Source: a virus. Taken from it: 50,951 bases of DNA. The notes beneath the pieces were generated by a model. That model was not told the origin of the DNA. It searched no databases and saw only the letters and a list, made by a program, of their open reading frames with translations. The stretch's first letter is position 1. Every line of letters begins with the position of its first letter. Location: positions 1-50,951 of IMG/VR virus record IMGVR_UViG_3300009183_000122, one strand, 5' to 3'. The position numbers and the translations under genes are program-made. Shown in pieces: positions 1-50,951 of this stretch.

Positions 1-26
1 ACCCTGAATTTATCCAAAACTAATAG

Positions 27-33
27 TATTTAT
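27..33 (+). promoter_or_regulatory. Putative promoter motif TATTTAT before the helicase gene
   Basis: AGTATTTATC lies 22 bases before the helicase ATG. It matches the recurrent motif seen before late genes; the function is inferred only from recurrence. Confidence 0.35.
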
Positions 34-55
34 CTTTACTAACAGAAGGAAAATT

Positions 56-1447
56 ATGGCGACAAACAAAAATTTTGAGTATCTAGGAAACACATTCCAA
101 TTACAATTACTTAATCAAATTATTTTAGATAAAGATTTTTCACATTCAATTATTGATGTGATTGAAAACAATTATTTTGAAAATAAATACTTTAAAATAA
201 TTACCCAAATGATCAGAGAGTATTATACAAAATATGATCACACACCATCATTTGAGACACTAGAACAGATTACTAAATCTGAATTACAACAAGAGATTGC
301 ATCCAAGATAGTATTGGATACAATTAAGAAAATTAAGGACGCACCTATTGATGGTGTAGCTTTTGTACAGGAAAAGGCGTTAAAATTCTGTAAACAACAG
401 GAACTTCAAAAGGTTATGACCAAAGCTCAAAAAATCATTGATGGTGGTGAATTTGAGAACTATGATGCCCTTGAGGAAATGGTTAGAGGAGCTTTACAAG
501 TAGGAGCTAAAGACACAAGTTCAATGGATGTCTTCTCCAATATTGATCAAGTCCTTGATGAAGACTACAGACACCCAATTCCAATGGGAATACCTGGTAT
601 TGATAGACTACTTAAAGGTGGTTTGGCTAAAGGTGAGATTGGGGTTATATTGGCACCAACGGGTGTGGGTAAATCTACAATCTTAACTAAAATCGCTAAC
701 CACGCATTTAACTTAGGAAACAACGTACTTCAGATCTTTTTTGAAGATAACCCAAAGGTGATTCAAAGAAAACATTATACACTTTGGACTAAGGTTCACC
801 CTGATGAATTGTCAGAAAAAAGAGACGAAGTTATCAAAAAGGTTAAAGATATTGAGGAATCTATGCCAAATAAGTTAATTATGAATAAGTTACCATCTGA
901 TACGGTAACTATGTCACAAATTAAGAATCAGATTAGAAAGATGGTGGCAGATGGTAATAAGATTGATATGGTATTACTTGATTACATTGACTGTGTTGTT
1001 CCTGATAAGAATTTAGGGGATGAATGGAAGAGTGAAGGATCTGTAATGAGAGCATTTGAAGCTATGTGTCACGAAATGGATTTAGTTGGATGGACCGCAA
1101 CACAAGGTAATAGAAGTTCTATTTCTTCTGAGGTTGTAACAACTGATCAAATGGGTGGATCAATTAAAAAGGCACAAGTTGGTCACGTTATTATTACGGT
1201 TGCAAAAACACTTCAACAGAAAGAAATGAAATTAGCAACAATAGCAATTACAAAATCAAGGGTTGGTGATGACGGAGTTGTATTTGAGAATTGTAAATTT
1301 GATAATGCGATGTTAGACATTGACACCGATAGTTCTATGACTTTCTTAGGGTTGGAAGAACAAAAAGAAGAAAAACAACGAATGAGAGTTAAAGAGTTGT
1401 TAGAAAAAAGACAACAAAGACAAAAAGACGAAACAAAAACTAATTAA
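56..1447 (+). CDS. Replicative DNA helicase, DnaB/T4 gp41-like
   Basis: A hexameric 5'-3' helicase that should unwind the phage replication fork together with the primase encoded at 32.1 kb. An N-terminal helical domain of about 110 residues is followed by a RecA-like core with Walker A (APTGVGKST, about residue 200) and Walker B (DMVLLDYID, about residue 305). At 463 residues it is close to T4 gp41 (475). The C-terminus is a charged Lys/Glu/Gln-rich tail. The start is supported by an AGAAGGA Shine-Dalgarno-like sequence a few bases upstream, which is unusual here because most genes in the window have only A-rich leaders. The NrdB gene follows after 14 bases, so the two are probably co-transcribed. 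Family assignment is firm; a RadA/DnaB paralogue is the only real alternative. Confidence 0.93.
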
Positions 1448-1461
1448 TTTTAATAAAAAAA

Positions 1462-2409
1462 ATGGAAAAAATATTAAAGGAAAACCCTAACAGGTTTGTT
1501 ATCTTCCCTATAGAACACAATGACATATGGGAATACTACAAAATGCATCAGGCGGCGTTTTGGACGGCAGAAGAAGTAGATTTAACGAATGATATTCGTG
1601 ATTGGGAAAAATTAACAGATAATGAAAAATTCTTTGTAAAGAATGTATTATCATTTTTTGCAGCTTCTGATGGGATTGTAAATGAAAATTTGGCGGAGAA
1701 CTTTTATCGTGAAGTACAATATCCTGAGGCTAAGTTTTTCTACGGATTTCAGTTGGCGATGGAGAATATTCACTCATTAATGTATTCGTTATTGATTGAT
1801 ACATACATTAGTAATCCAAAAGAAAAAGATGAGTGTTTTAATGCAATTGAGAACCTACCAGCGGTTAAGAAAAAAGCTACATGGGCTCTTGATTGGATTG
1901 ATAATGGATCTTTCCAAGAAAGATTGGTGGCATTTGCTGCGGTTGAGGGTATATTCTTTTCAGGATCATTCTGTTCAATATTTTGGATGAAATCAAGAGG
2001 AATAATGCAAGGGTTATGTAATGCAAATACACTTATCTTTAAAGATGAAAACTTACATTGTGATTTTGCAATTCACTTATTGAACAACCATTGTGAGGAA
2101 AAACCATCTGAAAAAAGAATTAAAGAGATTTTGTTATCGGCTTTAGAAATTGAAAAAGAATTCATTACCGAGTCATTACCTGTATCATTGATTGGAATGA
2201 ACTCAAACTTGATGAAACAATATTTGGAGTTTGTTGTTGATGGTCTTTTAGTTAAATTTGGATGTAGTAAAGAATTTAATGTTGAACAACCATTTAAATT
2301 CATGGAACAAATTGCAGTTGAAACAAAAGGTAATTTCTTTGAATCAAGAACAATGGAATACCAAAAAGCAAAATTGAACGAAACGATTACGTTTGAAGAA
2401 GATTTTTAA
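1462..2409 (+). CDS. nrdB: Ribonucleoside-diphosphate reductase small subunit (class Ia type)
   Basis: The beta subunit of class I ribonucleotide reductase. It houses the di-iron centre and radical that start the reduction of ribonucleotides to deoxyribonucleotides for phage DNA synthesis. The metal ligands expected for the family are all visible: Asp70, Glu101 and His104 (ENIHS), Glu162, Glu196 and His199 (DENLH). Tyr108 lies seven residues after Glu101, the spacing of the radical tyrosine in the E. coli enzyme, so a tyrosyl-radical class Ia mechanism is likely. Length (315 residues) is slightly short but complete. It sits 14 bases after the helicase gene and 13 bases before NrdA, with the order B-A rather than the A-B order of T4. 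Confidence 0.96.
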
Positions 2410-2422
2410 ATATTAAAAAATT

Positions 2423-4852
2423 ATGATGTCACTTAAAATATTAAAACGAGATGGGGATAATGTAACGTTTAACCCACAGAAAATTTACAACCGTGTTAAA
2501 AAAGCAGCAAAAGGATTGAATGTTAATTCAGATGAGATTTTTATTAAGGTTATTACTTCAGTACCAACTGAGGGTGTAATAACAACAAAAGAATTAGATA
2601 AGTTAGTTTATGAGATTGCGGCATCTTACACTGGTAGTCACCACGATTACTCAAGATTAGCGTCTTCAGTTGCAATTTCTTCATACCATAAAGAAACCAA
2701 TCCAAGTTTTTCAGAAACTATGAATTTGTTATTTGGTGATGGTATCATCAATGAAAAATTGATTGAGACCATTAAAGAATATGGTGAGGATAGTATTGAT
2801 GAGGTAATTAATCACGATAATGATTATAATTTTGATTACTTTGCTTGGAGATCTTTACAAGAAATGTACTTGTTAAAAAGACCTAATGGTGTTGTAGTTG
2901 AAAGACCACAACATATGTATATGAGGGTCGCATTATGGGTTACAGATAACTTTGTGGAGGCGGTTGAGTACTACAAATCATTATCAAATCAACTTATCTC
3001 TAAGGCAACACCAATTATGATTAATGCGGGTACAAAGGTACCTCAATTAGCATCTTGTGTTTTACACTATAATAATTCAGATTCAAGAAGTGGATTGTTA
3101 AATACATTAACGGATATATCAACTTATTCTTCAGACGCTGCAGGAATTGGACTATCAATAACTAACATTAGAAGTAAAGAAAGTAGAATATCAAGTTCAG
3201 GTGGTTATGCGGGTGGTTTATTAAAATACCTTAAAATAGTTAATGAATCTTTACGTTTCTTTAACCAACAAGGTCGTAGACCAGGGTCAGCGGCAATTTA
3301 TCTTGAACCTTGGCATAAAGATATTTTTGATTTATTGGAAATTAAAAAGAACACAGGTGCTGAAGAATTGAGAGCTAGAGATTTGTTTACGGCACTTTGG
3401 ATTCCTGATAATTTCATGAGAGCGGTAAAAGACAATACTGAATGGTATTTATTCTGTCCTAACGATATTATTACTGCAGGTATCAAACCATTACAAGAAT
3501 CATTTGGTGATGAGTATGAAGAAAATTACAATAAAGCGGTTTCTTTAGGGTTGGGTAAAAAAGTTAAGGCTCAAGACATTTGGTCTAAAATTATTGAATC
3601 ACAAGTTGAAAGTGGTGTTCCTTATTTATGTTCTAAAGATAGTGCAAACAGAAAGACTAACCACCAAAACATCGGTGTGATCAAACAATCTAATCTTTGT
3701 AATGAGATTTATCAGTACACAGATGAAGAAACAACGGCTATCTGTACGTTATCTTCAATAGTACTTAAAAACTTTATCGCTAATGGTAAATTTGATTTCC
3801 AATTGTTGTTTAATGAAGTAAGAAAAGTAGTTAGAACTTTAAATAAAGTTGTAAATATTAATAATTACTCAACACAAAAAGGATTAAAAGGTGGTTTAGA
3901 ACAACGTGCAATTGCTATCGGAACACAAGGTTTGGCTGACGTATTTTACTTACTTGACTTAATCTTTACAGACGAAGAAGCAAAAATCTTGAACAAACAA
4001 ATTTTTGAAACCATCTATTACGGAGCGGTATACGAAAGTAATGAGTTATGTAAAAATGGTAAACACGAACCATACAAACACTTCAAGGGATCACCTATGT
4101 CTAAAGGTATTTTCCAATTTGATATGTGGGATTTGAATGAAAATGATTTGTCAGGATATTGGGATTGGAATAAATTAAAAGAAGATGTTAAAGAGTATGG
4201 GGTATGTAACTCATTATTCACGGCACAAATGCCTGTTGCATCTTCCGCTAAAATTACAGGATCATTTGAGATGACTGAACCGGCTCACTCAGCATTGTTT
4301 AACAGAAGAGTTGTTGGTGGTGAAATTATGATTGTGAATAAATACTTAATTTCTGACTTTGAGAAAATTGGTATATGGTCTGAAGATTTGAAAAATGAAA
4401 TTATTATGAATGAGGGTTCAATCCAAAACATTAATTTCAATAACTACTTAGATCCTGAAGACAAACATTATAATAAGAAAGTTAAAAGAATTGAGCATTT
4501 AATCCCTAAGTACAAAACTATTTGGGAGATCTCACAAAAAGAACTTATCAACATGGCGGCAGACAGAGCACCATTTATTGATCAATCACAATCAATGAAT
4601 ATCTATATGTCAAACCCAACATTGTCTAAGATTACCTCATCACACTTCCACTCTTGGGAGAAAGGTTTGAAAACACTTTGTTACTACGTTAGAACAAAGG
4701 CAATTTCAACAGGAGCGAAACACTTAGCATTGGATATGACAAAAAGAGAACCAATTAAAAAAGTAGAAACACCTAAAGTAGATTTTTCAAATATGGATTT
4801 ACCACAAAAACCTGATAGTTCAGAGTTTGAATGTTTCGGATGTTCATCTTAG
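2423..4852 (+). CDS. nrdA: Ribonucleoside-diphosphate reductase large subunit
   Basis: The catalytic alpha subunit of class Ia ribonucleotide reductase, partner of the upstream NrdB. An ATP-cone-like allosteric domain occupies about residues 1-90. Active-site residues are in place: Cys212 (ASCVL), Asn424/Cys426/Glu428 (NLCNE) and Cys441 (ICTLSS), plus the paired tyrosines near the C-terminus (LCYYVRT) that carry the radical between subunits. The protein ends in CFGCSS, the mobile redox cysteine pair. Length of 809 residues is normal, with no intein or split. The gene begins with tandem ATG codons (2423 and 2426); either could be used. A strong intrinsic terminator follows, closing this operon. 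Confidence 0.96.
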   Translation: MMSLKILKRDGDNVTFNPQKIYNRVKKAAKGLNVNSDEIFIKVITSVPTEGVITTKELDKLVYEIAASYTGSHHDYSRLASSVAISSYHKETNPSFSETMNLLFGDGIINEKLIETIKEYGEDSIDEVINHDNDYNFDYFAWRSLQEMYLLKRPNGVVVERPQHMYMRVALWVTDNFVEAVEYYKSLSNQLISKATPIMINAGTKVPQLASCVLHYNNSDSRSGLLNTLTDISTYSSDAAGIGLSITNIRSKESRISSSGGYAGGLLKYLKIVNESLRFFNQQGRRPGSAAIYLEPWHKDIFDLLEIKKNTGAEELRARDLFTALWIPDNFMRAVKDNTEWYLFCPNDIITAGIKPLQESFGDEYEENYNKAVSLGLGKKVKAQDIWSKIIESQVESGVPYLCSKDSANRKTNHQNIGVIKQSNLCNEIYQYTDEETTAICTLSSIVLKNFIANGKFDFQLLFNEVRKVVRTLNKVVNINNYSTQKGLKGGLEQRAIAIGTQGLADVFYLLDLIFTDEEAKILNKQIFETIYYGAVYESNELCKNGKHEPYKHFKGSPMSKGIFQFDMWDLNENDLSGYWDWNKLKEDVKEYGVCNSLFTAQMPVASSAKITGSFEMTEPAHSALFNRRVVGGEIMIVNKYLISDFEKIGIWSEDLKNEIIMNEGSIQNINFNNYLDPEDKHYNKKVKRIEHLIPKYKTIWEISQKELINMAADRAPFIDQSQSMNIYMSNPTLSKITSSHFHSWEKGLKTLCYYVRTKAISTGAKHLALDMTKREPIKKVETPKVDFSNMDLPQKPDSSEFECFGCSS

Positions 4853-4875
4853 TATGAATCTTATATTACAATGGG

Positions 4876-4905
4876 AAATCACGGCTTAGGTCGTGATTTT
4901 TTATT
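4876..4905 (+). terminator. Intrinsic terminator after nrdA
   Basis: An 8-bp stem, AAATCACG (4876-4883) with CGTGATTT (4892-4899), an 8-base loop and a run of T. It separates the helicase and ribonucleotide reductase operon from the late structural block. Confidence 0.85.
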
Positions 4906-4912
4906 TTATATG

Positions 4913-4919
4913 TATTTAT
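4913..4919 (+). promoter_or_regulatory. Putative late promoter motif TATTTAT before the gp25-like gene
   Basis: TGTATTTATT lies 31 bases before the ATG at 4951 and just after the nrdA terminator, so a new promoter is needed here. A second copy, TATTTAT at 4939-4945, abuts the start. The motif recurs before other late genes in the window; its role as a -10 element is inferred. Confidence 0.45.
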
Positions 4920-4950
4920 TCAAAACACATAGATACTATATTTATAAGAT

Positions 4951-5409
4951 ATGGCAAATGGAATAACATATGGGGTAAATTTTCCTTTTAGGGAATCTTA
5001 CGTTGGTAAATATTTAGATGTTTCTGATACAACTGAAGAGGAAGTAAGAAGTAATTTAATTCATTTATTATTAACTAAAAAAGGATATAGATATTATCTT
5101 CCTGATTTTGGAACAAGATTGTATGAATATATTTTTGAACCTCTTGATGGGCCTACATTTAGTGAAATTGAAGGCGAAATTAGGGATTCTGTTGAAAAAT
5201 ATATGCCTGGTGTACAGATAACAAATATTTCAATAACCGACGCTTCTTTAGGTGAAGAAGATAAGGGTACTTTTATTAATCCTGACGGAGAAAGAGAATT
5301 TAAAGTACAAGGTATAAGTGAAAAAGAACATACCGCAAAAATTAAAATAGACTATAAGGTCACAAATCAAGCCTTTGAAAGTAGTGATTTTGTTATTATC
5401 AATATTTAA
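4951..5409 (+). CDS. Baseplate wedge protein, T4 gp25-like
   Basis: A small baseplate wedge subunit of the gp25/GpW family that helps link wedges to the tail sheath in contractile tails. The family core is clear at about residues 25-65: a helix ending in LLTKKGYRYYLPDFG followed by TRLYEYIFEPLD, then a helix (EIRDSVEKYMPGVQI) and a beta-rich C-terminus. Length (152 residues) is typical. It opens the late tail block and lies 6 bases before the gp6-like gene, the same pairing seen in T4-like and other contractile systems. No lysozyme activity is implied. Confidence 0.9.
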   Translation: MANGITYGVNFPFRESYVGKYLDVSDTTEEEVRSNLIHLLLTKKGYRYYLPDFGTRLYEYIFEPLDGPTFSEIEGEIRDSVEKYMPGVQITNISITDASLGEEDKGTFINPDGEREFKVQGISEKEHTAKIKIDYKVTNQAFESSDFVIINI

Positions 5410-5415
5410 TAGTAT

Positions 5416-7254
5416 ATGGCTGAGAAAAAAATATCATACACGACTAGAGATTTCCAAGGAATAAGAACTGAGTTAATTAACTTTACCCGTACTTATTATC
5501 CTGATTTAGTACAGAACTTTAACGATGCTGGGGTTTTCTCAGTAATGTTAGATTTAAATGCTGCCGTTACGGACAACCTACAATTTAATATTGATAGGAG
5601 TATTCAAGAAACGGTATTACAATATGCTCAACAAAAATCTTCAGTTTATAATATCGCTAAGACTTACGGGTTAAAAATTCCGGGTCAAAGACCTTCGGTG
5701 GCATTAGTAGATTTCTCAATAACGGTTCCCGCATTTGGTGATAGAGAAGATTTAAGATATTGTGGTATTCTAAGAAGAGGATCACAAGTAAGTGGTGCTG
5801 GTCAACCATTTGAAACCGTTTATGATATTGATTTTGCTTCAGCAATAAATTCTGAAGGAACATTAAATAGATTAAAGATACCTAACTTTGATGCTAATGG
5901 TAAAATATTAAATTACAACATTGTAAAAAGGGAAGTTGTTGTAAACGGATTTACAAAAGTATTCAAACGAGTTATTACACCAAACGATGTAAAACCATTC
6001 TTTGAATTATTCTTACCTGAAAAAAATGTTTTAGGTATAACAAGTGTCCTTTTAAAAGATGGGACTCAATTTAATACAATTCCAAATCCACAGGACTTTT
6101 TAGGGTTAAACGATAGATGGTATGAAGTTAAGGCACTTGCTGAAGACAGAGTATTCATTGAAGACCCAACTAAGGTTTCTGATCAACCTGGTACTAAGGT
6201 TGGTAAGTATATTTTAACTAACACTAAATTTACATCTGAGTATACACCTGAAGGTTATTTAAAAATGACATTTGGTGGTGGTAATGTTTCTGCTGAAGAA
6301 CAACTTAGAGATTTTGCAAGATCAGGTAAAGGATTTGATTTAAATAAATATTCTAATAATTTAGCTTTAGGTGCGGCTCTTAAGTCAAACACAACATTGT
6401 TTATACAATATAGAGTTGGTGGTGGACAAGCAACTAATTTAGGTGTTAATGTAATCAATCAAATTGGTACGGTTTCATTCTTTGTTAATGGTCCATCGGA
6501 AAGTATTAACAGATCTGTTATTAATACATTGAAATGTAATAACGTTACTGCGGCGATTGGAGGGGCAAACGCACCAACACTTGAAGAAGTAAGAAATATG
6601 GTATCCTATAACTTCTCAGCACAAAACAGAGCGGTTACAATAAATGACTACGAATCAATTATTAGAACAATGCCATCTCAGTTCGGAGCACCTGCAAAAG
6701 TTGCAATTACTGAAGAGAATAATATGATAAAGATAAAAATGTTATCTTATGATACAAGTGGTAATTTAACTGACACGGTTTCTAATACATTAAAAAGTAA
6801 TGTTGCAAACTACCTATCAAATTATAGGATGATTAACGACTACATTTCAATAGAAAGTGCAAACCCAATTGATTTGGCGGTTAATGTTGATGTTGTATTA
6901 GATGCTAGTCAAAACCAAGGTGCGGTTGTGTCTAAAATAATTGATATTATTTCAACATACTTTAGTCCTACAACAAGACAATTAGGTCAAAATGTTGTGG
7001 TATCTGAATTAAGAAGATTAATCCAAGCGGAAAATGGGATAATAAGTATTTCTGATATGGAATTCTTTAATAAAGTTGGGGGACAATACTCGTCAAATCA
7101 AACATCTCAAAAATATTCAGATCCGGCAACTAAACAAATTCAATTAATTGCTGATACAATTTTTGCTGAACCTACTCAAATCTACCAAATTAGATTTCCT
7201 AACAAAGATATCAATGTTAGGGTCATTAATTTAAGTACGGTTAATTTTTCCTAA
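5416..7254 (+). CDS. Baseplate wedge protein, T4 gp6 / GpJ-like
   Basis: A large baseplate wedge protein of the gp6/GpJ family, forming the ring that holds the wedges of a contractile tail. The N-terminus (YTTRDFQGIRTELINFTRTYYPDL, split here as family hallmark around residues 6-30) and the following segment (FNDAGVFSVMLDLNAAV) are typical of phage gp6-like proteins. The J-like central and C-terminal part includes NDYESIIRTMPSQFG and a beta/alpha domain ending near residue 560. The 612-residue length is close to T4 gp6 (660). It is tightly coupled to the gp25-like gene upstream. A 72-base gap with a promoter-like motif follows. Confidence 0.88.
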   Translation: MAEKKISYTTRDFQGIRTELINFTRTYYPDLVQNFNDAGVFSVMLDLNAAVTDNLQFNIDRSIQETVLQYAQQKSSVYNIAKTYGLKIPGQRPSVALVDFSITVPAFGDREDLRYCGILRRGSQVSGAGQPFETVYDIDFASAINSEGTLNRLKIPNFDANGKILNYNIVKREVVVNGFTKVFKRVITPNDVKPFFELFLPEKNVLGITSVLLKDGTQFNTIPNPQDFLGLNDRWYEVKALAEDRVFIEDPTKVSDQPGTKVGKYILTNTKFTSEYTPEGYLKMTFGGGNVSAEEQLRDFARSGKGFDLNKYSNNLALGAALKSNTTLFIQYRVGGGQATNLGVNVINQIGTVSFFVNGPSESINRSVINTLKCNNVTAAIGGANAPTLEEVRNMVSYNFSAQNRAVTINDYESIIRTMPSQFGAPAKVAITEENNMIKIKMLSYDTSGNLTDTVSNTLKSNVANYLSNYRMINDYISIESANPIDLAVNVDVVLDASQNQGAVVSKIIDIISTYFSPTTRQLGQNVVVSELRRLIQAENGIISISDMEFFNKVGGQYSSNQTSQKYSDPATKQIQLIADTIFAEPTQIYQIRFPNKDINVRVINLSTVNFS

Positions 7255-7304
7255 TAATTTATTTTTTTTTAATTAGAACTATTTTTTGAAAATAGGAAAT
7301 AAAC

Positions 7305-7311
7305 TATTTAT
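7305..7311 (+). promoter_or_regulatory. Putative late promoter motif TATTTAT before the 1814-residue gene
   Basis: ACTATTTATC lies 14 bases before the ATG at 7326 in one of the few gaps of the tail block. A weak AT-rich hairpin (7279-7295) precedes it. Promoter role is inferred. Confidence 0.45.
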
Positions 7312-7325
7312 CAAAAAAGACTTTA

Positions 7326-10300
7326 ATGCCAAAATCATATAGAATAAGGACTCAAGTAGGAGTTGACAAATACATCAATGTAAAATTAGACCAAGATTTT
7401 GATTTTTTAGAGATCCTATCTTTAAAAATAAATCAATCAGACCTTTATACAAAGGTGTGTTCTGACTATGGGGTTGTAGTTGGTAGAGTTCTTGTAAATG
7501 GTGGTTTTGGGTTACCAAATGCAAAAGTATCCATATTCATACCATTATCTAGTGAAGATGAATTAAATCCCACAATATCTGAATTATATCCATATAAAAC
7601 ATTATCAGATAATAATGAGTTAGGGTATAGATATAATTTACTACCTCATGATCCATCATATAGTATTCATGCTGCAACAGGGACATTTCCAAATAGAGAA
7701 GAAGTTTTAACAGACCAAACATATATTGAAGTTTATGACAAATATTACAAATATACCGTAAAAACAAACGATAGTGGTGACTATATGATTTTTGGGGTTC
7801 CAATTGGGACTCAAACCGTTTTTATGGATGTTGATTTATCGGATATTGGATGTTTTTCATTAACACCACAAGATTTAATTAATGCGGGTCAAGCAACTCA
7901 AACACAAGTTAATGGATCAACATTCAAATCTTCAACAAATTTAAGTGAATTACCACAGATAAAAACAGTAAATAGAAACGTTGATATATCACCTCTTTGG
8001 GGTCAAGAAGACATTTGTCAAATAGGTATTACAAGAGTTGATTTTGATTTAACTGCCGAAGCAAACGTAACTATTAATCCTACCGCTATTTTCCTTGGAT
8101 CTATTATTTCTACAACTAATGAAGATTCACTTAAAACAACTTGTAAACCAAAAAATAATACAGGAAATTTATGTGAATTAATTGCGGGGCCTGGACAAAT
8201 ATTAGCTATTAGACAAACAATATACCCTGATAAAAATAATTTTCCACTTCTTGAACAATATAAATTTGAACAAGATGGTAAAATTATAGATGGTGACGGA
8301 TCTTTTTTGGCAAATGTTCCGATGAATTTGGATTATATTATTACAAATGAATTTGGAGAACAAGTAATTTCAAATGACCCAACAAAAGGTATCCCAACAA
8401 AGGGAAGATATAGATTTAAATTTAAATGGAGTAATGAAGGTGGGTTACAGAATGATTTTCAAAGAGCAAATTTTTTAGTTCCAAATATTAAAGAACATGG
8501 TTGGACTAACACTACAGACCCACTTGACCCTACTTCCAAAACACCATTTTTAATTATAATGCCATCAACATTTCCTGTTAATCCACCACAATATACAGGA
8601 TCAACAACGGTAGCCTTAGATGGTGGGTTAACTTTTGATAATTCTGTTAACACTAAAATTTTCACTATCTATATTGATAATGGTAGTGGACCTGAACCTT
8701 ATTATGGTGATATAAGTGTAATACCTGTAAATGCTGGTGATATTGTTTTAGTAGTTTCAGAACCATTAGATAACACACAACAACAAGAAGTTAATTTTAC
8801 TTTTTATCCTAAAGGTTATTTTGATTTATTAAGATCATATACTTTTAGTTTAGATTGGGATGATTATGTTGATCCAGTTTCAGCAATTAATTGTGAGGAT
8901 ACATTTTATGAAATGAACTACAATAAAGTTTATACTACGGCAATGTTCCTTGACAGATACAAAAATGGGGTTGGAAGAGGAAGACACTTAGGTATTAAAG
9001 AAATTGATAATAGAGCTTGTAAATCAACGGTAAATACATTTCCATCTAACGACATTATTAAAAATTTTGACGCTATATTTTTTGTTTTTAATGTCTTTAT
9101 GAGTATTTTGGCATACCCATTAATAGTATTGTTATTTGTTGCTCACTTTATCGCATGGATGTGGCCGGTATTAAAGTGGTTATTAATCATTTTAGGGATA
9201 TATTTCCTTTATGATGCAATATCGGAAATGATTGATTGGATTAACTCGTTAATTGAGTTATTTGCTTTTTCGCCTTTAGGTGGTCCTGTAATTAATTTAG
9301 GTCTGATTTTAAGAATTGCGGCAAAGGCAATATCGTTTTTATTTAGAATCGCTTTTGCGATTGCATTCATTGCTTTTACAATAAAATACCTTACTAGGAT
9401 AAAAAATTTCCCAAGAATAGGTCTACCTATGATGTCTTATCCTGAATGTTCAAGTTGCGATTGTGATTGCGGACCTGCAACTTTGGATGATGATATTGAT
9501 CAAAATTCTGTTAATGATGCAATTGCTTCAGAGCAATCAACTAATAATCAACAAGAACTTGGTCAAGCTAAAGGATTTTTGGCTCCGGTTAATATGCCAA
9601 GTGCATATGAGGTTCAACATCCTAATGCCCAAAACAATCCTATTGAGGATGCAATGGAAAGAAATGATGGTCCGTTTTGGGGGGGAGATTGTCTTGATAG
9701 TGCAACAAGCGGATGTTTAAATTGTGGAATACCATCGTTAAGTACTGCGGCAATGAAACAAGATATTACACCTCAGGTTGCCGGAAGAGGTATTGCTGAC
9801 TATAATAGAATTTTTTCGGGTTATGATATATTAAGTTCAACTGGAACGGTAAATGTGGATATGGTTTTTGGTAATGAATTTGCTTTGTATCACGCACCAC
9901 AACCATTCCTATTTGCAGCTTGGGATAATAGTGGTAAAGACCCAAGAAATTGGGCTTTCCCTAAAAGTGCAACTTTTCCGCAAAGATTAAATGAATTTAA
10001 CACAAGAGATAAATATTTTGATTCTTATGGTGGTGCAAATAGAATAAAAAGTTTTGTTAACCCATCTTTAAATGGTAATACTTTTTTTGAAGATCAAGTA
10101 ATAGTTCTTTTAGCTAATCCGGGAACTAAAGATCAAATGCAAGTTGGTAAACCAATTAGTTTTAATGACCCAACAAAATCCAATGGAAATGTTAATATTA
10201 CGGGAGCTACATTAAATGAATTAGGTAATAACTCAATTACGGGTACAACAACAACAGGTCAAACACCAATATTCGTTACTTATGCGAACCCTTCAAGTAT

Positions 10301-12770
10301 TACTAGTACGGCACCTATTACAAAACCTTTTATAATTACCCAACCTGCAATTTCAAACATTCCGTCATCAATTCCTGGTGATGAAGTTGGGAATCTTCAA
10401 TACCCTACCGATGTGGAGTATTATCAGATGATAACAGGTATGACCGTTTCTGAATTTCTGACAATGTGTGGTACTAACTCAGGTACTTTTCCTACTAGTT
10501 TTTTAAAACATATAATTCATTTTGACTATTGTTGTAATGGTAATTATAAAGATTATACTGCTGGAGAGTGTTTAACTCAAATGACTAACTATACAGATTT
10601 TGAAATTATTATACTTAATAGAGGGGTTGACGTACATACCGCAACACAAAAAATAAAATACGATTTATCAAGAATATTTGGTAAATCTTATGGTAATGTT
10701 ATAACACCTGAGGGAGATTATTTTTTAAATGTTCCTATACGACCATCAGGATTAAAACCATCAAGTCATAACACCACAACAAACTCAGCGACCAATCTTT
10801 ATTCCCCATCATATAACTTTGATATAGGACCTGCGAATGGAGCAAATCCTAACTATACTGCGTTTACTTCAAACTATCCTTATTATTATTTATCTACGGA
10901 TGATCTTAGTGTTGCCGATTACCAACCAGTTAGTGGATGGAAATTTATTGGAGATTCTTTTTTAACTAATACTCCAAGAACGATATTACAATCAAGTTTC
11001 TATACGATACCAAGTTATACACCAAACTACATTGGAGGTGGTACATTTTTAGGGAAACAAAGTAACGCTGGTTACCCTAGTTGTAATAATAATAGTGTAA
11101 ATGCAGAAACTCCTGATAATGGAAAACCAGCTAAGGGTGAACTAGGTGATGTACCATCAAACCAATTATCTGCGTTATATTCACCGGCATATTATAGATA
11201 TACATTACCTGGTGTTAATTTTAACGATAAGACTAAAATGGTTATGAGAAGTGACCGACTACCGACATCCACAAAAACTGAAGATGGTGCAGGATCAAGA
11301 ACAGGTTTCGCGGCACACCAAAATAATAATTTTACATTTTATACTGCCGATGGTAGTGAAGGTCAAGCAGGTACAGGTCTTTCAGTTGAGATAACGGGAG
11401 AACAATATGATAGTCCTACACAAACTTTTGATTGTGAAACTATGGTGTCATTACAATGTTATCAGGGATCTGGTAATAATGTGTCTATTATACCTCCAAA
11501 TCAATGTATTGTTCCGGAAGGTAGAGTTAAAGGTGGTTGTTATTGTCTATTAAATAAAAAATATTTAACTGAATATAGTGAAGATGTTGCATTATTTTTA
11601 GAATGGAAAACAAGATTTACAATTACCTTTGCCGCTTGTCGTGGTATATTTGCGCAAGTATTCCAAAACAATTGGATAAATGGAACATTATATATGTTCT
11701 CATTTAATAAAACCACAACATATGCGGCCTTGTCTACTATACCAACATATAATTTTTGTGATGATGTTATTGTTTTTAATGAATTAACTAATGGTTTCTA
11801 TTATAGATGTTCACCATGGAAACAAAGTACACAACAATTTATTGGTAAAGATAAACCTTTGGTTAATCCAAACTGGCCATCATCAATAGTTACTGGATAT
11901 CCTGGATTAGGTTATAATGAAAAACAAATCCAATTTCCAACAACAATTGCAGATTTAGGGCCTAGAGATGAGTTTATTACTGAGATATGTAATAGTTCAA
12001 ATTTTAATAGTTACATAGTTGATCAAGTTAAATCTACTTCTTATCAAGATACATCAGATATAATCCAAATTGGATTTTTATCTAGATTATTAAATGATAC
12101 ATTTAGACAGTCAATCTTACCTATAACGGTAGGTGGGGGTACTACCGAAGGTAAGGGTATTATTCAATTCTTTAATAGTAATAGAAAGGCGGATAGAATA
12201 GATGGTGATTTTGCTCAAGCTCTATCAATAAACTCTGAATGGAAAATTAACCCATTTATTTTTGAAAATTACCCTAATCCAAACTCTATATATTTTGGTG
12301 ATGATAACTCATCACCACCAAGACCTGTATTTGGAATATTCTTTGAAACCCCAACTGATGAATATAAATATAGAAGAAGGTTTACTCCTGGTGTTGAAAC
12401 ATATAGTCAATCACCATTAATACAAGATTACTATGGTTTTCCAAAGACACAAGATGTTCCTCATTATCAATGGAAGATAGAAACATCACCAAATATATTT
12501 GGGTCTGAAAATAATAATTGGTATACGTATTCACCTTTCTTTCATAAAGGGTATCAAAACTTAGATTTTAATATTGACCCATATTTTCAATCATCAACCA
12601 CAAAATTAGGTATGATTACCAATTTTGATGTTAATGGTAATCCATTACCAACACCACAAGTTGTAAATAAAGTTTTAGTTGGGGCTCCATTCCATTTTTA
12701 TTTTGGTTTAAATAATGGTAAAACCGCTATTAATAAATTTATTAAATTATATGTAACAGACGAAGGATAA
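7326..12770 (+). CDS. Giant baseplate/tail structural protein with internal membrane-spanning region
   Basis: An 1814-residue virion protein placed directly after baseplate wedge genes. About residues 45-180 look like a transthyretin/carboxypeptidase-regulatory-like beta sandwich (VVVGRVLVNGGFGLPNAKVS, then NDSGDYMIFGVPIG). The striking feature is a strongly hydrophobic stretch at about residues 580-690 that could form three to five membrane helices, followed at about 707-716 by a Cys-rich turn (CSSCDCDCG). The rest is Asn/Thr/Gly-rich beta-type sequence typical of tail proteins. No enzymatic motif was recognised. Membrane segments are unusual for an assembled baseplate component and suggest a role in penetrating or lining a channel through the host membrane. 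The structural role is inferred from position; the exact T4 counterpart is unknown. Confidence 0.7.
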   Translation: MPKSYRIRTQVGVDKYINVKLDQDFDFLEILSLKINQSDLYTKVCSDYGVVVGRVLVNGGFGLPNAKVSIFIPLSSEDELNPTISELYPYKTLSDNNELGYRYNLLPHDPSYSIHAATGTFPNREEVLTDQTYIEVYDKYYKYTVKTNDSGDYMIFGVPIGTQTVFMDVDLSDIGCFSLTPQDLINAGQATQTQVNGSTFKSSTNLSELPQIKTVNRNVDISPLWGQEDICQIGITRVDFDLTAEANVTINPTAIFLGSIISTTNEDSLKTTCKPKNNTGNLCELIAGPGQILAIRQTIYPDKNNFPLLEQYKFEQDGKIIDGDGSFLANVPMNLDYIITNEFGEQVISNDPTKGIPTKGRYRFKFKWSNEGGLQNDFQRANFLVPNIKEHGWTNTTDPLDPTSKTPFLIIMPSTFPVNPPQYTGSTTVALDGGLTFDNSVNTKIFTIYIDNGSGPEPYYGDISVIPVNAGDIVLVVSEPLDNTQQQEVNFTFYPKGYFDLLRSYTFSLDWDDYVDPVSAINCEDTFYEMNYNKVYTTAMFLDRYKNGVGRGRHLGIKEIDNRACKSTVNTFPSNDIIKNFDAIFFVFNVFMSILAYPLIVLLFVAHFIAWMWPVLKWLLIILGIYFLYDAISEMIDWINSLIELFAFSPLGGPVINLGLILRIAAKAISFLFRIAFAIAFIAFTIKYLTRIKNFPRIGLPMMSYPECSSCDCDCGPATLDDDIDQNSVNDAIASEQSTNNQQELGQAKGFLAPVNMPSAYEVQHPNAQNNPIEDAMERNDGPFWGGDCLDSATSGCLNCGIPSLSTAAMKQDITPQVAGRGIADYNRIFSGYDILSSTGTVNVDMVFGNEFALYHAPQPFLFAAWDNSGKDPRNWAFPKSATFPQRLNEFNTRDKYFDSYGGANRIKSFVNPSLNGNTFFEDQVIVLLANPGTKDQMQVGKPISFNDPTKSNGNVNITGATLNELGNNSITGTTTTGQTPIFVTYANPSSITSTAPITKPFIITQPAISNIPSSIPGDEVGNLQYPTDVEYYQMITGMTVSEFLTMCGTNSGTFPTSFLKHIIHFDYCCNGNYKDYTAGECLTQMTNYTDFEIIILNRGVDVHTATQKIKYDLSRIFGKSYGNVITPEGDYFLNVPIRPSGLKPSSHNTTTNSATNLYSPSYNFDIGPANGANPNYTAFTSNYPYYYLSTDDLSVADYQPVSGWKFIGDSFLTNTPRTILQSSFYTIPSYTPNYIGGGTFLGKQSNAGYPSCNNNSVNAETPDNGKPAKGELGDVPSNQLSALYSPAYYRYTLPGVNFNDKTKMVMRSDRLPTSTKTEDGAGSRTGFAAHQNNNFTFYTADGSEGQAGTGLSVEITGEQYDSPTQTFDCETMVSLQCYQGSGNNVSIIPPNQCIVPEGRVKGGCYCLLNKKYLTEYSEDVALFLEWKTRFTITFAACRGIFAQVFQNNWINGTLYMFSFNKTTTYAALSTIPTYNFCDDVIVFNELTNGFYYRCSPWKQSTQQFIGKDKPLVNPNWPSSIVTGYPGLGYNEKQIQFPTTIADLGPRDEFITEICNSSNFNSYIVDQVKSTSYQDTSDIIQIGFLSRLLNDTFRQSILPITVGGGTTEGKGIIQFFNSNRKADRIDGDFAQALSINSEWKINPFIFENYPNPNSIYFGDDNSSPPRPVFGIFFETPTDEYKYRRRFTPGVETYSQSPLIQDYYGFPKTQDVPHYQWKIETSPNIFGSENNNWYTYSPFFHKGYQNLDFNIDPYFQSSTTKLGMITNFDVNGNPLPTPQVVNKVLVGAPFHFYFGLNNGKTAINKFIKLYVTDEG

Positions 12771-12771
12771 A

Positions 12772-14505
12772 ATGATAGACAACTCAACAAATATTGTATT
12801 AGGTAGTTTAAGATATAAAGGATCAAGTGATACCAATCTTTTTATTGATCTTCCATTGGAGCAAACTGAAAAAGAAATTGTTGAATTTGATAGAAACGTT
12901 GATTTAAGTTTACAACAGGTTTTTGATGATGAAAGACAATCATCAACAATTTTTAGACCTGTTACCAAATACTCATTTATATTTAAAAATGAATACACTG
13001 GGTCAACAACTTATGTACCATTTAGAAATAATTTGTATTATACAAATGCAATTAATAACGCAATATCTTACGCCACAAATCCTAATACCCCTTGGGAAGG
13101 TTACCCCCAATATTCTGAATTTGATTTTATTAGAGTTGATAATAATGTGGTAGGATATACTCAACCACCAAATAACCACGTAACATTTATAAATAAAAGT
13201 GCCTCAACTTATAATTGGACTCATTATATGAGTTATGCGTATGGTAATGATTATACAAAACAATTATCTGCGATTGATAGTGAAACTACCGCATCTTGGT
13301 TTTGGATGGCGTCAGATGGTATACCATTTGTGATAATATCAGGTAGTGATGACAATGGTAATTATATTATGTTTAAATGTCCTATGAAACATGGGTTACT
13401 AACGGGAGAATTTGTTGAATTACCATTTAATTATAATGGTGAAACTATTTTCCAAGTTAATGGACTTGGTGATGATGGGTTTGGTAGTGAAGAATATATT
13501 TTTAAAATTTATAATGTTGGTTTTACTGGTACAACGTTCCAAAATGGGGTCTCAAGTACATTTAAACGTATAATTAATAAAAGTAATAGTGGGGAAACAA
13601 TGTCAGAATATTATGTTAGGAAACATAAAATTTTAACTAACTCAGAATGTGCTTTATTAATAAAGGCGGGATTTGAACAAAATATATTTGAATCAAAATC
13701 AAAATTTGAAAAAGATGTTATAACACCAAATAATACAAATAGGACTTCAGTTAAAGAAGGTAATCAATCATATACTTTATCGTTTAATTGTGATATTGAT
13801 ATTAATCCATTACGTGATAATCAAAATAGACCCATATCTGAATTGTATTTTACTACAATATGGAAAGGTTATTTTGGATGGACTAAAGGTATGAAACAAG
13901 GGTGGGAATTTAATCAACCATTAGATAATGGTTTACCAAATTCTTGGTGGGATCAAAGTAATTTTCTTTCAAATACAAACATAACAGAAGGTCAATATAA
14001 TTCAAATACATTACCACCTGTTGGCCCGTTTTACTATAATGAAGATTTAGTGACTGGAGACACTATTGATGGGGATTTTTGTGAATGGAATGATTACGAA
14101 CAAACGGAGAGAGTAATTTCAAAGTATAATAATAAGATAATTTTTAATGATTTAAAATTTAATGTTGAAACTGATGCTCAACCATCTAATGAATTTGGGT
14201 ATTATTATTACCCCCATAGTCCAATTGTTATAAGAGAATATTCTGAATATATTGAAGAAGCCGACTCTAATTTAATATTAGATATTCCTGACTATGCATT
14301 TTATTCTAATTTATCAAATAGTTTCAGATGGAGAGATCTATATACTTATGGTTATATAGATACTAATGGTGTTGGTGTTAACTATCCATTTATGAATGGT
14401 AAACATTACCCATATGTTAATACTATTTTTAGATTAACACCAGAAGGAATAGGAGTACAAAACATAAACGTTATTGCAGAACCTATAGTTGATGAGTGTG
14501 AATAA
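12772..14505 (+). CDS. Putative tail/baseplate structural protein
   Basis: A 577-residue protein not matched to a named family. It is rich in Asn, Tyr, Gly and Thr with alternating beta-type hydrophobicity, like its neighbours, and has no signal peptide, membrane helix or catalytic motif. It begins one base after the stop of the giant gene and its end overlaps the start of the next gene, so it belongs to the same transcript and probably the same particle sub-assembly. N-terminal residues 1-60 (LGSLRYKGSSDTNLFIDL) resemble the style of the N-terminus of the next protein, which may indicate a shared docking segment. The structural role is inferred from context. Confidence 0.6.
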   Translation: MIDNSTNIVLGSLRYKGSSDTNLFIDLPLEQTEKEIVEFDRNVDLSLQQVFDDERQSSTIFRPVTKYSFIFKNEYTGSTTYVPFRNNLYYTNAINNAISYATNPNTPWEGYPQYSEFDFIRVDNNVVGYTQPPNNHVTFINKSASTYNWTHYMSYAYGNDYTKQLSAIDSETTASWFWMASDGIPFVIISGSDDNGNYIMFKCPMKHGLLTGEFVELPFNYNGETIFQVNGLGDDGFGSEEYIFKIYNVGFTGTTFQNGVSSTFKRIINKSNSGETMSEYYVRKHKILTNSECALLIKAGFEQNIFESKSKFEKDVITPNNTNRTSVKEGNQSYTLSFNCDIDINPLRDNQNRPISELYFTTIWKGYFGWTKGMKQGWEFNQPLDNGLPNSWWDQSNFLSNTNITEGQYNSNTLPPVGPFYYNEDLVTGDTIDGDFCEWNDYEQTERVISKYNNKIIFNDLKFNVETDAQPSNEFGYYYYPHSPIVIREYSEYIEEADSNLILDIPDYAFYSNLSNSFRWRDLYTYGYIDTNGVGVNYPFMNGKHYPYVNTIFRLTPEGIGVQNINVIAEPIVDECE

Positions 14506-15301
14506 AATTAAAATAATAAGACCAACCACAGATAATTATGTGGATATTCCCATTGAAATGAAATGGGATTTTGCTGGTCATGACGATAGTATTTCGGAAT
14601 ACCAAAAAGATATCGTTAAGGAAATTATTGGATCACCAAATGACTTTGAGGTTAGTCGTTTTTCACATAATTCCAATAGGAATGAAGAAACGGATATTAA
14701 TTATGAATTTTATTTTTATGATAATGTATCACCAATAACCGCAAATACAATTAATCAAACAAATTGGGGTATATCTTATATAAATGAAGGTTTTACAAAC
14801 GATGAGGTATACTACTATACTAAACCTTTTACTAAATCATTCTTTAAGTTGGATTTTTATGATACTACTGATGAAAAAACCCAACAAATTTATTTCACAA
14901 TAATATTACCTGTACAACAAGGTGAATTTATGAGTGTGAATTTAAATGTGTTATTTCCAAATGTAGATATTAGAAAACCTAAATTCAAATTGGATTATAT
15001 TGGAGATAAAGAAGGGTTTTTCATTTATTGGTTAAGGGAAAGAAATTTCTATGATATAAATCAATTTTATATGTCCTCTAAATTTTTTGATGCAAAATTA
15101 GGTGTGTATGTTGTAATGACTAATACACCACAACCATTAATAACCCCAAATAAGTTTAATTTTTTACCCCAAGACTATTTTTATTACAAAGTAAACTTAG
15201 ATTATAATAACAAGACATATGAAGTGTCATCTACCTCAACAACATTAAGAGTTGGTGAGGCATTGACACCAATAAAATGGTATGAATACGTAAACCCATA
15301 A
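14492..15301 (+). CDS. Putative tail/baseplate structural protein
   Basis: A protein of about 269 residues with no recognised family. The in-frame upstream codon at 14489 is TTG, so the ATG at 14492 is the better start. It overlaps the end of the preceding gene by 14 bases. The sequence is beta-rich with many Tyr, Phe and Asn residues and a central segment (TIILPVQQGEFMSVNLNVLF) resembling a carbohydrate-binding or Ig-like strand pattern. The stop codon shares a base with the next ATG (TAATG), indicating translational coupling. Function is inferred only from its place between structural genes. Confidence 0.55.
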   Translation: MSVNKIKIIRPTTDNYVDIPIEMKWDFAGHDDSISEYQKDIVKEIIGSPNDFEVSRFSHNSNRNEETDINYEFYFYDNVSPITANTINQTNWGISYINEGFTNDEVYYYTKPFTKSFFKLDFYDTTDEKTQQIYFTIILPVQQGEFMSVNLNVLFPNVDIRKPKFKLDYIGDKEGFFIYWLRERNFYDINQFYMSSKFFDAKLGVYVVMTNTPQPLITPNKFNFLPQDYFYYKVNLDYNNKTYEVSSTSTTLRVGEALTPIKWYEYVNP

Positions 15302-16479
15302 TGGAAGAACAAAAATATTACTTTAAAATATCTCCCGAAAACATTTACGGAGATCTTAGATTGGTTCAGTACACAGGTGATACCGATATGTATGACATGA
15401 CTGATCCTTGTTGTCCTATATTAACGGGGGAAACAAGTGTAACTGGTCTTGATAATATTGGAGTTTATACCGGTATGACTTATGTGTTGTCGGGTGGTAC
15501 AAACGGTGATTCACTTTTAACGGGATTAACTATATCATTATTATTTACTGAAACCGCAGTTGATATGGGGTATTATTCGGTTTTTGATGGTGCGGTTTTA
15601 CAAAAAGATGTAATTAATAACTTTTTATTTTCGGGAACCACGGGTAGTCCTTATACGTATTCTTTTTATAATACTTCGGACACCGAATTTATAAAATTCT
15701 TATCGTTAGTGACATATGTTGTTGATTGGGGTGACGGATCACCAAAAGTAACACTCACAAATACTTCACCAATTTCACATAATTACCCAACCTCAAATAG
15801 TGAGTATCATATAACTATGACCGCAACATCACCATGGGGTATTTCAAAAATAACTAAAACAATTACTACACCATTTGATGATGTTATAATATCAAACCCT
15901 AATGGTACTGCAACATTTACACCGGCTGGCGGTAATTGGACAGGAACATCATTCAATTATGATTACATTTTTAGTGGGGATTCAAATACAGATATAAATG
16001 ATTTCTTCAGTTACAATTATACAACCATACCATTCTTAATAACGGGATATACGGAATCAACAATAAATGATTTAGCACAATATGGACCAAAGGGTAATCT
16101 TTATGGTGGTAAATTTAAGGTAGGGGTTCAGGTAACGGGAACTACAGGTAGTGTTGGTACTGTATGGGGTCCTGATCCAAATGGATTATATACCGCATAT
16201 ACAATAAATCAAATTGATTATTTTGATTACGAAGATTTTACACTTTTTATGGTGTATTCATCGGGATTTACTCAAAATGATTTAATAATGACTGGTTTAA
16301 CTAAAAACGAAGCATTAATAAATGTTATTGATCAACCTGAGGTTCAAACTAATGTTTTTATTGAAAGAGGTAAAAACTCTGCCTTAGAATATATTGAAAG
16401 GATGGGTGAGGTTGATAATGTTGGGGACTTAGAAAAATATGGGTATGGATTTTTTAATGTCAAAAAAGACCTTAGTTAA
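15301..16479 (+). CDS. Tail structural protein with PKD-like domain
   Basis: A 392-residue structural protein translationally coupled to its upstream neighbour (TAATG). At about residues 135-200 it contains a PKD-like Ig domain: VDWGDGSP is the family hallmark, followed by ISHNYPT and a closing strand. PKD domains in phage and bacterial surface proteins usually act as spacers or bind surface polysaccharides or proteins. The C-terminus (about 330-392) is helical and charged (IERGKNSALEYIERMG), suggesting an attachment segment. A 47-base gap with a promoter-like motif follows. A baseplate-proximal fibre or decoration role is inferred. Confidence 0.6.
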   Translation: MEEQKYYFKISPENIYGDLRLVQYTGDTDMYDMTDPCCPILTGETSVTGLDNIGVYTGMTYVLSGGTNGDSLLTGLTISLLFTETAVDMGYYSVFDGAVLQKDVINNFLFSGTTGSPYTYSFYNTSDTEFIKFLSLVTYVVDWGDGSPKVTLTNTSPISHNYPTSNSEYHITMTATSPWGISKITKTITTPFDDVIISNPNGTATFTPAGGNWTGTSFNYDYIFSGDSNTDINDFFSYNYTTIPFLITGYTESTINDLAQYGPKGNLYGGKFKVGVQVTGTTGSVGTVWGPDPNGLYTAYTINQIDYFDYEDFTLFMVYSSGFTQNDLIMTGLTKNEALINVIDQPEVQTNVFIERGKNSALEYIERMGEVDNVGDLEKYGYGFFNVKKDLS

Positions 16480-16480
16480 G

Positions 16481-16487
16481 TATTTAT
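16481..16487 (+). promoter_or_regulatory. Putative late promoter motif TATTTAT before the GTG-start gene
   Basis: AGTATTTATTAGG lies 39 bases before the GTG at 16527 in the only gap between two structural genes of this stretch. Promoter role is inferred from recurrence. Confidence 0.42.
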
Positions 16488-16526
16488 TAGGTAAGGAAAA
16501 ATAAACTAAATATAAATTAAATTCTT

Positions 16527-17432
16527 GTGGCTACAGGTAATTACGGAACAATAAGAAGTGCGGACGTTAGTCCTGATGACGTAGAGATCATCTTGAATTA
16601 TACTCCATCAAGGGATGAAACAGATAACTTTGTTTTAACTAAATTAGATGCAAAATCTATTTTAAGACCATATTTTCACAATGCAACAACTGGTGGTAAT
16701 TCAGGTGTTGAAATTTTAGGTGGTTTATATAACTTAAAATTACCAGCCGATCAATTTAATAAATTGGGTATATATACATTGTATATTAGACCGGCAGAAA
16801 TTAGAACTAAAATAACAGATTGTGGTGTTCTATCTTCATTACCTAATGTTAAAGGTATTGTGGTTGACTTAAATAATGTTCCATCACAATATAGAAATAA
16901 ATTTGTTAATCAAGGTTTAATTGGTTTTAGGGTTGAATACTTAAATTCTGACGGAACTAAAATTCCTAATTTCTTTAGAATTATAACCTCATCATTTTAT
17001 TGTGAACCTGTTGTGCAAAATTTAACAAATACATCACAAAAGGCTATTAGATATAGATATGTGGAAAGTACATCAAACTTACTTTTCTGCACACTTTCAC
17101 CATCATCTTCTCCAACTAATAAACCAAGTGCAACACCATTTATTGGTCAACCTGATCAGAATATTATTATAACTAATACATTTTTTAATCCTATAACTAC
17201 AGAAGTTGAAATCGTAGAACACGATATATCAACATTGGCAATTGCCCTTTATGGTAATCAAACCAAATCTATTGATGATGGTATTTACACAATCTACGAT
17301 AGTGCTAATAACATTTACAAACAATACAACTTATTTGAAGTACGTGATCAATTTAATGAATTATTATATGAGGTTAGACAAGATAGAAATAACAATATTG
17401 ATTTTAGTAAAAGTTTTAACAACATAGTATAA
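16527..17432 (+). CDS. Putative tail structural protein
   Basis: A 301-residue protein starting with GTG (GTG GCT ACA), since no ATG lies nearby and the sequence is protein-like from this point. It has a compact N-terminal domain (about 1-170) with mixed alpha/beta pattern, a short Ser/Pro-rich linker (SPSSSPTNKPSATP, about 190-205) and a C-terminal domain ending in a segment that resembles a registration motif (LYEVRQDRNNNIDF). No family was recognised. It ends 2 bases before the 1005-residue gene, so the products are probably made and assembled together. Structural role is inferred. Confidence 0.55.
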   Translation: MATGNYGTIRSADVSPDDVEIILNYTPSRDETDNFVLTKLDAKSILRPYFHNATTGGNSGVEILGGLYNLKLPADQFNKLGIYTLYIRPAEIRTKITDCGVLSSLPNVKGIVVDLNNVPSQYRNKFVNQGLIGFRVEYLNSDGTKIPNFFRIITSSFYCEPVVQNLTNTSQKAIRYRYVESTSNLLFCTLSPSSSPTNKPSATPFIGQPDQNIIITNTFFNPITTEVEIVEHDISTLAIALYGNQTKSIDDGIYTIYDSANNIYKQYNLFEVRDQFNELLYEVRQDRNNNIDFSKSFNNIV

Positions 17433-17434
17433 AA

Positions 17435-20400
17435 ATGGCGGTAAAAAAATATACTTGTCCACCACAGTCCCCAAGCGGTCAAGGGACATTTTCTGACAAC
17501 TTAGTTGGTTTACAACTTGTTGATGGTGGTGGTTTTACGCAAGCGAATTTTGAATTTACCACATCAATTACCGAAAAACAAAATAGAAACTTTTCAATAG
17601 GGGCATTTTCAGAACCTATATCTTTAGATACGTTAAATATTGAAAGTGTTACCGAATCAAGAGTAATACAAGCGAATAACTTTAAAGTTTATCCTAATTT
17701 TGATTTATCTCAAGTTACTAACTTTACATTATATGGTTCTTTAGTTAAAAGAATATCTACTTCTATTTTACATATTATTAATTTCTTTCCTGGAGCATTA
17801 GAAATTACATCAGTTTTACCAAATTATACTACAAGTGAAACTGCTACAAACATTCTATATGATGCGGTTGAGGATGAAACAACATTTGATGTCTATATAA
17901 GTTCTTTAAGAAACCCATTTGATATTGATTATAGTTCAAATGCCAATAGAAATTTTGAACTACTTGAAATTGAAGTTTCATCTTTAAGGAATTTTACGGT
18001 AAATTACCCAAAATATTCATTGTTTATAAATGGTAGTGAATATCCTTTTATATTCTTTAGTCCTTCTAATAATACATCCACTACATTAAGTTTTGTTGTT
18101 AAAGGTAACCCATTCTCAGGTAATTCCATATCTTATGATTCGTTAGTTATTAGACCTAATGATATATACGTCAATAAAACATTCAATGAAGCGATGGATG
18201 AGGTTGAACAATTTTTGTTAAACAGGTCTATTACTCCGATATATACATCAACATTTACAGTTCCAAAAGAAAATGAAGATGGAACAATTTATTTAACAAC
18301 CCAAGCAATCACATTTCCTAAAAATGGTCAATGGAATTTAGATATATCATCATTAGCGTTTGATAACTATCTTACTACTTTAAATGAATTTGCCGCTAAT
18401 TTAGATTTATATCGTACTAATTTAATATCCCGTTTTTTAACAACAGGTGCTATTAAAGAATTTGATACTCCTGATCAAAAAATAGAGAAGGTATTACAGA
18501 TATATGGTAGAAGTTTTGATGAAACTAAAAAGTTCATTTCGGCATTATCAAACATGAATAATGTTAATTACAATATTAAAAATGATATACCATCTCAGTT
18601 GTTAAAGAATTTAGCTATGACATTAGGTTGGGATCCAAATATATCACCAATTACAAATGATCAATTATTGGATTCTGTATTTAGCCCTGGAAGTAATAAT
18701 TTTAGTGGTTTGTCGGTTGGTATGACACCTGAGGAACTTAACTACCAATATTATAGAAACTTAATTTTAAATTCGGCATACCTTTTTAAATCTAAAGGTA
18801 CAAGAAAATCTATTGAAATATTATTAAGATTAATTGGAGCTCCAGAAGCTTTAATTGAATTTAATGAATATATCTACATTGCGGATCAAAAAATAAATAT
18901 TGAGGAGTTTAATGGTCAATACGCTCAATTATCAGGGGGAACATATACTCAACAATTACCTGTTTTAGATACAACGGATATATACTCAATCCATGGACAA
19001 CAATTTACAGGATTTACAACAACAAGTATTATAAGTGATGTAAATGTTTACCCTGAAGATTATCCAATAGATGATTTTGGTTACCCAATGATGCCAACAA
19101 CAAGTGATTCTTACTACTTCCAAATTGGAGGTGGTTGGTTTGAATCCACACCACAACATAGGATGCCGGAACAAGTAGATACTACGAATAGTGTATTTAC
19201 AGGTGCTAACCCTAATTACCAAACAACATTATTACCATTTAACTATGGTGAAGAATATCTACAAAGATATAGAACTTTTCCTTATATGAATTTGGGTTAT
19301 AAATTACGTAGAATAGTTGATAATAAGAAAAGTTGGACAGATACTCAAACTGGTTTAAGAACTAATTTTGATGGTAACTTCAACGCATATTATCCTGTTA
19401 ATAGTGATAAATTAGTTATAAATGTTAAGAATGTTGACATATTTATGAATCCGGCTCAAGGTTTGGTTTATGATGTGTGGACTATGTCAAGGCAATATAA
19501 CTACCCAATACCTAATCAAGGGTTAAACTATGTTGAACCAACACGTTGTAATCCAACACCAAATACTCCATACCCACAAAGGGGTGGAATTGATTGGACG
19601 GTAATCAACCCAAAACCAAAAGAAAAAACATTTTTTGAATTTGCACAAACTTTTTGGCATAATACAATTAATGTTAGAAATAGACAATTTATTACCGATG
19701 GTAAGACAGGTGGGTACCCAACCCTTCAATCTATCTATTGGAAATACTTAGAATCAGGTCAGGCAATTAATGTCCCTAACGATAATTTTACATATCAAAC
19801 AATGATTGATTATGTTAATGGTTTGGGTACTTATTGGATAAAATTAATTGAACAAATGGTTCCCGCAACCACAATATGGAATACAGGTACCAAATTAGAA
19901 AACTCAATTTTCCATAGACAAAAGTTTGTGTGGAGAAGACAAATGGGTTGTCAACTTGTACCAGTACCGTGTGATCCTTGTTATGCAATTGGTCAGTTAT
20001 TACCTTATGATTGTCCAATACAATCTGTTGAGTGTCCTATTTATCCTTGGGGGTCTAATCCTAACGTTAATTCATTTGGGGTTGTTTTAGGTGATGTTTT
20101 GACTACATATTTAAATGATAATGGTTATGATTTAAATAATGATTGTTTGGTTAACACATTAACATCTGAATGGTATGTTGATGTTAGATTAAATGGAAAT
20201 CAAATTATAGATTATAAATTCTTTGATGGGTATGGTTATTCTGTTAGTGGAACAAGTTTCCCAACCCAAGTGAATTGGTTAAACGCCCTTTATGACTCAT
20301 TACCACAAATGATTAATGAAGGTTTAACATTTAGTATTAATGAAACGACAAATGTTGTGACAATTATTAATAATAATTGTATTTCACTTAATAACCAAAA

Positions 20401-20452
20401 TAATTTTGAATTAAATGTGGGAATAAATTTTGATATAATATGTAATCAATAA
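17435..20452 (+). CDS. Tail/baseplate protein with GpI-like helical core
   Basis: A 1005-residue structural protein. N-terminal 250 residues are beta-rich. About residues 300-490 are helical and contain YLFKSKGTRKSIEILLRLIG, a pattern seen in phage tail proteins of the P2 GpI type, which sit at the baseplate periphery and hold fibres. The middle is Tyr/Asn/Pro-rich. The C-terminal ~110 residues form a small domain (strand-rich, with conserved Cys near the end) that resembles a domain around residues 600-700 of the next protein. Its stop overlaps the next ATG (TAATG), which fits a fibre-attachment protein followed by its fibre. Assignment to the GpI family is tentative. Confidence 0.6.
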   Translation: MAVKKYTCPPQSPSGQGTFSDNLVGLQLVDGGGFTQANFEFTTSITEKQNRNFSIGAFSEPISLDTLNIESVTESRVIQANNFKVYPNFDLSQVTNFTLYGSLVKRISTSILHIINFFPGALEITSVLPNYTTSETATNILYDAVEDETTFDVYISSLRNPFDIDYSSNANRNFELLEIEVSSLRNFTVNYPKYSLFINGSEYPFIFFSPSNNTSTTLSFVVKGNPFSGNSISYDSLVIRPNDIYVNKTFNEAMDEVEQFLLNRSITPIYTSTFTVPKENEDGTIYLTTQAITFPKNGQWNLDISSLAFDNYLTTLNEFAANLDLYRTNLISRFLTTGAIKEFDTPDQKIEKVLQIYGRSFDETKKFISALSNMNNVNYNIKNDIPSQLLKNLAMTLGWDPNISPITNDQLLDSVFSPGSNNFSGLSVGMTPEELNYQYYRNLILNSAYLFKSKGTRKSIEILLRLIGAPEALIEFNEYIYIADQKINIEEFNGQYAQLSGGTYTQQLPVLDTTDIYSIHGQQFTGFTTTSIISDVNVYPEDYPIDDFGYPMMPTTSDSYYFQIGGGWFESTPQHRMPEQVDTTNSVFTGANPNYQTTLLPFNYGEEYLQRYRTFPYMNLGYKLRRIVDNKKSWTDTQTGLRTNFDGNFNAYYPVNSDKLVINVKNVDIFMNPAQGLVYDVWTMSRQYNYPIPNQGLNYVEPTRCNPTPNTPYPQRGGIDWTVINPKPKEKTFFEFAQTFWHNTINVRNRQFITDGKTGGYPTLQSIYWKYLESGQAINVPNDNFTYQTMIDYVNGLGTYWIKLIEQMVPATTIWNTGTKLENSIFHRQKFVWRRQMGCQLVPVPCDPCYAIGQLLPYDCPIQSVECPIYPWGSNPNVNSFGVVLGDVLTTYLNDNGYDLNNDCLVNTLTSEWYVDVRLNGNQIIDYKFFDGYGYSVSGTSFPTQVNWLNALYDSLPQMINEGLTFSINETTNVVTIINNNCISLNNQNNFELNVGINFDIICNQ

Positions 20453-23400
20453 TGGGTGCTATACTTATAAGTCAATTTAATTTAACGGGGGATTGTACAA
20501 ATGAAGGGTTAGGTGTTGTAACTTTTACTGTGACTGGAGATAGTCCCAATTGGTTAGTGACTGAAACTCCTACTCCCGATGTTAATTTACCAACATCGGC
20601 ATTAACAATATCTAATAATGTTTATTATTATTCAGGTTTAAGTCCGGGTAGTTATTTTTTACAAGTATACGACTCAACATATAGTAATTATGAGGTTGTA
20701 AATTTTTATATATCTTCAGGTACCTGTGTTTCAATTAATACGACAGATACTACTTGTGGTTTTGATAACGGAGGTATAACCGCAACAACAGAATATTATT
20801 ATGGTGGTGGAGCAGGGGCGACTTTTGCTTTATATGATATTGGTGATAATTTTATTTCAAGTGGAACTTCAATAAGTAATGAATATGTTTTTCCTCCTGT
20901 TTCTGGTGGAACTTATTATGTTGTTGCTAATGATGGGGGTGGTTGTACAGGTATAAGTCAATCCTGTATAATTAATGAATCAATACCATTTGATTATGGT
21001 TATTATGTTGTAAATGATGGAAGTTGTATAAGTAGTGATGGCAGTGGTAAAATATTTTTAACAGGTTTATCTGATCCAAGTTTATATACGGTTAATTGGT
21101 TAACGAGTGTTAATGGGCAAACTGGAACAACGGTAACAGGTTTAACTGCAGGTTTATATAATGTAGAAGTTACAAATAATGATGGTTGTGTTGCAAGTAA
21201 AATAATCACAATTACTGGTGTGGAACCATTGGGTATTGGTGGTTTTATGACATATCCACCTGATTGTTTTGTAAATAATGGTGAAATAAATATAATTGTA
21301 ACAGGTGGAACCGCACCATATTATATTGGATGTTCTAATGGTGATAGTGCGATAATATTTAATAATGAATATACTTTTACAGGTTTATTTTCGGGAACAT
21401 ACAATTTTAACATAATAGATGCCGGAGTATGTAAAGTATCTGGAACAACGTCTATCAATACTTCTAATAGTTTTCAAGTATCAAGTATTAATACCGTAAA
21501 TTCAACTTGTAATGATAATACAGGATCGGTAAATATTACTTTAATTGGATCAGGATTTTATACATATATTTTAACTAACTCATTAAATGAAGGAGATCAA
21601 GTTGGGCCTACTCAAGATATAGTACAAAATTTTGATACATTATCTTCAGGTGATTATAATTTGGTAATAACTGATGGTGTATGTACATATGAAAATACAA
21701 TTACAATTCGTAATACCGAAAAATTCACAATTTCCGCAATCACACAAAATACTACTTGTGGATTAAATAATGGATCAATACAATTATTGGCAAGTACGGG
21801 TGGAACATTACCTTATAGTTATCAGATTACAGGATTTCCGCCTTCATTAACAACTACTTTTAATAATTTAGCACCTGGTAATTATGTAGGTACAGTAACT
21901 GATAGTACGGGTTGTTCACAAACTTTAAATATTTATATTAATAATTCTAATGGGGTATTATTTGATTTAATTGTAACTCAACCAACAAGTGGTAATAATG
22001 GTCAAATTGATACTATTATATATAACGGAACACCAACATTTACATATGATTGGAGTCCAAACGTTAATGGTCAAACAGGATCAACCGTTACATCATTAAG
22101 TGGTGGTACATATAGTTTGGAGTTAACAGATTCAAGTGGATGTACATATGTAAAAACGGTTACTTTAACAGGAACTAATAAAAAATTAAGTTATCAAACA
22201 TATAACATATGTAATGATAATTTCCAAAATACGGGAATACTTGGTAAACGAGGTATGCAACAAATGTTATCCGAAGGTTTTGCAGATTTAACATATGATG
22301 ATACTGGATGTGTTATTATTAGTGCTGATTTTATCGCGGATATTACCGTTGATGGTGTAAATACTCAAGAGTCCTTTTATGTTTCATCAGGATTAACGGA
22401 TTATCCATCTGATTATACTTGGGGTCAAACTCTTATTGGAATTTTAGAAAGTTATGATGGTATCAGTAAAGTTGAAATAGATTATGCGACTAATGAAATA
22501 AAAATTTATAATAAATGTGTTGAAATTGATGAATGTCAACCTCAAACTATTTATTATTTATCTGATGCAAATATTGTGATCAATTTGAAATTGGAATATA
22601 ACATTTCTTGTTATCAATGTATTGTAACACCAACACCAACACCAACACAAACTTTAACACAAACAGTAACGCCAACACAAACTTTAACACCTACGCAAAC
22701 ATTAACGCAAACTTTAACACAAACGGTAACTCCAACACAAACTTTAACATCAACACCAGGGTTATCACCTACGTCTACACCTACGCAAACATTAACACAA
22801 ACGGTAGTACCAACGACTACACCTACGTTAACGCAAACGGTAACTCAAACATTAGATCCAACTGCAACTCCAACACCTACACCTACATTAACACAAACAT
22901 TAGCACCAACTGCAACTCCAACACCTACATTAACACAAACGTTAACACAAACATTAGCACCAACTGCAACTCCAACACCTACATTAACACAAACGTTAAC
23001 GCAAACATTAGCACCAACTGCAACTCCAACACCTACATTAACACAAACGTTAACACAAACATTAGCACCAACTGAGACTCCTACACCTACATTAACACAA
23101 ACATTAACGCAAACAGTTACAAGAACTTTAACTCCAACTCCAACTAATACTCAGACATTAACACAAACATTAGCGCCAACTGAGACTCCTACACCTACAT
23201 TAACACAAACGTTAACACAAACATTAGCGCCAACTGAGACTCCTACACCTACATTAACACAAACAGTTACGCAAACATTAGCACCAACTGAGACTCCTAC
23301 ACCTACATTAACACAAACACCTACGCCTACATTATCACCAACGTCTACACCTACGCCTACATTAACACAAACGGTAACACCAACTCCAACACCAGCAACA

Positions 23401-23832
23401 TTTGCTGATTGTATTGAAGGGACTATACCAAAGTATACTAATTACGACTATTACCCATGTTGTTATCCTTACTCAAAAATAATTGGAACAACTGGTGGTT
23501 CTCCGGAGACTGTATGTTATAATCCTTTTTCTGCTTCCACAAATGTTACTCCAGTTTCACCTCAAGTAATTTGTAATATACCCCTATTAACTAGTTGTTG
23601 TCAAATTCAATTGGGTTACGATTTATCTGACAGTGTTGTGGCTTGTGGGGCGGTACAATCAACATACTATATAAGTACCCCTTGTAAGGCTACTAGTTGT
23701 GATTTGAATGGTGCGTTCGCAATCTATACAGATAACTCTTGTACTACATTAGCACCTGACGGATATTATTCGGATGGTATTGACTATGGATCACAATCTG
23801 GTGGAGTTTTTGCTTTTGTTGGTCCATGTTAA
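20452..23832 (+). CDS. Tail fibre/adhesin with SprB-like repeats and a long Thr/Pro/Gln linker
   Basis: A 1126-residue fibre. About residues 90-580 hold a series of ~80-residue beta repeats with the SprB-repeat pattern: Cys, NNG or NDG, a strand, GG(T)xPY, and a closing SGxYxxxxxDxxGC (for example GGTAPYYIG and APGNYVGTVTDSTGC). SprB repeats are known from the Bacteroidota gliding adhesin SprB. A small domain follows (about 585-720), then a mucin-like linker of about 260 residues (723-982) made of TPTLTQTLTQT-type repeats, then a Cys-rich tip domain (983-1126) ending in a YTDNSCTT...DGYYSDG module. The layout (stalk, flexible linker, tip) fits receptor binding. The adjacent glycosyltransferase may modify the linker; this is inference. 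Confidence 0.75.
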   Translation: MGAILISQFNLTGDCTNEGLGVVTFTVTGDSPNWLVTETPTPDVNLPTSALTISNNVYYYSGLSPGSYFLQVYDSTYSNYEVVNFYISSGTCVSINTTDTTCGFDNGGITATTEYYYGGGAGATFALYDIGDNFISSGTSISNEYVFPPVSGGTYYVVANDGGGCTGISQSCIINESIPFDYGYYVVNDGSCISSDGSGKIFLTGLSDPSLYTVNWLTSVNGQTGTTVTGLTAGLYNVEVTNNDGCVASKIITITGVEPLGIGGFMTYPPDCFVNNGEINIIVTGGTAPYYIGCSNGDSAIIFNNEYTFTGLFSGTYNFNIIDAGVCKVSGTTSINTSNSFQVSSINTVNSTCNDNTGSVNITLIGSGFYTYILTNSLNEGDQVGPTQDIVQNFDTLSSGDYNLVITDGVCTYENTITIRNTEKFTISAITQNTTCGLNNGSIQLLASTGGTLPYSYQITGFPPSLTTTFNNLAPGNYVGTVTDSTGCSQTLNIYINNSNGVLFDLIVTQPTSGNNGQIDTIIYNGTPTFTYDWSPNVNGQTGSTVTSLSGGTYSLELTDSSGCTYVKTVTLTGTNKKLSYQTYNICNDNFQNTGILGKRGMQQMLSEGFADLTYDDTGCVIISADFIADITVDGVNTQESFYVSSGLTDYPSDYTWGQTLIGILESYDGISKVEIDYATNEIKIYNKCVEIDECQPQTIYYLSDANIVINLKLEYNISCYQCIVTPTPTPTQTLTQTVTPTQTLTPTQTLTQTLTQTVTPTQTLTSTPGLSPTSTPTQTLTQTVVPTTTPTLTQTVTQTLDPTATPTPTPTLTQTLAPTATPTPTLTQTLTQTLAPTATPTPTLTQTLTQTLAPTATPTPTLTQTLTQTLAPTETPTPTLTQTLTQTVTRTLTPTPTNTQTLTQTLAPTETPTPTLTQTLTQTLAPTETPTPTLTQTVTQTLAPTETPTPTLTQTPTPTLSPTSTPTPTLTQTVTPTPTPATFADCIEGTIPKYTNYDYYPCCYPYSKIIGTTGGSPETVCYNPFSASTNVTPVSPQVICNIPLLTSCCQIQLGYDLSDSVVACGAVQSTYYISTPCKATSCDLNGAFAIYTDNSCTTLAPDGYYSDGIDYGSQSGGVFAFVGPC
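22618..23399 (+). repeat. Thr/Pro/Gln-encoding minisatellite
   Basis: An in-frame tandem repeat of about 780 bases. It begins with ACACCA triplets and develops into a higher-order unit of about 54 bases encoding 18 residues (ACACCTACATTAACACAAAC as the opening of the unit). The unit occurs several times between about 22880 and 23340 with few changes (TATP versus TETP variants), which points to recent unit duplication. A 155-codon reading frame in another phase is a by-product. Confidence 0.9.
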
Positions 23833-23900
23833 AAATATAATTAAATATTTGTAATGTCGTAATTTCATTATCAAAACCTTTTTGATATAAAATTCACTTT

Positions 23901-23907
23901 TATTTAT
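23901..23907 (+). promoter_or_regulatory. Putative late promoter motif TATTTAT before the glycosyltransferase gene
   Basis: TTTATTTATTA lies 20 bases before the ATG at 23928, in a 95-base gap that also holds a 7-bp hairpin (ATCAAAA/TTTTGAT). The gap and motif suggest the glycosyltransferase can be transcribed separately from the fibre upstream. Confidence 0.42.
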
Positions 23908-23927
23908 TATATAATATCTTTTAATAT

Positions 23928-24902
23928 ATGGAAAATATTCTTTTTGTAACCGCACAACCTGACGTACCTTATTTTCATTGGCAAGTAAAATTATATACTC
24001 ATAATTTTATTGATAAAGGAATTAAACCTTGTCAGATCCATGTAATTTTTGGATTACAAAAAAAACAACAACCATCAAAAGGAGCATTAGAATTATGTGA
24101 TTATGGTTACAATGTTCATTTCTACGATGACGACAGAGATAATAAATCTTATATACCAAGTATTAAACCATATTTAATTTACCAATGGTTAAAGGAGTAT
24201 CCTGAAAATAGTAAATTGTTTTTTCTTCATGATTCTGATATTATATTCAATAGATTACCTGATTTTGATAAATTATTAAATGATAATATTTCTTATTTAT
24301 CTGACACCATAGGGTATATTGGTTACAACTACATTAAAGATTGTTGTGATAGATATGAGAAACAACACCCATCATCAAACAAAGAACAATTATTTCAAGA
24401 AATGGCTGACATAATTGGAATTGATGTTGATCTAATTAAACAAAATCAAGAAAATTCAGGTGGAGGTCAATACCTAATCAAAAATACGGATCCACTATTA
24501 TGGGCTAAGATTTATGATGATTGTACACCATTATATAACCAAATGTTAGATTATCAAAAAAGATTTCCAATCAACCCTGGTCAAATACAATTTTGGACTG
24601 CAGAAATGTGGTCATTATTATGGAATATGTGGAATTCGGGATATAAGACAAAAATCACAAATGAATTTGATTTTTCTTGGGCAACTGACGATATTAATAT
24701 TTATAATGAAAAACCAATATTACATATGGCAGGTGTGACTGACCAATTAAAAACTACAAAATTTTATAAGGGAGATTTCATAAACAGGAATCCAATTGAG
24801 GATTTAAGGAATGATAGTAGTTACTTCAATTATGTGGATAAAAATAGTTCCACAATTAAATATATTGAAGTAATGGAGTCATTTTTAGAAAAAAATAAAT
24901 AA
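23928..24902 (+). CDS. GT-A-type glycosyltransferase, possibly a protein O-glycosyltransferase
   Basis: A 324-residue cytoplasmic protein with no signal peptide. Seen directly: an N-terminal strand with PYFHWQ (about 14-19) followed by a helix and second strand, a FLHDSDIIF motif (99-107) that serves as the DxD metal/nucleotide-sugar site of GT-A enzymes, NSGGGQYLI (about 180) and a Trp-rich acceptor region (WTAEMWSLLWNMW). The opening PYFxWQ followed by a basic helix and second strand recalls plant and algal peptidyl-serine galactosyltransferases and hydroxyproline arabinosyltransferases; this is a recollection, not a search result. It lies between two fibre genes, one with a mucin-like linker, so fibre glycosylation is a reasonable inference. 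Modification of host receptors or of phage DNA is less favoured by the location. Confidence 0.7.
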   Translation: MENILFVTAQPDVPYFHWQVKLYTHNFIDKGIKPCQIHVIFGLQKKQQPSKGALELCDYGYNVHFYDDDRDNKSYIPSIKPYLIYQWLKEYPENSKLFFLHDSDIIFNRLPDFDKLLNDNISYLSDTIGYIGYNYIKDCCDRYEKQHPSSNKEQLFQEMADIIGIDVDLIKQNQENSGGGQYLIKNTDPLLWAKIYDDCTPLYNQMLDYQKRFPINPGQIQFWTAEMWSLLWNMWNSGYKTKITNEFDFSWATDDINIYNEKPILHMAGVTDQLKTTKFYKGDFINRNPIEDLRNDSSYFNYVDKNSSTIKYIEVMESFLEKNK

Positions 24903-24907
24903 CTGAT

Positions 24908-24914
24908 TATTTAT
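24908..24914 (+). promoter_or_regulatory. Putative late promoter motif TATTTAT before the second SprB-repeat fibre
   Basis: ATTATTTATTAG ends only 5 bases before the ATG at 24920. If this is a -10 element the transcript would be nearly leaderless; otherwise it is a translation-related A/T leader element. Confidence 0.35.
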
Positions 24915-24919
24915 TAGTA

Positions 24920-26245
24920 ATGGGAACTCAACCGATAATAGTAAAACCTGTAAATGAATGTGCAATAATAACGTTATTTCCAATGACGGCTATATGTAAT
25001 AGTATTAATCCAAGTACACCACAATCTTACGATGGATCAGTTAGTGTTTTGGTTAGTGGTGGTACTCCACCATATAATATTACTTGGGAAGAAGGTGGAT
25101 CTGGACCAACAAAGTCTAATATTGGTGTTGGTAATTATCACGCAACCATAGTTGATTTTTATGGTGATTTTACTGCAAATACAATATGTAGTTTAACTGC
25201 GGAAACAACCACAACCACAACTTCCACTTCAACAACTACTTTACCTGTTTATAGTGGTTTATGTATGTATTTTACAAATACACATGGACCTAACTCGGAG
25301 ACACATCAATTTTTATTTAATGGGTATTTAAATGGACAACCTACTTGGAAATCTGATGATAATTTATATGATATATATTGGAGTACAGGAACAACAAATC
25401 AATGGTTAGTTGATGGATGGAGTAATGGTATTATTTATAATTCAAATACATCCACACCTCCATTAACAGGATGGCAATTCTTAGGTGGAAGTTATTCTGC
25501 GTCATATGTAATTACTGTATTGGAAGGGGTTTGTGTGAGTAATCCTATGATTAATATGTCAATAAGTAAACAAGCACCAACTTGTGTTAATAATGGTAGT
25601 ATTATTATAACTGCAAATGGTGGAACACCGGCATACCAATATTCAATTAATGGAGGAACTACGTATCAATCAAGTCCGGTATTTAGTAATTTAGGTAGTG
25701 GTATTTATAGTGTTATGGCTAAAGATTCAAATAATATAACCACAACACAAAGTGTTACATTAACATCAGCATCTGTTATTAACACTTATCAAATTCAATT
25801 ACTTTTAACTGGTCCTAATTCTTTTAATATTCTAGTAACACCTACATTACCTAGTGGTACGTTTATTACTTTTAATTTAACACATAATAGTACATTTAAA
25901 TTAGCTCCTTCACCAACTGTGGCAACATATAATAATTTAGTTACGGTTATTGTTAATGGGACTCCAATAACAACACCATCACCTATCTTAACTACAAGTA
26001 CAACGTTTAATCCTTGTGATTCAGGATCAATTTACACAAAGATTAATGTAACTAATTGGAATACAATAACATTTAATTCGTCAACTACAATAAGTGGTAC
26101 TTTTACAAATACTATAAACCCAATAACACCTTTAGTTAATTGTTATAATGTTAGTGGTCAAAGTAAAATATTAATTAATAATGCTAAGTTGAATAAATGT
26201 GAATGTTGTAATCTTATAGTTAAAAATCCATCATATAATAAATAA
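24920..26245 (+). CDS. Tail fibre with SprB-like repeats
   Basis: A 441-residue fibre-like protein. Residues about 20-95 and 210-280 are SprB-type repeats (GSVSVLVSGGTPPYNITW and NGSIIITANGGTPAYQYSI with closing GxGxY segments). Between them is a Thr/Ser linker (TTTTTTSTSTTT, about 98-112) and a module of about 85 residues (GLCMYFTNTH...FNGYLNGQPTW...QWLVDGW) that also appears, in related form, in the minus-strand adhesin at 29.5-31.8 kb. The C-terminus ends in a Cys-rich segment (KCECCN). It follows the glycosyltransferase gene by 17 bases. Receptor binding or fibre extension is inferred. Confidence 0.65.
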   Translation: MGTQPIIVKPVNECAIITLFPMTAICNSINPSTPQSYDGSVSVLVSGGTPPYNITWEEGGSGPTKSNIGVGNYHATIVDFYGDFTANTICSLTAETTTTTTSTSTTTLPVYSGLCMYFTNTHGPNSETHQFLFNGYLNGQPTWKSDDNLYDIYWSTGTTNQWLVDGWSNGIIYNSNTSTPPLTGWQFLGGSYSASYVITVLEGVCVSNPMINMSISKQAPTCVNNGSIIITANGGTPAYQYSINGGTTYQSSPVFSNLGSGIYSVMAKDSNNITTTQSVTLTSASVINTYQIQLLLTGPNSFNILVTPTLPSGTFITFNLTHNSTFKLAPSPTVATYNNLVTVIVNGTPITTPSPILTTSTTFNPCDSGSIYTKINVTNWNTITFNSSTTISGTFTNTINPITPLVNCYNVSGQSKILINNAKLNKCECCNLIVKNPSYNK

Positions 26246-26261
26246 AAATTAACTAATAAAC

Positions 26262-26268
26262 TATTTAT
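26262..26268 (+). promoter_or_regulatory. Putative late promoter motif TATTTAT before the 837-residue gene
   Basis: ACTATTTATTG ends 7 bases before the ATG at 26276, again implying a very short or absent leader if it is a -10 element. Confidence 0.4.
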
Positions 26269-26275
26269 TGATTAA

Positions 26276-28789
26276 ATGAGTTATATATTAAAAAATACAT
26301 CAGGGTTAGTTAACACTAGGATTACTGATACCGGAAGGTTAAAATTATCACAAGGTAATTTTAACATATCTTATTTCCAAATTGGAGATAGTGAAGTGTC
26401 ATATAATGAATTACCAAACACTTATAATCAATCAAATAGTGTTGTTTTAGAACCAAGTTTTAATAGTCAAAATAATGCTGGATCTCCTGAATCAAACAAA
26501 CAAAATATTAAATACCCATATTATGTTGATGACAATAATAGTAATACTTATGGTATACCATTTATGGATTCTGTTATTGAACCTGTTTATAATAGAGCCC
26601 CACTAAGAGGATTTTTTACAGGTAATACAACTGCATCAACAATTAATTATAGTGCATTTACAGGATCAAAATATGTTGTCACATCCAATTATATTGTTGA
26701 TATGTCAACATTAGATGGTTCAAATCAAATAACAATTATTCAAGATATATGCGACCCAACAAATACCAGTAAACCTGGTGTTGGAGATTTTATTACAATA
26801 TATTATGATGGTTTAGCAAAATACGATTGTTCTTGTGTTAATTTACCGACACCGACACCAACGGCAACAATAGGTACTACACCAACATTAACTAATACTC
26901 CCACTGCGTCAAATACTAATCTTGACCCGTGTGCGTCACCAACACCAACACCAACTCCATCGGCAACACCTTGTTTGACACCATCAAATAAACCCGTTTG
27001 TCCTATACCACCTGACCCTTCATGTGTTAAACCTGTTCATTCATGTTTTCCAATATTAACATATCGGATTATTGATATATGTGAGAATAATGTGACTTTG
27101 GATAGACCAACACCTAATTATATTGGGTTAAGTACATATTGTTTTGGTAGAGTATTGGTATATCCACCAAATATGACAACAATATACGATAGTATCACAC
27201 CTCGTCCACATTGGTCAGATGATGTTATTAATTTTGAGTCAATTTGTGATATTGATCAGTTTGATGTGAAAGTATGGAATATGAATATTCCTTGGACGGA
27301 AAGTCCTGCGGGGTTAAGATCTACTGAATATGAAGATTATACTTATTTTGGTTCTATTGATTATATTGGTAGTAAAGAATATTTTGGATACAATTCTACA
27401 TCAGGACAAACTGATACAAGTTATGTGTATTATTATAACTCATTTGATGAAATTGTTCAGGTTAAACCTGAGGAACAGAAGGCAATTGCAATTATACATT
27501 ATACAAATCAAACTATAGATTTCTTCTATGGTGAGAAATTTGCGTTAGAACCTTATAATAACTCAAACCCTGAAGATACAACAGGACAAGCAAGAAACTT
27601 TAAATTACATATGCCTACATTAATGTGGCATAAAAATCCTGAGTGTTGTTATGGTCAAACATTTTGGGTTGATCCTCCGGGATTTGAAGAAAAAGGTTTA
27701 TTCCAAGTTCAATATATTAAGTCAACTAAGAATACTGATATGAATCAACCTGGTATTCGTTATTATCACTTGTGGGACACTAATGCAAATGCGGATGGAT
27801 TACCAAGTAGAGTTGGTAAAGTATTCCCTGATAGTAAATTAATTATTATTGATGATGAGGAAATTATTGCGGCGTTATCATACAAGTCAAATAGAAACTG
27901 GACATTACCGGCACCACAGGTGTCTTTAATAACTCCTAATACTTGTGGTTTAACTACCTCAACAACTGAAGGTATTTTAACAGGTAGTAGTGAAACTATG
28001 TTTGTTACTTATAGATTAAGTAATCCTTATAATTTTACTAATTCATTACATTCTAATTATTATTCTAAAATAATGGGTAATAATAATGATTGTAATCCTG
28101 ACACATCTAAAAATGTAGCAGTTAGATTTGGTGCTGAGTTTAAATGTTTAACACAACCTGGATATAATCCTGTTACAACTACAACAACTTATTCTCCATT
28201 AACAACTACTACAACTTATTTACCATTAACGACTACTACGACAACACATTGTCCAACTACTTGTGATACACCTAATGGATTCTTTGCGACTAACTTCCAA
28301 GTAATTGCACAAAAAGTGGTAACAGGACAAAGACCTGATCCATCTAAATGGAAAGTTATTGACTACACTAGTTCGTTATCGGCAACAACAATAAATGGGT
28401 ATATAACTGAAGATGGTTTAACTGGAACAACATTTGTTATTACACCTGATCTTTATAATAATTCACCATATTATAATCTTAATAATTTTATTCCATTAAC
28501 ACCACTTGGTACTACCACACCTAATCTTAATTTTGGTGATGAGTACTATTTCTATGGGTCTTTTGAAAGTGATATACAGGCAACAATTTATGAGATGAGG
28601 TATAAAGTAAATTTAAGTTTCGCTGAATTCCAAACCACAACAAATCCTACATGGAAAAAAGGATCTAATTCTTATGTCACTGAGATTGCGTTACTTGATA
28701 GTAATAAAGATGTTATGGTTGTTTCTAAGATGCAATCACCGGTATTAAGACAAGGTATACAACAGTTTGTGGTTAAGTTAGATTTGTAA
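26276..28789 (+). CDS. Putative tail fibre / baseplate protein with Thr/Pro linker
   Basis: An 837-residue virion protein. The N-terminal ~150 residues (ILKNTSGLVNTRITDTGRLK) look like a conserved phage structural domain with SQGNFNISYFQIGDSE. A Pro/Thr/Ser linker at about 195-245 (LPTPTPTATIG and TPTPTPSATP) with Cys residues precedes a large domain of about 360 residues rich in Tyr, Trp and Asp. A second Thr-rich linker (TTTTTYSPLTTTTTY, about 635-660) leads to a C-terminal beta domain of about 175 residues. No catalytic motif is seen. The N-terminal domain at the end of the late tail block suggests attachment to the baseplate and the linkers suggest surface exposure; both are inferred. Confidence 0.6.
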   Translation: MSYILKNTSGLVNTRITDTGRLKLSQGNFNISYFQIGDSEVSYNELPNTYNQSNSVVLEPSFNSQNNAGSPESNKQNIKYPYYVDDNNSNTYGIPFMDSVIEPVYNRAPLRGFFTGNTTASTINYSAFTGSKYVVTSNYIVDMSTLDGSNQITIIQDICDPTNTSKPGVGDFITIYYDGLAKYDCSCVNLPTPTPTATIGTTPTLTNTPTASNTNLDPCASPTPTPTPSATPCLTPSNKPVCPIPPDPSCVKPVHSCFPILTYRIIDICENNVTLDRPTPNYIGLSTYCFGRVLVYPPNMTTIYDSITPRPHWSDDVINFESICDIDQFDVKVWNMNIPWTESPAGLRSTEYEDYTYFGSIDYIGSKEYFGYNSTSGQTDTSYVYYYNSFDEIVQVKPEEQKAIAIIHYTNQTIDFFYGEKFALEPYNNSNPEDTTGQARNFKLHMPTLMWHKNPECCYGQTFWVDPPGFEEKGLFQVQYIKSTKNTDMNQPGIRYYHLWDTNANADGLPSRVGKVFPDSKLIIIDDEEIIAALSYKSNRNWTLPAPQVSLITPNTCGLTTSTTEGILTGSSETMFVTYRLSNPYNFTNSLHSNYYSKIMGNNNDCNPDTSKNVAVRFGAEFKCLTQPGYNPVTTTTTYSPLTTTTTYLPLTTTTTTHCPTTCDTPNGFFATNFQVIAQKVVTGQRPDPSKWKVIDYTSSLSATTINGYITEDGLTGTTFVITPDLYNNSPYYNLNNFIPLTPLGTTTPNLNFGDEYYFYGSFESDIQATIYEMRYKVNLSFAEFQTTTNPTWKKGSNSYVTEIALLDSNKDVMVVSKMQSPVLRQGIQQFVVKLDL

Positions 28790-28840
28790 AAAACTTTAGT
28801 TTTAACATCTTACTATTATATTATAATAAAACAATCTTTT

Positions 28841-29449
28841 ATGAGGACACCAATGAAAAATTCACCTAAAGTATTGGGATTAGACATCTCAACTAAAACA
28901 ATAGGGTGGGCACTCTTTGATATTAAAACACAAGATTTATTAGAATTAACTCACGTATCTCCAAGACCTAAAAATAAAGATACTGAGGAAAATAAGATGT
29001 TAGAATTAATATTAAAATCTGAAGTATTCAAAACTAAATTAGAGGATTATAAAAAATTAGGGATTGTAAGTGTTATTATTGAAGAACCATTATTAAACTC
29101 TAATAATGTTTATACAATCCAAACTTTATTAAGATTTAATACGTTAATATGTAAAACAATTTATGATGTGTTAGGTATTGTTCCTGAATTTATATCAACT
29201 TATAACTCAAGAAAATTTGCATTCCCCGAATTAGTTCAAGAAAATGATAAAAAGAAACACGTTTTATTTGGAGGACTTCCTAAGGACATTGATAAGAAAA
29301 TGATCATATGGGAGTTGGTTGCAAAAAAAGAACCTCAGATCCAATGGCAATATACAAGAAACAATACTTTGAAGAAAGAAAACTTTGACCAAACAGATGC
29401 TTATGCTTGTGTGTTAGGTTATATGAGAAGTAAAGAAATTTGGAATTAA
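28841..29449 (+). CDS. RuvC-like Holliday junction resolvase
   Basis: A 202-residue RNase H-fold nuclease of the RuvC type, expected to resolve branched DNA before packaging, the role of T4 endonuclease VII by a different fold. Catalytic acidic residues are visible: Asp15 in GLDISTKTIGWA, Glu81/Glu82 in VIIEEPLL, and Asp183/Asp186 in NFDQTDAYAC. The hallmark order (Asp in strand 1, Glu after strand 4, Asp pair near the C-terminus) is complete. ATG codons at 28841 and 28853 are both possible starts. The gene is followed by a bidirectional terminator shared with the convergent minus-strand adhesin gene. Crossover-junction activity is inferred from the fold. Confidence 0.85.
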   Translation: MRTPMKNSPKVLGLDISTKTIGWALFDIKTQDLLELTHVSPRPKNKDTEENKMLELILKSEVFKTKLEDYKKLGIVSVIIEEPLLNSNNVYTIQTLLRFNTLICKTIYDVLGIVPEFISTYNSRKFAFPELVQENDKKKHVLFGGLPKDIDKKMIIWELVAKKEPQIQWQYTRNNTLKKENFDQTDAYACVLGYMRSKEIWN

Positions 29450-29475
29450 TATCGTTTAATTTACCGATAATTTAG

Positions 29476-29506
29476 AATATCGTCTTTTCGGACGATATTT
29501 TTTTTT
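29476..29506 (+). terminator. Intrinsic (bidirectional) terminator between convergent genes
   Basis: A 9-bp stem AATATCGTC (29476-29484) with GACGATATT (29491-29499), loop TTTTCG, followed by ten T on the + strand. The minus strand has few T after the stem, so termination is strongest for the resolvase gene. Confidence 0.88.
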
Positions 29507-29517
29507 ATTTATAAATT

Positions 29518-31800
29518 TTAATTAGTTGCACAATACCCACCAACTACTACAGTGATTATAACAAAACTTGATGTTGATGTTGGTACGGAACTTGAACACG
29601 TTTTATTATACTTTTGAGAATTAATAGTTTGTATTATTGGTAAACCTGTGCCACAGTCGGTATATGTATATGTTAAAGGTTGAATAAAAGTGTTATTTAT
29701 TAAGTATTGTATACAAGCAGGACGTGTTAATGTAGGTGTTGGTGTTGGCGTACCTGTTGGTGTTGGTGTTGGTGTTTGAGTGTTTACAATTAAACATTGT
29801 GAACAATACCCTTCAGATTCAGGACCTAAAATATTTGTTAAAACTATAGTACTAACACCACCAATATCACTTACAAATCCATCATACACAACACAAGTAG
29901 ATATACCATTAATAAATGATTCATATACATATCCTTTATCTGGTGTATTACCTAAAGGATCTAAAACAACATCTGTTGTGTAATATAAGAACCCTGTATT
30001 ACATTCTTTAAAACGTTTACTACCATTACATATAATATAATCGTCAAACGTGTTAAACACGACTGACCCATCAAAATTACAATTATATTGTGGTGATGGG
30101 GTTGGAGTTGCAATCATTTTACCACTTGTTGCGGTAGGTGTCGGTGTTAATACATTTGCAGTTACCGATATTCCTTTACCACCACAAATTTCAGTTGCGG
30201 TAGGTGTTTGGGTTGGTGTAGGTGTTGGAGTTCCAGTTACGGTTGCCGTCGGGGTTAAAGGTAACTCACAATCAAACGCAGCTTCAAAAGATATTGGTTG
30301 ACAATATTGTGTTGGTGTTGGAGTTGGAGTAGGACAAGATCCATTAGTGAAAAAATCATCACATAAATCAGGACAATCAGTATTACAAGGTGATGGACCA
30401 AATAAATAACAATCACCATCTAATGAGTCTGACAAACACCAACGATTGCTATCTGATGAAAAATAAATAACTAAACCATTTGTTTGACCAAGCCAAAAAA
30501 GTTGTTCATTCCATGTACCACCACTAATATATGTATCATCATAAGCAATGTCACCTGTTGAAATACAATAAGATTCATAAGGACATATAATTGGTGGTTC
30601 GGGGCAAATATCGCAAAAATTATATTTAACACAGGTATTATCACAAGAATTATAAATATAACCTGATGAGCAAGTGTAACCTGAAGTTGAATATACACCA
30701 GCATTAGATTGTACTAAAGTTGCTTGGGTTTTACCCGACGATGTAAATAAAATATTAAGATCCGAATATAATGTTGCGGAATTTAATTCGGGTAATGTGT
30801 TATCATAAATTTCACAACCAAAACCACCATATGAATCATCATTTCGGCCATATAATTCAATAATGTGGTTACCTGAATTCAAAGTTAACGGGTAAATATT
30901 CCATCTTTTATATGTCTTACCCGCGGAGTCCCAATATGTTGATAAACTAGAGTCAACAATTGTGGTACCATCAATTTTTAATTTAAAATCATTATCACCA
31001 CCAATACCTATATAATATGTTTTTGTTTCTTCTATATCAATACATTGACTGAAACCAAGCCATACATCATATGGAGGTGCGACAGTTGGATAACTAACAG
31101 TCCATACACCACATCTATTTAATGGGCCACCAGTGGTATTAAATAAGGGATTATCCCATAAAGTATTTGAAGGTAATAGTACATAATCACCACCACCTGG
31201 GTTCGTAAAACCTAAAATACTATAACCTGGATTATAAACAAATGACCCATATACACTATATTGTGAATACCCTATATCAACAAAAGATATTGGTGTTAAA
31301 GGAGCGGTTGCGGAAACAACCTCCAATGAATAACACTGAGTTTCACTATAAGCCGAATAACTTGGGCCGCATTCTATACAACTACCTGTACAAATTGTTG
31401 TTGGGGTAGGTGTTGGAGTAGGTGTTGATGTTAATACAGGTGTTGATATTGTTGCCGTTGGTGTTAGTGTTGGTGTTAGTGTTGGTGTCGGTGTTGGAGT
31501 ACTTGTTTCTCTTGATGATGATGTTGTTGGTGTTGGTGTTGTTGTTAGTGTTGGGGTTGGGGTATTAGTTAAACAAGGATCAATATCGTCTATTCCTCCT
31601 TTAATATGATCAAGGTGGTAAAGATTAGTGCCGTTAGAATACCATGATAAATCAGTTGCCTGAGTTGAACAACCAGGGTTTGTATATAACATTTGTCCAA
31701 TACTTAAACTATTACCATAAAGGGTAAGAGTAAATGGTCCTGAACACAACCCTGTTGGAGATGCGTTTCCAACTGTAAACGTTCCTAAATTAACACACAT
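29518..31800 (-). CDS. Minus-strand adhesin / fibre protein with PA14-like domain and Thr/Pro linkers
   Basis: A 760-residue modular protein. Order: N-terminal module of about 75 residues with LYTNPGCSTQATDLSWYSNG, similar to the tip module of the 1126-residue fibre; a Thr/Pro linker (about 80-140); a PA14-like domain (about 160-335) with TYYIGIGGDNDFKLKIDG and a following NHIIELYGRND; Cys-rich segments; a module (YCISTGDIAYDDTYISGG to LFGPSP, about 415-480) related to one in the 441-residue fibre; several PTPTPT linkers; and a C-terminal Cys-containing part. PA14 domains commonly bind carbohydrate. No signal peptide is visible, so it is more likely a virion component than a secreted protein. 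Its minus orientation opposite the other fibres is odd. Confidence 0.65.
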   Translation of the reverse strand: MCVNLGTFTVGNASPTGLCSGPFTLTLYGNSLSIGQMLYTNPGCSTQATDLSWYSNGTNLYHLDHIKGGIDDIDPCLTNTPTPTLTTTPTPTTSSSRETSTPTPTPTLTPTLTPTATISTPVLTSTPTPTPTPTTICTGSCIECGPSYSAYSETQCYSLEVVSATAPLTPISFVDIGYSQYSVYGSFVYNPGYSILGFTNPGGGDYVLLPSNTLWDNPLFNTTGGPLNRCGVWTVSYPTVAPPYDVWLGFSQCIDIEETKTYYIGIGGDNDFKLKIDGTTIVDSSLSTYWDSAGKTYKRWNIYPLTLNSGNHIIELYGRNDDSYGGFGCEIYDNTLPELNSATLYSDLNILFTSSGKTQATLVQSNAGVYSTSGYTCSSGYIYNSCDNTCVKYNFCDICPEPPIICPYESYCISTGDIAYDDTYISGGTWNEQLFWLGQTNGLVIYFSSDSNRWCLSDSLDGDCYLFGPSPCNTDCPDLCDDFFTNGSCPTPTPTPTQYCQPISFEAAFDCELPLTPTATVTGTPTPTPTQTPTATEICGGKGISVTANVLTPTPTATSGKMIATPTPSPQYNCNFDGSVVFNTFDDYIICNGSKRFKECNTGFLYYTTDVVLDPLGNTPDKGYVYESFINGISTCVVYDGFVSDIGGVSTIVLTNILGPESEGYCSQCLIVNTQTPTPTPTGTPTPTPTLTRPACIQYLINNTFIQPLTYTYTDCGTGLPIIQTINSQKYNKTCSSSVPTSTSSFVIITVVVGGYCATN
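31397..31565 (-). repeat. Thr/Pro-encoding tandem repeat in the minus-strand adhesin
   Basis: Degenerate repeats of ACACCAACA-type triplets read on the minus strand, encoding PTPTPT. Smaller patches lie near 29725-29782, 30085-30260 and 30305-30340. They are inverted relative to the repeats at 22.6-23.4 kb. Confidence 0.8.
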
Positions 31801-32021
31801 TATAAATTAATATTTTCTATTATCACACAATCATTATCATCAATCACTTTAACCACAAAACTTGTAAATGAGGAAAAAATTGATGGAATCATAAAAGAAT
31901 ACGGTAAATTACCACTATTGATAGTTGATACATAAATACAAGTTGTGTATCCTGTATCACATACGTAAACATCATAAGGTGATATTCCGGTAATAGAAGT
32001 GATTGTAATGTTTGTATCCAT
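31800..32021 (-). CDS. Small protein upstream of the minus-strand adhesin
   Basis: A 73-residue protein whose stop shares a base with the ATG of the adhesin gene (TAATG on the minus strand), indicating coupling. It is beta-type in pattern (ITITSITGISPYDVYVCDTG) with two Cys residues and no membrane helix. It resembles a single small Ig-like module, similar in style to the N-terminal parts of SprB-type fibres. It may be a fibre base or chaperone for the adhesin. No family was recognised. Confidence 0.6.
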   Translation of the reverse strand: MDTNITITSITGISPYDVYVCDTGYTTCIYVSTINSGNLPYSFMIPSIFSSFTSFVVKVIDDNDCVIIENINL

Positions 32022-32039
32022 ATATTTTTATTCTATTGT

Positions 32040-32046
32040 ATAAATA
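32040..32046 (-). promoter_or_regulatory. Putative late promoter motif TATTTAT for the minus-strand adhesin pair
   Basis: On the minus strand the sequence ACTATATTTATAC contains TATTTAT 18 bases upstream of the ATG at 32021. It is the minus-strand equivalent of the motif found before + strand late genes. Confidence 0.42.
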
Positions 32047-32107
32047 TAGTGGGAATGAAAAACTTGTGAAGTTGATTAACCGAATTAATTTACCTATATT
32101 ACTAAAG

Positions 32108-33007
32108 ATGGAAGAAAATGATGCGATTGTTGAATTATTGGAGGACCTTTTAGGTGACCACGGACTGCACTACCCCAATAAGGGTCAGATATCTTTCAAT
32201 TGCCCTGTCTGTGATGATGATAGAAATAAACATAATTTAGAAATAAATTACGTAAACAATGTTTATAAATGTTGGTCTTGTGGTGATGTGGATGGTACTC
32301 ACGGATCTTTGGGAAAACTTTTTGATAAGTACGGAAACAAGAAATTAAAGAAACTATATAATGTCTTAAAACCTGAGACGGTACAACCAAGACAAAAAAG
32401 AACAAAAAAATTAACACTTCCTGAAGGGTTCACGTTATTTACGGAGTCAAGTCCGGTATACCCAGTAAGAAGACAAGCATATAATTATTTAAAAAGTAGG
32501 GGAATAACAGATGAAATCATTAAGAAATATAATATTGGCTTTTGTGATCGTGGTAGTCATACAGGTCGCATTGTCGTCCCATCATATAATAGTGAAGGAG
32601 AATTAAATTATTATGTTGCTCGTAGTTGGGACACAAAAAGTAAATTTAAATATAAAAACCCTGAGGCAGAGAAAGATATAATAATCTTCAATGAAAGATT
32701 GATTGATTGGGATAAAGACATCTATTTGGTTGAAGGTGTATTTGACGGATTCTTCTTGGATAATTCAATTCCGATGTTAGGTAAACATATGTCGGAAATT
32801 CTATTTGAAAAAATATATATGAAATCTAAGGGAGACGTTATTATTGCTTTAGACGGTGATGCTTGGGATAATGCAATTAAACTATATCGTGAACTTAATG
32901 GTGGTGAGTTATATGAACGAATTAAGATTGTTCATTTACCTATGGACCAAGATGTATGTGATTTAAGAGGGAATATAAACGAATACTTCGTAAAATTAAA
33001 AGATTAA
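32108..33007 (+). CDS. DnaG-type DNA primase
   Basis: A primase of about 299 residues that should make RNA primers at the fork with the helicase at the left end of the window. A zinc-binding domain has Cys32, Cys35, Cys55 and Cys58 (CPVC and CWSC) and a TOPRIM domain shows DIYLVEGVFDG and IIALDGDAWDNA with the catalytic Glu and DxD acidic residues. An open frame extends upstream to 32012, but that stretch would overlap the divergent minus-strand gene and reads as hydrophobic filler, so the ATG at 32108 (MEENDAIVEL) is preferred. The TAATG overlap with the next gene indicates an operon. Confidence 0.87.
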   Translation: MEENDAIVELLEDLLGDHGLHYPNKGQISFNCPVCDDDRNKHNLEINYVNNVYKCWSCGDVDGTHGSLGKLFDKYGNKKLKKLYNVLKPETVQPRQKRTKKLTLPEGFTLFTESSPVYPVRRQAYNYLKSRGITDEIIKKYNIGFCDRGSHTGRIVVPSYNSEGELNYYVARSWDTKSKFKYKNPEAEKDIIIFNERLIDWDKDIYLVEGVFDGFFLDNSIPMLGKHMSEILFEKIYMKSKGDVIIALDGDAWDNAIKLYRELNGGELYERIKIVHLPMDQDVCDLRGNINEYFVKLKD

Positions 33008-33861
33008 TGGATTTAAAAAAAATATCTGAAGAGATCAGAGAAATCATATCAGAAAAACAAAAAGAGTTTCAATTAACATTTGAGGAAGATACTCACAAAT
33101 ATACTATGTTAGATATAACTGGTAAATTAAGAGATGATTTCCCGTCTGTTTCTAAATTGATGAAATATTTCTATACGGAATTTGATTCTGAAGGAATTTC
33201 ATTTAGGAAAGCGAATGGTGATCCTTATGAACAACAACGATTATTGGAAGAATGGGCGGCTGCTGGAACATACTCAACAAACATGGGTTCTCGTGTTCAC
33301 TTCTTATTAGAGAAACATACATTAGAAGAATTTGGTATTGGTAAAGAAGTGAGACAACCAATTTATGAATGTGATGCAGAACAGATTGTAAAAGGTGATA
33401 CTATGGTTGTTGCTGGCAAACAATACATTGATTTACTTAAAGAACGTAATTGTATATTACTTGATACGGAGATGGTTTTAGGTCACCCTGAATTGGGATA
33501 TACAGGACAACCAGATAAGGTATGGTTAATTATTGGTACAAATGGTGATCTTGGTATTTTGATTACGGATTGGAAAACAAACAAACCTAAAAACTTTGAA
33601 AAGAATAAGTTTACAAAACCAATGAAGAAACCATTTGAAGATTTACCTGATAATGCTCTTGGTCACTACAACACACAATTACCATTTTATGGTAAACTAT
33701 TATTAAAGATGTTGGAAGGAACAAAATATGAGAATATCAAACTGATGGGTTGTATTGTTGTGTTATTAACGGAAGAAAGAGAATTTGTTGAACATAGAGT
33801 CGCAAAAAAAACTATTAATACAATTCTTGAAATGGATATGAAAAAGTATTTGACAAAATAA
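33007..33861 (+). CDS. PD-(D/E)XK nuclease, RecB/Cas4-like
   Basis: A 284-residue protein with the core of a RecB-type nuclease: His98 in GSRVHFLLE, Glu155 in LLDTEMVL, Asp170 in GQPDKVWLI, the ITDWKTN motif (Asp188, Lys190) and QLPFYGKLL (Gln224, Tyr228) of motif QxxxY. All expected active-site residues are present. Such nucleases in phages act in recombination, DNA end processing or degradation of host DNA. It overlaps the primase stop by one base, so it is made with the replication proteins. No Fe-S cluster cysteines are evident, which argues against a true Cas4. Confidence 0.82.
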   Translation: MDLKKISEEIREIISEKQKEFQLTFEEDTHKYTMLDITGKLRDDFPSVSKLMKYFYTEFDSEGISFRKANGDPYEQQRLLEEWAAAGTYSTNMGSRVHFLLEKHTLEEFGIGKEVRQPIYECDAEQIVKGDTMVVAGKQYIDLLKERNCILLDTEMVLGHPELGYTGQPDKVWLIIGTNGDLGILITDWKTNKPKNFEKNKFTKPMKKPFEDLPDNALGHYNTQLPFYGKLLLKMLEGTKYENIKLMGCIVVLLTEEREFVEHRVAKKTINTILEMDMKKYLTK

Positions 33862-33883
33862 ATAAATTAAACTATATTATAGT

Positions 33884-33973
33884 ATGGAAATGACAATTAC
33901 ACCAATTTGGTACACCAACACTAGTTGGGACACTGAAAAAATTAAAATAAACGTTAAATATATAATAAAATGA
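33884..33973 (+). CDS. Small unknown protein (29 residues)
   Basis: A 29-codon frame (MEMTITPIWYTNTSWDTEKI at its start). Its TGA overlaps the next ATG in an ATGA junction, a coupling pattern used throughout the window, and the leader is A-rich. Function unknown; a spurious frame is possible. Confidence 0.45.
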   Translation: MEMTITPIWYTNTSWDTEKIKINVKYIIK

Positions 33974-34188
33974 GTGATGATAACATCATAAGACCTAAGA
34001 TTAATCTTAGGGAACAACCAACTATCGTTTGTGAGGAGTGTGGTTCAAGATTCTTCAAAGAAGTAACTATGTTGAAGAAAGTGCCTAAATTGTTAACAGG
34101 AAGTCCGGAAGATACAATCGTACCTTTTCCAACTTATATGTGTAATAGTTGTGGATTCGTAAATGAAGAATTCTTAATTTTTGAATAG
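33970..34188 (+). CDS. Small zinc-ribbon protein
   Basis: A 72-residue protein with two Cys pairs, CEECG (about 19-23) and CNSCG (about 58-62), separated by about 38 residues: the layout of a zinc ribbon. The pattern is common in phage and cellular nucleic-acid-binding proteins. It is coupled upstream by ATGA and is followed by small genes of unknown role. DNA, RNA or protein binding cannot be told apart from the sequence. Confidence 0.68.
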   Translation: MSDDNIIRPKINLREQPTIVCEECGSRFFKEVTMLKKVPKLLTGSPEDTIVPFPTYMCNSCGFVNEEFLIFE

Positions 34189-34202
34189 TGGAAATCGGTA
34201 AA

Positions 34203-34334
34203 ATGACATTAAATGAAGCTTATCCTCACCTTAAAAGTGTGGCATTGGCTTATGGTCTAAACTTAAATAGAGTTAAAGAATTTAGGTTTGCAAGAATTAT
34301 TTTAGTAAACCTATATAATAGAGAATTAGTATGA
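34203..34334 (+). CDS. Small unknown protein (43 residues)
   Basis: An ATG at 34203 opens a 43-residue frame (MTLNEAYPHLKSVALAYGLN at its start); a GTG at 34188 in the same frame would add five residues and overlap the preceding stop. Its TGA overlaps the next ATG (ATGA), so it is probably translated. It looks like one or two helices; the role is unknown. Confidence 0.5.
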   Translation: MTLNEAYPHLKSVALAYGLNLNRVKEFRFARIILVNLYNRELV

Positions 34335-34546
34335 CACATAAAGAATTTTACATTTGGTTAGAAGGTTACTTGTATGGTAAACTTGAAAATAAACACATAG
34401 AAATTACTCCTATTGTAGAAAAAATGGGTCAAGTAAAAGATAATGAATTTAAAAGTAATATGTTACCTTTTCAAAATATACCTATTCCAGTAAATCCATT
34501 TAAATCAGAAGATGATTTGGGATATCCACCAAAAATAGTAATGTAA
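34331..34546 (+). CDS. Unknown small protein
   Basis: A 71-residue protein with an amphipathic N-terminus (THKEFYIWLEGYLYGKLENK) and a Pro-rich C-terminal half (FQNIPIPVNPF). The start HKEFYIWLEGYL resembles short proteins often seen in phage small-gene clusters. No catalytic residues or membrane helix are visible. It is coupled to the small gene upstream through ATGA and lies 2 bases before the acetyltransferase-like gene. Confidence 0.6.
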   Translation: MTHKEFYIWLEGYLYGKLENKHIEITPIVEKMGQVKDNEFKSNMLPFQNIPIPVNPFKSEDDLGYPPKIVM

Positions 34547-34548
34547 TT

Positions 34549-34881
34549 ATGATTGAAGATATTAAAGTTATACACCTTAAGAGTAACGCACAACAACTTG
34601 AAACATGGATTGCCATGTTAAATGGTGAAATTATAGGTCACATATATATGGAACGAGAAGAAAGTAATAAAATAAAATTTTTAGATGCTTGGGTGCACGA
34701 AGAACATAGACTAAAAGGTGTTTTTAGAATGTTGTGGGATACTAGATGGGAATATGTTAAAACCCGTTATAGTGGATTTACTGTATATGCTTGGTGTAAA
34801 CCAGGTTCATTACCATTATTAATTGAAAAAGGATTCACTGAAGGTGAGACATCAACTTATGTTGAAAAAACAATAACATAA
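34549..34881 (+). CDS. GNAT-family N-acetyltransferase-like protein
   Basis: A 110-residue protein with the GNAT strand order: WIAMLNGEIIGHIYME (strands 2-3), KFLDAWVHEEHRLKGV (strand 4 and a degenerate acetyl-CoA loop), a helix (RMLWDTRWEYV) and FTVYAWCKPGSLPLLIEKGF (strand 5, helix and the GF signature near the end). It is short but near-complete for a minimal GNAT. The acetyl-CoA loop lacks the usual R/Q-x-x-G-x-G/A, so activity is uncertain. Phage GNATs have been linked to modification of host proteins; the target here is unknown. Confidence 0.7.
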   Translation: MIEDIKVIHLKSNAQQLETWIAMLNGEIIGHIYMEREESNKIKFLDAWVHEEHRLKGVFRMLWDTRWEYVKTRYSGFTVYAWCKPGSLPLLIEKGFTEGETSTYVEKTIT

Positions 34882-34894
34882 ATAAATTAAAACT

Positions 34895-35230
34895 ATGAAA
34901 AACTTATTAACCATCATTGTTAGTACATCAATTCTTATTGGTATATTTGCGCCCATTATTAATAATAGAGCGAATAACAAATTCAGTGGAGTAATAAAAG
35001 ATAAAGAAAAAATAATTGACAGTCTTAAAAAAAATCCTCATGTAGATACTCTATGGTTATCATTACCTGAAGATTCCATCAAGGTTGAAATAGGAAAACA
35101 ATTAAAAAAAATACAATCCCAAAGGGATAAAAATAAAGCGTTGAAAGAATATATAATTTTCTTAGAAAATGAAAACCAATTTTTAGGTAGTGTTCTTGCA
35201 GAGAAAGAGTTAGAAGACGGTATTGAATAA
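34895..35230 (+). CDS. Small membrane-anchored coiled-coil protein
   Basis: A 111-residue protein with one N-terminal membrane helix (LLTIIVSTSILIGIFAPII, residues 4-22) followed by a basic and then coiled-coil region to the end. The Asn/Arg-rich stretch after the helix suggests a short external or periplasmic segment. This is the layout of an inner-membrane spanin or a membrane-tethered regulator, but it is far from the lysis cassette at 44 kb. The A-rich leader before the ATG is typical of this genome. Function not assigned. Confidence 0.55.
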   Translation: MKNLLTIIVSTSILIGIFAPIINNRANNKFSGVIKDKEKIIDSLKKNPHVDTLWLSLPEDSIKVEIGKQLKKIQSQRDKNKALKEYIIFLENENQFLGSVLAEKELEDGIE

Positions 35231-35257
35231 CAAATAAAGTATTAAAAATTAAAACCT

Positions 35258-35632
35258 ATGAAATCAAGTATAATATTAGCCATCCTTCTGTTTTTTATTA
35301 CATTCACATCTGTATCTCAGATAATAGGAACAACATATAAACTTAATAATATAGAAATTGCACAATTTGATTTACCCACAGAGGTAACATGGTATAATGC
35401 TAAAAGAGAGTGTAACGAATTGGGTAAAGATTGGAGATTACCAACTAAAGAGGAATTAGACGAAATGTATAACAATAAGGATCTTATAGGTAATTTTGTT
35501 AACACTAATTATTGGAGTTCTACAGAGTATAATTCTAATTATGTTTGGATGGAGGTGTTTACACACAGGTCTATTGCGATAACATTAAAAGAAGGACATA
35601 TTAATGCTAGAGCAGTTAAAACAATTAAATAA
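35258..35632 (+). CDS. Secreted DUF1566/Lcl-like domain protein
   Basis: A 124-residue protein with a signal peptide (about 1-20, SSIILAILLFFITFTSVSQ) followed by a domain with DWRLPTKEELDEMY, YWSST and ARAVK. That set (WRLPTxxEL, YWSS, AxxV) marks the DUF1566 / Lcl C-terminal fold, common in Bacteroidota surface proteins. Export through Sec to the periplasm or outer membrane is expected. A phage could use it to alter the infected-cell surface, but this is inference. It is preceded by an A-rich leader and followed by a 109-base gap. Confidence 0.72.
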   Translation: MKSSIILAILLFFITFTSVSQIIGTTYKLNNIEIAQFDLPTEVTWYNAKRECNELGKDWRLPTKEELDEMYNNKDLIGNFVNTNYWSSTEYNSNYVWMEVFTHRSIAITLKEGHINARAVKTIK

Positions 35633-35633
35633 T

Positions 35634-35690
35634 ATGATATATAAATTAAGATACAAATTATTAAAATATATTTTAAGAAAACTTAGATAA
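35634..35690 (+). CDS. Possible tiny basic peptide (18 residues)
   Basis: A frame with sequence MIYKLRYKLLKYILRKLR and a net charge of about +8, in the gap between two genes. Such Lys/Arg/Leu-rich amphipathic peptides can be membrane-active, but AT-rich DNA yields such frames by chance. Reported with low confidence. Confidence 0.2.
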   Translation: MIYKLRYKLLKYILRKLR

Positions 35691-35740
35691 CCAAAATTTT
35701 TTTTGTGTATTGAAGATATAAAAATAAAACAATATAAATA

Positions 35741-35956
35741 ATGAAAAGATACCCCGCATTATTCATTAAATGGTTATCTAACCGTTTTGGATACAAAATA
35801 GGAATGATTAAAATTGATGGTAATAGGAAAAATGATAGAGGAAAATCTTTCATACCTCACACAATAATTGAGGGTGATTTAGAGATATTGAGATATTTGG
35901 ATATCTCAGGATACCTCTTTAAAAAAGAACCATTTAATAGAAGTAAAAATGATTAA
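35741..35956 (+). CDS. Unknown small protein upstream of gp47-like nuclease
   Basis: A 71-residue basic protein (KRYPALFIKWLSNRFGYKIG at its start) with no membrane segment or recognised domain. Its stop overlaps the start of the gp47-like gene by 8 bases (starts at 35949), suggesting coupled translation with the recombination nuclease. A 50-base AT-rich leader with a run of eight T precedes it. A DNA-binding or nuclease-modulating role is possible but not shown. Confidence 0.55.
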   Translation: MKRYPALFIKWLSNRFGYKIGMIKIDGNRKNDRGKSFIPHTIIEGDLEILRYLDISGYLFKKEPFNRSKND

Positions 35957-36728
35957 AACTTTAGTACACTTTTCTGATTTACATATCAGATTATATAAAG
36001 ATCACGACTTATACCGATCAATATTGGAAACGGCAATTGAACAATGGAAAGAATTGTCTCCTGACCGTATTATATTTACGGGTGATTTAGTTCATTCTAA
36101 AAACCAAATGACACCTGAACTTATTGAATTTGTTGCTTGGATTTTAACTGAATGTTCATCAATTGCTAAAACAATTATTATACCAGGTAACCACGACTTT
36201 TTGGTAAATAATACCGAAAGATTGGACGCACTTACACCTATCATTAACTCTTTAAATAATCATAATATTGTATACTACAGAGATAGAGGTGTGTATGAGG
36301 ATGATAACATTAGTTGGTGTGTATATTCACAATACCAAGGAAATATTCCTCCTGATATTATTGAAGGTAAGGGTAGAAAAATTGGGTTATTTCACGGACC
36401 TATTTCAGGTTTAAAAACAGATCTTGGATTTGAGTTTGGTGAAGAGGCGTATGATATTGAAAAGTTTGATGGGTTGGAAACCGTATTATGTGGTGATATT
36501 CATAAACGAGCTGAGTTCCAAATTAAAGGAGGTAAAGGTTATATGATTGGATCAACCATTCAAAACAACATTGGCGAAAGTATAGGTAGACATGGATATG
36601 GTATATATGATGTTGAAACAAAGGAGTATAATTATACTGATTTACCTAATCCAAAACCATTTTTAAAGTTCTCCATTAAATCATTTGAAGATATTGAGAA
36701 TGGAACAGAAAGACTCCAAAATATTTAA
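35949..36728 (+). CDS. Recombination endonuclease subunit, T4 gp47 / SbcD-like
   Basis: A 259-residue metallophosphoesterase of the Mre11/SbcD/gp47 family that forms the nuclease half of a complex with gp46 and processes DNA ends for recombination-dependent replication. The metal-binding motifs are in order: SDLHIR (residues 9-14), FTGDLVH (about 45), PGNHDF (about 83), a HGP motif (about 150) and GDIHK (about 183). It is shorter than T4 gp47 (339) and ends soon after the catalytic core, so the capping domain is reduced. The gp46-like gene lies about 1.3 kb downstream rather than adjacent. The next gene overlaps its last 29 bases. Confidence 0.88.
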   Translation: MIKTLVHFSDLHIRLYKDHDLYRSILETAIEQWKELSPDRIIFTGDLVHSKNQMTPELIEFVAWILTECSSIAKTIIIPGNHDFLVNNTERLDALTPIINSLNNHNIVYYRDRGVYEDDNISWCVYSQYQGNIPPDIIEGKGRKIGLFHGPISGLKTDLGFEFGEEAYDIEKFDGLETVLCGDIHKRAEFQIKGGKGYMIGSTIQNNIGESIGRHGYGIYDVETKEYNYTDLPNPKPFLKFSIKSFEDIENGTERLQNI

Positions 36729-37356
36729 TAAAGAAACTCTCAGCAGCGTTGAGAGTTTTTGTGAACTCAATAATATTGAGGATAAGGAAGATTTCATCTA
36801 CCTTTGTTTCAAACAAGGTTTTGACATTAAGAAGTTTGGTCTTTTGGGAGAAACACTTAATGAAGGTGAAAAACACTTAAAAACGGGTGGGATTGAAGAA
36901 AAACGGGTGGAAATTGAGGTAATACGAGAAATACGGGTGGAAGTACCAGTTGAGAAGATAGTTGAACGAATTGTTAATGTAACTGATGATACTAAAATAA
37001 ATGAACTGTTGTTAAAAATACAACAGTTGGAAAATGTCACAGAAGATGTCACAGAAATAGAATGTATTTGTGACAAAAATATTGAAAATGAACTTGGCGA
37101 AAAAATTGCCAAGTTGGAAGAGGAAATGTCTAAAAAGGATGAAGAATTAGACGAACTTAGACGTAATTTAGACATTCCTGTAACAAATAATAAGTTAAAT
37201 ATGTTACAAGATACTTTACAGAATTTAAGAAATGACTTATCATTGAAGAACGATAAAATAAATGAATTAGAAAAAATAAACCAGGAACTACAAAGAACGG
37301 CAAATTTACAAAACGCCATTTATATGAAAGGTTCCAATTTAAATAGTAGAATATGA
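36700..37356 (+). CDS. Long coiled-coil protein
   Basis: A protein of about 218 residues starting at the ATG at 36700 (the in-frame upstream start codon at 36685 is TTG). An N-terminal helical domain (MEQKDSKIFNKETLSSVESF) is followed by Val/Glu/Ile-rich repeats (VEVPVEKIVERIV, about 80-95) and then heptad-rich coiled coils to the end. It begins within the gp47-like gene, so it is coupled to it. A terminator-like hairpin (36734-36760) lies inside its early codons. Similar VEKIVE heptads occur in the membrane protein at 42.9 kb. Function unknown; a scaffold or partner of the gp46/gp47 complex is one possibility. Confidence 0.6.
   Translation: MEQKDSKIFNKETLSSVESFCELNNIEDKEDFIYLCFKQGFDIKKFGLLGETLNEGEKHLKTGGIEEKRVEIEVIREIRVEVPVEKIVERIVNVTDDTKINELLLKIQQLENVTEDVTEIECICDKNIENELGEKIAKLEEEMSKKDEELDELRRNLDIPVTNNKLNMLQDTLQNLRNDLSLKNDKINELEKINQELQRTANLQNAIYMKGSNLNSRI
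36734..36760 (+). terminator. Terminator-like hairpin inside the start of the coiled-coil gene
   Basis: AAACTCTCA (36734-36742) pairs with TGAGAGTTT (36750-36758) around loop GCAGCGT and is followed by TT. It lies 6 bases after the gp47-like stop, where a terminator might be expected, but it is also coding for the downstream gene. Confidence 0.5.
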
Positions 37357-37706
37357 TACAATTAGTAATGTTTATGATCGCGGCATATGGAATGACGACG
37401 ATCTTAGTGTATGGATCCATTTTCAATGGATTAAGAGATAAAATTAAAATTGCAGGTGGAGATAAAGGTTATTTTTTAACTAGACCTACATTTAAATTCA
37501 TATCAGATTTGATATCTTGTATATTATGTACGGGTACTTGGGTTGGATTTGTCTTATCCTTATTTTATTTTTCACCGGCTCATGAATTTATTGGACTTAA
37601 TAAGTTTTTATCCGTATTTTTTGATGGAATGTTGTCCGCAGGTGCGGTATGGGCAATCAATAGTATAATTGAATGGTTTGAAGAAAATAGACCAAGTAAT
37701 AAATAA
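37353..37706 (+). CDS. Membrane protein, DUF1360-like
   Basis: A 117-residue membrane protein with about three helices (residues 3-22, 50-70 and 85-105). The motif ISCILCTGTWVGFVLSL, a membrane segment carrying CxxCTGxWVG, is characteristic of DUF1360-type proteins found in phages and bacteria. The start overlaps the preceding stop (ATGA). The C-terminus is charged and cytoplasmic (EWFEENRPSNK). Cellular role in infection is unknown; these proteins are of unestablished function. Confidence 0.65.
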   Translation: MIQLVMFMIAAYGMTTILVYGSIFNGLRDKIKIAGGDKGYFLTRPTFKFISDLISCILCTGTWVGFVLSLFYFSPAHEFIGLNKFLSVFFDGMLSAGAVWAINSIIEWFEENRPSNK

Positions 37707-37721
37707 AAACAAATATAAAAA

Positions 37722-38060
37722 ATGGGAAAAAAGGACAAAGAACACAGAGCAAAAGTTGCAAAAAGAAACAAACGTATAAACCAAGAAAAATCAGGAATGC
37801 AAAAAGCTTTTGATAAATTAATGGAAGAACAAATTCAAAAATTAAAAACCGATGAAGGTTTAAATGTAGGTTTATCTGGTAGTACAATGCCATTTGAAAT
37901 TTTTGATAAAGATCAATTAGATTCAATTGTGGACTTTAAATCAAAACACCCCGAATTAATCATGGGTAATGACGAGGAATTAACAGAAGAATTCCCACTT
38001 AACATTGAAGGAGATGATATTCCTTTAGGTGTTGATACAACAGAAGAAGAACAAAAATAA
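37722..38060 (+). CDS. Unknown charged protein upstream of gp46-like gene
   Basis: A 112-residue hydrophilic protein: a Lys/Arg-rich N-terminus (GKKDKEHRAKVAKRNKRINQ), a predicted helix (QKAFDKLMEEQIQKL) and a very acidic C-terminus (TEEFPLNIEGDDIPLG). No domain recognised. It lies 3 bases before the gp46-like gene and is probably co-translated with it. A basic head and acidic tail suit a nucleic-acid-binding adaptor, but this is only inference. Confidence 0.55.
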   Translation: MGKKDKEHRAKVAKRNKRINQEKSGMQKAFDKLMEEQIQKLKTDEGLNVGLSGSTMPFEIFDKDQLDSIVDFKSKHPELIMGNDEELTEEFPLNIEGDDIPLGVDTTEEEQK

Positions 38061-38063
38061 TGA

Positions 38064-40436
38064 ATGGACTTGTTCAACCCACCAAGATTATTTAATTACA
38101 ATATAATGATAAAAGATTTAGACTTTTCAAAGTACGAAAATCCTACAATACAAGTTGTATGGGAAGACCTACAAGAAAATTTCACACAAGATAAGATTAA
38201 GAGTGTTAAACATTATTTCCAAAAGAAATATAACACTACCAATGTGAATGTATTAACCAAGGTTAAAAACGTTGAGACAGATACAATGCAAAGTATTGAT
38301 GTGTCTGTTAATGTAACTGATGTTAATTATCAACTTGATCTATTAAAGAAATTTTTAGAGTCTAAAGGGTATACTGACTATACTGAAGATATTTTAGGTA
38401 TCAACAGAATGGTTGAGAACCGAATGAAAGAGGATGAAACTGAAACAACACAATTCAAAAAGTGGTATATCAGAAACATTGAGTTTTCAAACTTCTTATC
38501 ATATGGTGAGAATCAAAGAATGGATTTTGATAAATGCAACGGGGTTGTCGTTGTTGAATCAGATCCACCTAACTTTGGTGGGAAGACCGTTCTTTCTGTG
38601 GATTTGTTGTTGTTCTTATTCTTTAATGAGACAACAAAGACTACAAAGGCTGAAGAAATCTTTAACCGATTTACCGATAAAGACTCGGTAGTTGTTAAAG
38701 GTGAAGTTACAATTGATGGGGAAGATTATATTATCCTTAGAAAGATTGAAAGAAAACTTTCTAAAAAAGGAGAATGGAATGTGAAAACAGAATTGGACTT
38801 CTTCAAAAAAATGACCGATGGTAGTTTATTAAATTTCACGGGGGAACAAAGAAGGGAAACTGAGGCGTTCATTAAAAATTCCATTGGAACCAAAGAAGAT
38901 TTCTTAATGACCATACTTACAACCGCAACCAATCTTGAGGAGTTATTGGAGTCAAAACCAACCGCAAGAGGACAGGTGTTGTCAAGATTTATGGGACTTG
39001 AGTTTTTAAAACGGAAAGAGGAAGTTGGTAAAGAGATTTATTCTGAATTTAATAAATCAAAGATGTCTAACATTTATAATTCGGAAGAATTAAAAGGTGA
39101 TAACGGATCTTTAACAACAAAAATCGGTGAATTAAATGATCAAATTGATTTAATCAAATTGGAACTTAACGATATTGATGATAAAATCGTTAAGGGAAAA
39201 GAATATCGTGATGATATGTTGAAGAAGAAACACGGAGACATTGATAAGGAAATCAGTTTGATGAACCCGGTTAAGACTCAAGAAGAAATCAATGGTTTTG
39301 AAATAGAAAAGACAACGTTCCAACAAAATTTAGGTGAACTTAAAGTTGTTGAACCAAAAGAATTTTATCATGAGGATGATCACGATAAAATTAAAGAGGA
39401 ATACAATGACGTGTTCAAATCTAAAATTGAACTTGAGACACAGATAAGAGAAATTGAGAAATTGAAGAGTTCTGTGAGTGATGGTATTAAATGTGAACAT
39501 TGTGGAATTGAGTTAATGAATGCATCAATAACCCAACAAAAAATTGCCGAACTTGATGGTTATATCGTGCATAAAGACCAAAAAGATGGGTTAATGCAGG
39601 TTTTAACAGGCAAAGAACAAGCTTTTGTTCAGTTAAAGAAAGACTTTGATGAGTATGAGAAAAACAAACTTATCAAAGAGAAATACGAATTAAGTATTGA
39701 AAGTTGTGATTTAAAGATTGGAGTTTTAAAAGGTAAGTTGGATCGTTGGGGTGATGTTCAGGATAAGATTAAAGAGAACACACAGATTGATTCAATGTTG
39801 ATTAAGGCGGATTTAAGGTTGGATGAACTTGATCATCTTAAAAGACAAAAAAACACAAACATTACAAACAATGAATACCAAATCAAAACTTGTAATGAAA
39901 ATATTGAAAACAATGAAAAGTTAATTGTTAAGATCAAAGAGGAAGAGGAGAAGGAAAGAATATACAAAATCTATATGGAAGCCTTTGGTAAAAATGGATT
40001 ATCAAAAATCATTATGAAAACAATGATGCCTTTGATTAACTCTGAATTACAAAGATTGATGGAAGATAGTTGTTACTTTAAATTATTGATTAATATAAAT
40101 GACAAAAATGATGTTGAATTCTTAATGATTGATAATAGTACTGGTATTGAAAAATTAATGGTTTCAGGATCAGGATATGAAAGAACAATTGCATCATTAG
40201 CATTACGATCGGTACTTAGTAAGGTATGTACTTTACCTAAACCAAACATCGTAGTTTTTGATGAGGTATTTGGGAAAATATCAAATGATAACCTTGAAAT
40301 GGTATCTGAGTTTTTCCAAAAAATTAAAGAATATTTTGATAAAGTTTTCCTTATTAGTCATAACCCAATGATTAGTCAATGGTCGGATACTATCGTTAAA
40401 ATCAAAAAAGAAAATAATATATCAAAAGTTTTGTAG
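38064..40436 (+). CDS. Recombination endonuclease subunit, T4 gp46 / SbcC / Rad50-like
   Basis: A 790-residue SMC-like ATPase that partners the gp47-like nuclease. The N-terminal ATPase half has a Walker A region at about residues 164-178 (SDPPNFGGKTVLS); it keeps GGKT but has Pro-Pro-Asn-Phe where most family members have a Gly-rich loop. Long coiled coils flank a zinc hook, CEHC at about 476-479. The C-terminal half has a signature motif (SGSGYERT, about 700) and Walker B (NIVVFDEVFG, about 728). In T4 the complex loads recombination proteins and processes ends. Start options are 38064 and 38106 (MIKDLDFSKYE); the first has the extra N-terminal 14 residues. Confidence 0.88.
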   Translation: MDLFNPPRLFNYNIMIKDLDFSKYENPTIQVVWEDLQENFTQDKIKSVKHYFQKKYNTTNVNVLTKVKNVETDTMQSIDVSVNVTDVNYQLDLLKKFLESKGYTDYTEDILGINRMVENRMKEDETETTQFKKWYIRNIEFSNFLSYGENQRMDFDKCNGVVVVESDPPNFGGKTVLSVDLLLFLFFNETTKTTKAEEIFNRFTDKDSVVVKGEVTIDGEDYIILRKIERKLSKKGEWNVKTELDFFKKMTDGSLLNFTGEQRRETEAFIKNSIGTKEDFLMTILTTATNLEELLESKPTARGQVLSRFMGLEFLKRKEEVGKEIYSEFNKSKMSNIYNSEELKGDNGSLTTKIGELNDQIDLIKLELNDIDDKIVKGKEYRDDMLKKKHGDIDKEISLMNPVKTQEEINGFEIEKTTFQQNLGELKVVEPKEFYHEDDHDKIKEEYNDVFKSKIELETQIREIEKLKSSVSDGIKCEHCGIELMNASITQQKIAELDGYIVHKDQKDGLMQVLTGKEQAFVQLKKDFDEYEKNKLIKEKYELSIESCDLKIGVLKGKLDRWGDVQDKIKENTQIDSMLIKADLRLDELDHLKRQKNTNITNNEYQIKTCNENIENNEKLIVKIKEEEEKERIYKIYMEAFGKNGLSKIIMKTMMPLINSELQRLMEDSCYFKLLININDKNDVEFLMIDNSTGIEKLMVSGSGYERTIASLALRSVLSKVCTLPKPNIVVFDEVFGKISNDNLEMVSEFFQKIKEYFDKVFLISHNPMISQWSDTIVKIKKENNISKVL

Positions 40437-40462
40437 TTAATTAGATTTTATTTGTATATTTG
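40430..40462 (+). promoter_or_regulatory. Bacteroidota-type promoter before the sigma-factor operon
   Basis: TTTG at 40430-40433, a 21-base spacer, then TATATTTG at 40455-40462, an exact fit to the Bacteroidota -33/-7 consensus (TTTG and TAnnTTTG). The start site is expected near 40468, just ahead of the ATG at 40485. It would be read by host RNA polymerase, which suits an early or middle operon carrying the phage sigma factor. Confidence 0.75.
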
Positions 40463-40484
40463 TAAAACAATTTAAAACACACAT

Positions 40485-41012
40485 ATGAATTACTTACTTT
40501 TTGTATACCACAATGAAGATATGAAAAACCCCGATGAGACAACTGCAAACATTGGGGCTGAGTTATCAAAGATTATGTCATCAAACCAAGTTAAGTTTAT
40601 GTTTGGTGATAAACATTCAATTTTCCACTTTGCAAGTGATTTCTCCGTTGATGAGATTGATGACTTCTTATGTTTAGTGTCTGTAGAATTTGAAAACTTT
40701 AATTATTTTCTAACACAAAAGACTAAAAATGTAGCATCTAACTTTGATGAAGACAACTTATTACATTTACTTACGTTAAGAAATACCAATAAGAAAAAAC
40801 AAACTCCACCTAAAAGTTTTGAATTTAAAATGGATTTTGGTAGTAATGAGGAGTTTGCTCGTATGTCAGAAACCATTATGGGTTTTGCACCTAAAAAAGT
40901 ATGTACATTAACAATTGACGAACTTTTAGATAAGATAAACGATCAGGGGATCAATTCATTGACTGAAGAAGAAAAAAACAAATTAGACGAATATTCAAAA
41001 ACAATTAATTAA
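40485..41012 (+). CDS. Unknown protein heading the sigma-factor operon
   Basis: A 175-residue protein. The first part (LLFVYHNEDMKNPDETTANI) is a soluble alpha/beta domain of unknown family. The C-terminal ~40 residues include LTIDELLDKINDQGINSLTEEEKNKLDE, a motif like the TxDELLDKIxxxGxxSLTxxEKxxL segment common at the C-termini of Bacteroidota proteins. It is the first gene after the host-type promoter and ends 4 bases before the sigma gene, so it may help regulate transcription. No direct evidence for that is seen beyond linkage. Confidence 0.6.
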   Translation: MNYLLFVYHNEDMKNPDETTANIGAELSKIMSSNQVKFMFGDKHSIFHFASDFSVDEIDDFLCLVSVEFENFNYFLTQKTKNVASNFDEDNLLHLLTLRNTNKKKQTPPKSFEFKMDFGSNEEFARMSETIMGFAPKKVCTLTIDELLDKINDQGINSLTEEEKNKLDEYSKTIN

Positions 41013-41016
41013 ACAT

Positions 41017-41817
41017 ATGAAAGACAAAAATTTAGGGATTCCGATTAACCAAGAAGAGATTCAACATTATCTAAAAGATATTCGTAGAATTAAAGTAATG
41101 ACACCTGACAGAGAAAAAGAACTGGCGGTTAAGATGAAGGCTGATGATACTCCTAAACGTGAAAGGGAAAAAATTGAATCCGAGTTATTAGTTGGTAATT
41201 TACGTTTTGTAATTACGGTGGCCAAACAATATCAGAATCAAGGTTTGGATTTATCTGATCTAATTGCTGAAGGTAATTTGGGTTTGATGAAAGCGATTAA
41301 AAACTTTGATTGGCATAAAGATCTACGTTTTATATCATACGCAGTTTGGTGGGTTAAACAATCTATCATCCAGTCGTTGAATGATAACGCAAGAACGATC
41401 AGACTTCCAGTTAATGTTGTTCAGGACCTACATAAGGCTAAGAAAGAAATTGCGATTACAGGTAAAGAATTAGAATTAAAGTTTTCATCATTACCGTCTA
41501 TGATTGATTTGGATATGACAATCAATGATGAAGGTGACACATTGGTTGATATGATTGCTAATCCTAACGCACTTGCTCCTGATGCGGGATTCAACACTAA
41601 AGATATGTTAAAGAACAAATTAATATCTTTATTAAATGTGTTAGATGAAAGAGAAAAAGTGATAATTGAGGATTATTTTGGATTAAGTGGAACACCAAGA
41701 ACACTTGAAGACATTGGTGGAGATTTTGGTTTAACTAAAGAACGAGTTAGACAGATTAAGGAAAGAGCCCTTAGAAGATTGAGAAATGAAAGTTCAGAAC
41801 TATTTGATTACTTATAA
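41017..41817 (+). CDS. RNA polymerase sigma factor, RpoD-like
   Basis: A 266-residue sigma-70 protein complete from region 1.2 (EEIQHYLKDIRRIKVMTPDR) through region 2 (NLRFVITVAKQYQNQGLDLS, and the melting segment FISYAVWWVKQSI), a region 3 and region 4 (a helix-turn-helix, DIGGDFGLTKERVRQIKERA). It is close in form to primary Bacteroidota sigma factors but lacks region 1.1. In T4 the late sigma-like protein gp55 is much reduced; here the protein is near full length. It sits close after gp46, as gp55 does in T4. It is likely to redirect host RNA polymerase to phage promoters, perhaps those with the TATTTAT motif; that link is inferred. Confidence 0.93.
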   Translation: MKDKNLGIPINQEEIQHYLKDIRRIKVMTPDREKELAVKMKADDTPKREREKIESELLVGNLRFVITVAKQYQNQGLDLSDLIAEGNLGLMKAIKNFDWHKDLRFISYAVWWVKQSIIQSLNDNARTIRLPVNVVQDLHKAKKEIAITGKELELKFSSLPSMIDLDMTINDEGDTLVDMIANPNALAPDAGFNTKDMLKNKLISLLNVLDEREKVIIEDYFGLSGTPRTLEDIGGDFGLTKERVRQIKERALRRLRNESSELFDYL

Positions 41818-41832
41818 AAAAAATAAAAAAAC

Positions 41833-42279
41833 ATGGGAAGTGTAATTGATTATATTGAATGTCCAAATTGTAAACAAGAAGCGTTTAGCGATTTCTATTA
41901 CAAAACAGGTGAAGATTATATAAATTGTGGTAGTTGTGGGTACCATTATGCTCAAACATTAAAAAGAGATGAGGATGGAAAATTTGTAACCGAAGATGGT
42001 ACTGATAATTATAACTTTGATAATCTTATTATGGAAGTTTCGGAACTTAAAAATCCATTTGGTTCGTATCGTTTAAAAGTTTATCAGTCACCGGCAACTC
42101 AAGTTGGGTCATTTGAAACTGAGGAACAATATAATGAGTTTAAGTTACAAATTGAAGGGGATGTTGAAATTGAATTCTGTTCTGTGTCAAGATTTGTTGA
42201 TGGTGAAATCAAAGTTGAAATGATAATTGATAATGGACCTAAGGTTGATTCTGCTGGATTTACAATTGAGGATCGTTAA
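41833..42279 (+). CDS. Zinc-ribbon protein in the sigma-factor operon
   Basis: A 148-residue protein with a zinc ribbon at the N-terminus: CPNC (about 10-13) and CGSCG (about 32-36). The rest is an acidic beta-type domain with EEQYNEFKLQIEGD. It follows the sigma gene by 15 bases and shares its transcript. Zinc-ribbon factors next to sigma factors suggest a partner of RNA polymerase or of the sigma factor, as T4 uses small co-activators for late transcription. That role is inferred; no family was recognised. Confidence 0.65.
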   Translation: MGSVIDYIECPNCKQEAFSDFYYKTGEDYINCGSCGYHYAQTLKRDEDGKFVTEDGTDNYNFDNLIMEVSELKNPFGSYRLKVYQSPATQVGSFETEEQYNEFKLQIEGDVEIEFCSVSRFVDGEIKVEMIIDNGPKVDSAGFTIEDR

Positions 42280-42290
42280 TTTAAAAAAGA

Positions 42291-42322
42291 TTTGGCAGAT
42301 TGAAATAAAATACTTATATTTG
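42291..42322 (+). promoter_or_regulatory. Bacteroidota-type promoter for a small RNA
   Basis: TTTG at 42291-42294, a 20-base spacer, then TATATTTG at 42315-42322, an exact fit to the Bacteroidota consensus. No open reading frame follows on this strand; the expected start lies near 42328-42331. Confidence 0.78.
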
Positions 42323-42328
42323 TAAGAC

Positions 42329-42468
42329 AAACGAAAAGGGTTGAACCGAGATTACCCTTACAACTCGGCGGAATGAGACACGATGTTCTCTGGGTGAAAA
42401 TCCTCAATCTTACTCGTGATGTAAGATGAAATTACACTCCCCCATTGGTACCAGTGGGGGTTTATTTT
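42329..42468 (+). ncRNA. Structured small RNA with pseudoknot, about 140 nt, unknown class
   Basis: Between a host-type promoter and an intrinsic terminator lies a non-coding stretch with exact complementarities. A pseudoknot forms from AAGGG (42336-42340) with CCCTT (42355-42359) and CCGAG (42346-42350) with CTCGG (42364-42368). A hairpin GAGA/TCTC (42375-42378, 42387-42390) follows, then GGGT-GAAA-ATCC, a GNRA tetraloop hairpin (42392-42403), and a 7-bp hairpin ATCTTAC/GTAAGAT (42407-42427). The loop sequences CACGA (42379-42383) and TCGTG (42414-42418) are perfectly complementary and could kiss. No tRNA, tmRNA, 6S or known riboswitch pattern was recognised. Both ends are inferred from the promoter and terminator. 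Confidence 0.7.
42439..42468 (+). terminator. Intrinsic terminator of the small RNA
   Basis: CCCCCA (42439-42444) pairs with TGGGGG (42455-42460); an inner TGG/CCA pairing extends the stem, and TTTATTTT follows. The T-rich tail overlaps the stop codon of the convergent minus-strand gene at 42462. Confidence 0.82.
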
Positions 42469-42881
42469 GCGGTAATAACTAGTTGACCTCTACCGACATA
42501 AAAATCAGACTTCCGCATAACGGTTTTAATAATAAGATTAAATTCGTAAGGATTAACTTCTTGTATTAGAATTGGAATATTAAGAAGGTTTGATTCATCT
42601 TTAATTACAAACTCAACACCATCATATAATTCACCAATGACAATATATTGTACGATATCATCCTTTACCTTATCTACTGATTTTAAGATATCATAATCTC
42701 TAATTGCATCACCACCTTCTGAAAAATGTCTTGTTTTTCTCGTTTCCGCATGGGACTTCATTCCAGGTACATTTCCACGTTGGTATCTTAAATTCATGGT
42801 AACAGTAAGGTTTGCTTTGATCTCAGCAATCTTCTTTTCTAAGATTAAAATTTTACGTATTGATTCTCTAAGTAATGACAT
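42462..42881 (-). CDS. Unknown minus-strand protein
   Basis: A 139-residue protein, start at the ATG at 42881. The N-terminus MSLLRESIRKILILEKK is a short amphipathic helix like those that open the proteins at 44.7 and 47.1 kb. The rest is an alpha/beta domain with charged loops (IVIGELYDGVEFVIKDE). It is divergent from the lysis-like cassette and convergent with the small RNA, whose terminator touches its stop codon. Its own promoter-like motif (TATTTAT at 42888-42894, minus strand) lies 6 bases upstream. No family was recognised; a virion component is a possibility because of the N-terminus. Confidence 0.55.
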   Translation of the reverse strand: MSLLRESIRKILILEKKIAEIKANLTVTMNLRYQRGNVPGMKSHAETRKTRHFSEGGDAIRDYDILKSVDKVKDDIVQYIVIGELYDGVEFVIKDESNLLNIPILIQEVNPYEFNLIIKTVMRKSDFYVGRGQLVITAK

Positions 42882-42887
42882 AATTAT

Positions 42888-42894
42888 ATAAATA
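42888..42894 (-). promoter_or_regulatory. Putative late promoter motif TATTTAT, minus strand
   Basis: GGTATTTATATAATT on the minus strand directly precedes the ATG at 42881. It pairs with a second copy at 42906-42917 (TATTTATAAATA, palindromic) in this divergent intergenic region. Confidence 0.38.
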
Positions 42895-42905
42895 CCTTAT
42901 ATTGA

Positions 42906-42917
42906 TATTTATAAATA
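42906..42917 (+). promoter_or_regulatory. Palindromic TATTTATAAATA motif between divergent genes
   Basis: The 12-base sequence reads the same on both strands and contains TATTTAT in both directions, 13 bases before the + strand ATG at 42931. It could serve the + gene, the minus gene, or both. Confidence 0.4.
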
Positions 42918-42930
42918 CAAAACAATTACT

Positions 42931-44154
42931 ATGAAAGAAAAATTTTTACCTTGGTTTTTATTATTTTGTGCTCTTGGTCTATCAGGAACTGCCGCTTATT
43001 ATAGTGTGGTAGGATTATCAGTGGTATTTGTTGGTGTTGCGTTACCTGTAATCATTATGGGATCTTTTCTTGAGGTATCTAAGATTGCAATTGCCACATA
43101 CTTACACGACAAGTGGAAAGAAACATACGGAGTCTTAAAGATATACCTTACAATCGCTCTAATAACTTTATCTCTTATTACTTCACTTGGTATCTATGGT
43201 TTATTGAGTACTGGGTTTCAGGGGAATATTGCAAAACTTGAGATTAATCAAAAAAAGATTGCAAATGTTGAAGTAAAGAAAACAAGATTTATTGAAATAA
43301 AAAACGAACAACAGAAAGAGAAAGATGTATTAGATAAGGACATTTCAAAGTTAAGAGATGGATTATCTACCAATACCACAACACAATCTGTAGATAGAAA
43401 AACAGGTCAACTTATTACAAAGGCAAATAATGCTAACCGTAAATCATTTGAGGATCAATTAAAACTTACCACAGAAAATAGAGATAAGGTATCCACTCGT
43501 ATTGATGGTATGAATGATAGTATAACTAAATTAGATATTGAAATACTTAATATGGAATCTGCTGAGTTGGAAGGTAGTGAGTTAGGATCTATTAAATACA
43601 TTAGTGAGATTTCAGGTTGGGATATTAAACAAGTTGCAAACCTTTTCATTTTACTTTTAATTTTTGTATTTGATCCATTAGCAATTACATTAGTTATTGC
43701 GACTAACCAAGCATTTAAAAAAAATAAAAAAGAAAGTAGTACCATACATGATACCATACATGATACCATACATGATGAGGTTGAAGTTCCTGAAAGTTAC
43801 TTTCATAATTATACCCCCCAAGTCACCCCCCAAGTCACCCCCCAAGTCACCCCCCAAGTTACCCCCCAAGTTGAACCAATTGTAGTTGAAAAAATTGTTG
43901 AAGTTATTAAGGAAGTGGAGAAGATTGTTGAGGTCATTAAGGAAGTAGAAAAAATTGTTGAAGTACCTGTAATAGTACATAGAGATCCATTAAATATTAT
44001 TGAGGTAAATACTTGGGAACCAACATTTGCTGATAATATGTCTGAGGAAACTGAATATGATATGATTAGTAATGGAACGGGTGGTGAGTCAACAACTACC
44101 ACAACAACTGATGATGGTATTAAAAGATTAGTTTATAAAAAGAACGATGAATGA
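42931..44154 (+). CDS. Multi-pass membrane protein with coiled coil and repeat tail
   Basis: A 407-residue membrane protein. Four N-terminal membrane segments span about residues 7-100 (including LLFCALGLSGTAAYYSVVGL and VVFVGVALPVIIMG). A coiled coil follows (about 105-210), then another hydrophobic segment (VANLFILLLIFVFDPLAITL, about 232-255). After it come a short TIHD repeat (three copies), a TPQV repeat (five copies), and VEKIVEVIKE-type heptads. The layout, first gene before the endolysin, would suit a holin, an anti-holin or a membrane regulator of lysis, but no named family was matched and the size is large for a holin. Codon use in the TPQV repeats is unlike the rest of the genome. 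Confidence 0.6.
   Translation: MKEKFLPWFLLFCALGLSGTAAYYSVVGLSVVFVGVALPVIIMGSFLEVSKIAIATYLHDKWKETYGVLKIYLTIALITLSLITSLGIYGLLSTGFQGNIAKLEINQKKIANVEVKKTRFIEIKNEQQKEKDVLDKDISKLRDGLSTNTTTQSVDRKTGQLITKANNANRKSFEDQLKLTTENRDKVSTRIDGMNDSITKLDIEILNMESAELEGSELGSIKYISEISGWDIKQVANLFILLLIFVFDPLAITLVIATNQAFKKNKKESSTIHDTIHDTIHDEVEVPESYFHNYTPQVTPQVTPQVTPQVTPQVEPIVVEKIVEVIKEVEKIVEVIKEVEKIVEVPVIVHRDPLNIIEVNTWEPTFADNMSEETEYDMISNGTGGESTTTTTTDDGIKRLVYKKNDE
43741..43776 (+). repeat. Three tandem copies of ACCATACATGAT
   Basis: A perfect 12-base unit repeated three times, encoding TIHD three times, within the membrane protein gene. Confidence 0.9.
43813..43872 (+). repeat. Five tandem ACCCCCCAAGTC units, G-quadruplex-prone on the minus strand
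   Basis: A 12-base unit repeated five times (the last two end in GTT), encoding TPQV. It gives five C6 runs on the + strand and therefore five G6 runs with 6-base loops on the minus strand. In an otherwise AT-rich genome that usually encodes Pro with CCA or CCT, this is exceptional. Confidence 0.9.
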
Positions 44155-44749
44155 TGAAAACGTTATAAAATTCGGAGACTTCAATTATGAAGGTGAGGAA
44201 AAAAATAAAAGTCAAATTATTTTATCACACACTTCAAGGGTTGCAACAGATTATATAAATGCGTTAAAATATAGGTACGGTAAGAAATACAATAAAGTTC
44301 CTAATTATATAATCACTCGTGATGGTAAGATAATAGAACTATTGGAACCAAAAAAATACTCCAAATATATAAATGATGAGAACATATCCAAGAAATCAAT
44401 AACGGTTTCTTTGGAAAATTTAGGTTGGTTAGAAAAAGAACCATTAAAAAATAGATACATTAACTGGATTGGTAATATTTATAATGGAAAGGCTTTTGAA
44501 CGTAAGTGGAGAGATTATTTTTTATGGCAACCTTATACTGAAGTTCAAATTGATAGTACCATACTAATATGTAAAAAACTAATGGAAGATTTTAACATTA
44601 GTAAAAAATGTGTAGGTCACAACACCAAAGTAAATGGTGTGAATCAATTTGATGGTATTGTTACCAGAAGCAATTACACCACAGATGTTACGGATCTAAG
44701 TCCGGCATTTGATTTTGATTATTTTAAAAAAAATATAGAAGATGAATAG
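44147..44749 (+). CDS. Endolysin, N-acetylmuramoyl-L-alanine amidase (Amidase_2 / PGRP-type)
   Basis: A 200-residue peptidoglycan amidase of the Amidase_2 fold that cleaves the bond between N-acetylmuramic acid and L-alanine. Signature segments: His28 (LSHTS), NYIITRDGKIIEL (about 53-65), SITVSLENLG (84-93), and GHNTKVNG with His158; the C-terminal part has RSNYTTDVTDLSPAFDF. The two His residues are expected zinc ligands; the third ligand (usually Cys or His late in the domain) is not obvious and may be Asp180. No signal peptide is present, so export needs a holin. It overlaps the membrane protein upstream and the gene downstream by 8 bases each, forming a compact cassette. Confidence 0.83.
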   Translation: MNDENVIKFGDFNYEGEEKNKSQIILSHTSRVATDYINALKYRYGKKYNKVPNYIITRDGKIIELLEPKKYSKYINDENISKKSITVSLENLGWLEKEPLKNRYINWIGNIYNGKAFERKWRDYFLWQPYTEVQIDSTILICKKLMEDFNISKKCVGHNTKVNGVNQFDGIVTRSNYTTDVTDLSPAFDFDYFKKNIEDE

Positions 44750-45341
44750 ACACGATGAAATAAAAAATTTAATAGAGGCATCTAAAAAATTATTAAATAA
44801 AAATTTAATTACTGAGGATATTAACCGTATCAGAAAAAATCACGGATTAATATTGGAACAAGGTGAGCAAGGACCAACCGAAGATCAACCTAAAAACTAT
44901 GAGACCGCAGAAGATGGGATGGGAGATAAAGAAGAAAATACGGATGTTGTAAAAACTGACAAGTCAAAGGGTTATAGAATATCTGGTGGTATTATTGTTA
45001 TTCATGGTAAAGATAAATCTGACTTACAATTAACTACTGACGATAAGAAGGCGTTCCAAGAAACTATGGATGATTTTGTTACTGAGGTATCTGAAATTGT
45101 AGACTTTAATAAATTAAATCTATACTCAAACAATGTTGAGTGGTCAGGTAAGATTACTGAATTGGATGTTGAGTTTTTCTATTCAATCGGGGAAACAAAT
45201 GGTATATACATAAACGGTACAATGACTAAGATTGATGACGATTATTTAGAATTCTTAAATAAGTTGAAACAATACTATGAGAAATTCAAATCTAAGTGGT
45301 CTAAAGTAATTGCATCAAGAAAGAAAACTCCTGAGTCATGA
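44742..45341 (+). CDS. Unknown protein following the endolysin
   Basis: A 199-residue soluble, acidic protein. The N-terminus (NRHDEIKNLIEASKKLLNKN) is an amphipathic helix of the kind that also opens other proteins in this region, followed by a low-complexity acidic linker and an alpha/beta domain with IIVIHGKDKSDL and a helical C-terminus. It overlaps the endolysin by 8 bases and the next gene by 4. In T4-like phages related N-termini occur in head and core proteins processed by the prohead protease; whether this is one is unknown. Confidence 0.55.
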   Translation: MNRHDEIKNLIEASKKLLNKNLITEDINRIRKNHGLILEQGEQGPTEDQPKNYETAEDGMGDKEENTDVVKTDKSKGYRISGGIIVIHGKDKSDLQLTTDDKKAFQETMDDFVTEVSEIVDFNKLNLYSNNVEWSGKITELDVEFFYSIGETNGIYINGTMTKIDDDYLEFLNKLKQYYEKFKSKWSKVIASRKKTPES

Positions 45342-45691
45342 AAAAGTTTTTAAATGATAATTTCAAGTACATTTTAATTGTTGTTGGTGCGGTGGTATTA
45401 TACGTATTACTATTGGATCTAATGAAACCATCAAATGGTATGACTAAAGAAGATCTAAAGAAAATAGAACAAATAGATAAAGACATTAATTTGTTGATTG
45501 AAAGTCAAAAGAAATTAGACGAATCAATTAATGAGTATAAAAAACAAATTGAGAAAATTGATTCAACAATATCTAACATCAAAGTTAAAAAGGAAGTAGT
45601 AAATAATTACTACGAACAAAAAGGGAAAGAGATTAAAGATGCTAATGTTAAACAAGTTGATAGTTTATTAAGATCAAGATATAAATTTTAA
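45338..45691 (+). CDS. Small membrane protein with coiled coil, inner-membrane spanin-like
   Basis: A 117-residue protein with one N-terminal membrane helix (YILIVVGAVVLYVLLLDLM, residues 11-29) and a long predicted coiled coil from about 40 to 110. The same shape (N-terminal anchor, periplasmic coiled coil) is used by inner-membrane spanins, which disrupt the outer membrane in the last step of lysis. It directly follows the endolysin cassette and precedes a signal-peptide protein, as expected for a spanin pair. No sequence family was matched; the role is inferred from layout. Confidence 0.58.
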   Translation: MKKFLNDNFKYILIVVGAVVLYVLLLDLMKPSNGMTKEDLKKIEQIDKDINLLIESQKKLDESINEYKKQIEKIDSTISNIKVKKEVVNNYYEQKGKEIKDANVKQVDSLLRSRYKF

Positions 45692-45693
45692 GT

Positions 45694-46104
45694 ATGAAAA
45701 ATATAATATCAGTATTATTTCTTTTGGTGTCGTTGACATCATTTAGTCAAATCAAAAAAGTTGACACAACTGAAATATGTTTACCTTATAGTGTTGGTAA
45801 ACAAATTATGTTGGATCTAAATAGATTAGATTCCACAACGGCAATCCTTAAATTAACTGAGACTGAAGTTATTGAATTAAATAAAAAAATAGATGCTCAA
45901 CAAGGAATTATTGGGAATTTAGAAGATAAAGTTAAGATAGGTGATACAATAGTTCAAAAAACTAATGAGAAATTTGATATCGTTGATAAAATAAATAAAG
46001 ATTTAGTTACCGATAACAAAAAATTAAGAAGAAAGAATGTAATTATAGAAATAGTCTCAGGTATTTTAATTGGGGCATTAACCTATCAAGTAGTAACACA
46101 ATAA
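45694..46104 (+). CDS. Small secreted/membrane coiled-coil protein, spanin-pair candidate
   Basis: A 136-residue protein with a signal peptide (about 1-19, KNIISVLFLLVSLTSFS), a coiled coil (about 50-110) and a C-terminal membrane helix (VIIEIVSGILIGALTYQV). It follows the spanin-like gene by 2 bases. A lipobox was not seen (FSQIKK follows the cleavage site), so it is not a canonical lipoprotein o-spanin; the C-terminal helix may serve to anchor it. The pairing and position next to the endolysin suggest lysis. Confidence 0.5.
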   Translation: MKNIISVLFLLVSLTSFSQIKKVDTTEICLPYSVGKQIMLDLNRLDSTTAILKLTETEVIELNKKIDAQQGIIGNLEDKVKIGDTIVQKTNEKFDIVDKINKDLVTDNKKLRRKNVIIEIVSGILIGALTYQVVTQ

Positions 46105-46349
46105 TGGCATTAACACAAACAGATAAAAAAGAAATTGAAACTTTAATTAGAAAAGAAATGAAAGATTTCTTGGGATCTACTACTGCCAAACAATTTGAAG
46201 ATAAATTAATTGAAAAAGTCTCTAAAGACATGAAAAGAGGTAAACTAGAAGGTGATATTAAAGATATCGTTGTGAAATCATTCAGAGAATTTTTTACAAT
46301 GATGTTCCATCAAAGAAGTTTCTGGGAATCTAAATTTAGAAGTTCATAA
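46104..46349 (+). CDS. Small unknown helical protein
   Basis: An 81-residue protein, highly charged and helical (ETLIRKEMKDFLGSTTAKQF and KLIEKVSKDMKRGKLEG) with a hydrophobic-aromatic end (FREFFTMMFHQRSFW). It starts on the last base of the preceding stop (TAATG) and ends on the first base of the next ATG. The alternation of Lys and Glu suggests an amphipathic surface helix. It may be a small structural or assembly factor; unassigned. Confidence 0.55.
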   Translation: MALTQTDKKEIETLIRKEMKDFLGSTTAKQFEDKLIEKVSKDMKRGKLEGDIKDIVVKSFREFFTMMFHQRSFWESKFRSS

Positions 46350-47125
46350 TGGATGAGATAACTGCAAAAATTAGAGATATGATATCTAGTCAGACTTCGG
46401 GTAATCCTGAAGCGAGAACAAATGCTTTAAAAGGTCTTAAAAATGTTAAAGAAAATGATGAGGGGGAAAAAAGAAATGCTCCACAAGATTATTTAAAAGA
46501 TCCAAATGGGTTAAAGTTAGTTTTTGAATTAGCAAAACAAAAAAAAACTAATAAGGCAACAATAAGAAGAGAGATAAAGAAATTGTTAAAAAATCCTGAA
46601 GAGATTAATGATTTTTTAAATTCAATACTTTCATTCGTTAAATCTAAAAAAAGTAACGATAAAGAAGAAACAAAAGAAATGACAGGGTCAGGTAGTGCGG
46701 GTGGTTATTCGGCTCCATTATTTGGTCGTGAAATGAAAGAAAGTGTTTGTAAGATTTGTGGTATGAAAAACTGCAAATGTCAGGACAAAAAACATGGTAA
46801 TACACCAAGAAGAGAAACAAAAGAGGCCACAGGATCGGCATCATCGGGTCAATACTCAGGACCCTCGGTATGGGCAAAATCAACCAACAAAAAAGATTGG
46901 GGAACAAAACGTAAAACACAAATACCTGGAGGTAAGTTTGTTCAAGTTAAGAAAAAGTGTAAAAAGTTTCCTTATTGTAATCAGGGGGATATTAACGCAC
47001 TTAGAATCTTTGAAAACGAGACTCTTTCAAAAGTAATAAACGATTTATCAGATAGATACCAAATTCATGAAGATTTCATAAAAGAAATAATCTTCAATGA
47101 GATGTCAAAAAGGAATTTAATGTGA
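46349..47125 (+). CDS. Putative virion/core protein with zinc finger and TGSGSAGGYSAPLFG motifs
   Basis: A 258-residue basic protein. It has a helical N-terminus, then two similar motifs, EMTGSGSAGGYSAPLFG (about 109-125) and EATGSASSGQYSGPSVWAKS (about 155-174), flanking a Cys cluster with CKICG and KCQ (about 132-144). A basic segment (VQVKKKCKKFPYCNQG) with Cys follows, then a helical C-terminal domain. Motifs of the TGxGSxGxYxxP kind recur in virion and prohead proteins of T4-like phages from aquatic bacteria, in my recollection, which suggests a packaging or core role. This is unproven here. Confidence 0.55.
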   Translation: MDEITAKIRDMISSQTSGNPEARTNALKGLKNVKENDEGEKRNAPQDYLKDPNGLKLVFELAKQKKTNKATIRREIKKLLKNPEEINDFLNSILSFVKSKKSNDKEETKEMTGSGSAGGYSAPLFGREMKESVCKICGMKNCKCQDKKHGNTPRRETKEATGSASSGQYSGPSVWAKSTNKKDWGTKRKTQIPGGKFVQVKKKCKKFPYCNQGDINALRIFENETLSKVINDLSDRYQIHEDFIKEIIFNEMSKRNLM

Positions 47126-47132
47126 TATTTAT
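47126..47132 (+). promoter_or_regulatory. Putative late promoter motif TATTTAT before the repeat protein
   Basis: GATATTTATTAAATAA lies 15 bases before the ATG at 47148, in a small gap within the cluster. Confidence 0.4.
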
Positions 47133-47147
47133 TAAATAAAAATAACT

Positions 47148-48455
47148 ATGAACAATTATTTAAAAAATAAAATTCAAAAACTTATCAACGAAACTTTAGA
47201 AGATAAGGCAAATGAAGTTATGGAAAAATTAAAATTTAACAAACCTGGTAGCTCTTTTGACTACGTTGAAGAAGCTGAATGCTCAGAATGTGGTGGAATG
47301 GTTAGAGAAGGTGAATGTTCAGAATGTGGATATATGTCCGAAGGTGACTCACAAGAATGTAATGAATGTGGTGGTGAAATGAGAGAAGGTGAATGTTCTG
47401 AATGTGGATCCAAAGGTGGTGAAATGATGGAAGATGACGAAATGGATTTTAAAACTCCTATGAGAGATGCTATTAGATCACATAAAGGTAAATTTAGAAC
47501 TCCTATGAGAGATGCTATTAGATCTAATAAAGGTAGATTTAAAACTCCTATGAGAGATGCTATGGCTATGAGATCTCGTAAAGACAGACATAATGATGTT
47601 GAAGATGACATGAACGAAGTTGAGTTGGATGAAAAATTATACGGAAACCAAAAAAGAATTGATAAAAACCATAATGGAAGATTAGATTCGCAGGACTTCA
47701 AAATGTTAAGAAAAGACAAAAAAGAAGATGTAAATGAAAATGTGTTTTATGAATTAACAACTGCAGTAAATGGTAAAAGAGAAAAACTTTTATTTAATGA
47801 AAGTCAGTTTGAAGAAATGATTGAAAATATTGTTTTAAAAGAAGAAGGAAAATTCAATAAAGGTAAGACACCGGCTGGGTATGCTGAATATGAAAGATCT
47901 ATTAAAACGTCAAAAAAAAATGAAGAAGGTTATATGAAAGATTTAACCAAAAAAATGAAAGATTATTTGAAAGACGGATCTAAAGGCAAATATGAAATGT
48001 CACCAAAACATTTTCCAAAAGGAAATGGTGAATTAGAAGAAATGTCTAAAAAAGCTTATGTTGCTTCAGGTGCAATTGAAGATTATATTGATAACTTCAC
48101 TGCCGCTGGTTTGGAAAACTTAGATTATGATGAAATCCATCCTGATGAAGATTGGGTAACTGACAACGTTGTTGGGTCTTCAAGAACGGGTAATAATCCT
48201 GAATGGGCAAACGCAGTTGAGACACCAAATAACGAGAAGAGAAATAAGATTAGAAAAGATAATATGTTGGCTAAACTTAAGCGTAAGGCTTACAATAAAG
48301 CGCCTCAACCAGTTGTAACTGATAAGTCAAGTGGCGGTAAGGCTGATAGTATTATGACTAAGTTAGAATCTATTGATGAAAAGAAAAAACAAAAAATCAA
48401 TGAGGATTTTACACGTATTATGGATTTAATGTCTTATAAGAAAAACACCCAATAA
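47148..48455 (+). CDS. Putative virion core/structural protein with zinc-knuckle, TPMRDAIRS repeats and EF-hand
   Basis: A 435-residue protein. Order: an amphipathic N-terminal helix (NYLKNKIQKLINETLEDK); four or five CxxC knuckles (ECSECG, ECNECG) within about residues 43-90; three near-identical repeats containing TPMRDA (about 102-145); an EF-hand-like loop (DKNHNGRLDSQD, about 172-183); and a helical C-terminus. Metal binding through both the CxxC pairs and the EF-hand is likely. Such composites occur in T4-like phage core and head proteins, but no named family was matched. A hairpin that encloses the next start codon lies just downstream. Confidence 0.6.
   Translation: MNNYLKNKIQKLINETLEDKANEVMEKLKFNKPGSSFDYVEEAECSECGGMVREGECSECGYMSEGDSQECNECGGEMREGECSECGSKGGEMMEDDEMDFKTPMRDAIRSHKGKFRTPMRDAIRSNKGRFKTPMRDAMAMRSRKDRHNDVEDDMNEVELDEKLYGNQKRIDKNHNGRLDSQDFKMLRKDKKEDVNENVFYELTTAVNGKREKLLFNESQFEEMIENIVLKEEGKFNKGKTPAGYAEYERSIKTSKKNEEGYMKDLTKKMKDYLKDGSKGKYEMSPKHFPKGNGELEEMSKKAYVASGAIEDYIDNFTAAGLENLDYDEIHPDEDWVTDNVVGSSRTGNNPEWANAVETPNNEKRNKIRKDNMLAKLKRKAYNKAPQPVVTDKSSGGKADSIMTKLESIDEKKKQKINEDFTRIMDLMSYKKNTQ
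47451..47570 (+). repeat. In-frame repeats of about 51 bases encoding TPMRDAIRS-type units
   Basis: Three near-perfect copies beginning with ACTCCTATGAGAGATGCTAT, two followed by AGATC and a variable Lys/Gly/Phe part; the third is followed by Met-rich sequence. The DNA-level identity indicates recent duplication. Confidence 0.88.
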
Positions 48456-48470
48456 TTTACAATTACATAG

Positions 48471-48520
48471 TTAGGTATTATCATTGTCCATAGGTATTAT
48501 AATCTATGGACAATTTTTTT
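48471..48520 (+). promoter_or_regulatory. Hairpin with embedded start codon, plus TAGGTATTAT repeat
   Basis: ATTGTCCATAG (48483-48493) pairs perfectly with CTATGGACAAT (48504-48514) followed by seven T, a strong terminator-like hairpin after the repeat protein. The ATG of the next gene (48506) sits in the 3' arm, so the same element could block its translation. TAGGTATTAT occurs at about 48472 and again at 48491. Confidence 0.72.
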
Positions 48521-48973
48521 AACTACATATCAAAACAATTAAAACAGGAAGATATTGAGATTTGGTTTAGCATCAACAATATCATTCCTGAGAAGATGGA
48601 ATTATATTATGATTTCTCTATATCTATACATAAATTAATTTTAGAGACTTATCTTGGTGATGACGATGGTTTTAATGAAACCAAAGTATTGATGACCGAA
48701 GAGGATAAGAATAAACACTTTGATTGGTGTTGGGATAAAACAATAGATAGTTTTAATTTAGAAAACATAACATTCAACAAAAAGGGTGAACATTATGATC
48801 ACTTCCAATCATTTTTTTCTGAAATATATTATAACCAAGTTGATAAAAAAATTAAAGATTCTATTAATGTTTTCTTTAGAGATGTGTTTGATTTAGAAAA
48901 ACCATTTACCCAATCTGATTTAGATATGATACTTAATATTTACAGGAGTTTGGATAAAAATTTGGTACTATAG
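48506..48973 (+). CDS. Unknown protein with hairpin-embedded start
   Basis: A 155-residue soluble protein. The first part (MDNFFNYISKQLKQEDIEIW) looks like a genuine start since no other Met with supporting context occurs before residue 31. The sequence is rich in aromatic and acidic residues (FDWCWDKTIDSFNLE) and predicted mainly helical; no family recognised. Its initiation codon is within the terminator-like hairpin, so expression may depend on readthrough from upstream or on unfolding of that structure. It is followed by a gap with the TAGTTAGGTAT repeat. Confidence 0.58.
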   Translation: MDNFFNYISKQLKQEDIEIWFSINNIIPEKMELYYDFSISIHKLILETYLGDDDGFNETKVLMTEEDKNKHFDWCWDKTIDSFNLENITFNKKGEHYDHFQSFFSEIYYNQVDKKIKDSINVFFRDVFDLEKPFTQSDLDMILNIYRSLDKNLVL

Positions 48974-49037
48974 TATTTACTAAGGTAAGTTAGTTAGGTA
49001 TAATTAAATTACATAAACAATAAAATACATTTAAAAA

Positions 49038-49211
49038 ATGGAAACGTTAGAACAAATTAAAACACTAGTTGAACTATTAAGTGCTGACACGACTAAGTTT
49101 TTTGCAGGAAATAAAAGTGCAGGAACAAGAGCAAGAAAAACATCTCAAGAATTAAAAGCATTATTGCAAACATTAAGAGGTGAAATCTTAGATTCTAAGA
49201 AAAATGACTAA
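49038..49211 (+). CDS. Histone H1-like protein (Bacteroidota Hc1 family)
   Basis: A 57-residue protein. The core FFAGNKSAGTRARKTSQELK is the diagnostic run of the small histone H1-like proteins of Bacteroidota (GNKxAGTRxRKxxQELK), followed by the helical C-terminus LLQTLRGEILDSKK. The host versions are basic, abundant and bind DNA. The A-rich leader TTTAAAAAATGG fits the genome. It is the first of a small-gene run; the next gene overlaps its final 8 bases. Likely acquired from a host and used to compact phage DNA or alter the host nucleoid; which one is unknown. Confidence 0.8.
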   Translation: METLEQIKTLVELLSADTTKFFAGNKSAGTRARKTSQELKALLQTLRGEILDSKKND

Positions 49212-49398
49212 TATTGATACTTTATATCTTTTTATATTCATTTTTTCAGCTCTGTCAGTTTTTAGAGTTGTTGTAAAATTTATATTTTCCCTATTACAAA
49301 CTTTACCTGAAAGATTGGTGATGAGTAATAGGGAAATATTATTCCAAGGTATTTCATTGTCTTATGTTATAACTTACACAATACAAAATTTTTTATGA
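49204..49398 (+). CDS. Small membrane protein
   Basis: A 64-residue protein with an N-terminal hydrophobic segment (LYLFIFIFSALSVFRVVVKF, about 7-26) and a second less hydrophobic segment (LSYVITYTI). It overlaps the H1-like gene by 8 bases and the next gene by 4 (ATGA). Similar small hydrophobic proteins are frequent next to structural genes in phages; function unknown. Confidence 0.58.
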   Translation: MTNIDTLYLFIFIFSALSVFRVVVKFIFSLLQTLPERLVMSNREILFQGISLSYVITYTIQNFL

Positions 49399-49823
49399 GT
49401 TTTTTTACTGAATTTAATACTTTATCACCATACTTACAATCCGTAAGAAAGTTGAAAACATATCTTTCATTTGACATACATTTTCCTAACACATGGAAAA
49501 TACCAAAAAAGTTTGTTGATGAAGAAACGTTATTAGAAAATGAATCTACTGAAACAGGTAAAAGATTCTTTTCATTTGTTAGTACCTTTAATGAAGAAGA
49601 GGTTGAAAAGATTTTTAACAATCTCAGAAACATTATTAAATATAATAAAGAAAGAGAGGAAAAGGATAAACTGTTCCAAACCAAAGTTAATGAGTTAAAA
49701 TCTATTTTTGAAAAACAAAATTTAGATAATCTACAAGCATTAAAATTTGAAATTTCCGATGATCAAAAAATTGAATTAGAAGATGGAGAAGAAAATACAA
49801 ACCCAGTTAGAAACTCAAATTGA
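49395..49823 (+). CDS. Unknown soluble protein
   Basis: A 142-residue acidic protein: an N-terminal mixed domain (SFFTEFNTLSPYLQSVRKLK), a central helix pair with IFNNLRNIIKYNKEREEKDK and a highly charged C-terminus. No family matched. It begins in an ATGA overlap with the small membrane protein and its end overlaps the next gene by 41 bases. The tight packing suggests translational coupling and shared timing with its neighbours; function unknown. Confidence 0.56.
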   Translation: MSFFTEFNTLSPYLQSVRKLKTYLSFDIHFPNTWKIPKKFVDEETLLENESTETGKRFFSFVSTFNEEEVEKIFNNLRNIIKYNKEREEKDKLFQTKVNELKSIFEKQNLDNLQALKFEISDDQKIELEDGEENTNPVRNSN

Positions 49824-49983
49824 GTGGTTAAATAATGAATTGGAAAAAGATAAGATTGAAGTTGAAAGAAATAAAAGTAAATTTATCAATCAAATCAAAC
49901 AATTAAAGAAAGAAGACATTGTAAAAGTCAATGTTGAGAAAATGACATTATGGAAGAGAATAAAGAAAGTATTGTTGGGATAA
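49783..49983 (+). CDS. Small basic helical protein
   Basis: A 66-residue protein, mostly one long helix (EKKIQTQLETQIEWLNNELE) with alternating Lys and Glu and a C-terminal basic patch (WKRIKKVLLG). The last 15 residues are amphipathic and similar in style to the end of the next protein (WIKRAIKSYLK), hinting at a shared membrane or nucleic-acid contact. It overlaps the preceding gene by 41 bases; translation therefore depends on re-initiation. Unassigned. Confidence 0.5.
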   Translation: MEKKIQTQLETQIEWLNNELEKDKIEVERNKSKFINQIKQLKKEDIVKVNVEKMTLWKRIKKVLLG

Positions 49984-50261
49984 TGGAAAAATTGGCAATG
50001 ATTACAGATGCCACCCAATCTTTATTTCCCGATGGTAAAACGGCAATAGTGTTTGAATTACCGGAAGTTGATTTTAAAGAAGTCCAAAAAAACTTTAGAG
50101 AAATTGATAGTAACTATACTAAATTTAAAATTGATCTTTCTGGTGTTGAGGTAATATTCATCTTAGAAAATTCATATGAAGAAGAAAAACCTATTGAAGA
50201 ACCTGTTGTGGTTAAAAAAGAAAGTTGGATTAAAAGAGCAATAAAAAGTTATTTAAAATAA
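49983..50261 (+). CDS. Unknown small acidic protein with basic C-terminal helix
   Basis: A protein of about 92 residues. The ATG at 49983 forms the TAATG junction with the preceding stop that is common in this genome; an upstream ATG at 49950 in the same frame would add 11 residues. It has an alpha/beta core (KTAIVFELPEVDFKEVQKNF and FKIDLSGVEVIFILE) and a C-terminal amphipathic helix (ESWIKRAIKSYLK). It is immediately followed by the convergent stop of a minus-strand gene with no gap and no visible terminator. Unassigned. Confidence 0.55.
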   Translation: MEKLAMITDATQSLFPDGKTAIVFELPEVDFKEVQKNFREIDSNYTKFKIDLSGVEVIFILENSYEEEKPIEEPVVVKKESWIKRAIKSYLK

Positions 50262-50897
50262 CTACCTTTTGTATGTTGTATATGTTCTATACAACTTTGA
50301 TTTAGGGATTCCCCCTTTTTCTAAAATATCATAAATGTATTTCTTTTGTGACTTACTTGAGTCAGGAACCAATATACAATCCATTCTATTTTTATCCTGT
50401 AGAAATTTACCTAATACGTCAAGGAACCTACCAGATTCATTAACAGACTTCAAAGAGAAACAATTAAACTTATCGTCATTTTGAACCACAATCTTATTGT
50501 TAATTTTAGATACAAGTTTCAACCCATCTTTAGGTAGATAGGTTTTAACAAACTTATCAAATGAAATTTTAGATGAGGTTTGTATATCGTAAATTAATTC
50601 CTCCATTAATAATTCAGAAACAGAAAGTATTGTATAATCACTATTATCCAAGTCCACTTTTATTTGGCGACCTAGTTCATCCTTAATGAAGTATGAATCA
50701 AAATTCTTAGAGTTCTTTTCAAGTAAACCAATTTCAAATGAACAGGATTTCCCGTTTTCAAATAAGGTGTTGAATCTAATGTCTTTATTACCTACTATTT
50801 TACCATCGTAGAACTTTTTAGCGTTCTCGTAAGTCTTAAACGACTTTATTATTTTTTTTCTTTCTTTATTTTTGAATAGTACGATTAAATAGTTCAT
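50262..50897 (-). CDS. Unknown minus-strand protein at the right end
   Basis: A protein of about 211 residues, starting at the ATG at 50897 (a GTG at 50909 would add four residues). It has an alpha/beta composition with many Lys and Asp: an N-terminal part like MNYLIVLFKNKERKKIIKSF, a middle domain and a C-terminal segment (KKYIYDILEKGGIPKSKLYR). The C-terminal half might be a small nucleotide- or RNA-binding fold, but no motif is recognised. Its stop is adjacent to that of the convergent + gene. The window ends about 50 bases upstream. Confidence 0.58.
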   Translation of the reverse strand: MNYLIVLFKNKERKKIIKSFKTYENAKKFYDGKIVGNKDIRFNTLFENGKSCSFEIGLLEKNSKNFDSYFIKDELGRQIKVDLDNSDYTILSVSELLMEELIYDIQTSSKISFDKFVKTYLPKDGLKLVSKINNKIVVQNDDKFNCFSLKSVNESGRFLDVLGKFLQDKNRMDCILVPDSSKSQKKYIYDILEKGGIPKSKLYRTYTTYKR

Positions 50898-50951
50898 AAT
50901 ATTGATCACTCTTTAATTAAGTATATTAATTTTTTTTTATAAATGAATAAT

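Follow-up and report, generated by a model that had tools for sequence, protein, structure and literature searches.

A conserved structured RNA with a pseudoknot core, encoded beside a sigma-factor gene in phages

The locus and the parts of the RNA

The window, by which we mean the whole stretch of DNA analysed, is a virus record of 50,951 bases. On its plus strand it carries a gene for a sigma-70-family factor (41017-41817; Pfam Sigma70_r2, r4 and r1_2; PHROG 351). The ORF list and synteny place two further ORFs around the RNA: a 148-aa ORF (41833-42279, +), found between the sigma gene and the RNA in the window clade, and a convergent 139-aa ORF (42462-42881, -), which ends at the RNA tail and whose relatives also adjoin the RNA in L141, L129 and L120. 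The gap between these two ORFs contains, at 42336-42460 (+), what sequence comparison indicates is almost certainly one copy of a real conserved structured non-coding RNA, of a family confined to phages in the searches made. Loci long enough to show the gene order had a 790-aa SbcC-like ORF (a label that is a reading of the sequence and not the result of a family search), a 175-aa DUF6576 ORF, the sigma gene, optional ORFs, the RNA, optionally the convergent 139-aa ORF, a 407-aa ORF and an amidase. The RNA lay on the strand of the sigma gene wherever both were seen. The initial annotation had described a neighbouring lysis cassette, which is borne out by the amidase (Pfam Amidase_2) and not by the 407-aa gene, for which neither a Pfam nor a PHROG match was obtained. 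Elsewhere in the window, 20452-23832 and 29518-31800 hold long ORFs with many TPTPTLTQT-type repeats that are tail-fibre-like in look.

Upstream of the RNA, a TTTG element of the Bacteroidota promoter type (42291-42294, the -33 element) is followed after 20 nt by the -7 box TATATTTG (42315-42322); TTTG lies upstream in only part of the family. The RNA itself begins with two helices that cross each other, P1, formed by AAGGG (42336-42340) and CCCTT (42355-42359), and P2, formed by CCGAG (42346-42350) and CTCGG (42364-42368). Three hairpins follow: P3 (42375-42390; GAGA/TCTC, loop CACGATGT), P4 (42392-42404; GGG/CCT around the 7-nt, T-loop-like loop TGAAAAT) and P5 (42407-42427; 7 bp, 42407-42413 with 42421-42427, and a variable loop). 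The linker between P5 and the terminator (42428-42438) reads GAAATTACACT in the window, and its commonest form in the family is GAAACTACACT (30 of 61 members). An intrinsic terminator (42439-42468), with a 9-bp stem (42439-42447 with 42452-42460) and the T-rich tail TTTATTTT, closes the unit. Measured from P1 through the terminator, members are about 125-135 nt long. Those of the L141 group are longer: L141 has no terminator at the usual place and has a terminator-like hairpin farther downstream, and L129 and L158 align as L141 does in this region.

The promoter with its 20-nt spacing, both crossed helices, the 7-bp hairpin and the terminator had all been described in the initial annotation, and all are present as sequence in the window. 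It had also drawn a GNRA-capped hairpin, GGGT-GAAA-ATCC. A hairpin does lie there, but another description suits it better: in 54 of the 59 members of one alignment and 56 of the 61 of the other (see below), conserved (A/G)GG and CC flank a 7-nt UGNRANN loop. An 18-codon ORF (MRHDVLWVKILNLTRDVR) at 42373-42429 overlaps P3 to P5; relatives show in-frame stops and frame shifts in it, and a short coding gene was rejected. The tip of the terminator (42447-42452) is palindromic: GGTACC is common, other members have GGCGCC or GATATC, and both sides change together. This could permit dimers or be due to chance.

Comparative support for the fold

Two alignments were used. The first comprised 59 distinct full members, leaving out three that were truncated at the ends of their stretches (L164, which is distinct, and L090 and L102, which are pieces inside other rows); the second added L376 and L388 to give 61. 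In the larger alignment, the structure made up of P1 crossed with P2, P3, P4, P5 and the terminator was kept in 91.9% of 2073 pair cells, compared to 41.9-56.2% for slid control structures. Double changes were seen in 18 of 34 pairs. Cells changed on both sides numbered 183 against a shuffle mean of 61.0, and none of 500 shuffles reached as high a number. The covariation score was 0.314 versus 0.175, and at most 0.107 when the structure was slid by 1-3 columns. Judged from these aligned sequences, covariation backs P3, P5, one P4 pair, the terminator hairpin and P1.

Double changes occurred in all four P3 pairs (95.9% of cells paired), in four of the seven P5 pairs (94.1% of cells paired) and in eight of the nine terminator pairs. 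The outer P4 pair was AU in 29 members, GU in 20, GC in 9 and something else in 3; an inner P4 pair (42395-42401) was kept in 5/61 only and was dropped. Within P1, GGG/CCC was invariant and the outermost pair (42336-42359) was kept in 38 of 61 members and absent in 23. The pair 42337-42358 was A-U in 33 rows, U-A in 19 and not a standard pair in 9, and parsimony on a 59-row tree gave it 8 double changes, no one-sided pair-keeping change and 5 breaks. In a scan against a tree-based null, made with our own script in the manner of R-scape, this pair had an E value of ~4 over all column pairs and of ~5e-4 when taken as a single pair. Run over all columns against each other, the scan ranked the P5 pair 42410-42424 first and the P3 pair 42376-42389 second. 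Mixed pairs of P3 and P3-loop columns also ranked high after these two. We take these columns to switch jointly between two types of P3, and the scan is therefore not clean. P2 was paired in 61 of 61 members, with no double change and a single A-U to G-U change, in L388. The initial annotation had named an absence of compensatory changes in homologues as what would overturn its fold. We found double-changed pairs in each of P1, P3, P4, P5 and the terminator, and P2 is too constant for such testing.

Chance as a source of the fold had been thought rare, given both crossed helices and a pair of kissing loops. The relatives do place the fold beyond chance, but neither of those two features does. 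H-type pseudoknots of 5+5 bp whose loops do not exceed 6 nt can be placed 118 times on the two strands of the window (registers counted separately; this RNA accounts for 2), and 48 of 2000 shuffled versions of this RNA contained pseudoknots of such geometry. By themselves, then, the crossed helices are weak evidence, and the proof lies in the relatives. The proposed kiss between CACGA and TCGTG fell away: 43.4% of 295 cells could pair, no better than in shuffles, covariation did not exceed that of shuffles, and TCGTG stood at that place in 5 of 61 members. The energy minimum of the window copy, under a model without pseudoknots, was a rod and not the proposed fold (-41.1 kcal/mol, z -2.34); its covariation was 0.068, equal to that of shuffles, and the rod was rejected.

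The pseudoknot was the most conserved part of the RNA. Mean identity over 59 rows was 97.4% in its columns (5-36), 73.7% in P3, 87.1% in P4, 75.1% in P5 and 82.5% in the terminator. The sigma proteins of the carriers go down to 67.4% identity with that of the window; beside such drift, a core this constant suggests a partner that does not change. Search patterns taken from outside the pseudoknot recovered it: 52 of the 65 stretches found with a first set carried it, the other 13 being unrelated sequence, as did 24 of 24 found with a second set (23 exactly, and L388 with a G-U pair). This partial test indicates that the constancy of the pseudoknot was not created by the search alone. Outside the pseudoknot, the conserved single-stranded segments were CGGAA, the P3 loop, in which G 42382 and A 42383 were invariant in 61 rows, and GAAAC after P5. 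The P5 loops were of 20 types among 59 rows.

The T-loop pattern is U-N-N-R-A in a 7-nt loop closed by G-C, and the consensus of the tRNA T-loop is GG-UUCRANU-CC. At the level of sequence, P4 fits the pattern (TGNRANN in 56/61), with U as the last base of the loop in 53 members; the loop differs in L120 and L126, and in L141, L129 and L158. T-loops, as outlined in PMC4919913, are pentanucleotide motifs that dock by interdigitation and occur in tRNA, RNase P RNA and the T-box; the G-C-closed UGNRANN loop of P4 resembles their consensus, a likeness of loop motif and not family membership. We infer that the P4 loop may adopt a T-loop-like form in three dimensions.

Distribution and upstream boundary

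A looser search pattern found the RNA in 90 IMG/VR stretches and stricter patterns in 40. Four contigs (L007, L008, L376 and L388) carried it in addition, and among the new matches listed for looser patterns in viral contigs only L365, from the contig of L007, was added. With the sigma protein of the window (41017-41814) as query, 80 related loci were obtained, of which 44 had the RNA and 36 had none that was found. An iterated profile search over 169 loci detected the RNA in 133, a count that includes overlapping loci from a single contig, and gave 62 distinct cores. Searches over the full length of 50 contigs (up to 292 kb, four above 200 kb) gave one full match in every case; L058 had a second, weak antisense match that overlapped the terminator. 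When the 36 contigs lacking the RNA beside the sigma gene were searched elsewhere, 33 gave no match, and the other three had a match of 21 bits that fell within another candidate RNA. A sigma tree of 67 rows required 8 gains or losses of the RNA, with labels that may miss copies where the stretch after the sigma gene is short (down to 83 nt, in L051), and it paired L027, which has the RNA, with its sister L029, which has a bare terminator. The 36 of 80 sigma loci in which the RNA was found neither beside sigma nor elsewhere in the contig, together with about 8 gains or losses, suggest that the RNA is dispensable for the phage group.

Outside these contigs, an exact pattern had no match in a collection of genomes from 84,980 species, and a 14-base pattern matched at least 118 stretches there, with no family member among the matches listed. 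A covariance model found nothing in 296 genomes from the phylum to which a Larkinella contig belongs (strict filters, run with no positive control) or in 6 further genomes. Among isolate phages, a similarity search with a consensus-like query gave no match; with the window copy as query, the best 20 of 35 records matched query positions 1-55 only, that is, the promoter and the start of the RNA. The baseplate protein is 25.5% identical to that of Flavobacterium phage immuto, which, together with the promoter type, suggests a host in the Bacteroidota.

The flavobacterial sigma-A consensus, as given in PMC9723704, has TAnnTTTG at -12 to -5. Applied to the box in the window, this rule predicts a start at ~42327, close to the site near 42329 that had been proposed earlier, also from sequence. 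The proposal that the RNA has a promoter of its own applies to the window clade and some other members, but not to the family as a whole. There were 73 distinct contexts, and 66 after the removal of 7 with less than 300 nt upstream. In 42 of the 66, the stop codon of an upstream ORF of at least 50 codons lay -3 to +15 nt from P1. The abutting ORF was most often sigma, otherwise the 148-aa ORF or others; a relative of the 148-aa ORF has its stop codon 1-7 nt from P1 in L003, L095, L096, L098, L105 and L123. A TAnnTTTG -7 box ending 9-21 nt before P1 was found in 20 of the other 24 contexts and in none of the 42, and L131, L156, L150 and L152 had neither the box nor an adjoining stop codon. The Fisher value for box versus stop-codon arrangement, 2.6e-13, overstates the case because the contexts are related phages and not independent. 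The 5' boundary of the RNA was constant while the upstream ORF varied between sigma, the 148-aa ORF and others. A stop-codon read-through element was rejected, as the spacing between P1 and the stop codon falls in all three frames and copies borne by a promoter occur without an ORF.

This arrangement bears on whether the RNA is a molecule of its own or a cis-acting element in the 3' untranslated part of the mRNA of the upstream gene (mostly sigma), where it would end transcription and protect or tune the 3' end. The 42 abutting stop codons suit a cis element, as does the bare terminator that follows sigma in some relatives without the RNA (L029, L054 and L056), and the constant neighbourhood fits it too. 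The same bare terminators, however, suggest that elsewhere a terminator suffices, and the box before P1 in 20 of 24 contexts implies transcription without an ORF there. L141, L129, L120 and L126 show no sigma gene within the stretch examined. A cis-acting element is an unlikely reading to us. A unit bounded by P1 and the terminator whatever lies upstream argues for a discrete RNA and, from the gene arrangement, a discrete RNA is a good deal the likelier of the two.

Known RNA families and possible roles

The lack of any recognised RNA class was confirmed in Rfam 15, which gave no match at gathering thresholds in the window or in 8 related loci. A lenient scan of the window returned 9 sub-threshold matches, the best at 19 bits where 39 are needed, and ARAGORN found no tRNA or tmRNA gene in the window. 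No paper on this RNA was found among the titles and abstracts of the literature searched.

Several known systems invite comparison. The stable RNAs C and D (species 1 and 2) of T4-like phages are small stable RNAs of unknown function, which we set beside this RNA by their general description and the Rfam scans. The antitoxin RNAs of type III systems (ToxI) are short H-type pseudoknots that bind a protein, arranged as tandem repeats beside the gene for an endoribonuclease toxin. In contrast, the RNA studied here is single-copy (50 of 50 contigs), without a repeat in window positions 41800-43000, and no toxin family was found among the neighbour genes scanned, the 139- and 407-aa ORFs having no family assignment. 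6S RNA is a long helical rod with a central bubble. It recalls this RNA, which lies beside the gene for a transcription factor, and an RNA of the 6S type was rejected, as covariation for a long rod was no higher than in shuffles. The GTTG...CAAC ends presumably resemble type VI-B CRISPR repeats only superficially. RNA anti-CRISPRs (Racr), as described in outline in PMC10651486, are small phage-borne RNAs, often behind a predicted promoter, that capture host defence proteins by mimicking CRISPR repeats as solitary units; in the present RNA, the conserved part is a pseudoknot. Both the T-loop and the Racr parallels are leads and not memberships. Phage-encoded small RNAs in general (reviewed in PMC12197685) resemble the present RNA in being short and non-coding, in its intrinsic terminator and in the promoter that some members have; the abstract and outline of that review name no such pseudoknot family. 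The RNA may act like a phage small RNA. The functions put forward in the initial annotation (a regulator of host RNA polymerase or mRNA, a decoy or a ribozyme) were guesses.

The reading that we favour, with a probability of roughly 0.45, is that the RNA is a phage-specific structured molecule that acts as a discrete unit and is probably bound by a protein through its pseudoknot. Transcription of the RNA would begin, in some phages, at a host-type promoter immediately upstream of P1. Elsewhere, the RNA would form the tail of the mRNA of the upstream gene and either be cut out of it or work while attached. A conserved partner might then bind the nearly invariant pseudoknot; this partner would most likely be a protein, and the step is the least certain one. 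P3, P4 and P5 would scaffold the pseudoknot and the terminator hairpin would protect the 3' end. A near-constant pseudoknot with variable, compensated hairpins is what is expected of a recognised core on a scaffold.

A discrete RNA could also regulate by base pairing with phage or host mRNAs. The promoter and terminator present in part of the family are in keeping with such a role, as are the conserved unpaired segments (CGGAA, the P3 loop and GAAAC). However, when 7 unpaired segments were set against the 49 start regions of the window, none clearly beat its shuffled versions (lowest p 0.09). Matches to the linker's complement were not enriched in the window (11 against 7.9 expected), and the P5 loops are highly diverse. 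We regard base pairing as unlikely. The pattern of a recognised core, together with no standout complementarity to the start regions of this phage, favours protein binding, which, if the RNA is discrete, seems somewhat the likelier main mode.

Downstream, 61 of 73 contexts have a relative of the 407-aa gene on the strand of the RNA, and the folded domain leads straight to a terminator, an arrangement that a riboswitch-like leader or attenuator of that gene would have. The opposite-strand 139-aa gene nevertheless comes after the RNA in 29 of 73 contexts, the window included (in 22 of these the 407-aa gene is next), and the stretches examined of L141, L129, L120 and L126 showed no 407-aa gene. 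No antiterminator-like helix appeared among the 60 pairs listed from the all-pair scan, and a leader is improbable. A self-cleaving ribozyme that frees the RNA from the upstream mRNA is more improbable still: a pseudoknot with an almost invariant core does lie where the mRNA would need cutting, but the 9 lenient Rfam matches include no ribozyme, cleavage would be superfluous where a promoter starts just before P1, and an HDV-like ribozyme, which is a nested double pseudoknot of five helices, was rejected on inspection of two crossed helices that lack the nested elements.

Returning to a discrete, protein-bound RNA, a bolder form of this reading, which we hold to be doubtful, is that of a new RNA class, produced along with the phage sigma factor, in which the pseudoknot and the T-loop-like arm serve as a compact device for seizing a conserved piece of machinery of the probable Bacteroidota hosts, such as RNA polymerase, a defence protein, or a component of the ribosome or of tRNA handling. 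The analysis adds a covariation-backed RNA family that has no Rfam match and was absent from isolate phages and host genomes in the searches made. Since the RNA is small and single-copy in the contigs searched, and sister phages without it exist, its role is directly testable with a cultured pair of host and phage.

Other non-coding stretches were seen near the sigma gene. A second conserved one lies at 5646-5820 in L047, 2613-2787 in L050 and 5839-5981 in L049 and L052, with ~73% identity in L041, L042, L023, L017, L015 and L014. It follows a TAnnTTTG box in L047 and L050, stands directly behind sigma in some phages but at different places in other phages, and had no Rfam match in L047 and L049; L049 and L052 carry the main RNA as well. 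Another candidate RNA, near 1469-1660 in L370-L372, has a promoter-like box, a terminator and a weak match to the model (21 bits). Two carriers of the main RNA also have similar stretches, seen in L151 (2893-2970) and L154 (1120-1267). Long, non-coding-looking stretches also follow sigma in two phages without the RNA, L061 (5842-6023, with a host-type promoter) and L046 (5801-6050). The 3' side of the sigma gene may be a hot spot for small RNAs. In L009, L010, L014, L022, L023, L057 and L064, which are without the RNA, a gene that its sequence marks as cytosine DNA methyltransferase-like begins at or just after the sigma stop codon, the place taken by the RNA in others.
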